The notes under the pieces: generated by a model
What the model was told of the DNA's origin: nothing
What the model saw: only the letters and a program-made list of their open reading frames with translations
The model's database searches: none
Program-made: the position numbers and the translations under genes
Assembly (NCBI RefSeq): GCF_003935715.1
Contig: NZ_RHPP01000026.1
Span: 1 to 35,847, forward strand
Source of the DNA: Stenotrophomonas sp. 278
GTDB taxonomy: Bacteria; Pseudomonadota; Gammaproteobacteria; Xanthomonadales; Xanthomonadaceae
Direction: 5' to 3'
Length of the DNA stretch: 35,847 nt
Part shown: positions 1 to 35,847 of the stretch, in pieces
How the letters are laid out: each line of letters starts with the position of its first letter
Position numbering within the stretch: position 1 is the stretch's first letter

Positions 1-404
1 CCTCGGTCGCGTCCACCGCGCCGGCCGCAACGACGATGCCGGCTCCGGTAAGTGAGCGTCCCGCAGCAACCGCAGCGCCCGCTGCGGCGACGCCGGCTGC
101 CGCTTCGACCGCAGCGGCCCCCAAGCCGGCGGAAACCCCGGCGGCGGCTCCGGCGGCGGCGGCAGACAGCAACGTCCGCTACATCCTGCAGGCCGGTGCG
201 TTCGGGGCCTCCGGTGACGCCGAGGCGACCAAGGCCAAGCTGGCGATGCTGGGCCTGGCCGCACGGGTGGAATCGGCGCAGATCAGCGGCAAAACCGTGT
301 ACCGCGTGCGGATGGGGCCGTATGGCACCGCCGGCGAGCTGGCCGAGGCCAAGCAGAAGCTGTCCAGCAGCGGCATGCAGGCGATGGCGATCAAGGCGCA
401 GTAA
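1..404 (+). CDS. SPOR-domain protein, C-terminal part (5' end outside window)
   Basis: The reading frame is already open at the left edge (first full codon at position 3), so only the last ~133 residues are seen. The first ~55 visible residues are an Ala/Pro-rich linker, typical of the periplasmic spacer in cell-envelope proteins. The last ~75 residues form one SPOR (sporulation-related repeat) domain: it opens with YILQAGAFG, has the central AKLAMLGLAARVE segment, and ends with VYRVRMGPYGTAGELAEAK. SPOR domains bind denuded glycan strands in septal peptidoglycan, so a role in the envelope or division site is likely. The ATG at 36 is inside the linker and is probably not the true start. The N-terminus (expected: a membrane anchor) is not visible. 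The gene ends just before a strong terminator. Confidence 0.85.
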   Translation, partial: SVASTAPAATTMPAPVSERPAATAAPAAATPAAASTAAAPKPAETPAAAPAAAADSNVRYILQAGAFGASGDAEATKAKLAMLGLAARVESAQISGKTVYRVRMGPYGTAGELAEAKQKLSSSGMQAMAIKAQ

Positions 405-454
405 CCGACATTGGCCTTTGAGCCCTTTGCTGTAACGGTTGGCCTTGAGCCATG

Positions 455-486
455 AAAAAGCCCCGCTTGCGGGGCTTTTCTTTTTC
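455..486. terminator. Bidirectional rho-independent terminator
   Basis: A perfect 7-bp stem, GCCCCGC/GCGGGGC (460-475) with a TT loop, is flanked by AAAAA on the left and by a T-rich run to the right. It lies between the convergent SPOR gene and the ydfG-type gene and can serve both strands. Confidence 0.85.
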
Positions 487-498
487 CGTCCATGGGGA

Positions 499-522
499 TG
501 ACGCGCATGGCGCGTCACTACC
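499..522 (-). repeat. SMAG/REP-type GTAG hairpin
   Basis: Read on the minus strand this is GGTAG followed by the hairpin TGACGCG-CCATG-CGCGTCA. The same stem core with a GTAG head recurs at 15944-15966. It sits just downstream of the ydfG-type stop codon, a usual place for REP elements. Confidence 0.75.
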
Positions 523-527
523 GCTCC

Positions 528-1274
528 TCAATCTCGGGCGACCTGGAAACCGGCGAACGACTGGGTCACCGGCATCACTTCGAGGCGATTGATGTTCAGG
601 TGCGACGGCAGGCTGGCGACCCAGAAGATCTGCTCGGCGATGTCCTCGGCGGTCATCGGATTGGCTCCGCTGTAGAGCTTGTCCGAGGCCGCCTGGTCGC
701 CGTGGGTACGGACCACGGTGAATTCGGTTTCGGCCATGCCCGGCTCGATGGTGGTGACGCGCACGCCGGTGCCGTGCAGGTCGGCGCGCAGGCCGAGCGA
801 GAACTGGCTGACGAACGCCTTGGTGCCGCCATAGGCGTTGCCGCCCGGGTACGGGTACACGCCGGCAACCGAGCTGATGTTGATGATCGCGCCCTTGCGC
901 TGTACCAGTTGCGGCAGCAGGCGGTGGGTCAGGGTGACCAGCGCGGTGACGTTGGTGTCGATCATGGTGCGCCAGTCGTCCAGCGAGGCGTTCTGGGCCG
1001 GAGCGGTGCCCTGGGCCAGGCCGGCATTGTTGACCAGCAGGTCGATGCCGGCGAACTCCGCCGGCAGCGCGGCCAGCGCTGCTTCCATGGCGGCGCTGTC
1101 GCGCACATCGAAGGCAGCCGCATGCACCAGGCCCGGATAGGCGTCCACCAGCGGCTGCAGGCGCTCGGCGCGTCGACCGGTGGCAATCACACGCCAGCCG
1201 GCCTTGGCGAAACAGTGGACGGCAGCGGCACCAAAGCCGGAAGTGGCACCGGTGATCAGGGCGGTACGGGTCAT
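528..1274 (-). CDS. ydfG: NADP-dependent short-chain dehydrogenase, YdfG type
   Basis: A 248-residue classical SDR, the same length as E. coli YdfG, which oxidises 3-hydroxy acids such as L-allo-threonine and 3-hydroxypropionate with NADP+. Visible motifs: cofactor loop TGATSGFG (about residues 8-15), ATGRR after beta-2 (Arg pair fits NADP preference), NNAG (82-85), catalytic Ser in INISSVAG (134/135), and YGGTK with Tyr148 and Lys152. The C-terminal stretch HLNINRLEVMPVTQSFAG closely follows the YdfG pattern. I chose ATG 1274 because MTRTALITG is the normal SDR N-terminus and GGAGA lies just upstream; an in-frame upstream Met would add a non-conserved 12-residue tail. The substrate is inferred from the family. 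It appears monocistronic and is transcribed toward the terminator at 455-486. Confidence 0.92.
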   Translation of the reverse strand: MTRTALITGATSGFGAAAVHCFAKAGWRVIATGRRAERLQPLVDAYPGLVHAAAFDVRDSAAMEAALAALPAEFAGIDLLVNNAGLAQGTAPAQNASLDDWRTMIDTNVTALVTLTHRLLPQLVQRKGAIINISSVAGVYPYPGGNAYGGTKAFVSQFSLGLRADLHGTGVRVTTIEPGMAETEFTVVRTHGDQAASDKLYSGANPMTAEDIAEQIFWVASLPSHLNINRLEVMPVTQSFAGFQVARD

Positions 1275-1346
1275 CGCGGGTCTCCGTGAGAAGTCCCGCC
1301 ATTTTCGCACTGGATGAACGCGCGTGGGTTGCCGGCGCTGGCGGGC

Positions 1347-1841
1347 TCAGCGGATGCGGAACACGCGCGCCTTGGGCAGGTCTGCGTCGACCTGCAGGAA
1401 CCAGCGCCCGGCGATGCCCGGCACCACCACGATGGCGGGGTTGCTGACCGGCTTCCTGAGCTTCATCTCGCCCTTGAGCACCTGCCACTGCTGACCGTTG
1501 TCGAGGCTGAACACCGTGCCGGGCTGCCAGCCATCCACGGTGCCGGTGACGTGGGCTTCGATCGGGCCTTCATCCAGACCGGCGAACATCGGGGCCGGCG
1601 TAGGGACCGGAGCCGCCGGTGCGGTCGATGCCGCAGCTGCCGCTGCCGGCGCTGCCGGAGCCCGCGATTCGGCCTCGCGCAGCAGGCGGTTCAAGGTCTG
1701 CAGCTGGGTCGGCGTCAGCCCGACCTCGGCCAGCGCCTGCGCGTCCACGCGCTGCTCAATGGCCACATACGGGGCCTGGGCGGTGGCCGTTGCGGCCAGC
1801 CAGACCATGCCCAAACCCGCGAGTACCTGCCACCTGCGCAT
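1347..1841 (-). CDS. Small secreted protein of unknown function
   Basis: A 164-residue protein with a clear signal peptide: MRRW, a hydrophobic core (VLAGLGMVWLAA), and cleavage likely after TATAQA. Next comes a predicted helical segment (about 25-55, LTPTQLQTLNRLLREAE), an Ala/Pro linker (56-85), and a C-terminal beta-rich segment (about 90-164) containing VTGTVDGWQPGTVFSLDNGQQWQ and ending VDADLPKARVFRIR. That end could be a small OB- or beta-sandwich-like fold, but I do not recognise a named domain. ATG 1841 is preceded by GGTGGAG and begins the signal peptide, so it is preferred over upstream in-frame codons. It is likely periplasmic. It lies 72 bp from the ydfG-type gene on the same strand. 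No function is proposed. Confidence 0.8.
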   Translation of the reverse strand: MRRWQVLAGLGMVWLAATATAQAPYVAIEQRVDAQALAEVGLTPTQLQTLNRLLREAESRAPAAPAAAAAASTAPAAPVPTPAPMFAGLDEGPIEAHVTGTVDGWQPGTVFSLDNGQQWQVLKGEMKLRKPVSNPAIVVVPGIAGRWFLQVDADLPKARVFRIR

Positions 1842-1998
1842 TGCCTGCTCCACCGGAAATTGATGCCTGAGGCCGGCACTGTGCTTCACTTTCATGGCAA
1901 CCAGATGACAGGCGTCATCATCCCAGCCGAGGACACAGGCTCACCCGGGGTAAAATGGCCGCCAGCCGCGCAGCCGCGCCGGCGGTACTGGAACCCCC

Positions 1999-2466
1999 AT
2001 GATCAACAACGATGTACTGCGCAGCATCCGCTACATGCTCGACCTGAGCGACACCATGGTCGCCAACACCTGTGCCTTGGCCGACCCGGCGTTCGTGGTG
2101 GACCCGGCCGATGTGGCCGGTTGGCTGCGCAAGGAAGACGAGGCCGGCTTCATCGCCTGCGATGACCGCAGCCTGGCCCACTTCCTGGATGGCTTGATCG
2201 TGCATTACCGCGGCCGCGACGAAAGCCAGCCGCTGCGTCCGGTGGAAAAGCGCATCACCAACAACCTGGTGCTGAAGAAGCTGCGCGTGGCCTTCGAACT
2301 GAAGGACGTGGACATGCATGCCATCTTCGAAAGCGCCGGCTTTCCGGTGTCCAAGCCGGAACTGTCCGCCCTGTTCCGCCAGCCCGACCACAAGAATTAC
2401 CGGGCCTGCGGTGACCAGATGCTGCGCAACTTCCTGAAGGGACTGACCCTGCGCGTCCGTGGTTGA
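1999..2466 (+). CDS. yehS: YehS-like DUF1456 protein
   Basis: A 155-residue protein matching the DUF1456 family along its whole length. Two repeats of the domain are visible. The first begins NDVLRSIRYMLDLSD and includes WLRKEDEAGF and FLDGLIVHYRG; the second begins NNLVLKKLRVAFELKD and includes FRQPDHKNYRACGDQ and FLKGL. The order and spacing are the same as in E. coli YehS (about 156 residues). The family has no established biochemical role; a cytosolic location is likely because no signal or membrane segment is seen. The stop overlaps the GTG start of the downstream MFS gene by 8 bp, so the two are probably co-transcribed and translationally coupled. Confidence 0.9.
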   Translation: MINNDVLRSIRYMLDLSDTMVANTCALADPAFVVDPADVAGWLRKEDEAGFIACDDRSLAHFLDGLIVHYRGRDESQPLRPVEKRITNNLVLKKLRVAFELKDVDMHAIFESAGFPVSKPELSALFRQPDHKNYRACGDQMLRNFLKGLTLRVRG

Positions 2467-3625
2467 GACGCATGCTCCGCTGAGCCGCTGGCAGGTACTG
2501 CTGATGGCCTTCGCCACGGGTGTGGCGGTGGCCAGCAACTATTACGCCCAGCCGCTGCTGCACACCATTGCCGAGTCCCTCGGTATCAGCTTCGCGCGCG
2601 CCGGAATGCTGGTCACCGCCGCGCAGCTCAGCTATGGGCTGGGGGTGATCCTGCTGGTGCCGCTGGGCGACATGTTCGAGCGTCGCCGGCTGATCGTGGT
2701 GATGTCATTGCTGTCGGCGGCCGGGCTGGTGATCAGTGCACTGAGCCAGCAGTTCCTGTGGCTGGTGGTGGGCACCGCCCTGACCGGCCTGTTCTCGGTG
2801 GTGGCGCAGGTGCTGGTGCCGTTCGCGGCGACCCTGGCCAGGCCGGAAGAGCGCGGCCGCGTGGTGGGCGTGATGATGAGCGGGCTGCTGCTGGGCATTC
2901 TGCTGGCGCGCACGGTTGCCGGCGCGTTGTCTTCACTGGGCGACTGGCGCACGGTGTACTGGATGGCGGCGGGGGCGATGGTGCTGACCACGCTGGCGCT
3001 GTACCGCACCCTGCCCCGCTTCCACGAGCACGCCGGGCTCGGTTACTTCGCCCTGCTGCGCTCGATTGGCACTCTGTTCGTACAGGAACCGGTGTTCCGC
3101 CTGCGTACCCTGCTGGGCGCGCTGAGCTTTGCGATGTTCGCCATCTTCTGGACGCCGCTGGCGTTCCTGCTGGCGGCCGAACCCTACCACTACAGCGATG
3201 CCACCATCGGGTTGTTCGGCCTGGTGGGCGCGGCCGGCACGCTGGCCGCCGGCATTGGCGGGCGGCTCTCCGATCGCGGCAAGGCGGGTCTGGCGACCAC
3301 GGTGGCGCTGGTACTGCTGGCCGCGTCGTGGCTGCCGCTGGGGTTCTCCGCGCACTCGCTGGTCGCCCTGCTGGTCGGCGTGATCGTGCTCGACCTGGCG
3401 GCGCAGCTGCTGCACGTCAGCAACCAGAACGTGGTGTTCGCGTTGCGCCCGGAAGCGCGCAACCGGCTCAATGCTGGCTACATCACCGGGTATTTCGTCG
3501 GCGGCGCACTGGGCTCGCTGGTCTCGGCGCAGATGTACCAGCGCTTCGGTTGGACCGGCGTGTGCTTGGCCGGTGCCAGCGTGGCCGCAGTGGCGCTGCT
3601 GGCCTGGGGCCTGCGCAAGCGCTGA
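2459..3625 (+). CDS. MFS efflux-type transporter
   Basis: A 388-residue major facilitator protein with about 12 hydrophobic segments and no large soluble domain. The loop after the second membrane segment holds the MFS signature A variant GDMFERRRL. A related loop, GGRLSDRGKAG, appears in the second half, as expected from the internal duplication. Length and pattern fit the drug:H+ antiporter-like group (YnfM/arabinose-efflux-like), but the substrate cannot be read from the sequence. The start is GTG 2459, which overlaps the end of yehS; the protein then begins VETHAPLSRWQ, directly ahead of the first membrane helix. No nearby regulator suggests a substrate. Confidence 0.88.
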   Translation: MVETHAPLSRWQVLLMAFATGVAVASNYYAQPLLHTIAESLGISFARAGMLVTAAQLSYGLGVILLVPLGDMFERRRLIVVMSLLSAAGLVISALSQQFLWLVVGTALTGLFSVVAQVLVPFAATLARPEERGRVVGVMMSGLLLGILLARTVAGALSSLGDWRTVYWMAAGAMVLTTLALYRTLPRFHEHAGLGYFALLRSIGTLFVQEPVFRLRTLLGALSFAMFAIFWTPLAFLLAAEPYHYSDATIGLFGLVGAAGTLAAGIGGRLSDRGKAGLATTVALVLLAASWLPLGFSAHSLVALLVGVIVLDLAAQLLHVSNQNVVFALRPEARNRLNAGYITGYFVGGALGSLVSAQMYQRFGWTGVCLAGASVAAVALLAWGLRKR

Positions 3626-3632
3626 GCGGGGT

Positions 3633-3652
3633 CGCCGGGCACAGGCCCGGCG
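3633..3652. terminator. Hairpin between convergent genes
   Basis: CGCCGGGC-ACAG-GCCCGGCG is a perfect 8-bp stem located 7 bp after the MFS stop and 17 bp before the end of the convergent gene. There is no T-run, so it may be a REP-like 3'-end stabiliser rather than a simple intrinsic terminator. Confidence 0.5.
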
Positions 3653-3669
3653 CACCCATTGGCATCCAC

Positions 3670-4377
3670 TCAGAACGCGGTCTGGATCGCGAACTCCACA
3701 CGAGACCCGGCGTTGCTGCCGAACAGGCGCTCGCCTGCGCTGTCGGTGTCGTGCGCGGTCAGACGCAGTTCCCACGGACCGTGCACCTTCCAGATGGCGC
3801 TCAGCTGGCCGTGCAGGTAGTCATCGGCGTAGTCCTTGTCCAGGAAGTACTGGCCCACGGCACCTTCGATGCGCCACTGGTCGTTGATCGGGAAGCGCGC
3901 GCCCAGCTGGGCATAGGTACCGGTGGTATCCGAAGCCAGCGCGTCGTCGGACACGCCCACGCTCAGCCAGTAGTTGCCCTTGATGGTCACGGTGCTGTTG
4001 AGCTCGGTCCAGTCCAGATCGACGCCAGGGTCGGTGGACGGGTACAGGTAGTGGGTCAGGTTGACGTCGAGCGCCCAGTCTTCCGAGAGCGAACCACTCC
4101 AGCCAGCCACGAAGTCGAACTCGCTGCGTGCGCCCGCGTCCGGCTCGAAGGACACGCCCGAACCCCAGACCGAGCCGTACCAGCCGGACTCACTGCTGAG
4201 CTTGACGCCGGCCTGCACGGTGGGATCTTCCAGGGTCTGCGAGCTGCCGCGCCAGACGTAGTCAGTGGTCAATGTGGCGTTGCCGTCCACGCCTGCCAGC
4301 GCCGAACCACTGATCACCAGGCCGATCACCAGCGCCCCCATGCGGCGCGTCGTGCGCCCTGCTGCCTGCTTTGCCAC
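3670..4377 (-). CDS. Gcw_chp (TIGR02001) family outer-membrane-like protein
   Basis: A 235-residue protein with signal peptide and a beta-barrel-like mature part. The mature protein starts GVDGNATLTTDYVWRGSSQT, matching the start of the Gcw_chp family (N-terminal 'TTDY.WRG.SQT' signature). Alternating aromatic/polar strands follow (WYGSVWGSGV, SEFDFVAGWSG, YWLSVGVSDD), and it ends VEFAIQTAF with a terminal Phe as in BAM substrates. Family function is unknown. The start is taken as GTG 4377: GGAG lies 9 nt upstream and the resulting n-region (AKQAAGRTTRR) is basic. ATG 4341 is an alternative that keeps only MGALVIGLVISGSALA as signal. The 5' leader (about 4398-4435) can fold into nested hairpins. 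It is divergent from the DUF6165 gene. Confidence 0.8.
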   Translation of the reverse strand: MAKQAAGRTTRRMGALVIGLVISGSALAGVDGNATLTTDYVWRGSSQTLEDPTVQAGVKLSSESGWYGSVWGSGVSFEPDAGARSEFDFVAGWSGSLSEDWALDVNLTHYLYPSTDPGVDLDWTELNSTVTIKGNYWLSVGVSDDALASDTTGTYAQLGARFPINDQWRIEGAVGQYFLDKDYADDYLHGQLSAIWKVHGPWELRLTAHDTDSAGERLFGSNAGSRVEFAIQTAF

Positions 4378-4551
4378 GTTGAAAAACTCCAGAAAACGGC
4401 CGCGCCGTTGAAGCGCCCAGTGTGGGCAGCGCGGCCATAACGGCGCTATTCGCACGGACGCGCCCAGCGCAAAATCCGCGTAAAAGCGCCGACGGAGCCT
4501 TCAGCCCGCGCGCGGTATCATGGCCGCCTTGAATCCTGCAGCGAGAACGAC

Positions 4552-4941
4552 GTGGACGCGATCCTGACCCCGGTATCGATTGGCGAACTGATCGACAAGA
4601 TCACCATTCTGGAAATCAAAGCCGAGCGCATCACCGACGCGGGCAAGGTGGCCAACGTCCGTACCGAACTCGACGGCCTGTTGCCGCTGTGGCACCAGCA
4701 GCTGTCCGCACAGCCGGGCCTGGACGCCTTGAAGTCGCAGCTGAAGGTCATCAACGAACGCATGTGGGACATCCAGGACCGGCTGCGCGACAAGGAAGCG
4801 GCACAGACCTTCGATGATGACTTCATCCAGCTGGCACGTGGTGTCTATGGCACCAACGGCGAGCGCGTGAAAGTGAAGAACGAGATCAACCGCATCGCCG
4901 GCTCGCACCTTGTGGAAGAAAAGCAATACCAGGGCGAATGA
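4552..4941 (+). CDS. DUF6165 family protein
   Basis: A 129-residue, charged, soluble protein. The N-terminal ILTPVSIGELIDKITILEIK matches the hallmark of DUF6165 proteins, which elsewhere are often found near glycosyltransferases and surface-polysaccharide genes. The rest is predicted to be mostly helical (LKSQLKVINERMWDIQDRLR; VKVKNEINRIAGS). Start GTG 4552 places the conserved segment at the N-terminus; the ribosome binding site is weak (GCGAGAAC). A -10-like TATCAT is at 4516-4521, without a convincing -35. No glycan genes are next to it here, so the context gives no functional hint. Role unknown. Confidence 0.8.
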   Translation: MDAILTPVSIGELIDKITILEIKAERITDAGKVANVRTELDGLLPLWHQQLSAQPGLDALKSQLKVINERMWDIQDRLRDKEAAQTFDDDFIQLARGVYGTNGERVKVKNEINRIAGSHLVEEKQYQGE

Positions 4942-4943
4942 CC

Positions 4944-4971
4944 AAAAAAAGGCCCGGCAATCCGCCGGGCC
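4944..4971 (-). terminator. Rho-independent terminator of the Ax21-family gene
   Basis: GGCCCGGC-AATCC-GCCGGGCC (4951-4971) is preceded on the plus strand by AAAAAAA, so the minus-strand transcript reads hairpin then U7. It directly follows the DUF6165 stop and lies 48 bp beyond the stop of the gene at 5019-5591. Confidence 0.88.
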
Positions 4972-5018
4972 CTGCAGGCCACGCCCATACCGCGCGCGGC
5001 CTGGCGATCAAGCGCCGC

Positions 5019-5591
5019 TTACCAGCTGAAGCGCGGGCCGACCGACCATTCCTTGTCGCCGTGGCGACCCATCTTGAGGTCGCCGCTCAGGCCCCAGTTC
5101 TGGTTGAGCTTCACCTGGCCACCCAGGCGGCCGTAGAACTCGCCTTCCGGATTGATGCCGTGCTTCTTGGTGTAGTCCTCGTAACCGGCCATGGCATAGA
5201 CCTCGGCGTGCTGGCCGAAGGCAGTGCGGATACCGGCTTCAGCGCTGTAGCCGTTGAAGTCCAGGCCGTGGCGCGGATCGTACTTGTTGTAGGCCACACG
5301 GCCGACGAAGTCGGTGCTGCTGCCGATTTCCTGGTTGTAGCCCACACCCACGCGCCACTGGTCGATCTTGAAGTCGCCGATGTCGGTCTTCTGCTGGTTG
5401 AACTCACCGAAGGCGTGCACGTTCGGCAGGAAACCGTAGGAGCCCTTCACGCCCCAGCCGTCGGCCTTGCCGCCGTCGGCATCGGTTTTGACGTAGTTGC
5501 CTTCGGCGTAGTTGTAGGACAGGCCTTCCGCAGCCGAAGCGGTGAACGGGAGGGCGGCAGCCAGGGCCAAGGCGATCAACGAAGTCTTCAT
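5019..5591 (-). CDS. Ax21-family outer-membrane beta-barrel protein
   Basis: A 190-residue protein with signal peptide MKTSLIALALAAALPFTASA. The mature part begins AEGLSYNYAEGNYVKT, which matches the Ax21 family of Xanthomonas and Stenotrophomonas. The sequence is rich in strand-like alternation (WGVKGSYGFL, WRVGVGYNQEIG, FVGRVAYNKYD, GRLGGQVKLNQNWGL) and ends WSVGPRFSW with a terminal aromatic, as in outer-membrane barrels. Databases sometimes label this family a sulfated quorum factor that triggers XA21 immunity; the founding claim was retracted, so I would use only 'outer-membrane barrel'. It has its own terminator (4944-4971) and a long upstream region (from 5592), which suggests separate regulation. 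Confidence 0.88.
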   Translation of the reverse strand: MKTSLIALALAAALPFTASAAEGLSYNYAEGNYVKTDADGGKADGWGVKGSYGFLPNVHAFGEFNQQKTDIGDFKIDQWRVGVGYNQEIGSSTDFVGRVAYNKYDPRHGLDFNGYSAEAGIRTAFGQHAEVYAMAGYEDYTKKHGINPEGEFYGRLGGQVKLNQNWGLSGDLKMGRHGDKEWSVGPRFSW

Positions 5592-6212
5592 GGGTACATC
5601 CTTTCTTTCTTATGTCGTGCAGTGGCAACGAACGGCTGCTGCATCGGGAATGCAAAGTTTCCGTTATTTGCTGCAACGCACCCTGAAGTTCGACGCATTC
5701 AACACGCTGAATTTTTGGGGTTTATTCAGGCGAAGGCGCGTACACGCGGGTGCGCGATCGCACACATGACGTAGAAGGGAAATGTACGCAGGAAAGAAGG
5801 AGTGCTGGTCACGACGATACCCTTGCGGGGCGTCACGCGCTGGGGAAGCCGCTCTTGGGGAGTAGTCGGCTAACGCGTCCAATCTCCGTATTGCACCGGC
5901 CAACGCAGCTCAGGCGTCGAACTGCAGGTCACAGTGAGTGAGCATCCTGCCCGGCCCGCTCATAGTGCGTGGGAATCGCCGTGGCTGATATCAGGGTATT
6001 CCTCACCGAGGCTAGGAATTTTCTGACCCCTATTACGCTGCAGTGCAGCGATAAACCTATTTAACACCTTGATTCTGTTTTGATTACCACCGGTTACCCG
6101 AGATTCGTCACAGTTCCGGCACAGCGATCACGGCACGGTCGATTTTCCCTGCCCCCACGCGTCGTAGTTTCTGAAGGTGCCCATCCTGGCGCATCCCAAC
6201 CGGAGGCTTCCC
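5592..6212. other. 621-bp gap without a convincing gene
   Basis: This holds the upstream region of the Ax21-family gene (left) and of the DUF1428 gene (right). It is visibly more A+T-rich than its flanks at about 5640-5740 and 6000-6110. No open frame with a ribosome binding site and sensible codon pattern is seen. Notable small signals: a 7-bp palindrome CGCTGCA-G-TGCAGCG at 6036-6050, and TTGGGGAGTAG at 5855-5865, which resembles one loop of the manganese (yybP-ykoY) riboswitch but without the rest. A small RNA cannot be excluded. Confidence 0.5.
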
Positions 6213-6575
6213 ATGTCATATGTGGATGGATTCGTACTGGCGGTACCTACCGCCAACAAGGAAAAGTTCATCAAGCACGCCAACGAAGGCGATTCGGTTT
6301 TCATGGATTTTGGCGCGCTGCGCGTACTGGAATGCTGGGCCGATGACGTGCCGCACGGCACCCAGACCGACTTTTTCCGATCGGTGCAGGCCAAGGATGA
6401 TGAGACCGTGGTGTTTTCCTGGATTGAATGGCCCGACAAGGCCACCCGCGACGAAGCCATGAAGAAAATGATGGACGATCCGCGCATGGACCCGGCCAAC
6501 AACCCGATGCCGTTTGACGGCAAGCGGCTCATCTACGGCGGCTTCGTGCCGATTGTGGTGCTGGAGAAGAAATAA
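6213..6575 (+). CDS. ybaA: DUF1428 (YbaA-like) protein
   Basis: A 120-residue soluble protein matching E. coli YbaA and DUF1428. It starts MSYVDGFVLAVPTANKE; the conserved FGALRVLECWADDVP segment, VVFSWIEWPDKATRDEA, MMDDPRM and MPFDGKRLIYGGF are all present in the family order. The fold is of the ferredoxin-like dimeric alpha/beta barrel type; no reaction is established. Start ATG 6213 follows CCGGAGG with good spacing; an upstream in-frame ATG at 6177 would place the binding site inside the gene. It stands alone and faces the histone-like gene, with a hairpin between them. Confidence 0.92.
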   Translation: MSYVDGFVLAVPTANKEKFIKHANEGDSVFMDFGALRVLECWADDVPHGTQTDFFRSVQAKDDETVVFSWIEWPDKATRDEAMKKMMDDPRMDPANNPMPFDGKRLIYGGFVPIVVLEKK

Positions 6576-6596
6576 GCGAACGCGGTCGCGAGGAAG

Positions 6597-6629
6597 CCGC
6601 TGCTCGCCCTTTTTCAAGGCGAGCAGCGG
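6597..6629. terminator. Strong hairpin between convergent genes
   Basis: CCGCTGCTCGCC (6597-6608) and GGCGAGCAGCGG (6618-6629) form a perfect 12-bp stem with a 9-nt loop containing TTTTT. It lies between the DUF1428 stop and the stop of the histone-like gene. No T-run follows the stem on either side. Confidence 0.6.
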
Positions 6630-6639
6630 GGGCGCGGGA

Positions 6640-7482
6640 TTACTTGCGGGCGCGCTTGGCCGGAGCCTTGCGGACGGCCTTCCTGGCGGTCGCGGTCTTC
6701 TTGGCGACGGCCTTCTTGGCCACAGCCGACTTGCGGGCGACAGCCTTTTGGGCGGTGGCGGTCTTCTTGCCGACCACCTTCTTGGCAGCAGCCGACTTCT
6801 TGGTCACAGCCTTCCTGGTGGCGGCGACCTTCTTGCCGACAACCTTCCTGGTCGCAGCGGTCTTGCGGGTCGCGGCCTTCTTCGAAGCGGCGGCCTTCTT
6901 GCCGACGACCTTCTTGGCGGCAGCGGACTTCTTGGTCACGGCCTTCCTGGTGGCGGCGACCTTCTTGCCGGCAACCTTCTTGGCGGCAGCGGTCTTCTTG
7001 GTCACGGCCTTCTTGGCGGTGGTGGCCTTCTTGCCGACGGTCTTCCTGGCGGCCGCAGCCTTCTTGGCCACGGTCTTCTTGGCAGCGGCGGCGTTCTTGC
7101 CGACGGCCTTGGTGGTCTTGGTCACGGCCTTCTCGGCAGCGGCCTTCTTCTTGGCAACCTGCTTGGTCAGGGCAGCGGCTTCGGCCTTGGCGTTGTTCTT
7201 GGCCACTTCCAGCTTCTTCTTGGCGTTGGCCAGACGCTTGCTGACGGTCTTGGCGGCGTTGTCAGCCTTCTTGGCAACGGTCTTTTCAGCCTTCTTGACG
7301 GCCTTCTTGACCTTGGCAACCTGGGTGTTGGCGGCCTTGCGGGCGCGCTTGACGGTTTTCTTTACCGAGGCCACTGCTTCTTCGGCGGTGGTGGCGATGG
7401 CTTCGCCCACATTGCCAGCGGTTTCTTTAACGCTATCGACGCCCTGCGACAGGGACGTCGCCACACCGTTTCCATTGCTCAT
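6640..7482 (-). CDS. Histone H1-like lysine/alanine-rich DNA-binding protein
   Basis: A 280-residue protein. Residues 1-45 are ordinary, mildly acidic and helical (MSNGNGVATSLSQGVDSVKE). From about residue 45 to the end it is a run of degenerate Lys/Ala/Val/Thr repeats of the AAKKAVAKK and KKVVGKK kind, with a near-duplicate unit (RKVVGKKVAATRKAVTKKSA occurs in very similar form twice), ending APAKRARK. This composition is that of eukaryotic H1 tails and of bacterial H1-like proteins such as AlgP, which bind DNA non-specifically. A nucleoid or expression-modulating role is likely; specific targets are unknown. Start ATG 7482 has TTGGAGG just upstream. Repeat number in such genes often varies between strains through slippage or recombination. 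Confidence 0.85.
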   Translation of the reverse strand: MSNGNGVATSLSQGVDSVKETAGNVGEAIATTAEEAVASVKKTVKRARKAANTQVAKVKKAVKKAEKTVAKKADNAAKTVSKRLANAKKKLEVAKNNAKAEAAALTKQVAKKKAAAEKAVTKTTKAVGKNAAAAKKTVAKKAAAARKTVGKKATTAKKAVTKKTAAAKKVAGKKVAATRKAVTKKSAAAKKVVGKKAAASKKAATRKTAATRKVVGKKVAATRKAVTKKSAAAKKVVGKKTATAQKAVARKSAVAKKAVAKKTATARKAVRKAPAKRARK

Positions 7483-7978
7483 TTGTTGCCTCCAAGGGGG
7501 CTAGGTTGGTCAAATCGCTGGCGATGCTATACCGGCAATGCGGATCGTGGAACGACTTTTGCGCGTTGTCCATGCGCTCCATCATGGCGCGCAGGCGTCG
7601 CGGTGCGACACCACTCAACAGCGCCCTTTAGCAAACCCCTTGAAAACAGCCTCCGCACGCGTTTATCGCCACTTGAAACGGCGTTCCGCGCCGCTGCGCA
7701 GATGCTGTGGCAGACGCAATGAAACGGCCCGCGCAGGCGATGCCAAGCGGCGCTACCGCGCGGAATTGCGCAGCGGCGTCATGCCATCGCCAGACACGCA
7801 GTGCAGCGTCGACGCGGCGCGCGGTGCCCGGCGAGCCCTGCTCGAGCCCGGCTGAAACGAATCGGCCGACGCGCATTTTTCATCGCCGGTTTAGGCCCTT
7901 GCCCACACACTCATTCAGCTTGGTTTACCGTATAGCCACGTTGTTCCCTGCCCTGCCCGTTCCCACCCCGGACCTGCC
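7483..7978. other. 496-bp divergent intergenic region
   Basis: This separates the start of the histone-like gene (minus) from the Deg protease (plus). A -10-like TATAGC (minus strand, near 7527-7532) could serve the histone-like gene, with no good -35. No clear sigma-E or heat-shock promoter is recognisable before the protease. Small open frames here lack ribosome binding sites and domain similarity, so none is called. Confidence 0.4.
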
Positions 7979-9415
7979 ATGCGCCCGCTGCCCACCCTGC
8001 TCACCCTTGCCCTTGCCGCCGCCTTCGGCGGATTCGTCGCCTCGGCCATCAACGCCCACCTCGACAACCGCGCCGAAGCCGCCCCGCTGCCGGCGACGGC
8101 ACTGACCGTACCCACGACCGCCGCATTGCCGGCGTCGGTTGCCGGGCAGCCGGTTCCGTCACTGGCACCGATGCTGGAACGGGTGATGCCGGCGGTGGTA
8201 AGCGTCAATACCAAGCAGGTGGTGCGGGTGCGCAATCCGTTCTTCAACGACCCGTTCTTCCGCCGCCTGTTCCCGGAAGTGCCGCAGGAACGCATCAACG
8301 AATCGCTGGGCTCGGGGGTGATCATCGACGCCGCCGAGGGCCTGGTGCTGACCAACCACCACGTCATCGACAATGCCGACGACGTACAGGTGACACTGTC
8401 GGACGGGCGCACGGTGAAGGCTGAATTCATCGGCTCCGACGCCGACACCGACGTCGCGCTGATCCGCATTCCGACCGGCAACCTCACCGAGATCAAGCTC
8501 GGCGACAGCACCCAGCTGCGCGTGGGTGACTTCGTGGTGGCGATCGGCAATCCATTCGGCTTCAGCCAGACGGTGACCTCGGGCATCGTTTCAGCGGTGG
8601 GCCGCAGCGGTATCCGCGGGCTGGGCTACCAGAACTTCATCCAGACCGACGCGTCGATCAATCCGGGCAACTCCGGCGGCGCGCTGGTCAACCTGCAGGG
8701 GCAGCTCGTCGGCATCAATACCGCCAGCTTCAATCCGCAGGGCAGCATGGCCGGCAACATCGGCCTGGGCCTGGCGATTCCGTCCAACCTGGCCCGCGAC
8801 GTGGTCGACCAGCTGGTCAAGCATGGCGAGGTGGTGCGCGGCACGCTGGGCATCGAGAGCCAGAACCTGACCCCGCAGCTGGCCCAGAGCCTGGGCCTGA
8901 CCGAGACCCGCGGCGCGCTGGTGACCCGGGTACTGGCCGGCTCGGGCGCGGCGGCGGCCGGGCTGAAGCCGGGCGACGTGGTGGTCTCGGCCAACGGCCA
9001 GCGCGTGGACAGCGCACAGGCCCTGCACAACATCGAGGGCCTGCAGGCCGTGGGCACCACGCTGACCCTGGACATCCGCCGCGACGGCAAGGCGCAGCAG
9101 CTCAAAGCCAGTCTGAAGGAACAGCCGCGCGCGGTGAGTGGCGAATCGCTCGACCCGCGGCTGACCGGCGCCACCTTCGCCGACCTGCCCGAATCGATGC
9201 GCCAGGCCGGACTCAGCGGCGTGCTGGTCAACGAGGTCAAACGCGGCAGCCGCGCGGCCAACAGCGGGTTGGCCAGCGGCGACATCGTCATCCAGGCCAG
9301 CGCCGGCGAATTTGCCGACCTGGCCAGCTGGCGTGCCAACTTCCAGCAACGCCCGCAGCAGCTGGTCCTGCGCATCGTGCGCGGCGGGGCCAGCGGGCAG
9401 CTGGTGATGCGCTGA
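7979..9415 (+). CDS. Deg/HtrA (Do) family periplasmic serine protease
   Basis: A 478-residue protease-chaperone that degrades misfolded envelope proteins. The N-terminus is a signal peptide or anchor (MRPLPTLLTLALAAAFGGFVASA). The trypsin-like domain (about 62-260) has the full triad: His128 in LTNHHVI, Asp158 in DADTDVALI, Ser232 in NPGNSGGALV. Two PDZ domains follow: PDZ1 about 280-372 (GALVTRVLAGSGAAAAGLKP) and PDZ2 about 395-478 (GVLVNEVKRGSRAANSGL). The Q-linker/LA-loop (NPFFNDPFFRRLFPE) is short, closer to DegQ/MucD than to DegP. Start ATG 7979 begins the signal peptide. The gene appears to stand alone, followed by a hairpin at 9421. In relatives, such proteases are part of the envelope-stress response; no sigma-E promoter was recognised here. 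Confidence 0.95.
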   Translation: MRPLPTLLTLALAAAFGGFVASAINAHLDNRAEAAPLPATALTVPTTAALPASVAGQPVPSLAPMLERVMPAVVSVNTKQVVRVRNPFFNDPFFRRLFPEVPQERINESLGSGVIIDAAEGLVLTNHHVIDNADDVQVTLSDGRTVKAEFIGSDADTDVALIRIPTGNLTEIKLGDSTQLRVGDFVVAIGNPFGFSQTVTSGIVSAVGRSGIRGLGYQNFIQTDASINPGNSGGALVNLQGQLVGINTASFNPQGSMAGNIGLGLAIPSNLARDVVDQLVKHGEVVRGTLGIESQNLTPQLAQSLGLTETRGALVTRVLAGSGAAAAGLKPGDVVVSANGQRVDSAQALHNIEGLQAVGTTLTLDIRRDGKAQQLKASLKEQPRAVSGESLDPRLTGATFADLPESMRQAGLSGVLVNEVKRGSRAANSGLASGDIVIQASAGEFADLASWRANFQQRPQQLVLRIVRGGASGQLVMR

Positions 9416-9420
9416 ACCGG

Positions 9421-9446
9421 CGTGGTGTACCTTGACGTGCACCACG
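9421..9446. terminator. Hairpin after the protease gene
   Basis: CGTGGTGTAC (9421-9430) pairs with GTGCACCACG (9437-9446), ten pairs including one T-G, loop of 6 nt, starting 6 bp after the protease stop. No T-run follows, so intrinsic termination is uncertain. Confidence 0.45.
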
Positions 9447-9549
9447 CAGGCGCATGACACCCTCTACACCCCGGCGATGCTATTGATGGCGCTCGTTACC
9501 GCCGGGGTCATCCGCGGTCACCTTCCCCATCGCATACAGGAGATACACG

Positions 9550-9915
9550 ATGAGCCCCACCAATACCGAAAACCTCAAGGAACACCTGGGTGAAGCCGGT
9601 TCGCACCTGAAGTCGGCCGCCAGCGCCGCCGGCACTTCGATCAAGGGTGCGGCGGGTGCCGCGACCGATGAACTGCGTATCGGCAAGGCCAACGTCAAGG
9701 CCGAGCTGTCCGACACTGCCCTTTCGGGCCTGGCCGCTGCCGAGTTCGGCGGTGCCGCAGCCAAGGAACAGGTCGACGCGCTGATGGACAAGGGCAAGGA
9801 CCTGGTCGACAGTGCCGCCGAGCTGATCCGCGAGCGTCCGCTGGCCTCGTTCGGCGTCGCCTTCGCCGCCGGCTGGATCATTGCCAAGCTGGGCCGCAGC
9901 GGCGGCGACAAGTAA
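9550..9915 (+). CDS. DUF883 (YqjD/ElaB-like) membrane-anchored protein
   Basis: A 121-residue protein: a long Ala/Lys/Glu-rich amphipathic helical part (SHLKSAASAAGTSIKGAAG) followed by ERPLASFGVAFAAGWIIAKL, a single C-terminal membrane anchor ending SGGDK. This is the layout of YqjD/ElaB/YgaM, C-tail-anchored inner-membrane proteins that in E. coli associate with ribosomes in stationary phase. The start follows CAGGAG at good spacing. It is first of three closely spaced genes (6-bp gap, then a 4-bp ATGA overlap), matching the yqjD-yqjE-yqjK gene order. Ribosome binding here is inferred from family only. Confidence 0.82.
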   Translation: MSPTNTENLKEHLGEAGSHLKSAASAAGTSIKGAAGAATDELRIGKANVKAELSDTALSGLAAAEFGGAAAKEQVDALMDKGKDLVDSAAELIRERPLASFGVAFAAGWIIAKLGRSGGDK

Positions 9916-9921
9916 TCCGGC

Positions 9922-10425
9922 GTGAGCGACCAGACCCAGTTGCCCCCCGACGGTGGCGCGGCATCCCCGCCACCGGCAGGTGATGCGTACAAAGCTCCCG
10001 GCCTGGAAGAAAGCATCCGTGACGTCGGCCAGGCCGGTCGCGCCACGGTTGATTCAGCCAAGCACACGCTGCGTTCGCTGCGCAGGCTGGCCTCGTTCGA
10101 ATTCGCGCTGGCACGCAGCGCGTTCGGTCGGGCACTGGCCTGGAGCGGCGTGGCGATTGTGTTCGGTGCCTCTGCCTGGCTGCTGCTGGCCGGCACGCTG
10201 ATCGCGCTGATGCAGCGGTGGGGTCTTTCGTGGTTCCACTCGCTGCTGATCACCTCCATCCTCAGCCTGGCGGTCACCGGCTATGCGGTCTGGCGGGTGT
10301 CGTTCTTCTTCCGCCACACCGGCATGCATGCCACCCGGCGTCAGCTGGCGCGGTTGGGGCTGTTCGACGAGCCGCATGACGACGACCCGGAAGGACGCGA
10401 CGACGAAACGGAGCGCACGCCATGA
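9922..10425 (+). CDS. YqjE-like (holin superfamily) membrane protein
   Basis: A 167-residue protein. After a polar, Pro-rich N-terminus and a charged helix (TVDSAKHTLRSLRRLASFE), two hydrophobic segments are seen: about 73-98 (ALAWSGVAIVFGASAWLLLAG) and about 110-132 (LLITSILSLAVTGYAVW). The C-terminal tail is very acidic (DEPHDDDPEGRDDETE). This two-helix arrangement after a DUF883 gene fits the YqjE/phage-holin family III group; it is a chromosomal membrane protein, not evidence of a prophage. Start GTG 9922 lies 6 bp after the DUF883 stop. Its end overlaps the next start by ATGA, so the three are expected to be translated together. Confidence 0.78.
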   Translation: MSDQTQLPPDGGAASPPPAGDAYKAPGLEESIRDVGQAGRATVDSAKHTLRSLRRLASFEFALARSAFGRALAWSGVAIVFGASAWLLLAGTLIALMQRWGLSWFHSLLITSILSLAVTGYAVWRVSFFFRHTGMHATRRQLARLGLFDEPHDDDPEGRDDETERTP

Positions 10426-10871
10426 AGTTTGAAGCCCTGCGCCAGCGGGTGAAGCGCGCCGAAAAGATCGTGGCGATCCGCAGCCATGAAACCCAGTGCA
10501 ACTGGTTCACCCTCAGCCAGGCATGGCGCGAGGGCTGGACCCCGATGCGCATCATCACCGTAGGCCTGGCCGGCGGCTTCATTGCCGGCAAGCTGGAACC
10601 CGGCAAGACCCGCTTCCACGGGGCACGCTGGCTGCAGATGATCGGCTCAGTGTCCAACCTGCTCGCCAGTGCGCAGGCGGCATTTGCCTCGATGCAGGCG
10701 GCCGAGGCCGCCGATACCGCCGAGCAGGCCGCTGACAAGGTGGATGACGTGGCCGACGACGTGGCCCCGCCTGCGGCGGCCCGCGTTCAGCCGCAACCCG
10801 TGGTGACCCCCTCGCGCGGTGAACCGCAGCCGCAGCCGGCGGAAGCGGCCACCGACGTTTCAGAACGGTAA
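10422..10871 (+). CDS. Third gene of the YqjD/E operon, unknown function
   Basis: A 149-residue protein. The first ~40 residues are basic (ALRQRVKRAEKIVAIRSHETQ); about 45-60 is a short hydrophobic stretch (IITVGLAGGFIAGKLEPGK) that resembles the end of the DUF883 anchor in the first gene of this operon. Then comes an Ala-rich helical part (LLASAQAAFASMQAAEAAD) and a Pro/Gln-rich tail. Its position corresponds to yqjK, but similarity beyond size and operon place is not evident to me. It begins at the ATGA overlap with the preceding gene. A membrane-associated partner of the two preceding proteins is inferred. Confidence 0.7.
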   Translation: MKFEALRQRVKRAEKIVAIRSHETQCNWFTLSQAWREGWTPMRIITVGLAGGFIAGKLEPGKTRFHGARWLQMIGSVSNLLASAQAAFASMQAAEAADTAEQAADKVDDVADDVAPPAAARVQPQPVVTPSRGEPQPQPAEAATDVSER

Positions 10872-10900
10872 ACCGTAGTATTTCGTCCTCAACACGTTCC

Positions 10901-10919
10901 GCCCGACCTCCGGTCGGGC
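10901..10919. terminator. Hairpin after the YqjD/E-like operon
   Basis: GCCCGACC-TCC-GGTCGGGC is a perfect 8-bp stem 30 bp after the operon's last stop. It is followed by ACCATTCCC, not a T-run, and lies only 22 bp before the next start, so it may attenuate rather than stop transcription. Confidence 0.45.
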
Positions 10920-10941
10920 ACCATTCCCGCAGGCGATCGGC

Positions 10942-12063
10942 ATGAGTGTTCCGGTAACTCCCTCTTCCGATTCGATCATGCCCGCACCCGACGGTGCCGA
11001 ACCGACCCCGCCACATCCCGCAGCACGCCCGCGCGCGCCGATGTCACTGGTAGTGCTGGCTACATTGGCTGTCTGCTATACCCTGTGGGCGGCCCAGGAC
11101 ATCATCCTGCCGGTGCTGCTGGCGATGTTCTTCGCACTGGTCGGCAACCCCATCCTGCGCTTCCTCGGTCGCCTGTGGATTCCCCGTTTCCTGGCTGCGG
11201 TGCTGGTGATCGGCGTGGGCCTCAGTGGCGCGGCAGCGCTGGGGGTGCAGCTGGTCGGTCCGGCCATGGATTGGGCCCAGGAAGCTCCACAGCAGCTTCG
11301 CAAAGTGGCCCGGCAGGTGCAGAACCTGACCAAGCCGGTGCAGCAGGCCAACCAGGCCGCCGAGAACTTTGCGCGTGCGGCCGGCGGCGAGACCAACCGG
11401 CGTGTGCAGATCGTGCGCACCCAGCTGGACGACCCGTACCGGGTGCTGACGCGCGCGCCCAAACTGGCGGCGTCGGTGCTGGCGGTCGTGCTGCTGACGC
11501 TGTTTTTCATGATCTATGGACAGAACCTGCAGAAACACGCCATCGCCCTGTTTCCCAGCCGCCAGCAGCAGCGCTTCACCACCGACATCCTGCGTTCGAT
11601 TGAACGCGAAGTGTCGCGCTATGTGCTGACCATCACCGTCATCAACACGCTGGTCGGACTGGTGTTTTCCGGGATACTGCTGTTGCTGGGCATTGGCGTG
11701 CAGGAGGCCCTGCTGTGGGGCACGGTGGCGGCGCTGCTGAACTTTGCGCCCTACGTGGGCCCGTTCATCGGGGTGACCCTGATGCTGCTGATGGGGTTCG
11801 TGGAGTTCAGCGACCCGTTCAAGGCGTTGCTGCCCGCCGCCTGCTACCTGGCCCTGCACACGGTGGAAGGCCAGGTGATCACCCCCATCGTGCTGGGCCG
11901 GCGGATGGCGATCTCACCGCTGATCCTGATCCTGGCGCTGATGGTGTTCGGCTGGCTGTGGGGGATGGTCGGGCTGCTGCTGTCGGTACCGCTGCTGGTG
12001 TGCATCAAGCTGGTGCTGGCGCGGCTGGATGGAACGCAGGGGTGGGCAAGGCTGTTGGAGTAG
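10942..12063 (+). CDS. AI-2E family (PerM-type) membrane transporter
   Basis: A 373-residue polytopic membrane protein. After a Pro-rich N-terminus come paired hydrophobic helices (LVVLATLAVCYTLW; IILPVLLAMFFALVGNPIL), a cytosolic or periplasmic helical loop with coiled-coil-like VRQVQNLTKPVQQANQA, and a C-terminal bundle. Family marks are NFAPYVGPFIG, EGQVITPIVLGRR and LSPLILILALMVFGWLWG (here ISPLIL...). The family was named after TqsA, which exports autoinducer-2, but most members are likely Na+/H+ antiporters or exporters with unknown substrates. Start ATG 10942; a second ATG at 10978 in frame is possible. The HAD gene follows after 9 bp, so co-transcription is likely. Confidence 0.88.
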   Translation: MSVPVTPSSDSIMPAPDGAEPTPPHPAARPRAPMSLVVLATLAVCYTLWAAQDIILPVLLAMFFALVGNPILRFLGRLWIPRFLAAVLVIGVGLSGAAALGVQLVGPAMDWAQEAPQQLRKVARQVQNLTKPVQQANQAAENFARAAGGETNRRVQIVRTQLDDPYRVLTRAPKLAASVLAVVLLTLFFMIYGQNLQKHAIALFPSRQQQRFTTDILRSIEREVSRYVLTITVINTLVGLVFSGILLLLGIGVQEALLWGTVAALLNFAPYVGPFIGVTLMLLMGFVEFSDPFKALLPAACYLALHTVEGQVITPIVLGRRMAISPLILILALMVFGWLWGMVGLLLSVPLLVCIKLVLARLDGTQGWARLLE

Positions 12064-12072
12064 AATGACGGG

Positions 12073-12783
12073 GTGAATTTCCCTGTCCTCGCCATCACCC
12101 TCGACCTCGACGACACGTTGTGGCCGTTCGCCCCCATCGGGGCCCGCATCGACCAGGTGCTGCACACGTGGATGCTGGAGCACAGCCCGGCGACCGCCGC
12201 GATGTACCCGGTGGCCGCCATGCGCGAACTGCGCGAGCGCTCCTTCCGCGACAACCCGCACCTGCACTACGACCTGAGCGCCCTGCGCCGCTTGACCCTG
12301 CGCGAAGCACTGGAAGGCAGCGGGGCCAGTCTCGACCTGCTGGAGCCGGCCTACGAAGCGTTCTATGCCGCGCGCAACCAGGTGGAGTGCTATCCCGACG
12401 CCATCGAAGCGCTGGCGCGGATCGCCGCCCGCGTGCCCGTGGCGGCGGTCAGCAATGGCAATGCGGACCTTGAGCGGATCGGCCTGGCCCACCACTTCGC
12501 TTTCCAGCTGGGCTCGCGCGAGCACGGCGCGGCCAAGCCGGCAGCCAGCATCTTCCACGCGGCCTGCGAACGCCTGGGGGTGGCCCCGACCCATGTGCTG
12601 CACGTGGGCGACCACATGGACATGGATGTGGTCGGCGCGATGCAGGCCGGCCTGCGCGGCTGCTGGATCAATCGCGAAGCGCACACCTGGACCCATCCTT
12701 CGCTGCAGCCTGACCTGCAGTTTGACACCCTGACCGGGCTGGCCGACTGGCTTGACGCCAACACGACCGCAGCGCACGCCTGA
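12073..12783 (+). CDS. HAD-superfamily phosphatase, YigB-like
   Basis: A 236-residue cytosolic hydrolase. HAD motif I is DLDDTLW with nucleophile Asp11 and acid/base Asp13; motif II is AAVSNGN (Ser); motif III is the Lys in GAAKPAASIF; motif IV is HVGDHMDMDVVGA. The helical cap between motifs I and II (about 20-100) is the C1 type. The opening LAITLDLDDTLWPFAP strongly resembles YigB, which in E. coli dephosphorylates FMN and the riboflavin precursor 5-amino-6-(5-phosphoribitylamino)uracil. That substrate is an inference. Start GTG 12073 is 9 bp after the permease stop; no competing ATG exists in frame ahead of motif I. Confidence 0.88.
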   Translation: MNFPVLAITLDLDDTLWPFAPIGARIDQVLHTWMLEHSPATAAMYPVAAMRELRERSFRDNPHLHYDLSALRRLTLREALEGSGASLDLLEPAYEAFYAARNQVECYPDAIEALARIAARVPVAAVSNGNADLERIGLAHHFAFQLGSREHGAAKPAASIFHAACERLGVAPTHVLHVGDHMDMDVVGAMQAGLRGCWINREAHTWTHPSLQPDLQFDTLTGLADWLDANTTAAHA

Positions 12784-12804
12784 TCCCAACGGAACCTTTC
12801 CCGC

Positions 12805-14172
12805 ATGACCCAGATCACCGGCTTCACCACCGACGCCTCCAAGGCCCTTCCGCTGCACGTGATGGAGCGCGAGCAGTTCGCTGCCTGGCGTGCGCAGCAG
12901 GCCCCGGCCCTCGTCGCCTGGCTGGATGCGCAGCACTTCAACGGCAGCGGCGGCACCGTGGCGCTGCTGCCGGGCGACGCTGGCATCGGCGGCGCGATTG
13001 TCGGCGTCGGTGATCCGGGCGATGCCTACGCCTACGCGCACGCGCCGTTCGCCCTGCCGGAAGGCAGCGTGTGGCAGGTGGCGGGGGAGCTGCCGGACAC
13101 CATGCAGACCCTGCTGCACCTGGGCTGGGGGCTGGGCAGCTACCGCTTCTCCCGCTACCGCAAACCCAACCGCGCCCCGGCACAGCTGGTCGCGACCCCG
13201 GCGGCGGAAGTGCGCGACGTGATCACGGCCAGCCTGCGCGTGCGTGACTGGGTGAACACCCCGACCGAAGACATGGGCCCGCAGCAGCTGGAAGATGCCG
13301 CGCGTGAACTGGCCAGCGCGCATGGCGCACAGATCGAGGTGATCACCGGCCAGGCGCTGCTGGAGCAGAATTTCCCGGCCATCCATGCCGTGGGCCGTGC
13401 CTCGCACCGTGCACCGCGCCTGATCGCGCTGCGCTGGGGCCAGGCGGGCGCGCCACACGTGGCACTGGTCGGCAAGGGCGTGTGCTTCGACACCGGCGGC
13501 CTGGACATCAAGCCCGCCGACGGCATGCGCAACATGAAGAAGGACATGGGCGGTGCGGCGCACGCCCTGGCACTGGCGGGGCTGATCATGGCCCAGCAGT
13601 TGCCGGTGCAGCTGACCCTGCTGATTCCGGCGGTGGAAAACGCCATTGGCCCGGACGCCTTCCGCCCCGGCGAAGTGATTGCCACCCGCAAGGGCCTGAG
13701 CATCGAGATCGACAACACCGACGCCGAAGGCCGGGTGATCCTGTGCGACGCGCTCACCTATGCCAGTGAACAGAAGCCGGAGCTGCTGCTCGACTTCGCG
13801 ACCCTGACCGGCGCGGCACGCATTGCGCTGGGGCCGGACCTGCCCGCGCTGTTTGCCAATGACGACACCGTAGCCCAGCAGTGGCTGGACGCGGGCGACC
13901 GCACCCGTGACCCGGTCTGGCGCATGCCGCTGTGGCGTCCCTACCTGCGTTACCTGCACAGCGGCATTGCCGACCTGGCCAATGCCGGCTCGCGCATGGC
14001 CGGCTCGGTTACCGCCGCGCTGTACCTGGAGCGCTTCATCGGCGAAGGTCAGAAGTGGGCGCATCTCGACGTCTACGCCTGGAACGACGGCGAGCGCCCC
14101 GGTCGCCCGGCCGGCGGCGAGGCGCTGGCGCTGCGCTCGGCGTGGCAGATGTTGAAGACGCGGTACGCGTGA
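12805..14172 (+). CDS. M17 leucyl-aminopeptidase-family metallopeptidase
   Basis: A 455-residue cytosolic exopeptidase, which removes N-terminal residues from peptides. The N-terminal domain (1-150) is divergent, as in PepB-like members. The catalytic domain shows VGKGVCFDTGGLDIK (metal/catalytic Lys224, Asp229), KKDMGGAA (Asp247) and the family signature NTDAEGR (304-310), which supplies Asp and Glu metal ligands plus the catalytic Arg. ATLTGAARIALG is also typical. Length is slightly shorter than PepA (about 500) and near PepB (about 430). It follows the HAD gene by 21 bp and likely shares its transcript. A short hairpin at 14180 closes the unit. Confidence 0.93.
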   Translation: MTQITGFTTDASKALPLHVMEREQFAAWRAQQAPALVAWLDAQHFNGSGGTVALLPGDAGIGGAIVGVGDPGDAYAYAHAPFALPEGSVWQVAGELPDTMQTLLHLGWGLGSYRFSRYRKPNRAPAQLVATPAAEVRDVITASLRVRDWVNTPTEDMGPQQLEDAARELASAHGAQIEVITGQALLEQNFPAIHAVGRASHRAPRLIALRWGQAGAPHVALVGKGVCFDTGGLDIKPADGMRNMKKDMGGAAHALALAGLIMAQQLPVQLTLLIPAVENAIGPDAFRPGEVIATRKGLSIEIDNTDAEGRVILCDALTYASEQKPELLLDFATLTGAARIALGPDLPALFANDDTVAQQWLDAGDRTRDPVWRMPLWRPYLRYLHSGIADLANAGSRMAGSVTAALYLERFIGEGQKWAHLDVYAWNDGERPGRPAGGEALALRSAWQMLKTRYA

Positions 14173-14179
14173 TATCCGA

Positions 14180-14201
14180 GATCCCCGCCACGGCGGGGAT
14201 C
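14180..14201 (+). terminator. Hairpin terminator after the M17 gene
   Basis: GATCCCCGCC-AC-GGCGGGGATC is a perfect 10-bp stem beginning 7 bp after the stop, followed by GTCGTTTCC (weak T-richness). Probable terminator of the permease-HAD-peptidase unit. Confidence 0.65.
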
Positions 14202-14304
14202 GTCGTTTCCAACCTTGTCGAAAATGTGAATATCGGCCGGACACCGGTTCTGCGAGGATGAGCGCCAGCCCACCCACTCACTTCGTGAAGGCAGGTACTG
14301 GCCC

Positions 14305-15408
14305 ATGTCGCTCTTCCGCTACACCCGCGCCGGCCAGGAGCCGGGTGCACCCCGCCGGCATTCCCCGCTGCTGTGGATCGGGCTGATCGCCTTCATCGCC
14401 GGCCTGCTGATCCTCGCCTTCGCCTGGCTGGCCGGCTGGCTGGGCCGTGACCGCGCGACCGCGCAATCCTTTACCGACACCATTGAAGCCGCCGGAGCCA
14501 GGCACCCGGGCTTCCGTCGTGCGCACAGCAAAGGCGTGTGTGTCAGCGGTACCTTCCAGGGCCTGCCCGCCGGTGCCGAACTGAGCTCGGCGCGGGTGTT
14601 CCGCCAGCAGCAGGTGCCGGTGCTGGGGCGCATGTCCATCGGCGGTGCCGACCCGCATGGGGCCGATGCCAACGCGCGCGTGCGCAGCATGGCGCTGCAG
14701 CTGGTAACCGACGACGGCCAGGAATGGCGCACCGCGATGAACAGCTTCCCGTTCTTCGCCGTGCCCACTGCGGATGCCTTCCTGGAACAGACCAAGGCAC
14801 AGATTCCCGATCCCGCGACCGGCAAGCCGGACCCGGCGAAGATGGCGGCGGTGGCCGCGAAGTACCCCTCGGTGCGCGCCTTTGGCGAGTGGGCCAAGAG
14901 CGCGCCGTGGTCGACCAGCTGGGCCAATACCGACTACAACGGCGTCAACAGCTTCCGCTTCACCAACGCGGCCGGCGAGCAACAGGTAGTGCGCTGGAGC
15001 ATGCGACCGCAGGCCGCGTTTGAAGCGATGAGCGCCGACCAGCGCGCGCAGGCGGGGCTGGACTATCTGGCCGACGAGTTCCAGCAGCGTCTGGCACAGG
15101 GGCCCGTGCAATGGGACATGTGGGTGACCCTGGCCGAGCCGTCCGATGCGGTGAATGATCCCTCGATCCCGTGGCCGACCGAGCGCCGCCAGGTCAAAGT
15201 CGGCACCCTCAGCCTCACCGCGATGCAACCGCAGGCGGCCGGGGCCTGCCGCGACATCAACTTCGACCCGCTGATCCTGCCCGCCGGCATCGACGGCACC
15301 GATGACCCGATCCTGGCTGCGCGCTCGGCGGTGTACTCGGTGTCGTTCAACCGCCGCGAGCGCGAAACCGCCAGCGGTGCGGCCAAGGCAGCGGGAGAAG
15401 CGAAATGA
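14305..15408 (+). CDS. Membrane-anchored catalase-family peroxidase (SrpA-like)
   Basis: A 367-residue haem enzyme. Residues about 22-45 are an uncleaved membrane anchor (PLLWIGLIAFIAGLLILAFA), placing the enzyme in the periplasm. The reduced-size catalase core follows: distal His74 in RRAHSKG, and near the end the proximal haem motif R-x3-Y, Arg340 to Tyr344 (DPILAARSAVYSVSF). The full-length catalase Asn and the C-terminal domains are absent, as is normal for catalase-related peroxidases (about 300-350 residues), which act mainly as peroxidases on organic peroxides. It overlaps the b561 gene by ATGA, so a quinol-to-b561-to-peroxidase electron path is plausible, though not shown by sequence alone. 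Start ATG 14305 is preceded by a GAAGGCAGG stretch. Confidence 0.87.
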   Translation: MSLFRYTRAGQEPGAPRRHSPLLWIGLIAFIAGLLILAFAWLAGWLGRDRATAQSFTDTIEAAGARHPGFRRAHSKGVCVSGTFQGLPAGAELSSARVFRQQQVPVLGRMSIGGADPHGADANARVRSMALQLVTDDGQEWRTAMNSFPFFAVPTADAFLEQTKAQIPDPATGKPDPAKMAAVAAKYPSVRAFGEWAKSAPWSTSWANTDYNGVNSFRFTNAAGEQQVVRWSMRPQAAFEAMSADQRAQAGLDYLADEFQQRLAQGPVQWDMWVTLAEPSDAVNDPSIPWPTERRQVKVGTLSLTAMQPQAAGACRDINFDPLILPAGIDGTDDPILAARSAVYSVSFNRRERETASGAAKAAGEAK

Positions 15409-15947
15409 AAAACGGCACCGGACACTTCAACCTGACCGCGCGGGTGCTGCACTGGCTGATGGCGGTGCTGATCCTGACCATGCTGTTCGTGGGCGTGACC
15501 ATGGTCGCCTCGCTGCATTGGCGGCCCGGCCTGATCGATCTGCACCGGCCGCTGGGCATCGCGATCCTGCTGCTGGCCGTGGTGCGCCTGGTCAACCGCC
15601 TGCGCCATCGCCCGCCGCCGCTGCCAGCGGACCTCCCGGGCTGGCAGGTGGCCGCCGCGCACGCCTCGCACTGGCTGCTGTATGGGCTGATGTTGGCGAT
15701 GCCGCTGGTCGGCTGGGCGATGCTGTCGGCCGGCGGCTACCCGGTGCAGATGTGGAAGGGTTTTGCCCTCCCGCACATCCTGCCGCACAGCCCGGCCTTG
15801 TATGCGGCCCTGCGCAGCGCGCACAGCCTGCTGGCTTACGTGCTGTTTGCGACGGTGGTCCTGCACCTGTGCGCAGCGCTGTTCCATGCCTGGGTGCGGC
15901 GGGACGGGGTTTTCTCGGCAATGGCGCGCGGGCCTGACCGGGTGTAG
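15405..15947 (+). CDS. Cytochrome b561 (CybB-like)
   Basis: A 180-residue di-haem quinol oxidoreductase with four membrane helices. Haem-ligand histidines are visible: His in VLHWLMAVLIL (helix 1), LHRPLGIAILL (helix 2), HASHWLLYGLMLAMPLVGW (helix 3) and AHSLLAYVLFATVVLH (helix 4). This matches prokaryotic b561 (CybB, about 176 residues), which takes electrons from the quinone pool. It starts within the end of the peroxidase gene (ATGA overlap), implying coupled translation and a partner role. Its TAG stop (15945-15947) is part of the GTAG head of a SMAG repeat. Confidence 0.92.
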   Translation: MKNGTGHFNLTARVLHWLMAVLILTMLFVGVTMVASLHWRPGLIDLHRPLGIAILLLAVVRLVNRLRHRPPPLPADLPGWQVAAAHASHWLLYGLMLAMPLVGWAMLSAGGYPVQMWKGFALPHILPHSPALYAALRSAHSLLAYVLFATVVLHLCAALFHAWVRRDGVFSAMARGPDRV

Positions 15948-15966
15948 AGACGCGCCATGCGCGTCT
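15944..15966 (+). repeat. SMAG/REP-type GTAG hairpin overlapping a stop codon
   Basis: GTAG is followed by AGACGCG-CCATG-CGCGTCT (stem 7 bp, loop 5). The TAG of the head is the stop codon of the b561 gene. The same loop CCATG and stem core occur in the element at 499-522. Confidence 0.75.
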
Positions 15967-16028
15967 GCGGGGCGTGCCTGCCGGTCTGCGTGCAGACTGT
16001 GCCCCAGTCAGCCCGCTGCCGTTTGCCC

Positions 16029-16048
16029 GTGACCGTTGTTGCGGTCAC
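16029..16048. promoter_or_regulatory. Inverted repeat upstream of the efflux operon
   Basis: GTGACCG-TTGTTG-CGGTCAC is a perfect 7-bp dyad 30 bp ahead of the adaptor start codon. The placement fits an operator or a leader hairpin. No regulator gene lies nearby, so the identity is unknown. Confidence 0.35.
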
Positions 16049-16077
16049 ACTCGGCCCGATTCCACGTCCTGAGTCCC

Positions 16078-17322
16078 ATGAACGCATCCGCCGAACTGCT
16101 CAAGGAACTTCGCATCGACCGCCAGAAGGGCGCGGCTCCGCCGCCGTCGCCGCCCCGGCGCGGTCTCTGGATCACGCTGGCCATCGTGGCCCTGTTACTG
16201 CTCGCCGGCGTCGGCTGGTTCGCCTTCGGCCGCGAAAAGCCGCTGGAAGTGACCACTGCCCCGGTGCTGGCCATCCAGCAGGGCACCGCCAGCAGCTCGG
16301 TGCTGGATGCGAGTGGCTACGTCGTCGCCCGACGCATGGCGACGGTCTCCGCCAAGATCACCGGCAAGGTGCGCGAGGTGATGATCGAGGAAGGCATGCG
16401 GGTGGAAGCGGGGCAGATCATGGCCACGCTCGACCCCATCGATGCCGACGCCCAGCGCGACCTGTCCGCGTCTCAACTGGAAGCAGCGCGCGCGCAGCTG
16501 GCCGGGCTCAAGGCGCAGGTGGCCCAGGCCGATGCCGAGGCAGGCCGTCTGCAGGCCCTGGTCGGTCAGCAACTGGTCTCGCGGTCGCAGTACGACCAGG
16601 CCACCGCACAGCGTGACAGCCTGCGCGCGCAGCTGAAGACCGCCGAGCGCAACACCCAGGTCGCCGCCGACTCACTGGCCATCGCCGACCTGGGCGTGGA
16701 CAACAACATCGTGCGCGCACCGTTCTCCGGTGTGGTGACCGCCAAGGCCGCGCAACCCGGTGAGATCGTCTCGCCGCTGTCAGCCGGCGGTGGCTTCACC
16801 CGCACCGGCATCGGCACCATCGTCGACATGGATTCGCTGGAAATCGAGGTCGAGGTGGGTGAAGCCTACATCGGCCGGGTGCAGCCGAAGATGCCCGTGG
16901 AGGCGACCCTGAATGCGTATCCGGACTGGAAAATTCCGGCCGAGGTCATCGCCATCATTCCCACCGCTGACCGCGGCAAGGCCACGGTGAAGGTGCGGGT
17001 GGCGCTGAAGGTGAAAGACCCGCGCATCGTGCCGGAAATGGGCGTGCGGGTGAGCTTCCTGGAAGCGGCGGCACCCGCCCAGGCAGAAGCGCCCAAGGGC
17101 GTCCGCGTGCCGGCTTCGGCGCTGGTGGAGCGCGACCAGAAGACGGTCGCCTTCGTGGTCAGCGATGACGGTCACGCGCAGCAGGTGCCAGTGACCGTGG
17201 GTGTGGCATTGAACAACGACCGCCAGGTTACCGCCGGGCTCAGCGCCGGCCAGCAGGTGGTCACCAGCCCGCCCCCGGAACTGCGTGATGGCAGTGCGGT
17301 GGTGGAGAAGCAAGCGCCGTAA
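16078..17322 (+). CDS. MacA/HlyD-like periplasmic adaptor of an ABC efflux pump
   Basis: A 414-residue membrane-fusion protein. It has a short cytosolic start, a membrane helix at about 29-50 (GLWITLAIVALLLLAGVGWF), then the first half-lipoyl (VLDASGYVVARRMATVSAK), a helical hairpin with heptad-like pattern (QLEAARAQLAGLKAQVAQAD), the second half-lipoyl (NNIVRAPFSGVVTAKAAQPG), and beta-barrel and membrane-proximal domains. These parts in this order define adaptors that connect an inner-membrane transporter to an outer-membrane channel; no channel gene is present here. ATG 16078 is chosen; upstream in-frame ATG 16036 would put the dyad at 16029 inside the start region. It leads an operon with an ATPase and two permeases. 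Confidence 0.9.
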   Translation: MNASAELLKELRIDRQKGAAPPPSPPRRGLWITLAIVALLLLAGVGWFAFGREKPLEVTTAPVLAIQQGTASSSVLDASGYVVARRMATVSAKITGKVREVMIEEGMRVEAGQIMATLDPIDADAQRDLSASQLEAARAQLAGLKAQVAQADAEAGRLQALVGQQLVSRSQYDQATAQRDSLRAQLKTAERNTQVAADSLAIADLGVDNNIVRAPFSGVVTAKAAQPGEIVSPLSAGGGFTRTGIGTIVDMDSLEIEVEVGEAYIGRVQPKMPVEATLNAYPDWKIPAEVIAIIPTADRGKATVKVRVALKVKDPRIVPEMGVRVSFLEAAAPAQAEAPKGVRVPASALVERDQKTVAFVVSDDGHAQQVPVTVGVALNNDRQVTAGLSAGQQVVTSPPPELRDGSAVVEKQAP

Positions 17323-17327
17323 CCGGC

Positions 17328-17404
17328 GACACGACCCACGGTCGTGTCCTACCGGTGTGTTTGATTGGATTCGTGATCGGTAGCGCACGACCGTTGGTCG
17401 TGCG
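17328..17404. repeat. Pair of SMAG/REP hairpins, heads facing inward
   Basis: Element 1 (17328-17353, minus) reads GGTAG then GACACGACC-GTG-GGTCGTGTC. Element 2 (17379-17404, plus) reads GGTAG then CGCACGACC-GTT-GGTCGTGCG. They sit in the 114-bp gap between the adaptor and ATPase genes and could tune their relative expression by blocking mRNA decay or stalling transcription. Confidence 0.8.
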
Positions 17405-17436
17405 TGCACCAAACTTCCTGATACGGAGAACCACCC

Positions 17437-18126
17437 ATGTCCACCCTGGTTTCGCTCCGCAACATCACCAAGACCTACCAGCGCGGCCCTGAAAAGGTGC
17501 AGGTGCTGCATGGCATCGACCTGGACATCCAGCGCGGCGACTTCGTGGCACTGATGGGGCCGTCGGGTTCGGGCAAGACCACCCTGCTCAATCTCATCGG
17601 CGGCCTGGACACCCCCAGCGGGGGCGAGATCGAGATTGAAGGCGAACGCATCGACCGCATGAGCGGCGGCCAGCTCTCCACCTGGCGCAGTCACCACGTG
17701 GGCTTCGTGTTCCAGTTCTACAACCTGATGCCGATGCTGACCGCGCAGAAGAACGTGGAACTGCCGCTGCTGCTGACCCACCTGGGCGCGGCGCAGCGCA
17801 AGCGCAATGCCGAGATCGCGCTGACCCTGGTCGGCCTGGCCGACCGCCGCAGCCATCGCCCCAACGAATTGTCCGGCGGCCAGCAGCAGCGCGTAGCGAT
17901 TGCCCGCGCCATTGTGTCCGACCCGACCTTCCTGATCTGCGACGAACCCACGGGCGACCTGGACCGCGCCTCGGCCGAGGAAATCCTGTCGTTGCTGCAG
18001 CAGCTCAACCGCGAACACGGCAAGACCATCATCATGGTCACCCACGACCCCAAAGCGGCCGAATACGCCACCCACACCGTGCACCTGGACAAGGGCGAGC
18101 TGGCCGATGCGCCGGCGGCGCACTGA
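17437..18126 (+). CDS. ABC transporter ATPase, MacB/LolD type
   Basis: A 229-residue nucleotide-binding subunit. Walker A is GPSGSGKTT (about 43-51), the Q-loop is FVFQFYNLMP, the ABC signature is LSGGQQQRVAIARA, Walker B is FLICDEPTGDLD, and the switch His is in MVTHDPKAA. The phrase DEPTGDLD plus YNLMPMLTAQKNVELPLL is typical of the MacB/LolD/FtsE group, which drive mechanotransmission rather than transmembrane substrate passage. A separate ATPase chain with two separate permeases follows. ATG 17437 is preceded by ACGGAGAACC. The downstream permease begins 15 bp later with its own GGAGG-like site. Confidence 0.96.
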   Translation: MSTLVSLRNITKTYQRGPEKVQVLHGIDLDIQRGDFVALMGPSGSGKTTLLNLIGGLDTPSGGEIEIEGERIDRMSGGQLSTWRSHHVGFVFQFYNLMPMLTAQKNVELPLLLTHLGAAQRKRNAEIALTLVGLADRRSHRPNELSGGQQQRVAIARAIVSDPTFLICDEPTGDLDRASAEEILSLLQQLNREHGKTIIMVTHDPKAAEYATHTVHLDKGELADAPAAH

Positions 18127-18141
18127 CGGAGGAGCGCTGCG

Positions 18142-19299
18142 ATGAAATATTTCTCGCTCATCTGGGCGCAGCTGTTCCGCAGCAAGACGCGGACGCTGCT
18201 GACCCTGTTTTCGGTGGTCGCCGCCTTCCTGCTGTTTGGCATGCTCGACTCGGTGCGCGTGGCCTTCAGCTCCGGCGGCAGCGTGGAAGGAGCCAACCGG
18301 CTGATCGTGGCCTCGCGCCTGTCGATCACCCAGTCGCTGCCGATCCGGCTGGAGCCGCAGGTGCGGCAGGTGGCCGGGGTGAAGGACGTCACCTACGGCA
18401 TGTGGTTCGGCGGCATCTACCAGGATCCGAAGAACTTCTTCGCCAACTTCTCGGTGGCACCGAACTACTTCGACGTATACCGCGAACTGCAGCTGCCGCC
18501 GGACCAGCTGAAGGCGTTCCAGGACACCCGCACCGGCGCGGTGGTCGGCGAAACCCTGGCCAAGGAGTTCGGCTGGAAGATTGGCGACACCATTCCGCTG
18601 CAGGCCACCATTTTTCCGCGCAACGGCAGCAACGACTGGCCGCTGCAGCTGGTCGGCGTGTTCCGCTCCAAGGATCGGACCCTGGCCGCCAACGAAGAAC
18701 GCCAGTTGATGATGAACTGGAAGTACTTCGATGAGAGCAACGACTACATCAAGAACCAGGTGAGCTGGTACACGGTCACCCTGGACAACCCGGACCACGC
18801 ATCGCGGGTGGCGCAGGCGATCGATGCGATCTCCGCCAACTCCGATCATGAAACCAAGACCCAGACCGAATCGGCGTTCCAGCAGGCCTTCGTCAAGCAG
18901 TTCGCCGACATCGGTTTGATCGTCACTTCGATCATGGGCGCGGTGTTCTTCACGCTGCTGCTGCTCACCGGCAACACCATGGCCCAGGCCGTGCGCGAGC
19001 GGATTCCGGAGCTGGCCACGCTGAAGACGCTGGGCTTCAAGGACAGCACGGTGCTGGTATTGGTGATGATCGAGTCCGTGCTGCTGATCGGGCTCGGTGG
19101 GGCGATCGGCATGGGCCTGGCGGCGATGATCCTGCCGGCCCTGGCCCCCAGGACCCAGGGGCTGCTGCCTCCGCACGTGCCGACCCCGACCTGGGTGATG
19201 GGCGTGGCCTTGATCATCGGCATCGGGGTGATCGTGGGCCTGCTGCCGGCGCTGCGCGCCAAACGGTTGAAGATTGTGGACGCCCTGGCGGGCCGCTGA
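18142..19299 (+). CDS. FtsX-like ABC permease, first subunit
   Basis: A 385-residue permease with the MacB layout: one N-terminal membrane helix (about 17-37, LLTLFSVVAAFLLFGMLDSV), a large periplasmic domain (about 40-260) and three C-terminal helices (LIVTSIMGAVFFTLLLLTGN; VLVLVMIESVLLIGLGGAIG; VMGVALIIGIGVIVGLLPAL). The FtsX core mark ERIPELATLKTLGF (coupling helix before the middle C-terminal helix) is intact. The periplasmic part contains GETLAKEFGWKIGDTIPLQ, a motif common in MacB-like periplasmic domains. It follows the ATPase by 15 bp and is 11 bp ahead of the second permease, so one operon and one hetero-complex are expected. Confidence 0.92.
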   Translation: MKYFSLIWAQLFRSKTRTLLTLFSVVAAFLLFGMLDSVRVAFSSGGSVEGANRLIVASRLSITQSLPIRLEPQVRQVAGVKDVTYGMWFGGIYQDPKNFFANFSVAPNYFDVYRELQLPPDQLKAFQDTRTGAVVGETLAKEFGWKIGDTIPLQATIFPRNGSNDWPLQLVGVFRSKDRTLAANEERQLMMNWKYFDESNDYIKNQVSWYTVTLDNPDHASRVAQAIDAISANSDHETKTQTESAFQQAFVKQFADIGLIVTSIMGAVFFTLLLLTGNTMAQAVRERIPELATLKTLGFKDSTVLVLVMIESVLLIGLGGAIGMGLAAMILPALAPRTQGLLPPHVPTPTWVMGVALIIGIGVIVGLLPALRAKRLKIVDALAGR

Positions 19300-19310
19300 G
19301 GAGAATCGAC

Positions 19311-20621
19311 ATGATCAAGCAATGGTTGAAGAACGCGCTGACGGTCGTGCTGCTCGCGGTGGCCTTGGGCGTGTGGATCGCATTGCCCTGGCCGGGCGTG
19401 CTGGCGGTCGCCGTCGCCGTGGCGCTGTGGCTGCTGCTGACCCGCAGCGGCCGACTGGCGCTGGCCGCCACCCGCATCGGCGTGGCCAGCCTGCCGCAAC
19501 GCTGGGGTGCATCGTCGGTGGTCGTGGTGGGCATTGCCGGCGTGGTTGGCGTGCTGGTGGCCATGCTGGCGATGGGCCAGGGCTTCCAGTCCACCCTCAA
19601 CAGCACCGGCGATGACAGCACCGCGATCGTGCTGCGCGGCGGTTCGCAGGCCGAGACCAATTCGGTGATCACCCGCGAGCAGACCCCGCTGCTGTCCACC
19701 CTGCCCGGCGTCAGCAAGGACGCGCAGGGCCGGCCGATGATCTCGCCGGAGCTGTCGCAGGTGGTCAACCTAGTGTCCAAGGGTGACGGCACCGACGTCA
19801 ACGCGCAGTTCCGAGGCGTGGGCGAGATGGGCTGGCTGGTGCATGACAAGGTCAAGGTGACCGAAGGTCGCCAGTTCAAACCTGGGTTGCGCGAGATCGT
19901 GGTGGGCAAGGGCGCGCAGAGCCAGTTCCGTGGGCTCGATGTAGGCCAGACGCTGACCCTGGGCAACCAGCAGTGGACGGTCGTAGGTGCGTTCAATTCC
20001 GGCGACTCGCATGACTCGGAGCTGTGGACCGATGCCGAGACGCTGGCGACGACTTACCAGCGCAGCGCGTGGCAGTCGATCAGCGTGCGTACCGACGGCA
20101 AGGCAGGGTTCGACCAGTTCAAGGCAGCCGTCGCCGCCGACCCGCGCCTGAAGCTGGACGTGGAAACCACCAAGGCCTACTACGCCAAACAGGGTGGCGG
20201 GCTGACCAAGCTGATCAGCGTGCTCGGCACGGTGATCGGCGCGATCATGGCCTTCGGCGCAGTGTTTGGTGCGCTCAACACGATGTATGCGGCGGTGGCC
20301 ACGCGTGCGCGTGAGATTGCCACCATGCGCGCCATCGGCTTCCGCGGCCTTCCAGTGGTTACCGCGATCATGCTCGAGACCATGCTGCTGGCACTGATCG
20401 GGGGCTTGTTGGGTGGACTGGTCGCCTGGGCGATCTTCAATGGCTACAGCGTGAGCACGATCGGCAGCAATTTCAGCCAGGTGGTGTTCCAGTTCAAGGT
20501 GTCGCCCGAGCTGCTGTGGAGCGGTCTGAAGTGGGCATTGGGCATTGGCCTGGTGGGCGGCCTGTTCCCGGCCCTGCGGGCCGCGCGGCTGCCGATCACC
20601 ACGGCGCTGCGCGAAACCTGA
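19311..20621 (+). CDS. FtsX-like ABC permease, second subunit
   Basis: A 436-residue permease, related to but distinct from the first. It carries an extra pair of N-terminal hydrophobic segments (about 8-43, TVVLLAVALGVWIALPWPGV then LAVAVAVALWLLL) before the usual first helix (SVVVVGIAGVVGVLVAMLAM). The periplasmic domain is about 85-310 and ends in FtsX-type helices (LISVLGTVIGAIMAFGAVFG; VTAIMLETMLLALIGGLLGG; ALGIGLVGGLFPAL). The coupling motif AREIATMRAIGFR is clear. Paired with the preceding permease it would form the heterodimeric membrane part of an adaptor-linked exporter. Cargo cannot be told from sequence; MacB relatives move toxins, siderophores and lipoproteins. A strong hairpin closes the operon. 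Confidence 0.92.
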   Translation: MIKQWLKNALTVVLLAVALGVWIALPWPGVLAVAVAVALWLLLTRSGRLALAATRIGVASLPQRWGASSVVVVGIAGVVGVLVAMLAMGQGFQSTLNSTGDDSTAIVLRGGSQAETNSVITREQTPLLSTLPGVSKDAQGRPMISPELSQVVNLVSKGDGTDVNAQFRGVGEMGWLVHDKVKVTEGRQFKPGLREIVVGKGAQSQFRGLDVGQTLTLGNQQWTVVGAFNSGDSHDSELWTDAETLATTYQRSAWQSISVRTDGKAGFDQFKAAVAADPRLKLDVETTKAYYAKQGGGLTKLISVLGTVIGAIMAFGAVFGALNTMYAAVATRAREIATMRAIGFRGLPVVTAIMLETMLLALIGGLLGGLVAWAIFNGYSVSTIGSNFSQVVFQFKVSPELLWSGLKWALGIGLVGGLFPALRAARLPITTALRET

Positions 20622-20636
20622 TGCGTGTGTGTGTGG

Positions 20637-20666
20637 ACCTGCAGCGCCCGGCGGGGCGCTGCAGGT
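20637..20666. terminator. Strong hairpin closing the efflux operon
   Basis: ACCTGCAGCGCCC (20637-20649) and GGGCGCTGCAGGT (20654-20666) form a perfect 13-bp stem with a 4-nt loop, 16 bp after the permease stop and 7 bp before the end of the convergent gene. No clear T-run. Confidence 0.65.
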
Positions 20667-20672
20667 GCTGTG

Positions 20673-21563
20673 TTACAGGTGGATCACAAAGCAGTGGATG
20701 TCGCCGTCCATGCGACTGCAGTCGAAGCGCATCGGGCGGTTTTTGATGGGCTCGCCGTGCATCGTTATGCCGGCCCACTTTGCGCGCTGCATGAAGTGCG
20801 GCTGCGCGTCGTAATAGCTTCTGTAGTGGAAGGACCGCGGCCCTCCATCGGCGGCGAGGAAGTCCTCCGGCGATTCCTGGATGGGGTTGTGGTAGTCCTT
20901 CGATTGCAGATATTCCCAGTTGCGGGTCTCATGGTCGAAGTAGAAGTCCATGGATCCATAACCGGTCTTGCCCGTTCCAAGACGCGCGATGAACGGCGTC
21001 GATCCATCCAGCTGGAAGTCGAAGACGATGACACGACCGTACGGGTCCGCCTTGAAGTGGCGGAAGATGGACGAGTTGTTCAGAACACGCTGCGCGACTG
21101 CGCGAGACTCCAGATGCATCGGATGCATGCTGGATACGTGATGCCCCCACATTGTCGCGTCGGTCCCTGTGCCGGGCCAATCGGGTGGAATCAGCGAGAG
21201 CGAACTCCAGTCATAGACGAACTCGCCACTACTCCTGTTGTAGCGGAGGATCATCTCGTCGAACTGCTCGGCGAGCCACGTCGTGGGACGTCCTCTATGC
21301 ACCACTAGATTCTCGCCCTCGCGCTCGACTTTAAGTGCATAGAGCAGTCGGTAATTGAACCCCGTATAGATGAAGTGGACCCCCTCGCCCATGCGCAGTG
21401 CCATGGCGTCGCGTTCGTCCTCGGTGCAGTAGAAGCAGCTCCAGGCGATCGGATCTGCTGGTCGTTCATTCGCGGGAATGACGACGGCGTCATAAACAGG
21501 AACCTCGGCCTGGGCTGGAACTGCGGCCAGTCCCAATGAAAGCCATATAAGGGGTTTCATCAT
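20673..21563 (-). CDS. Secreted protein of unknown function
   Basis: A 296-residue protein that I do not recognise. It has a signal peptide (MMKPLIWLSLGLAAVPAQA) and a soluble, aromatic- and charge-rich mature part. A CxxC is present near residues 40-45 (AWSCFYCTED) and a second Cys pair near the C-terminus (RFDCSRMDGDIHCF), so two disulfides are possible in the periplasm. Met- and His-containing stretches occur (WGHHVSSMHPMHLES). The sequence appears less G+C-rich than the flanking operon, which may mark later acquisition, but no mobile element is nearby. Start ATG 21563 is preceded by AAGGAG at 6 nt; the adjacent ATG 21560 is equally possible. It stands alone, convergent with the efflux operon. 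Confidence 0.78.
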   Translation of the reverse strand: MMKPLIWLSLGLAAVPAQAEVPVYDAVVIPANERPADPIAWSCFYCTEDERDAMALRMGEGVHFIYTGFNYRLLYALKVEREGENLVVHRGRPTTWLAEQFDEMILRYNRSSGEFVYDWSSLSLIPPDWPGTGTDATMWGHHVSSMHPMHLESRAVAQRVLNNSSIFRHFKADPYGRVIVFDFQLDGSTPFIARLGTGKTGYGSMDFYFDHETRNWEYLQSKDYHNPIQESPEDFLAADGGPRSFHYRSYYDAQPHFMQRAKWAGITMHGEPIKNRPMRFDCSRMDGDIHCFVIHL

Positions 21564-21688
21564 CTTCTGCTCCTTGAACACCCGCACATGCGGGCGTTCG
21601 GAGTGAAGCAGCCAACGCCACTTACGAATATCGGAACCGAGCGAAATGATCTGAGTCCGTTGTACCAAGTCAGATCACGCATTGCTAC

Positions 21689-21750
21689 GGTAGCGCCGGC
21701 CGTTGGCCGGCCTTCGGCCCTGCATGGGCCGGCCAACGGCCGGCGCTACC
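21689..21750. repeat. SMAG/REP dimer forming a long palindrome
   Basis: GGTAGCGCCGGCCGTTGGCC and on to 21712 is matched by its reverse complement ending CTACC at 21750. Each half is a REP hairpin; together they make a ~24-bp stem around a 13-nt spacer, with GTAG heads outward. It lies 21 bp beyond the rarD stop and ahead of the orphan secreted gene, so it probably ends or stabilises the rarD transcript. Confidence 0.85.
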
Positions 21751-21771
21751 AGTTGGCTTTCGGGGTCAACT

Positions 21772-22683
21772 TCAGATTGTTGCCTTGCGCGTTCGCCACA
21801 GGCTGTCGCCAATGAACAGCAACAGGCCGGCCCAGATGGCCGCGAAGCCCAGCGCCTTGCTGCCGTCGAAGGGCTCGCGGAAGAAGAACACGCCCAGCAG
21901 CAGGCCGATGGTCGGGGCGATGTACTGCAGGATGCCCACCAGCGACAGCGGGATGCGCTTCACGCCGTAGGCGAAGCCGATCAGCGGCAGCGCGGTGACC
22001 GCGCCACCCAGGATCAGCAGCAGGTCGTTCCTCCAGCCCCAGCCGCTGAAGAAGGCCCCGCCGTGCGCACCTTCGCTCCAGATCGCAAAACCGATCGCCG
22101 GCAGGAACAGATACAGGCTTTCGATGCCCAACCCGGCTACCGGGTCCACCGAGATCAGCTTGCGCAGCAGGCCGTACAACCCGAACGAGCAGGCCAGGCC
22201 GAGCGCGATCCACGGCGGACGGCCAGCGTCCACGGTCAGCCAGGCCACACCTACCGCAGCACAGGCGACGGCCAGCCATTGCAGGCCGCGCAGCCGTTCT
22301 TTCAGCACCAGCACGCCCAGCAGCACGCTCACCAGCGGGTTGATGAAGTAGCCCAGGCTGGTTTCGATGACATGGCCGGCATTGATGGCCCAGATGTACA
22401 GGCCCCAGTTGAACGCGATGGCCAGGCTGCTCAGCGCCAGCGTGGGCAGCGCGCGCGGCTGGTCGGCGATGGTCTTCCACCAGCGCCGGCCGCTGCTCAG
22501 CAGCAGCCAGGCCACCACCAGCACCGTGCTCCAGATGATCCGGTGGGCAATGATCTGCTGGGACGGCACCGCCTTGAGCAGGTGCCAGTAAACCGGTACC
22601 AGCCCCCACAGGGTGAAGGTGAAGGCCGTGATCGCCAGGCCCCGGCGCTGCTCCCGCAGCGCCTGCGCATCGACCGCGCTCAC
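21772..22683 (-). CDS. rarD: RarD-like EamA-family permease
   Basis: A 303-residue drug/metabolite transporter with ten hydrophobic helices in two EamA repeats. The opening GLAITAFTFTLWGLVPVYWHLL, the HRIIWS segment, NWGLYIWAINAGHVIETSLG and GYFINPLVSVLLGVLVLKERL are marks of the RarD subgroup (about 296 residues in E. coli, long called a chloramphenicol-sensitivity protein). The substrate is not established. The start is GTG 22683: it overlaps the yedA stop in a GTGA, which signals translational coupling, and leaves a 14-residue hydrophilic N-terminus. The open frame runs further upstream, but that part lies antisense in phase to yedA and is not coding. Confidence 0.9.
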   Translation of the reverse strand: MSAVDAQALREQRRGLAITAFTFTLWGLVPVYWHLLKAVPSQQIIAHRIIWSTVLVVAWLLLSSGRRWWKTIADQPRALPTLALSSLAIAFNWGLYIWAINAGHVIETSLGYFINPLVSVLLGVLVLKERLRGLQWLAVACAAVGVAWLTVDAGRPPWIALGLACSFGLYGLLRKLISVDPVAGLGIESLYLFLPAIGFAIWSEGAHGGAFFSGWGWRNDLLLILGGAVTALPLIGFAYGVKRIPLSLVGILQYIAPTIGLLLGVFFFREPFDGSKALGFAAIWAGLLLFIGDSLWRTRKATI

Positions 22684-23582
22684 TTGGCGCGGGTCCGGGC
22701 GAGGGTCAGCACCACCACGCCGGCCAGGATGACGCCCATGGCCAGCAGGTCGTGCGCGCCAAAGCGCTCCTTTCCGATCCAGGCCCCCAGCAGCACCGCG
22801 ATGACCGGATTCACATAGGCATAGCTGCCGGCCAGCGCCGGGCGCACGTTGTGCAGCAGCCAGACATAGGCGGTGAAGGCGACGATGGAGCCAAACATGC
22901 ACAGATAGGCCACCGCCAGCAGACCGTCCATGCTGGGCCAGGTGGTCGGGCGCTCGCCGCTGGCCAGGCCCAGGGCCACCAGCATCACACCACCGCAGAT
23001 CATCTGCCCGGCAGCGGTCATGAAGGGGCTGGGCAGGTCCAGTCGGCGCGCACTGACCGAGCCGAACGCCCAGCCGATGGGGGCGATCAGCAGCAGGATC
23101 AGGCCCTGCGGCGACGCGGTGAGGCTGCTTCCCGCATTCAGCCAGACCACGCCGAGAAAGCCGATGGCAATGCCCAGCCACTCGCCCCGGGTGGCGTGTT
23201 CGCCCCGTAATGCGCCAAACAGCGCCATCCACAGCGGGACCGAGGCCACCGCGGTGGCGGCCAGGCCGGAGGAGACCGTGCGCTCGGCCAGCACCACCAT
23301 GCCGTTGCCCAGCACCAGCATGGTCAGGCCCATGAACACCAGATTGCGCCACTGGCGAGGCGTGGGTGCCGCCATGCCGCGCCAGCGCAGCACCGCGTAC
23401 ATCAGGCTTCCGGCCACGATGAAACGGGCTCCGGACACGGTGGTCAGCGGCAGCGCGCCCCCTTCCAGGGCCAGCCGGATGCCCAGGTAGGTGGACCCCC
23501 ACACCACGTAGACCAGCAGCAACGCCAGGACCACCATGCCGGTACGCGGCGCGGGGGCGGGAACGGGGGTGGGGACGGCCAT
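22680..23582 (-). CDS. yedA: YedA-like EamA-family exporter
   Basis: A 300-residue ten-helix drug/metabolite transporter. It tracks E. coli YedA through several landmarks: VVWGSTYLGIRLALE in helix 1, LGNGMVVLAERTVSSGLAA, GEWLGIAIGFLGVVWLNAGS, PIGWAFGSVSARRLDLP and the late SYAYVNPVIAVLLGAWIG, which carries the second EamA repeat's conserved 'NPV.A.LLG' segment. An Ala/Pro-rich ten-residue start precedes the first helix. Start ATG 23582. Substrates are unproven; relatives export amino acids and metabolites. Its TGA overlaps the GTG of rarD, so the two permeases form an operon. The 172 bp upstream is shared with the divergent kgtP-like gene. Confidence 0.9.
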   Translation of the reverse strand: MAVPTPVPAPAPRTGMVVLALLLVYVVWGSTYLGIRLALEGGALPLTTVSGARFIVAGSLMYAVLRWRGMAAPTPRQWRNLVFMGLTMLVLGNGMVVLAERTVSSGLAATAVASVPLWMALFGALRGEHATRGEWLGIAIGFLGVVWLNAGSSLTASPQGLILLLIAPIGWAFGSVSARRLDLPSPFMTAAGQMICGGVMLVALGLASGERPTTWPSMDGLLAVAYLCMFGSIVAFTAYVWLLHNVRPALAGSYAYVNPVIAVLLGAWIGKERFGAHDLLAMGVILAGVVVLTLARTRAK

Positions 23583-23754
23583 TGCACGACCAGCTGGCGG
23601 GGGAACGGGGATTCTAGGGCCGCTGTCGCGGCGGGACTAGTCACATGGTGCAATGTCCACCGGTCATGCACGTGGGGTAAGGTAAAAGCAGGTGCCCATC
23701 CCGGGCCCGGCGCTTTCCAGATCCACCGCTTCACCGCGAGGAACGATTTTCCGC

Positions 23755-25089
23755 ATGAGCCACTCCCCCTCTCTTTCCACGCCCCTTGATGAAAAGGCGG
23801 CGCTCAAACGCTCGATCTCCAACACCCTGAAAGGCTCGGCCGGCAACCTGGTCGAGTGGTACGACGTGTATGTGTACTCGGTGTTCGCGGTCTACTTTGA
23901 ATCGCAGTTCTTCTCGGCCGAAGACAAGAACTCCACCATCTACGTGTGGGCGATCTTCGCTGCCACCTTCCTGATGCGCCCGATCGGCGCGTGGTACTTC
24001 GGACGCTTTGCCGACCGTTACGGCCGCCGCCTGGCGCTGACCGTGTCGGTGACCCTGATGGCCGCCTGTTCGTTCCTGATCGCCCTGACCCCGACCGCAG
24101 CCACCATTGGCGGCTGGGCGGCACTGATCCTGCTGTTCGCGCGGCTGCTGCAGGGCTTCGCCACCGGTGGCGAGTACGGTGCCTCGGCAACCTATATGTC
24201 TGAAGCGGCCATTCCGGGCCGCCGCGGCTTCCTGTCGTCGTTCCACTACGTCACCCTGGTGGGCGGCCACGTGCTGGCGCAGCTGACCCTGCTGACCATG
24301 CTGATCTTCTGGGCCAAGCCGGAAATCTCGGCCTGGGGCTGGCGCATCGCCTTCGGCATCGGCGGTCTGGCCGCGATCGTGGTGTTCTGGCTGCGCCGGA
24401 CCATGGACGAATCGCTGGGCCATGACTCCATCGAAGCCGCGCGCGAAGGCAAGGCCAAGGCCTCCGGCTCGATGCGCGAGCTGTTCGTGAACCAGTGGCG
24501 TCCACTGCTGCTGTGCTTCCTGATCACCGCCGGCGGCACCGTGGCCTTCTACACCTATTCGGTGAACGGCCCCAAGATGATCCAGAGCGCCTTTGCCGGC
24601 AACGACGTGATGACCGGCACGCTGATCAACCTGGGCGTGCTGACCTTCCTGATGCTGCTGCAGCCGGTCGGCGGCTGGCTGTCGGACATGATCGGGCGCA
24701 AGAGCCTGCTGGTGTTCTTCGGCGTCGGCGGCGTGCTGTACAGCTGGTACCTGATCACCGAACTTCCGAACCAGCATGATCCGGTGTGGGCGTTCCTGAC
24801 CCTGGCCCTGGGCTTCGTGATCCTGACCGGCTACACCTCGATCAACGCGGTGGTGAAGGCGGAACTGTTCCCGACCCACGTGCGTGCACTGGGTGTGGGC
24901 CTGGGCTATGCGCTGGCCAACTCGCTGTTCGGCGGTACTGCGCCGCTGCTCTACCAGGGTGCGCTGAAGACCGGCCATGTGGGTGAGTTCGCCATCTACG
25001 TCACCGCGATCATTGCCGTTTCGCTGTTCGTGTACGTGTTCTTCCTGAAGAACAAGGGCCCGAACTGGCTCGATGGCACGCGGAAGTAA
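23755..25089 (+). CDS. kgtP: KgtP-like dicarboxylate (alpha-ketoglutarate):H+ symporter
   Basis: A 444-residue MFS protein of the metabolite:H+ symporter group, close in length to KgtP (432). Marks: SAGNLVEWYDVYVYS in helix 1, FLMRPIGAWYFGRFADRYGR (MFS signature A), GGEYGASATYMSEAA, GFLSSFHYVTLVGG, and INAVVKAELFPTHVRALGVG with ANSLFGG. All match KgtP in order. Predicted role: uptake of alpha-ketoglutarate or a similar dicarboxylate with protons across the inner membrane. ATG 23755 is preceded by GCGAGGAAC; an in-frame ATG at 23692 would add a non-conserved 21-residue tail. It is monocistronic, followed by a textbook terminator. Confidence 0.92.
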   Translation: MSHSPSLSTPLDEKAALKRSISNTLKGSAGNLVEWYDVYVYSVFAVYFESQFFSAEDKNSTIYVWAIFAATFLMRPIGAWYFGRFADRYGRRLALTVSVTLMAACSFLIALTPTAATIGGWAALILLFARLLQGFATGGEYGASATYMSEAAIPGRRGFLSSFHYVTLVGGHVLAQLTLLTMLIFWAKPEISAWGWRIAFGIGGLAAIVVFWLRRTMDESLGHDSIEAAREGKAKASGSMRELFVNQWRPLLLCFLITAGGTVAFYTYSVNGPKMIQSAFAGNDVMTGTLINLGVLTFLMLLQPVGGWLSDMIGRKSLLVFFGVGGVLYSWYLITELPNQHDPVWAFLTLALGFVILTGYTSINAVVKAELFPTHVRALGVGLGYALANSLFGGTAPLLYQGALKTGHVGEFAIYVTAIIAVSLFVYVFFLKNKGPNWLDGTRK

Positions 25090-25111
25090 GGTATTGATGC
25101 AATTACAGAAG

Positions 25112-25137
25112 CGCCGGGGCATGCCCCGGCGTTTTTG
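25112..25137 (+). terminator. Rho-independent terminator of the kgtP-like gene
   Basis: CGCCGGGGC-AT-GCCCCGGCG (25112-25131) is followed by TTTTTG, 22 bp after the stop codon. Confidence 0.92.
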
Positions 25138-25157
25138 TTTGGATTTCCGGGTGGCGT

Positions 25158-25184
25158 GGTCACGACCAACGGTCGTGACCTACC
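25158..25184 (-). repeat. Single SMAG/REP hairpin
   Basis: Read on the minus strand: GGTA, then GGTCACGACC-GTT-GGTCGTGACC, a perfect 10-bp stem. It lies 22 bp beyond the stop of the M28 peptidase gene and may protect that mRNA's 3' end. The GACC-GTT-GGTC core is shared with elements at 17379 and 28357. Confidence 0.78.
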
Positions 25185-25206
25185 GGATGGCGCGTTCGCG
25201 GGCCCG

Positions 25207-26859
25207 TCAGCGGCGGGCCGCCTCGCTCTTTTCGCGGATGGCGCGGAATTCCGACCCCTCTTCCCAATGCGGCCAGCGGCGGCTGTTGGCCAGTTCCATG
25301 CCCAGGTCATACACCAGCAGGGTATCGGCGGCGTGGCCGGCCGGATCCCAGCTGGGGGTCCAGGCGTCGCAGGCCTGGTGGTAGCAGTCGGCGAAGTACT
25401 TGTCGCGCAGCGCGCGACCGGCTTCCACGCCGCCTTCCAGCTTGTCCAGGCCGGGGCCGATGGTGATCGCCGGCACGCCCAGGCGGGCGAAAGCGAAGTG
25501 GTCGGCGCGATAGAAGAAGCCGGCTTCCAGGTTCGGGTCCGGCGAGTAGCTGCGTCCGCGCGCCTTGGCCACGCGTTCCAGGTCGCCCTCCAGCGACACC
25601 CGGCCCTTGCCCCATGAGGCAATGTCGCGGGTCGCGCCGTCCGGGCTGAACATCTCGATGTTCAGCACCGCGGCGGTCTTGTCCAGCGGAGCCAGCGGGT
25701 GCGCGGCGTAGTAGTTCGCCCCCAGCAGCCCCTTTTCCTCGGCGGTCAGCGCGACGAAATACAGCGTGCGCTGCGGCTGCGGGCCGGCCGCGAACACGCG
25801 GCCCAGCTCCAGCACGGTGGCCACGCCGGTGGCGTTGTCGATCGCCCCGCGCCGGATGCGGTCGCCCTTCGCGTCGGGCTGGCCAATGCCGAAGGCATCC
25901 CAGTGCGCAGAGAAGATCACCGCCTCATCGCCGTGCGCACCGCCGGGCAGCTTGGCCACCACGTTGCGGGTGATGACCTGCTCACGCTTGAGCTTGAACT
26001 GCGCAGAGAGCTGCGCATCGCCCAGCACCACCGGCTGGAAGCCTGCGCTCATGGCCTTGCGCTTCTCGGCTTCGAAGTCCAGCCCTGCGTCGCGGAACAG
26101 CTGCTCGGCCAGTGCGCGCTGCATCCAGCCGCGTACCGGGACGTGCTGCGCCAGCGCCTGCTCCTGGGTGCGCTCGATATCGAACAACGGCGAGGTGCCC
26201 GAACTTTTCACGGTGGCCCAGCCGTATGCAGCCGGTGCGGTTTCGTGGACGATCAAGACGCCCTGCGCGCCACGGCGTGCGGCTTCTTCGAACTTGTAGG
26301 TCCAGCGGCCGTAGTAGGTGACGGCCTTGCCGTCGAACGCACCGGGCGCTTCGGCTTCGAAGTCGGCGTCATTGATCAGCACCACGGCGATCTTGCCGTG
26401 CAGGTCGACGTCCTTGTAGTCGTTCCACTGCCGTTCCGGCGCGTCGATGCCATAGCCGACGAACACCAGCGGGGCATCCTTGATGTTCACCTCAGCCTGC
26501 GGGCGCAGGCTCTGCAGGGTGACGTCGACCCCATTGGCCAGGGTCTGGGTCTTGCCCTTCTGGCGCAGCTGCGCCCGCACCGGACCATCGACCTGGGCAC
26601 GCACCATCGGCACCGGCTGCACCCAGCTGCCGTCCACGCCACCGGGCTGCAGGCCCGACGCCTTGAACTGCTCGATCAGGTACTGCACGGTGCGCTCCTC
26701 GCCGGGACTGGCGGGCGCACGGCCCTCGAACTCGTCCGACGCCAGCACGCGCACATGCCGCGACAGCGCCTGCGGGTCGATGCCACCGCCGGGCAGGTCA
26801 TTGGCGGCGTAAGCCAGCCCCCCCGCAAACAGACAGGACGACAGCAGCAGGATGCGCAT
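25207..26859 (-). CDS. Secreted M28-family zinc peptidase with PA-like insert
   Basis: A 550-residue exported metallopeptidase. Signal peptide: MRILLLSSCLFAGGLAYA. After a start domain (DEFEGRAPASPGEERTVQYL), a protease-associated-like insert spans about 130-285 (FVGYGIDAPERQWNDYKD, GAQGVLIVHETAPA). The M28 core holds the zinc ligands: His319 in SAHWDAFG, Asp341 bridging in AIDNATGVA, catalytic Glu374 with Glu375 in LTAEEKG, the fourth ligand position Glu402 in LNIEMFS, and His494 in DCYHQACD. Members are aminopeptidases or carboxypeptidases; which one is not decidable here. Start ATG 26859 starts the signal peptide, but its ribosome binding site is weak; GTG 26868 is an alternative adding three residues. 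A SMAG repeat follows the stop. Confidence 0.9.
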   Translation of the reverse strand: MRILLLSSCLFAGGLAYAANDLPGGGIDPQALSRHVRVLASDEFEGRAPASPGEERTVQYLIEQFKASGLQPGGVDGSWVQPVPMVRAQVDGPVRAQLRQKGKTQTLANGVDVTLQSLRPQAEVNIKDAPLVFVGYGIDAPERQWNDYKDVDLHGKIAVVLINDADFEAEAPGAFDGKAVTYYGRWTYKFEEAARRGAQGVLIVHETAPAAYGWATVKSSGTSPLFDIERTQEQALAQHVPVRGWMQRALAEQLFRDAGLDFEAEKRKAMSAGFQPVVLGDAQLSAQFKLKREQVITRNVVAKLPGGAHGDEAVIFSAHWDAFGIGQPDAKGDRIRRGAIDNATGVATVLELGRVFAAGPQPQRTLYFVALTAEEKGLLGANYYAAHPLAPLDKTAAVLNIEMFSPDGATRDIASWGKGRVSLEGDLERVAKARGRSYSPDPNLEAGFFYRADHFAFARLGVPAITIGPGLDKLEGGVEAGRALRDKYFADCYHQACDAWTPSWDPAGHAADTLLVYDLGMELANSRRWPHWEEGSEFRAIREKSEAARR

Positions 26860-26944
26860 CGGATTCACGGCAGTACACCAGGAAAAAACGGAATGCCAGA
26901 GTGTAACGTGACAACTACATGACGTCGCCACGGCTGCTCTTGAA

Positions 26945-27877
26945 CTACCGCCTGTCCCGATCCAACCAGCACGCCAACCCCTGCGCGTTGAGCTCGATAT
27001 CCATCGCCAACACCCGCACCACCGCCGCCTCATCCAACCGGCAACCATGTGCCTGCGCGCGCTCCACATACAGCTCGGTCAGTGCCGCCACCAGGCAGCG
27101 ATGCCGGTCCGCACGGCCATCGCACTGCCGACCAATCTCCACCATCGCATCGATCTGCTCGATCAGGTCAGCTCCCAGTTTCGGAATGTCGCCTACGCGC
27201 CCGAAATGGGTGAGGTACACCGACTGCGGCTGCAGCGCCAGCAATCGGCCGATGGAGTGCTTGAGCGGCTCCGGATCGAACTGCACCGGCGACGAGGTAG
27301 GCACCACGAACGCGCCCTGGTCGCTGTCCAGCTCGCGATAGGACAGCCCGAATGTGTCGCCGGTGAAGGCGCTGCGGCTGCGTTCGTCCCACACGCACAG
27401 ATGGTGGCGGGCGTGCCCGGGGGTGTCGATGCACAGCAGCAGCCGCCCGGCCAGGTCCACGTGGTAGCCGTCTTCGGCGATCACCACGCGCTCAGGCGAC
27501 ACTGGCAGGATCGGACCGTAGCTGCGGGCGATCTCCTCTGCCCCGTAGACTTCGGTGGCCCCCGCGATCAACCGCGCCGGGTCGATCATGTGCGGTGCGC
27601 CACGCGGATGCACCACCAGCTGCGCGTTGGGCAGCTGCTGCATCAGCAGACCCGCACCGCCCGCGTGGTCGAGGTGCACGTGGGTCACGATCAACCAGTC
27701 GACCTGCGCCGGGGTGAATCCCACCCGCTCGAGCGCGGCCAGCATGGCCGGCACTGACAGCCCGGTACCGCAGTCGATGAAGGCCGCGCGACCGGCCTCG
27801 GTGATCAGATAGGCAGCGCCGAAGTCGTCGCGCTGGAACGCGGTGTCGATGGTATGAATGCTGGGGTCGATAGGCAT
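26945..27877 (-). CDS. Metallo-beta-lactamase-fold hydrolase
   Basis: A 310-residue cytosolic hydrolase. The zinc-binding signature HVHLDH (His66, His68, Asp70, His71 in VTHVHLDHAGG) is intact, with DTPGHARHHLCVW giving the next metal His, FTGDTFGL the bridging Asp, and LTHFGRVGD the last His. The N-terminal IDTAFQRDDFGAAYLITEAG is a common beta-strand opening of the fold. The ~65-residue C-terminal helical extension (LGADLIEQIDAMVEIGRQ onward) may be a dimerisation part. The family hydrolyses thioesters, lactones and many phosphoesters, so substrate is open. Start ATG 27877 has GGGAGG upstream. It is followed by a minus-strand gap of 85 bp to the M28 gene. Confidence 0.9.
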   Translation of the reverse strand: MPIDPSIHTIDTAFQRDDFGAAYLITEAGRAAFIDCGTGLSVPAMLAALERVGFTPAQVDWLIVTHVHLDHAGGAGLLMQQLPNAQLVVHPRGAPHMIDPARLIAGATEVYGAEEIARSYGPILPVSPERVVIAEDGYHVDLAGRLLLCIDTPGHARHHLCVWDERSRSAFTGDTFGLSYRELDSDQGAFVVPTSSPVQFDPEPLKHSIGRLLALQPQSVYLTHFGRVGDIPKLGADLIEQIDAMVEIGRQCDGRADRHRCLVAALTELYVERAQAHGCRLDEAAVVRVLAMDIELNAQGLACWLDRDRR

Positions 27878-27936
27878 CTGTGCCTCCCTGGCGATGAAAC
27901 GGGTGGGGCATCGCCCATCAGGCGATTGCCCTCAAT

Positions 27937-28284
27937 CTACGCCGAATCGGCCGTCGCCTTCGATTCTGCTTTGGTCGCACGTCGCGCCAGCCAGCTGCCA
28001 CGCAGCAGTACCGCCAGCACCAGCACGCCGAGGAAGGCCCCATAGGCATACAGCACGGCCAGCACCTGCCGCCAGATCGGGCCCGCATCGCCCTGGACCA
28101 CGCCGATGTGGTGGCCCCAGAGCATGGCGACGGCACTGAGGGCAAAGGCCAGCAGCAGGGTGAGGGTGTCGAAGGCGCGGCGCGCGGCGGTGTGGGGCTG
28201 GCGTGGGAACCACCAGAACAGGGCACCCAGCAGGGTGAACCAGGGCAGGAACAGCAACAGAGACAGCCAGGGCATTGCGGTCAT
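27937..28284 (-). CDS. Small three-helix membrane protein, unknown function
   Basis: A 115-residue protein with three hydrophobic segments: about 3-22 (AMPWLSLLLFLPWFTLLGAL), 36-54 (TLTLLLAFALSAVAMLWGH) and 76-95 (VLYAYGAFLGVLVLAVLLR). The end is charged (ARRATKAESKATADSA). No family is recognised. Start is uncertain: ATG 28284 has AACAGG directly beside it, while ATG 28275 (three residues shorter) has AGGA at 8 nt and may be the true one. It sits 59 bp upstream of the metallo-beta-lactamase-fold gene on the same strand and may share a transcript. Confidence 0.7.
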   Translation of the reverse strand: MTAMPWLSLLLFLPWFTLLGALFWWFPRQPHTAARRAFDTLTLLLAFALSAVAMLWGHHIGVVQGDAGPIWRQVLAVLYAYGAFLGVLVLAVLLRGSWLARRATKAESKATADSA

Positions 28285-28319
28285 CCTGTTGGGGATGACT
28301 GCATCATGCCATGTGGAGC

Positions 28320-28382
28320 AGCCGGGCAAGCCCGGCTCTACCGTATGGCACCGACCGGTAGGTACCGACCGTTGGTCGGTAC
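28320..28382. repeat. Pair of SMAG/REP hairpins, heads facing inward
   Basis: Element 1 (28320-28342, minus): GGTAG then AGCCGGGC-TT-GCCCGGCT. Element 2 (28357-28382, plus): GGTAG then GTACCGACC-GTT-GGTCGGTAC. They lie between the trpS stop and the next minus-strand gene, in the same inward arrangement as the pair at 17328-17404. Confidence 0.8.
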
Positions 28383-28392
28383 TCCACGGACA

Positions 28393-29685
28393 TCATGCAT
28401 CGCGGAGAACCGCGAGGGCAGCCAGCACCTGGTCCACCTCGGCTTCCAGCTTGAACAGCTCGCTCTGCAGCTGGTCGCCCTGTTCGGCCTGCTTGAGCAC
28501 GGCGATCAGCTGGCCGGCATCGCGCGGTGAATCGAAGCCTTCGCTCTGGATCAGCAGGGTGCCGTCGCTGGCCTGCAGCTTGAAGTAGAAGCGACCGTCT
28601 TTTTCGCGATACTGCTTGAACAGCGGCGGCGCGGCGCGCAGTTCCTGCGCGTCGTCGGCGATGGCGTCGCGGGCGGTGGACAGGTCACGCAGGCCGACCG
28701 CGTGGCGCAGTTCCTTCAACAGCGGAATGGCGTACTGCTCGCGCAGCTGCTGGCCGCGGCGGCGCAGCAGCGCCTCGATCTTCTCCGGCTCGGCCATCAG
28801 CGCGTCGTAACGCTCGCGCAGCGGAGTCAGTTCCTGATCGATGCGCTCGAACAGCTGCTGCTTGGCGTCACCCCAGCTGATGCCGTCGGCGAAGGCCTGG
28901 GCAAACGCGGCAGTCTGCTCCGGGCTGGCGAAGGCCTGGTACATCTGGAACAGCGCCGAGCCTTCGGTGCTCTTCGGTTCGCCCGGGGCGCGCGAGTCGG
29001 TCAGGATCGAGAACACCAGCTTCTTCAGCTCCGCGCGCGGCGCGAACAGCGGAATGGTGTTGTGGTAGCTCTTGCTCATCTTGCGGCCATCCAGGCCGGC
29101 CAGGGTGGCGACCTGCTCGTCGATCACGACGTCCGGCAACGGGAAGTACTCCTTCCCGTATACATGGTTGAAGCGCTGGGCGAAGTCGCGCGCCATCTCG
29201 ATGTGCTGGATCTGGTCACGACCCACCGGCACCCGGTTGGCCTTGAAGATCAGAATGTCGGCAGCCATCAGCACGGGATACATGAACAGCCCGGCGCTGA
29301 TGCCTGCGTCTTCGTCCAGCTGCTCCTCGCGGTTCTTGTCCACCGCCGCCTTGTAGGCATGAGCGCGGTTGAGGATGCCCTTGCTGGCGATCACGGTCAG
29401 GAACCACATCAGCTCGGTGGTTTCCGGGATGTCGCTCTGGCGGTAGAACCATACCTTTTCCGGGTCCAGGCCACAGGCCAGCCAGCTGGCGGCAATCTCC
29501 AGGGTGGAACGCTGGGTGCGCTCGGGCTCCTGCGCCTTGATCAGGCTGTGCAGGTCGGCCAGGAAGAAGAAGCTCTCGATCTCCGAGGCCTGGCTGGCGG
29601 CAATGGCCGGGCGGATGGCACCGACGTAGTTGCCCAGGTGGGGCGTGCCGGAAGGGGTGATGCCGGTAAGAACGCGGGTGGTCAT
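28393..29685 (-). CDS. trpS: Tryptophanyl-tRNA synthetase with extra C-terminal domain
   Basis: A 430-residue class I synthetase that charges tRNA-Trp. The HIGH-type signature is PSGTPHLGNY (11-20) and the KMSKS loop is GRKMSKS (202-206). GRDQIQHIEMARDFAQRF (about 155-172) is the Trp/ATP pocket helix typical of TrpS. Standard TrpS ends at about residue 335-350; here about 80 further residues follow. Residues about 358-397 (DGRFYFKLQASDGTLLIQSE then GFDSPRDAG) resemble the YegP/DUF1508 fold, and the last ~30 form a coiled-coil-like helix (LQSELFKLEAEVDQVLAAL). This long form occurs in some gamma- and beta-proteobacteria. Start ATG 29685; a GGGGG-like site is close upstream. The leader contains an inverted repeat (29703-29727). 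Confidence 0.95.
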   Translation of the reverse strand: MTTRVLTGITPSGTPHLGNYVGAIRPAIAASQASEIESFFFLADLHSLIKAQEPERTQRSTLEIAASWLACGLDPEKVWFYRQSDIPETTELMWFLTVIASKGILNRAHAYKAAVDKNREEQLDEDAGISAGLFMYPVLMAADILIFKANRVPVGRDQIQHIEMARDFAQRFNHVYGKEYFPLPDVVIDEQVATLAGLDGRKMSKSYHNTIPLFAPRAELKKLVFSILTDSRAPGEPKSTEGSALFQMYQAFASPEQTAAFAQAFADGISWGDAKQQLFERIDQELTPLRERYDALMAEPEKIEALLRRRGQQLREQYAIPLLKELRHAVGLRDLSTARDAIADDAQELRAAPPLFKQYREKDGRFYFKLQASDGTLLIQSEGFDSPRDAGQLIAVLKQAEQGDQLQSELFKLEAEVDQVLAALAVLRDA

Positions 29686-29702
29686 GGGGGAATCATGTCG
29701 GA

Positions 29703-29727
29703 CAGGTAAACGCCCCCAGTTTACCTG
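29703..29727. promoter_or_regulatory. Inverted repeat in the trpS leader / divergent promoter region
   Basis: CAGGTAAAC-GCCCCCA-GTTTACCTG is a perfect 9-bp dyad, 18 bp ahead of the trpS start and 68 bp ahead of the divergent gene at 29795. It is A/T-richer than its flanks in its arms. It could be an operator or an RNA hairpin near the ribosome binding site. It has no T-box or trp-leader features. Confidence 0.45.
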
Positions 29728-29794
29728 CCCCGGCGCAACCCCGTTGGCCCGGGTGGCACGTTCAACCCAGTACCTTCCCAGCGGATGCGCTGCC

Positions 29795-30607
29795 ATGAGA
29801 CACCTGATCCTGCCCCTGCTCGCCACACTGGCGCTGACCGGGTTCAAGCCCTACCCACCGGACCCGGGCCTGAACTCGCCGGTGGAACTGAGCATCGTTG
29901 ACCGCGGCCAAGGCAACGAGCTGCCGTACTACAGCCAGCGCGGCCAGCGCTGGGTCGCTGGCCAGAACGGTCACCCGTACAGCCTGCGGCTTACCAACCG
30001 CACCCCCAGGCGCTTGCTGGTCGTGCTGTCGGTGGACGGATTGAACGTGATCAATGGCCAGGTGGCCTCTTCGGACCAGACCGGCTACGTGCTGGAACCG
30101 TGGCAACGCGCGGACATCACCGGCTGGCGAAAGTCGCACCAGGAAGTGGCGCAGTTCGTGTTCACCGACCCGGGCCGCAGCTACGCCAGCCGAACCGGCC
30201 GCCCGGACAACGTCGGCGTGATCGGCATGGCGGTGTTCAACGAAGCGCCGTATCTCCGTCCGCCGGTGGCACCGGCAGCGCCGATGGCGCGTCAGCGCGC
30301 GCAGGTACCGGCTGCAGAGTCGGCTGACCGCGCGTTGTCGTCGGTCGAGGCGACGGGTTCGGCGGTCGCGTCGGCCCCGGCTCCGGCACTGGGCACCGGG
30401 CATGGCGCGCGCGAATCGTCGTATTCGGGAAGCACGGACTTCCGCCGCGCCAGCCCCATGCCGGTGCAGCAGGTGTCGGTCCGTTATGACAGCGAACGCA
30501 ACCTGATCGCGCGCGGCATCATCCCCCGGCCGCGTCCGGTGGGGGGCGAGCCGCGGGCTTTTCCGGGCCAGTTCGTGCCGGATCCGCCGCCGTACCGCTG
30601 GCGTTGA
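29795..30607 (+). CDS. Secreted Pro/Ala-rich protein, unknown function
   Basis: A 270-residue protein. The short N-terminal hydrophobic segment MRHLILPLLATLALTGF looks like a signal peptide, with cleavage site unclear. Residues about 20-155 look globular and beta-rich: VELSIVDRGQGNELPYYSQR, YSLRLTNRTPRRLLVVLSVD, WQRADITGWRKSHQEVAQFV. The stretch 'NRTPRRLLVVLSVDGLNV' is reminiscent of surface or envelope accessory domains, but no named family is recognised. The rest is Ala/Pro-rich and low complexity, ending FPGQFVPDPPPYRWR. ATG 29795 is chosen because it starts the signal; the frame is open further left but overlaps the trpS start region. It is divergent from trpS. Confidence 0.72.
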   Translation: MRHLILPLLATLALTGFKPYPPDPGLNSPVELSIVDRGQGNELPYYSQRGQRWVAGQNGHPYSLRLTNRTPRRLLVVLSVDGLNVINGQVASSDQTGYVLEPWQRADITGWRKSHQEVAQFVFTDPGRSYASRTGRPDNVGVIGMAVFNEAPYLRPPVAPAAPMARQRAQVPAAESADRALSSVEATGSAVASAPAPALGTGHGARESSYSGSTDFRRASPMPVQQVSVRYDSERNLIARGIIPRPRPVGGEPRAFPGQFVPDPPPYRWR

Positions 30608-30632
30608 AACGCTACATCACACACAGAAGAAC

Positions 30633-30649
30633 GGGCCGCAGTGCGGCCC
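30633..30649. terminator. Hairpin after the secreted-protein gene
   Basis: GGGCCGC-AGT-GCGGCCC, 7-bp stem, 26 bp after the stop and followed by the weakly T-containing GCCTCTTCC. It lies between convergent genes (next: CsbD on minus). Confidence 0.5.
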
Positions 30650-30689
30650 GCCTCTTCCATCACGGTGTCCGGGTCAAGCCCGGGCCCGA

Positions 30690-30911
30690 TCAATGGTAAT
30701 CCGGATATTCCTTGCGCATGGCCTGTTCGAAGTCACGGACTTCGGTTTCAGCGCGGTCTTTCGCCCAGCCATAGCGTTCCTGGAGACGGCCCGCCAGATA
30801 CTCAGCGTTGCCCTCGGCCACCTTGAAGTCGTCGTCGGTCAGGTCGCCCCACTTGGCCTGCGCCTTGCCCTTCAGCTGCGTCCACTTGCCGGAAATGATG
30901 TCTTTGTTCAT
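30690..30911 (-). CDS. CsbD-family stress protein
   Basis: A 73-residue protein that matches CsbD/YjbJ over its full length: [29 protein letters not shown], then [19 protein letters not shown], ending in [17 protein letters not shown]. The small four-helix family is abundant under general stress (sigma-B regulon in Bacillus; RpoS-linked in enterobacteria), with no known activity. The start ATG 30911 follows an AGGA-containing site. The upstream gap (30912-31050) is free of genes and should hold its promoter. Its neighbour on the same strand, an entericidin-like lipoprotein, is also of a stationary-phase type. Confidence 0.93.
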
Positions 30912-31050
30912 GGGTTGGCATCCTGTTGGAACGGCAATGTCGCCGCGGGTACAGGATGCGCAATCGCGTGTTGGCCGGCGGTCAAGCGTGAATGAAGTCC
31001 ATGCTCACTTCATTGAACACGCAGACAGCACCGTGCAGCGCGCATGAAAA

Positions 31051-31070
31051 AAGCCGGGTTTCCCCGGCTT
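31051..31070 (-). terminator. Rho-independent terminator of the entericidin-like gene
   Basis: On the minus strand AAGCCGGG-GAAA-CCCGGCTT is followed by TTTT, 34 bp after the entericidin-like stop (31104). The plus-strand AAAAAA before 31051 supplies the U-run. Confidence 0.88.
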
Positions 31071-31103
31071 TCTTCGTGATGCATTCCGGCCGAAGCCGTT
31101 GCA

Positions 31104-31241
31104 TCAATTGCCGTTGGCGGCGTCTTCCACCTTTTCACCCGCCTTCTGCACGTCCTTGCCGGCACCGGCAACGGTGTTGCAGCCGGACAGCAGGGCAACC
31201 GAGAACATCGACAACAGCATCAGTGCAATTACACGCTTCAT
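31104..31241 (-). CDS. Entericidin-family small lipoprotein
   Basis: A 45-residue protein. MKRVIALMLLSMFSVALLSG is a lipoprotein signal with lipobox L-S-G-Cys21, and the mature part is CNTVAGAGKDVQKAGEKVED and AANGN. This matches entericidin A/B-type lipoproteins (about 41-48 residues), where the mature stretch is 'CNT..G.G.D....G..I...A'. In E. coli the pair forms a toxin/antidote-like membrane lysis module in stationary phase; only one member is seen here, so an antidote/toxin role cannot be assigned. The start has GAGGAG just upstream. It is too short to be found by usual length cut-offs. A clean terminator follows at 31051-31070. Confidence 0.9.
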   Translation of the reverse strand: MKRVIALMLLSMFSVALLSGCNTVAGAGKDVQKAGEKVEDAANGN

Positions 31242-31449
31242 GGGCTTCTCCTCAAGGTTCAAAAACGGCACCGCAAATCGGGTCCCACCTGTAAGACGGG
31301 CACGGGCCCGCCTTCCTGATCGCGGTGACCTCGCCGCCGTTTCCGGCAGCGCCGCCGCGTGGGTGCAATCTCGCGGTTGAGGCGTGCAATCGATGTGAAC
31401 ACGCGGCGGGCATTGTTCAGCCGCCCGCAGGGAAGCGCCGCTGAGGAGC

Positions 31450-32373
31450 TCAGTCGCGCATCAGGGTGGACTTGCCGAACAGGCTTTCCACCAGGTCTAC
31501 GGCGACCTCCGCCGTGATGTTGCGGGTGTCCAGCAGCGGGTTGAGTTCGACGATATCCAGCGACCCCATCTGTCCGGTGTCGGCGATCATCTCCATCACC
31601 AGCTGCGCCTCACGGTAGTTCACGCCGCCCATGACCGTGGTGCCCACGCCCGGCGCGATGCTTGGATCCAGGAAGTCCACATCGAAGCTGACATGCAGGT
31701 GCGTGTTGGCGTCCATGCCTGCCAGTGCAGCTTCGACAGTGCGCTTCATGCCCACTTCGTCGATGTAGCGCATGTCGTAGACATCCACCTTGTGCTGCTT
31801 GATCAGGCGCTTCTCATCGGGGTCCACCGAGCGGATGCCGATCTGGTGCACCTGCTGCGGCGAGATCGCCGGCGCGCTGCCGCCCAGATGGGTCAGCGCC
31901 TCCGGCCCCAGTCCGCACAGGCACGCTACGGGCATGCCGTGCACGTTGCCCGAAGGGGTCACCTCACTGGTGTTGAAGTCAGAGTGCGCGTCGAGCCACA
32001 GCACGCGCAGATTGCGGCCCTGCTCCCGGCACCAGCGCGCCACTGCGGTAATGGAGCCGATGCCCAGGCAGTGGTCGCCGCCAAGCATGATCGGCACGCG
32101 GCCGTCCTGCAGCTCGGCATAGGTGGCGTCCATCAGCGCGCGGTTCCAGGCGACCACCTCGTCCAGATGACGGTAGCCCTGGTCGGGTGCCGTCCAGGGA
32201 TTGCGCGGGCCATCGAGGTTGCCGCAGTCGCGAACGTTGACGCCACGCGCCTCCAGCGCCTGGGCCAGCCCGGCAATGCGCAGCGCCTCTGGCCCCAGCC
32301 CCGCACCGCGATGGCCGGCCCCCACGTCGGTGGGCACGCCAATCAGGGAAACCGGGGGAAGACGCTTGCTCAT
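31450..32373 (-). CDS. rocF: Arginase
   Basis: A 307-residue manganese enzyme that splits L-arginine to ornithine and urea. Metal ligands and motifs: GGDHCLG with His101, WLDAHSDFN with Asp128, His130 and Asp132, and SFDVDFLDP with Asp231 and Asp233. The length and the opening PVSLIGVPTDVGAGHRGAGL are typical of RocF-type arginases rather than agmatinases; ELNPLLD near the C-terminus also fits. Start ATG 32373 follows TTTGGAGTC. A perfect Clp/CRP-like box lies 43 bp upstream (32416-32431), so control by Clp is possible. No other arginine-catabolism genes are adjacent. Confidence 0.95.
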   Translation of the reverse strand: MSKRLPPVSLIGVPTDVGAGHRGAGLGPEALRIAGLAQALEARGVNVRDCGNLDGPRNPWTAPDQGYRHLDEVVAWNRALMDATYAELQDGRVPIMLGGDHCLGIGSITAVARWCREQGRNLRVLWLDAHSDFNTSEVTPSGNVHGMPVACLCGLGPEALTHLGGSAPAISPQQVHQIGIRSVDPDEKRLIKQHKVDVYDMRYIDEVGMKRTVEAALAGMDANTHLHVSFDVDFLDPSIAPGVGTTVMGGVNYREAQLVMEMIADTGQMGSLDIVELNPLLDTRNITAEVAVDLVESLFGKSTLMRD

Positions 32374-32415
32374 GCTGACTCCAAACACGATGGAAATGAC
32401 CTCCCAGTCTAGTGA

Positions 32416-32431
32416 TGTGATGGTTTTCACA
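32416..32431. promoter_or_regulatory. CRP/Clp operator, perfect consensus
   Basis: TGTGA-TGGTTT-TCACA is an exact match to the TGTGA-N6-TCACA box recognised by CRP and, in Xanthomonadaceae, by the c-di-GMP-responsive regulator Clp. It is 43 bp from the arginase start and 254 bp from the Roadblock/GTPase cassette start, so either or both could be controlled. Confidence 0.7.
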
Positions 32432-32537
32432 CTCGCGGCGTTGCAGCACCCAATACCCGCACACGGTCGTTCCACGGCGCAATGTGACCCATTGCGTCGA
32501 GCCGCGACGCAGCGTGAAAGCCTTGTGTGTCAACGGT

Positions 32538-32567
32538 TTGACATGCATGTGAGAGGAAGTGTGATTT
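32538..32567 (+). promoter_or_regulatory. Sigma-70-type promoter candidate for the Roadblock cassette
   Basis: A perfect -35 hexamer TTGACA (32538-32543) and a -10-like TGATTT (32562-32567) are spaced 18 bp, ~118 bp ahead of GTG 32685. The -10 match is moderate (missing the conserved second A), so activity is uncertain. Confidence 0.4.
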
Positions 32568-32684
32568 ACCTTTCATTAGCCAAGATGACGTCACCTGCGT
32601 GATACATTTCGCACTTCTTCGCAGTGCTGATTGACTAACCCGCAGAGGGTTGGTCTGTCGTTCGTCGTGTTCAGGGGGCAGTAC

Positions 32685-33137
32685 GTGCAACGCAGTAACA
32701 TCCATCAGATCGTCCGCAACGCCAGTGGTGAAAGCCAGCCGGCGCGCCAGCTGTATGATGCCGCCGCGATTGAAGACGCGTTCCGTCAGGCGCGCGAACG
32801 CGAATCCGGCCTGACCCTGTTGATGCTGTCCACGGCCGATGGCCGCGCTGTTGCTGAAGATTCGGCACTGGGCGTGGACGGTCGTCGACTGGCCGCGATG
32901 GCCAACTCCTTCCTTACGCTCGGTGAAACCGTCTCGCGCGAACTTGCGTTGAGCGAGGCCGACTACGCCACCATCTGCACCAAGCTCGGAAACGTGGTGC
33001 TGATCCGCATCAGCGCCGACAAGCCGCTGACCCTCACCGCTGTTGCCAGCCACGACGTCAACATGGCGGTGCTGCTGTTCCACGCGCGCGAATGCGCCGG
33101 ACGCCTGCACGCCCTGCTGCCGCCGCGCGCGGGCTGA
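32685..33137 (+). CDS. Roadblock/LC7-domain protein 1
   Basis: A 150-residue protein. Residues about 35-145 have the Roadblock/LC7 (longin-like) beta-alpha pattern: LTLLMLSTADGRAVAEDSAL (two-strand start), RLAAMANSFLTLGETVSREL (long helix), NVVLIRISADKPLTLTAVAS (strands) and MAVLLFHAREC. Such proteins (MglB and relatives) bind small Ras-like GTPases as activators or scaffolds. The start is GTG 32685: GGGGG lies 6 nt upstream and MQRSNIHQIVRNASG begins there; an upstream TTG at 32631 is unlikely. It is the first gene of a four-gene group with a second Roadblock protein, a two-domain protein and a GTPase, so it likely acts on the GTPase at 34592. The exact partner is inferred. Confidence 0.8.
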   Translation: MQRSNIHQIVRNASGESQPARQLYDAAAIEDAFRQARERESGLTLLMLSTADGRAVAEDSALGVDGRRLAAMANSFLTLGETVSRELALSEADYATICTKLGNVVLIRISADKPLTLTAVASHDVNMAVLLFHARECAGRLHALLPPRAG

Positions 33138-33214
33138 CCCTTCCCGTTTTGTTGTGTCCTACCGGCAGGCGTCTGTCTGCTGCCCCCTGTGTCTGAGCAA
33201 AAAGGATTTGTCGT

Positions 33215-33574
33215 ATGCCGAATCATTCGCTTGAAAAGCTGAACTCCCTCGCCGGTTTCGTTGGTGCGGCCCTCGTTGACGGTGACAGCGGCATGGCCCT
33301 GGCCATGGCTGGCGGCGGCAACATCAACCTGGAACTGGCGGCAGCCGGCAACACCGAAGTAGTGCGCGCCAAGCGTCGCGTGGCCACCTCGCTGGGCCTG
33401 TCCGATTCGATCGAAGACATCCTGATCACGCTGGACACCCAGTACCACCTGATCCGTCCGCTGGAAAGCAACCCGATGCTGTTCCTGTACGTGATCATGG
33501 ACCGCAGCAAGGCCAACCTGGCGATGTCGCGCCACGAACTGAAGGCCATGGAAAAGACCCTGGACTTCAGCTGA
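33215..33574 (+). CDS. Roadblock/LC7-domain protein 2
   Basis: A 119-residue protein made almost wholly of one Roadblock/LC7-like domain: [20 protein letters not shown] (strand-strand), [20 protein letters not shown] (helix), [17 protein letters not shown] (strands), [19 protein letters not shown] (strand, helix). Compared with Roadblock protein 1 the sequence is quite different, which points to a distinct role, for example a heterodimer partner. ATG 33215 is preceded by AAAAAGGA at suitable spacing. It is separated from Roadblock 1 by 77 bp and from the next gene by a very strong hairpin. Confidence 0.82.
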
Positions 33575-33582
33575 TCGCCTGA

Positions 33583-33623
33583 GGTCCACATGCAGCGCCC
33601 GCACGCGGGGCTGCATGTGGACC
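33583..33623. repeat. Long perfect hairpin inside the cassette
   Basis: GGTCCACATGCAGC (33583-33596) pairs with GCTGCATGTGGACC (33610-33623). Inside, CCCGC (33598-33602) pairs with GCGGG (33605-33609), with one bulged G. The stem is thus 14 + 5 bp. No T-run follows. It starts 9 bp after the Roadblock 2 stop and ends 16 bp before the next start. Confidence 0.75.
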
Positions 33624-33638
33624 GTGCGACCTGTCCCG

Positions 33639-34592
33639 ATGAATACCCCCCTTCGTAGTTTCCGCGTGGCCGCCGCGGGCCTGGATGTGCTGCACCAGAC
33701 CCGGTTGAAGCTGGCCTGTTCAATGCTGCTGGCCGAGCGCATGGACGTGCAGCTGATCCCCTGGAGCGGCGAAGCCGACCTGCTGGTGATCGGCCTGGAC
33801 CATGCCGACGCCGCCCGCACGCTCAGCGAAGCGAACGCGTCCAACGTGCCGACGCTGTCAATCGCGCGTCGCTACGCCGACGCCGCCTCCGGCCGCCTGC
33901 CGCACGGTGCCACCGTGCGCGACATCAACGAACAGCTGTCGAGCCTGCTGCTCAATGCGCCGGCTGCGGCTGCCGAACGCCCCTCGCCCGGCGTGCCCAA
34001 GCTGCTGCGCCTGGCGCAGATGCCGGCCAGCACGGATCTGCACCTGCTGCAGCGAGGCGGCATCAGCGCGGCGGTGGACACCACGACCCGCAGCATCGCG
34101 TTGCCGGCCTCGCTGACCCTTGCAGAGCTGGTGGCGCAGCTGGATGACAGCACGTGGTCGTCAGAAGTTGTCGATGCGGCCACCTTCCAGCACCAGTACA
34201 CCTATCGCCTGCCGCAGCGCCACTCGTTCGAAGCGCTTTACTTCGCGCTTGCGCGTTACCGCCCTGAGCTGTTGCCGGCGCTCGATGCGCTGCCAGCGCT
34301 GAAACTGCGGCACTGGCCCGACCTGCACGCCGACGATGTACCGGCCAACTGGCTGCTGGCCATCGCGTGCCTGCATGCACGTTCCTGGCAGCCCGCCGCG
34401 CTGGCTGCGGCTTGCCATCTGCCGCGTAACACGGTGGAATCGCTCTTCTGTGCTGCTGTTGCCAGTGGCCTCGCTCTGAACCAGGATGCCGCCGTGCCCA
34501 GCCCCACCCGCCGTAAAGACGCCAGCGACTCACGTTTCTTCTCGTGGGTGGCCCGCCGCTTCGGCCTGAACCTGTTCCAAGGGGGTCAGTGA
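33639..34592 (+). CDS. Receiver-like plus winged-helix-like protein, unknown function
   Basis: A 317-residue soluble protein that I cannot place in a named family. Residues 6-105 alternate strands and helices like a receiver or Rossmann domain (SFRVAAAG, then a helix, MDVQLIPW, ADLLVIGLD, VPTLSIAR) but lack obvious phospho-acceptor geometry. A middle part (120-180) is uncharacterised. Residues about 240-283 resemble a winged helix: WQPAALAAACHLPRNTVESL followed by VASGLAL. The tail is basic with SRFFSWVARRFGLNLF. Start is taken as ATG 33639; ATG 33615 lies inside the hairpin and would extend it by eight residues. Neither start has a strong binding site. Its TGA overlaps the GTPase ATG by one base, so the two are coupled. 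Confidence 0.72.
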   Translation: MNTPLRSFRVAAAGLDVLHQTRLKLACSMLLAERMDVQLIPWSGEADLLVIGLDHADAARTLSEANASNVPTLSIARRYADAASGRLPHGATVRDINEQLSSLLLNAPAAAAERPSPGVPKLLRLAQMPASTDLHLLQRGGISAAVDTTTRSIALPASLTLAELVAQLDDSTWSSEVVDAATFQHQYTYRLPQRHSFEALYFALARYRPELLPALDALPALKLRHWPDLHADDVPANWLLAIACLHARSWQPAALAAACHLPRNTVESLFCAAVASGLALNQDAAVPSPTRRKDASDSRFFSWVARRFGLNLFQGGQ

Positions 34593-35131
34593 TGAGCCTG
34601 CCCGCCAACAAGCTGGTGTTCGTCGGCAGCATGGGTGCCGGCAAGACCACTGCGGTGCGCGCGATTTCCGATATCGAACCGGTCAGCACCGAAATGCCGC
34701 TCAGCGGCGACACCGTCGGCGAAAAGGTGGAAACCACCGTCGCGCTGGATTACAGCTCGATTGAACTGGACGACGGCGAACTGCTGCACGTGTACGGCGT
34801 ACCCGGCCAGCGCTACCTGGATTTCATGTGGCCGATGGTGTGCGAAGGCGCACTCGGTGTGATCGTGCTGGTCAGCGCCGGTCACCCGGAAGCCGTGGAA
34901 TCGACCGTTGAGCTGCTGCAGGAATTCTCGCGGATTGCGCCGGAGGCCAGTCTGGCCGTTGGTGTGACCCGTTCGGATGAGTACCCGGCGCTGCTGATTC
35001 CGGAGTTCCGCAATGCGCTGTTCGAAGCCGGGCATCGCCTGCCGGTGATGCGCGTGGACGCCCGGTCGGCGACCCAGGTGACATTCCTGGTGAAGTCGCT
35101 GTTGTCGTATCGGTACGCTGAGACGAACTAA
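34592..35131 (+). CDS. Small Ras-like GTPase (MglA/COG2229-like)
   Basis: A 179-residue GTPase. G1/Walker A is GSMGAGKTT (12-20). The switch-I region reads VETTVALDYSSIELDDG, the form seen in bacterial GTPases paired with Roadblock proteins (COG2229). G3 is YGVPGQRYLDFMW, with PGQ replacing the Ras DxxGQ, typical of this group. G4 is GVTRSDE, where the usual N/TKxD has Arg in place of Lys; Asp remains. The ATG overlaps the preceding TGA, and GGGGG (34581-34585) is its ribosome binding site. Roadblock proteins upstream are likely regulators. The end of the gene lies next to a convergent tRNA gene, with no terminator visible. Confidence 0.85.
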   Translation: MSLPANKLVFVGSMGAGKTTAVRAISDIEPVSTEMPLSGDTVGEKVETTVALDYSSIELDDGELLHVYGVPGQRYLDFMWPMVCEGALGVIVLVSAGHPEAVESTVELLQEFSRIAPEASLAVGVTRSDEYPALLIPEFRNALFEAGHRLPVMRVDARSATQVTFLVKSLLSYRYAETN

Positions 35132-35132
35132 G

Positions 35133-35208
35133 TGGTGCCGACACCCGGATTCGAACTGGGGACCTACCGCTTACAAGGCGGTTGCTCTACCAACTGAGCT
35201 ATGCCGGC
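35133..35208 (-). tRNA. tRNA-Thr (anticodon UGU)
   Basis: The minus strand gives a 76-nt cloverleaf including encoded CCA. Acceptor GCCGGCA/TGTCGGC (one G-T pair), D arm GCTC...GAGC, anticodon stem ACCGC/GCGGT with loop CTTGTAA and anticodon TGT, T loop TTCGAAT. The T stem CCCAG/CCGGG contains one A-C mismatch. Anticodon UGU reads ACA (Thr) codons. The gene begins 1 bp past the GTPase stop, on the opposite strand. Confidence 0.95.
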
Positions 35209-35249
35209 ACAGGCATGACGCGCGCCGGTTGCCGGCGCGGATGGCGATT

Positions 35250-35847
35250 CTAACGCAGGCGGGCGCATTCCAGCGAGCGCTGTTGTGCGGCCCCGCTGCG
35301 CTGGCGGGCTGCATTGGGGCTGGCTGCGTCAGCCAATGTCGCATCTACCCACCATTGGGCTCTGCCGTCGCCGCCGCTGGCGACCAGCCGGGCGTTGAAT
35401 CCGGCGGCGCTGAGCGCGGCCATGCGCCGCTCGGCCCCCTCCCGGTTGCGGTACTGGCCCAGCGCGATGGCGTTGGCGTCTTCGCCCTGGCCGAGGATGT
35501 AGTAGTCACTGATGCCGGCGGCGGCAATCCGCTTGACCAGGGCCTGGGCCTCTTCGCGGCTGGCCGAGGGCGGCATCATCACCCGGTAGGTGCTGGCACC
35601 GGCGTTGGGGACTTCGCGCAGGCGCGAGCGCTGCAGCAGGTCGCCGGCTTTGCCCTGGGCGGCGATGGCGGCGTCGCGGCTGCTGAACGGGCCGAGGCTG
35701 AGGCACTGCGCCGCCGCGGGTGCCGGTGCTGCGGGTGCAGGTTCGGGCGCTGCGGCGACTGGCGAGACCGGCGTGGGCACCGTAGCGCTGGTCGCGACGG
35801 CGGCGGCACCGGAGGCAGGCGCTGCTGCCGGCGCTACGGCCGTGGCG
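35250..35847 (-). CDS. SPOR-domain protein (start outside window)
   Basis: The frame is open to the right edge; about 199 residues are seen. From the edge inward there is an Ala/Pro-rich linker (APAAAPASGAAAVATSATVP and on), then AQCLSLGPFSSRDAAIAAQG, KAGDLLQRSRLREVPNAG and STYRVMMPPSASREEAQALV, then DYYILGQGEDANAIALGQYR. These have the alternation of the SPOR domain (a 'LGPF' start and 'YRV.......EA.....L' end); a second, related repeat (about 115-150, ALGQYRNREGAERRMAAL then GFNARLV) seems to follow. The short C-terminus contains two Arg-rich stretches. The protein is likely a septal-peptidoglycan-associated envelope protein; the missing start should show the anchor. The GTG at 35780 is not the true start. 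Confidence 0.75.
   Translation of the reverse strand, partial: ATAVAPAAAPASGAAAVATSATVPTPVSPVAAAPEPAPAAPAPAAAQCLSLGPFSSRDAAIAAQGKAGDLLQRSRLREVPNAGASTYRVMMPPSASREEAQALVKRIAAAGISDYYILGQGEDANAIALGQYRNREGAERRMAALSAAGFNARLVASGGDGRAQWWVDATLADAASPNAARQRSGAAQQRSLECARLR

Follow-up and report, generated by a model that had tools for sequence, protein, structure and literature searches.

The window, by which we mean the whole 35,847-nucleotide stretch of Stenotrophomonas sp. 278 DNA analyzed here, carries four adjacent open reading frames on the plus strand, termed R1, R2, X, and G (Table 1). An earlier note on this DNA had described four genes on one strand with the last two overlapping by one base; all frames are confirmed, and base 34592 is common to the stop codon of X and the start codon of G. 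Reading the neighboring frames by eye, we found no kinase frame adjoining the cassette, i.e., no counterpart of the histidine kinase CvnA. The G protein is 99% identical to that of Stenotrophomonas sp. PS02289 and 92% identical to that of S. rhizophila. Elsewhere in the window, the minus strand at 6640-7482 encodes a long lysine/alanine-rich repeat protein that appears histone H1-like by eye.

Table 1 Features of the four-gene cassette and its surroundings in the window.
Feature	Positions	Strand	Description
trpS-like frame	28393-29847	opposite	upstream of the cassette; read by eye
arginase-like frame	31450-32475	opposite	next upstream, ~210 bp to the cassette; read by eye
R1	32685..33137	+	Roadblock/LC7 protein, MglB/CvnB type, 150 aa; starts with GTG, possible alternative start TTG at 32631
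R2	33215..33574	+	second, divergent Roadblock-like protein, 119 aa
hairpin	33583..33623		R2-X gap; 17-nt arms, 94% complementary, 7 nt between arms
X	33639..34592	+	317 aa; predicted receiver-like, middle alpha/beta, winged helix, C-terminal amphipathic helix
G	34592..35131	+	small Ras-like GTPase, MglA family, Group 3 type, 179 aa
tRNA-Thr	35133-35208		downstream of the cassette

That G is a small GTPase, as had been claimed, is borne out by its Pfam match to PF03029 (35.2 bits against a cut-off of 27, E 1.4e-8) and by its motifs GSMGAGKTT, GVPGQ, and DAR, with TRSD at the G4 position. The Arf, Roc, and Ras families also match in Pfam, below their cut-offs, and a PDB search returns Rab1 (0.0013) and MglA (0.0047). 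Residues G12, G17, K18, T49, G69, P71-G72-Q73, D156, and R158 (of DAR) are invariant in 32/32 aligned GTPases, while the second G3 residue varies among them, being V in the window and T in the consensus given by PMC4316618. According to that paper, a T in G2 together with GTPGQ characterizes Groups 2-5 of the MglA family, and a degenerate G4 with DAR marks Groups 2 and 3; the T in G2, the GTPGQ-like G3, the degenerate G4, and the DAR in G5 of G are the marks of a Group 3 GTPase. Group 3 systems, described from beta/gamma-proteobacteria including Stenotrophomonas and Xanthomonas, combine an MglA-family GTPase, either one or two Roadblock proteins of the MglB type, and a further protein predicted to have a receiver-like N-terminus and a winged-helix-like C-terminus, for which transcription control was suggested (PMC4316618). 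Both kinds of neighbor are present at the window locus, R2 being the weaker of the Roadblock assignments. The cassette is almost certainly a Group 3 MglA-type small-GTPase module and is already a known gene set, because the Group 3 systems of PMC4316618 are made up of these parts.

In our tree of 90 GTPases, a branch with SH-aLRT 98 sets apart 27 rows grouped as R1-R2-X-G, which come without exception from Lysobacteraceae, Rhodanobacteraceae, or unclassified gamma-proteobacteria, and another branch (SH-aLRT 100, with long branches) separates the six CvnD GTPases of conservons from the rest. The tree comes from a quick search on our own sequence set, not that of the published MglA tree, with SH-aLRT as its sole support measure. 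Its R1-R2-X-G group was assigned from the gene-order table and contains L103 (Stenotrophomonas sp. Iso1), in which R1, R2, and G are present and a search of the locus for X gave no match; its remaining 'other' group pools X-G-R1-R2 with further gene orders.

The claim of two different Roadblock/LC7 proteins is better supported for R1 than for R2. Both window proteins score below the Pfam cut-off for Robl_LC7 (19.9 and 18.2 bits, respectively, against 23), yet the 19 aligned R1 proteins, window included, all match this family at E ≤ 0.01 (best 6.2e-18), with D52 invariant and G53 nearly so. Against known structures, the R1 profile matches Roadblock proteins at up to 6.5e-24, including CvnB5 (3leq, 3.5e-14), with further matches to Ragulator LAMTOR2 from 5.9e-5 and a weak one to MglB (6h5b, 0.094). 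Of 17 R2 proteins, counting that of the window, 4 reach E ≤ 0.01 with Robl_LC7; the R2 profile can be aligned with that of R1 across 102 columns (probability 34%, P 4e-4), and a PDB search places a ribosomal protein at the top (0.019) and a Roadblock protein second (0.053). Judged from these sequence comparisons, R2 is a candidate Roadblock protein, a less sure call than R1.

Within the family, G was found in 37 of 149 genomes at 1e-8 and X in 14 of 149 at 0.001, two of the latter being short marginal matches. Across 40 neighborhoods, all four genes occur together in 33 and X with G in 38, so the gene set proposed from a single locus is conserved together in relatives; R1-R2-X-G is the order in 15 and X-G-R1-R2 in 18. 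X is missing from L059 and L088 (a weak R2 match in L059 overlaps R1 and is uncounted), and R2 from L069, L071, L083, L085, and L089. In the best 80 of 562 loci, X is encoded on the strand of G and within 450 bp of it in 75, with a median gap of 12 bp (L142 was scored as a miss, a second GTPase there having been used as the reference), R1 is present in 75 and R2 in 39, and further orders such as R1-G-X (L112) and R2-X-G-R1 (L161) occur. Where the gap between G and R1 exceeds 300 bp (32 loci), a frame of about 215 residues, whose end looks Roadblock-like, fills 29 of these gaps by eye, and L143, L145, and L155 hold other frames. In L056, L060, and L102, X is split over frames (in L060, G as well), reflecting decay or sequencing error. 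Related sets are also found in Microbacteriaceae (Actinomycetota), as G-R1-X in L116 and L153 and as X-G-R1-R2 in L147; the L116 set has no adjoining kinase among the frames read by eye, and its X has a WYPDP-like start and no obvious receiver front but retains the WPN motif, a stretch resembling a winged helix, and a basic tail. The window genome itself contains another cassette, arranged as X-G-R1-R2 (L066, contig C298, 6476-8830), adjoined by an aceK-like frame (by eye), the GTPase of which is 40% identical to G and falls outside the R1-R2-X-G tree group on a long branch.

Pfam gives no match for the window X, and its architecture was read from structure prediction. The model shows a receiver fold at residues 5-109 (receiver-like domain 1-108), a linker, a middle alpha/beta domain at 121-207, a winged helix at about 236-281, and, after a further linker, a C-terminal amphipathic helix at 298-307, in agreement with the receiver-like front and winged-helix end claimed before. 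The X profile matches KdpE at 2.5e-4. In the window X, the phosphoacceptor Asp, the Ser/Thr, and the Lys of the receiver are replaced by G52, A76, and H89, and the receiver of X in the window's branch is without phosphorylation residues. The phospho-site is complete in 24 of 68 aligned X, for instance in Methylomonas (L136, L158), and incomplete also in 21 of the 45 aligned X outside this branch; for these columns, alignment identity to the window X goes down to 11% and the KdpE alignment supports the placement, whereas the front of L117 looks misaligned. These counts, like those for the GTPases, refer to related sequences and not to independent events. The 80 loci gave 81 X matches, of which 75 were kept after dropping L102 (two), L106, L117 second, L148, and L165. 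The 68-row alignment consists of 67 of these 75 plus the window X, leaving out L094, L113, L116, L132, L147, L153, L160, and L169 second; a further alignment of X (A9) additionally omits L096. In fold comparison, the best rows for the winged helix are GATOR1 chains, and the weak matches of its profile (0.0035 to 0.034) include methyltransferase wings as well as a putative DNA-binding protein. X differs from GATOR1 NPRL2/NPRL3 at the N-terminus, where Npr2/Npr3 carry a longin domain (PMC3521125) and residues 5-109 of X are modeled as a receiver fold.

The C-terminus of X consists of a 10-24-residue linker and, after it, a helix, modeled in the window protein with a pLDDT of ~81 over residues 301-310; the window helix, SRFFSWVARRF, has a moment of 0.53 and a charge of +3. 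Cut-offs chosen for the present analysis (moment 0.5 and charge +2 within the last 25 residues) assign an amphipathic tail to 66 of 75 X proteins, compared with 20 of 386 neighbor frames, these being long open frames of at least 200 codons picked greedily and not verified genes, and with 205 of 1500 shuffled X tails. Among the other cassette proteins, 2/81 G, 1/55 R2, and 31/77 R1 pass. Because R1 tails pass so often, the test is not specific for membrane binding, and for X a membrane helix or a docking helix is possible, the two fitting equally well. The earlier reading of the locus, supported in part, had missed this kept C-terminal helix, the lost phospho-site, and the second cassette.

The hairpin between R2 and X occurs once in the genome and folds at -41.8 kcal/mol (z -5.4 in RNA folding against shuffles, which were single-base wherever no dinucleotide walk closed). 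A z of -2 or below was obtained in 15 of 25 R2-X gaps folded, a set that includes the window and some near-copies, omits four loci of odd gap length, and contains two near relatives, L090 and L091, whose folded stretch was shortened by the choice of start codon; the hairpins of relatives differ in sequence. This element may set the ratio of the Roadblock proteins to X and G.

Several known systems resemble the cassette. Conservons/AGPS (cvnABCD; mfp operon) share a Roadblock protein, a small winged-helix-like protein, and a GTPase in the same order, as seen in six Streptomyces plasmid conservons, and their GTPases also have the DAR motif and a degenerate G4 (PMC4316618). In contrast, the cassette has no adjoining histidine kinase, has two Roadblock proteins, and has its GTPase in a separate branch, and the six DUF742 proteins of conservons, with 112-127 aa, lack the length and the receiver of X. 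The absence of an adjoining kinase frame and the separate branch of the six CvnD GTPases led us to reject the cassette as a conservon; of its earlier description as conservon-like, the kinase-less Roadblock-GTPase module stands and the conservon does not. The accompanying proposal of a DUF742-like role for X is weakly suggested by the same gene position and by a profile-profile comparison (probability 5-10%, P 0.0078 and 0.003), and Pfam DUF742 matches neither the window X (E ≤ 1) nor any of the 68 X (E ≤ 0.1). That the module is still a true conservon relative minus the kinase, X being a DUF742 protein with a receiver gained, is possible but doubtful: besides the common gene order, the X-DUF742 profile alignment is collinear (P 0.003 versus 0.39 for a reversed control) and each of the six DUF742 proteins likewise has an amphipathic stretch at its end, but the profile probability is low, the winged helix is a common fold, the DUF742 tails carry a charge of 0 or -1, and the CvnD GTPases branch apart. 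The GTPase-Roadblock operons of Deinococcus and Thermus likewise have a third gene, which immediately precedes the GTPase gene, with the Roadblock gene downstream (two plasmid loci); they differ in that this third gene is annotated as hypothetical (Deinococcus) or DUF4388 (Thermus) and the GTPase has a branch of its own. To our knowledge, the Myxococcus receiver-domain protein RomR has no winged helix. The Myxococcus MglA/MglB and RomR/RomX system is alike in combining a Roadblock GAP, a GTPase, and a receiver-domain protein in nucleotide exchange, and differs in having Group 1 GTPases with TVPGQ and an arginine in G2 and in RomR being coded elsewhere in the genome (PMC4316618).

From the genes, the predicted folds, their conservation, the loss of phospho-site residues, and the conserved tail, all of which are observed, we infer a mechanism in which every biochemical step and localization stays conditional; as a whole it is the best explanation and stands at about even chances. 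G would be a switch cycling between GTP and GDP, and R1, most likely alone or together with R2, would speed GTP hydrolysis as the GAP, by analogy with MglB (PMC7519303) and MfpD (PMC9769811); of the cassette proteins, R1 is most likely the fitting GAP. X would most likely be the partner that acts positively, either as adaptor or as exchange factor, and would hold G at one cell site. Nucleotide exchange is performed by RomR/RomX in Myxococcus (PMC7519303), and the DUF742 protein MfpC is a likely GEF (PMC13343842), a role that PMC9769811 leaves open. X is taken for an adaptor or exchange factor because it joins a receiver and a winged helix and its gene stands where conservons have that for DUF742; its action as a GEF is an idea drawn from analogy and gene position. 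Since its phospho-site is gone, the input to the receiver would be expected to come from binding of another protein or ligand, not from phosphotransfer. The winged helix would bind protein, the basic amphipathic helix would tie X to the membrane or to a partner, replacing the membrane kinase of conservons, and GTP-bound G would act on an effector coded elsewhere.

Other outputs have to be weighed against this mechanism. A transcription switch, in which X is a response regulator with a DNA-binding winged helix through which the GTPase and Roadblock proteins control expression, was proposed in PMC4316618 and draws on the common response-regulator layout of X, its KdpE match, weak matches of single members of the 68 X to HTH_28 (0.0053) and HTH_40 (0.0072), and weak matches of the X C-terminal profile, one to a putative DNA-binding protein (0.034) and others to transcription regulators (0.26 to 0.96); we regard it as unlikely. 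Somewhat better placed, if still improbable, is a switch for polarity or type IV pili on the Myxococcus model, in which G in its GTP form would position pili or other polar machinery and R1/R2 would confine G to a single pole. The MglA family membership of G fits this, and in Snodgrassella, whose mgl locus falls in Group 3, mutation of an orphan mglB promoted colonization, potentially, in the authors' words, by altered type IV pilus-dependent motility (PMC11112851). Among the family genomes, however, pilT is above cut-off in 146/149 and the GTPase is found in 37/149, and therefore pili as such do not require the cassette, although its output may yet be pili; with fliF above cut-off in 78/149, the cassette tracks neither gene. 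A more unusual reading, which we consider very unlikely, sees a bacterial miniature of the Rag-Ragulator-GATOR1 layout: R1/R2 would form a heterodimeric platform like the Ragulator Roadblock pairs, carrying the Ras-like GTPase, and X would control the GTPase from the membrane through its winged helix and membrane-binding tail, while the dead receiver would serve as a sensor that binds protein.

Sequence analysis has recognized Group 3 MglA systems since 2014, and we found no biochemistry of any Group 3 protein in the literature searched. The phospho-site lost in a branch, the basic amphipathic tail, the permuted gene orders, and the R2-X hairpin go beyond the available account of Group 3 in PMC4316618; neither these last three nor the split between complete and lost phospho-sites was found in the literature searched, the supplement of the 2014 paper lying outside its scope. 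Returning to the mechanism with X as adaptor or exchange factor, the phospho-site is kept in some members and lost in the window's branch, so comparing both can test the phosphorylation input, and the C-terminal helix of X provides a simple handle on where in the cell the switch works. An exchange-factor role of X would bear on the question of the winged-helix partner in conservons as well.
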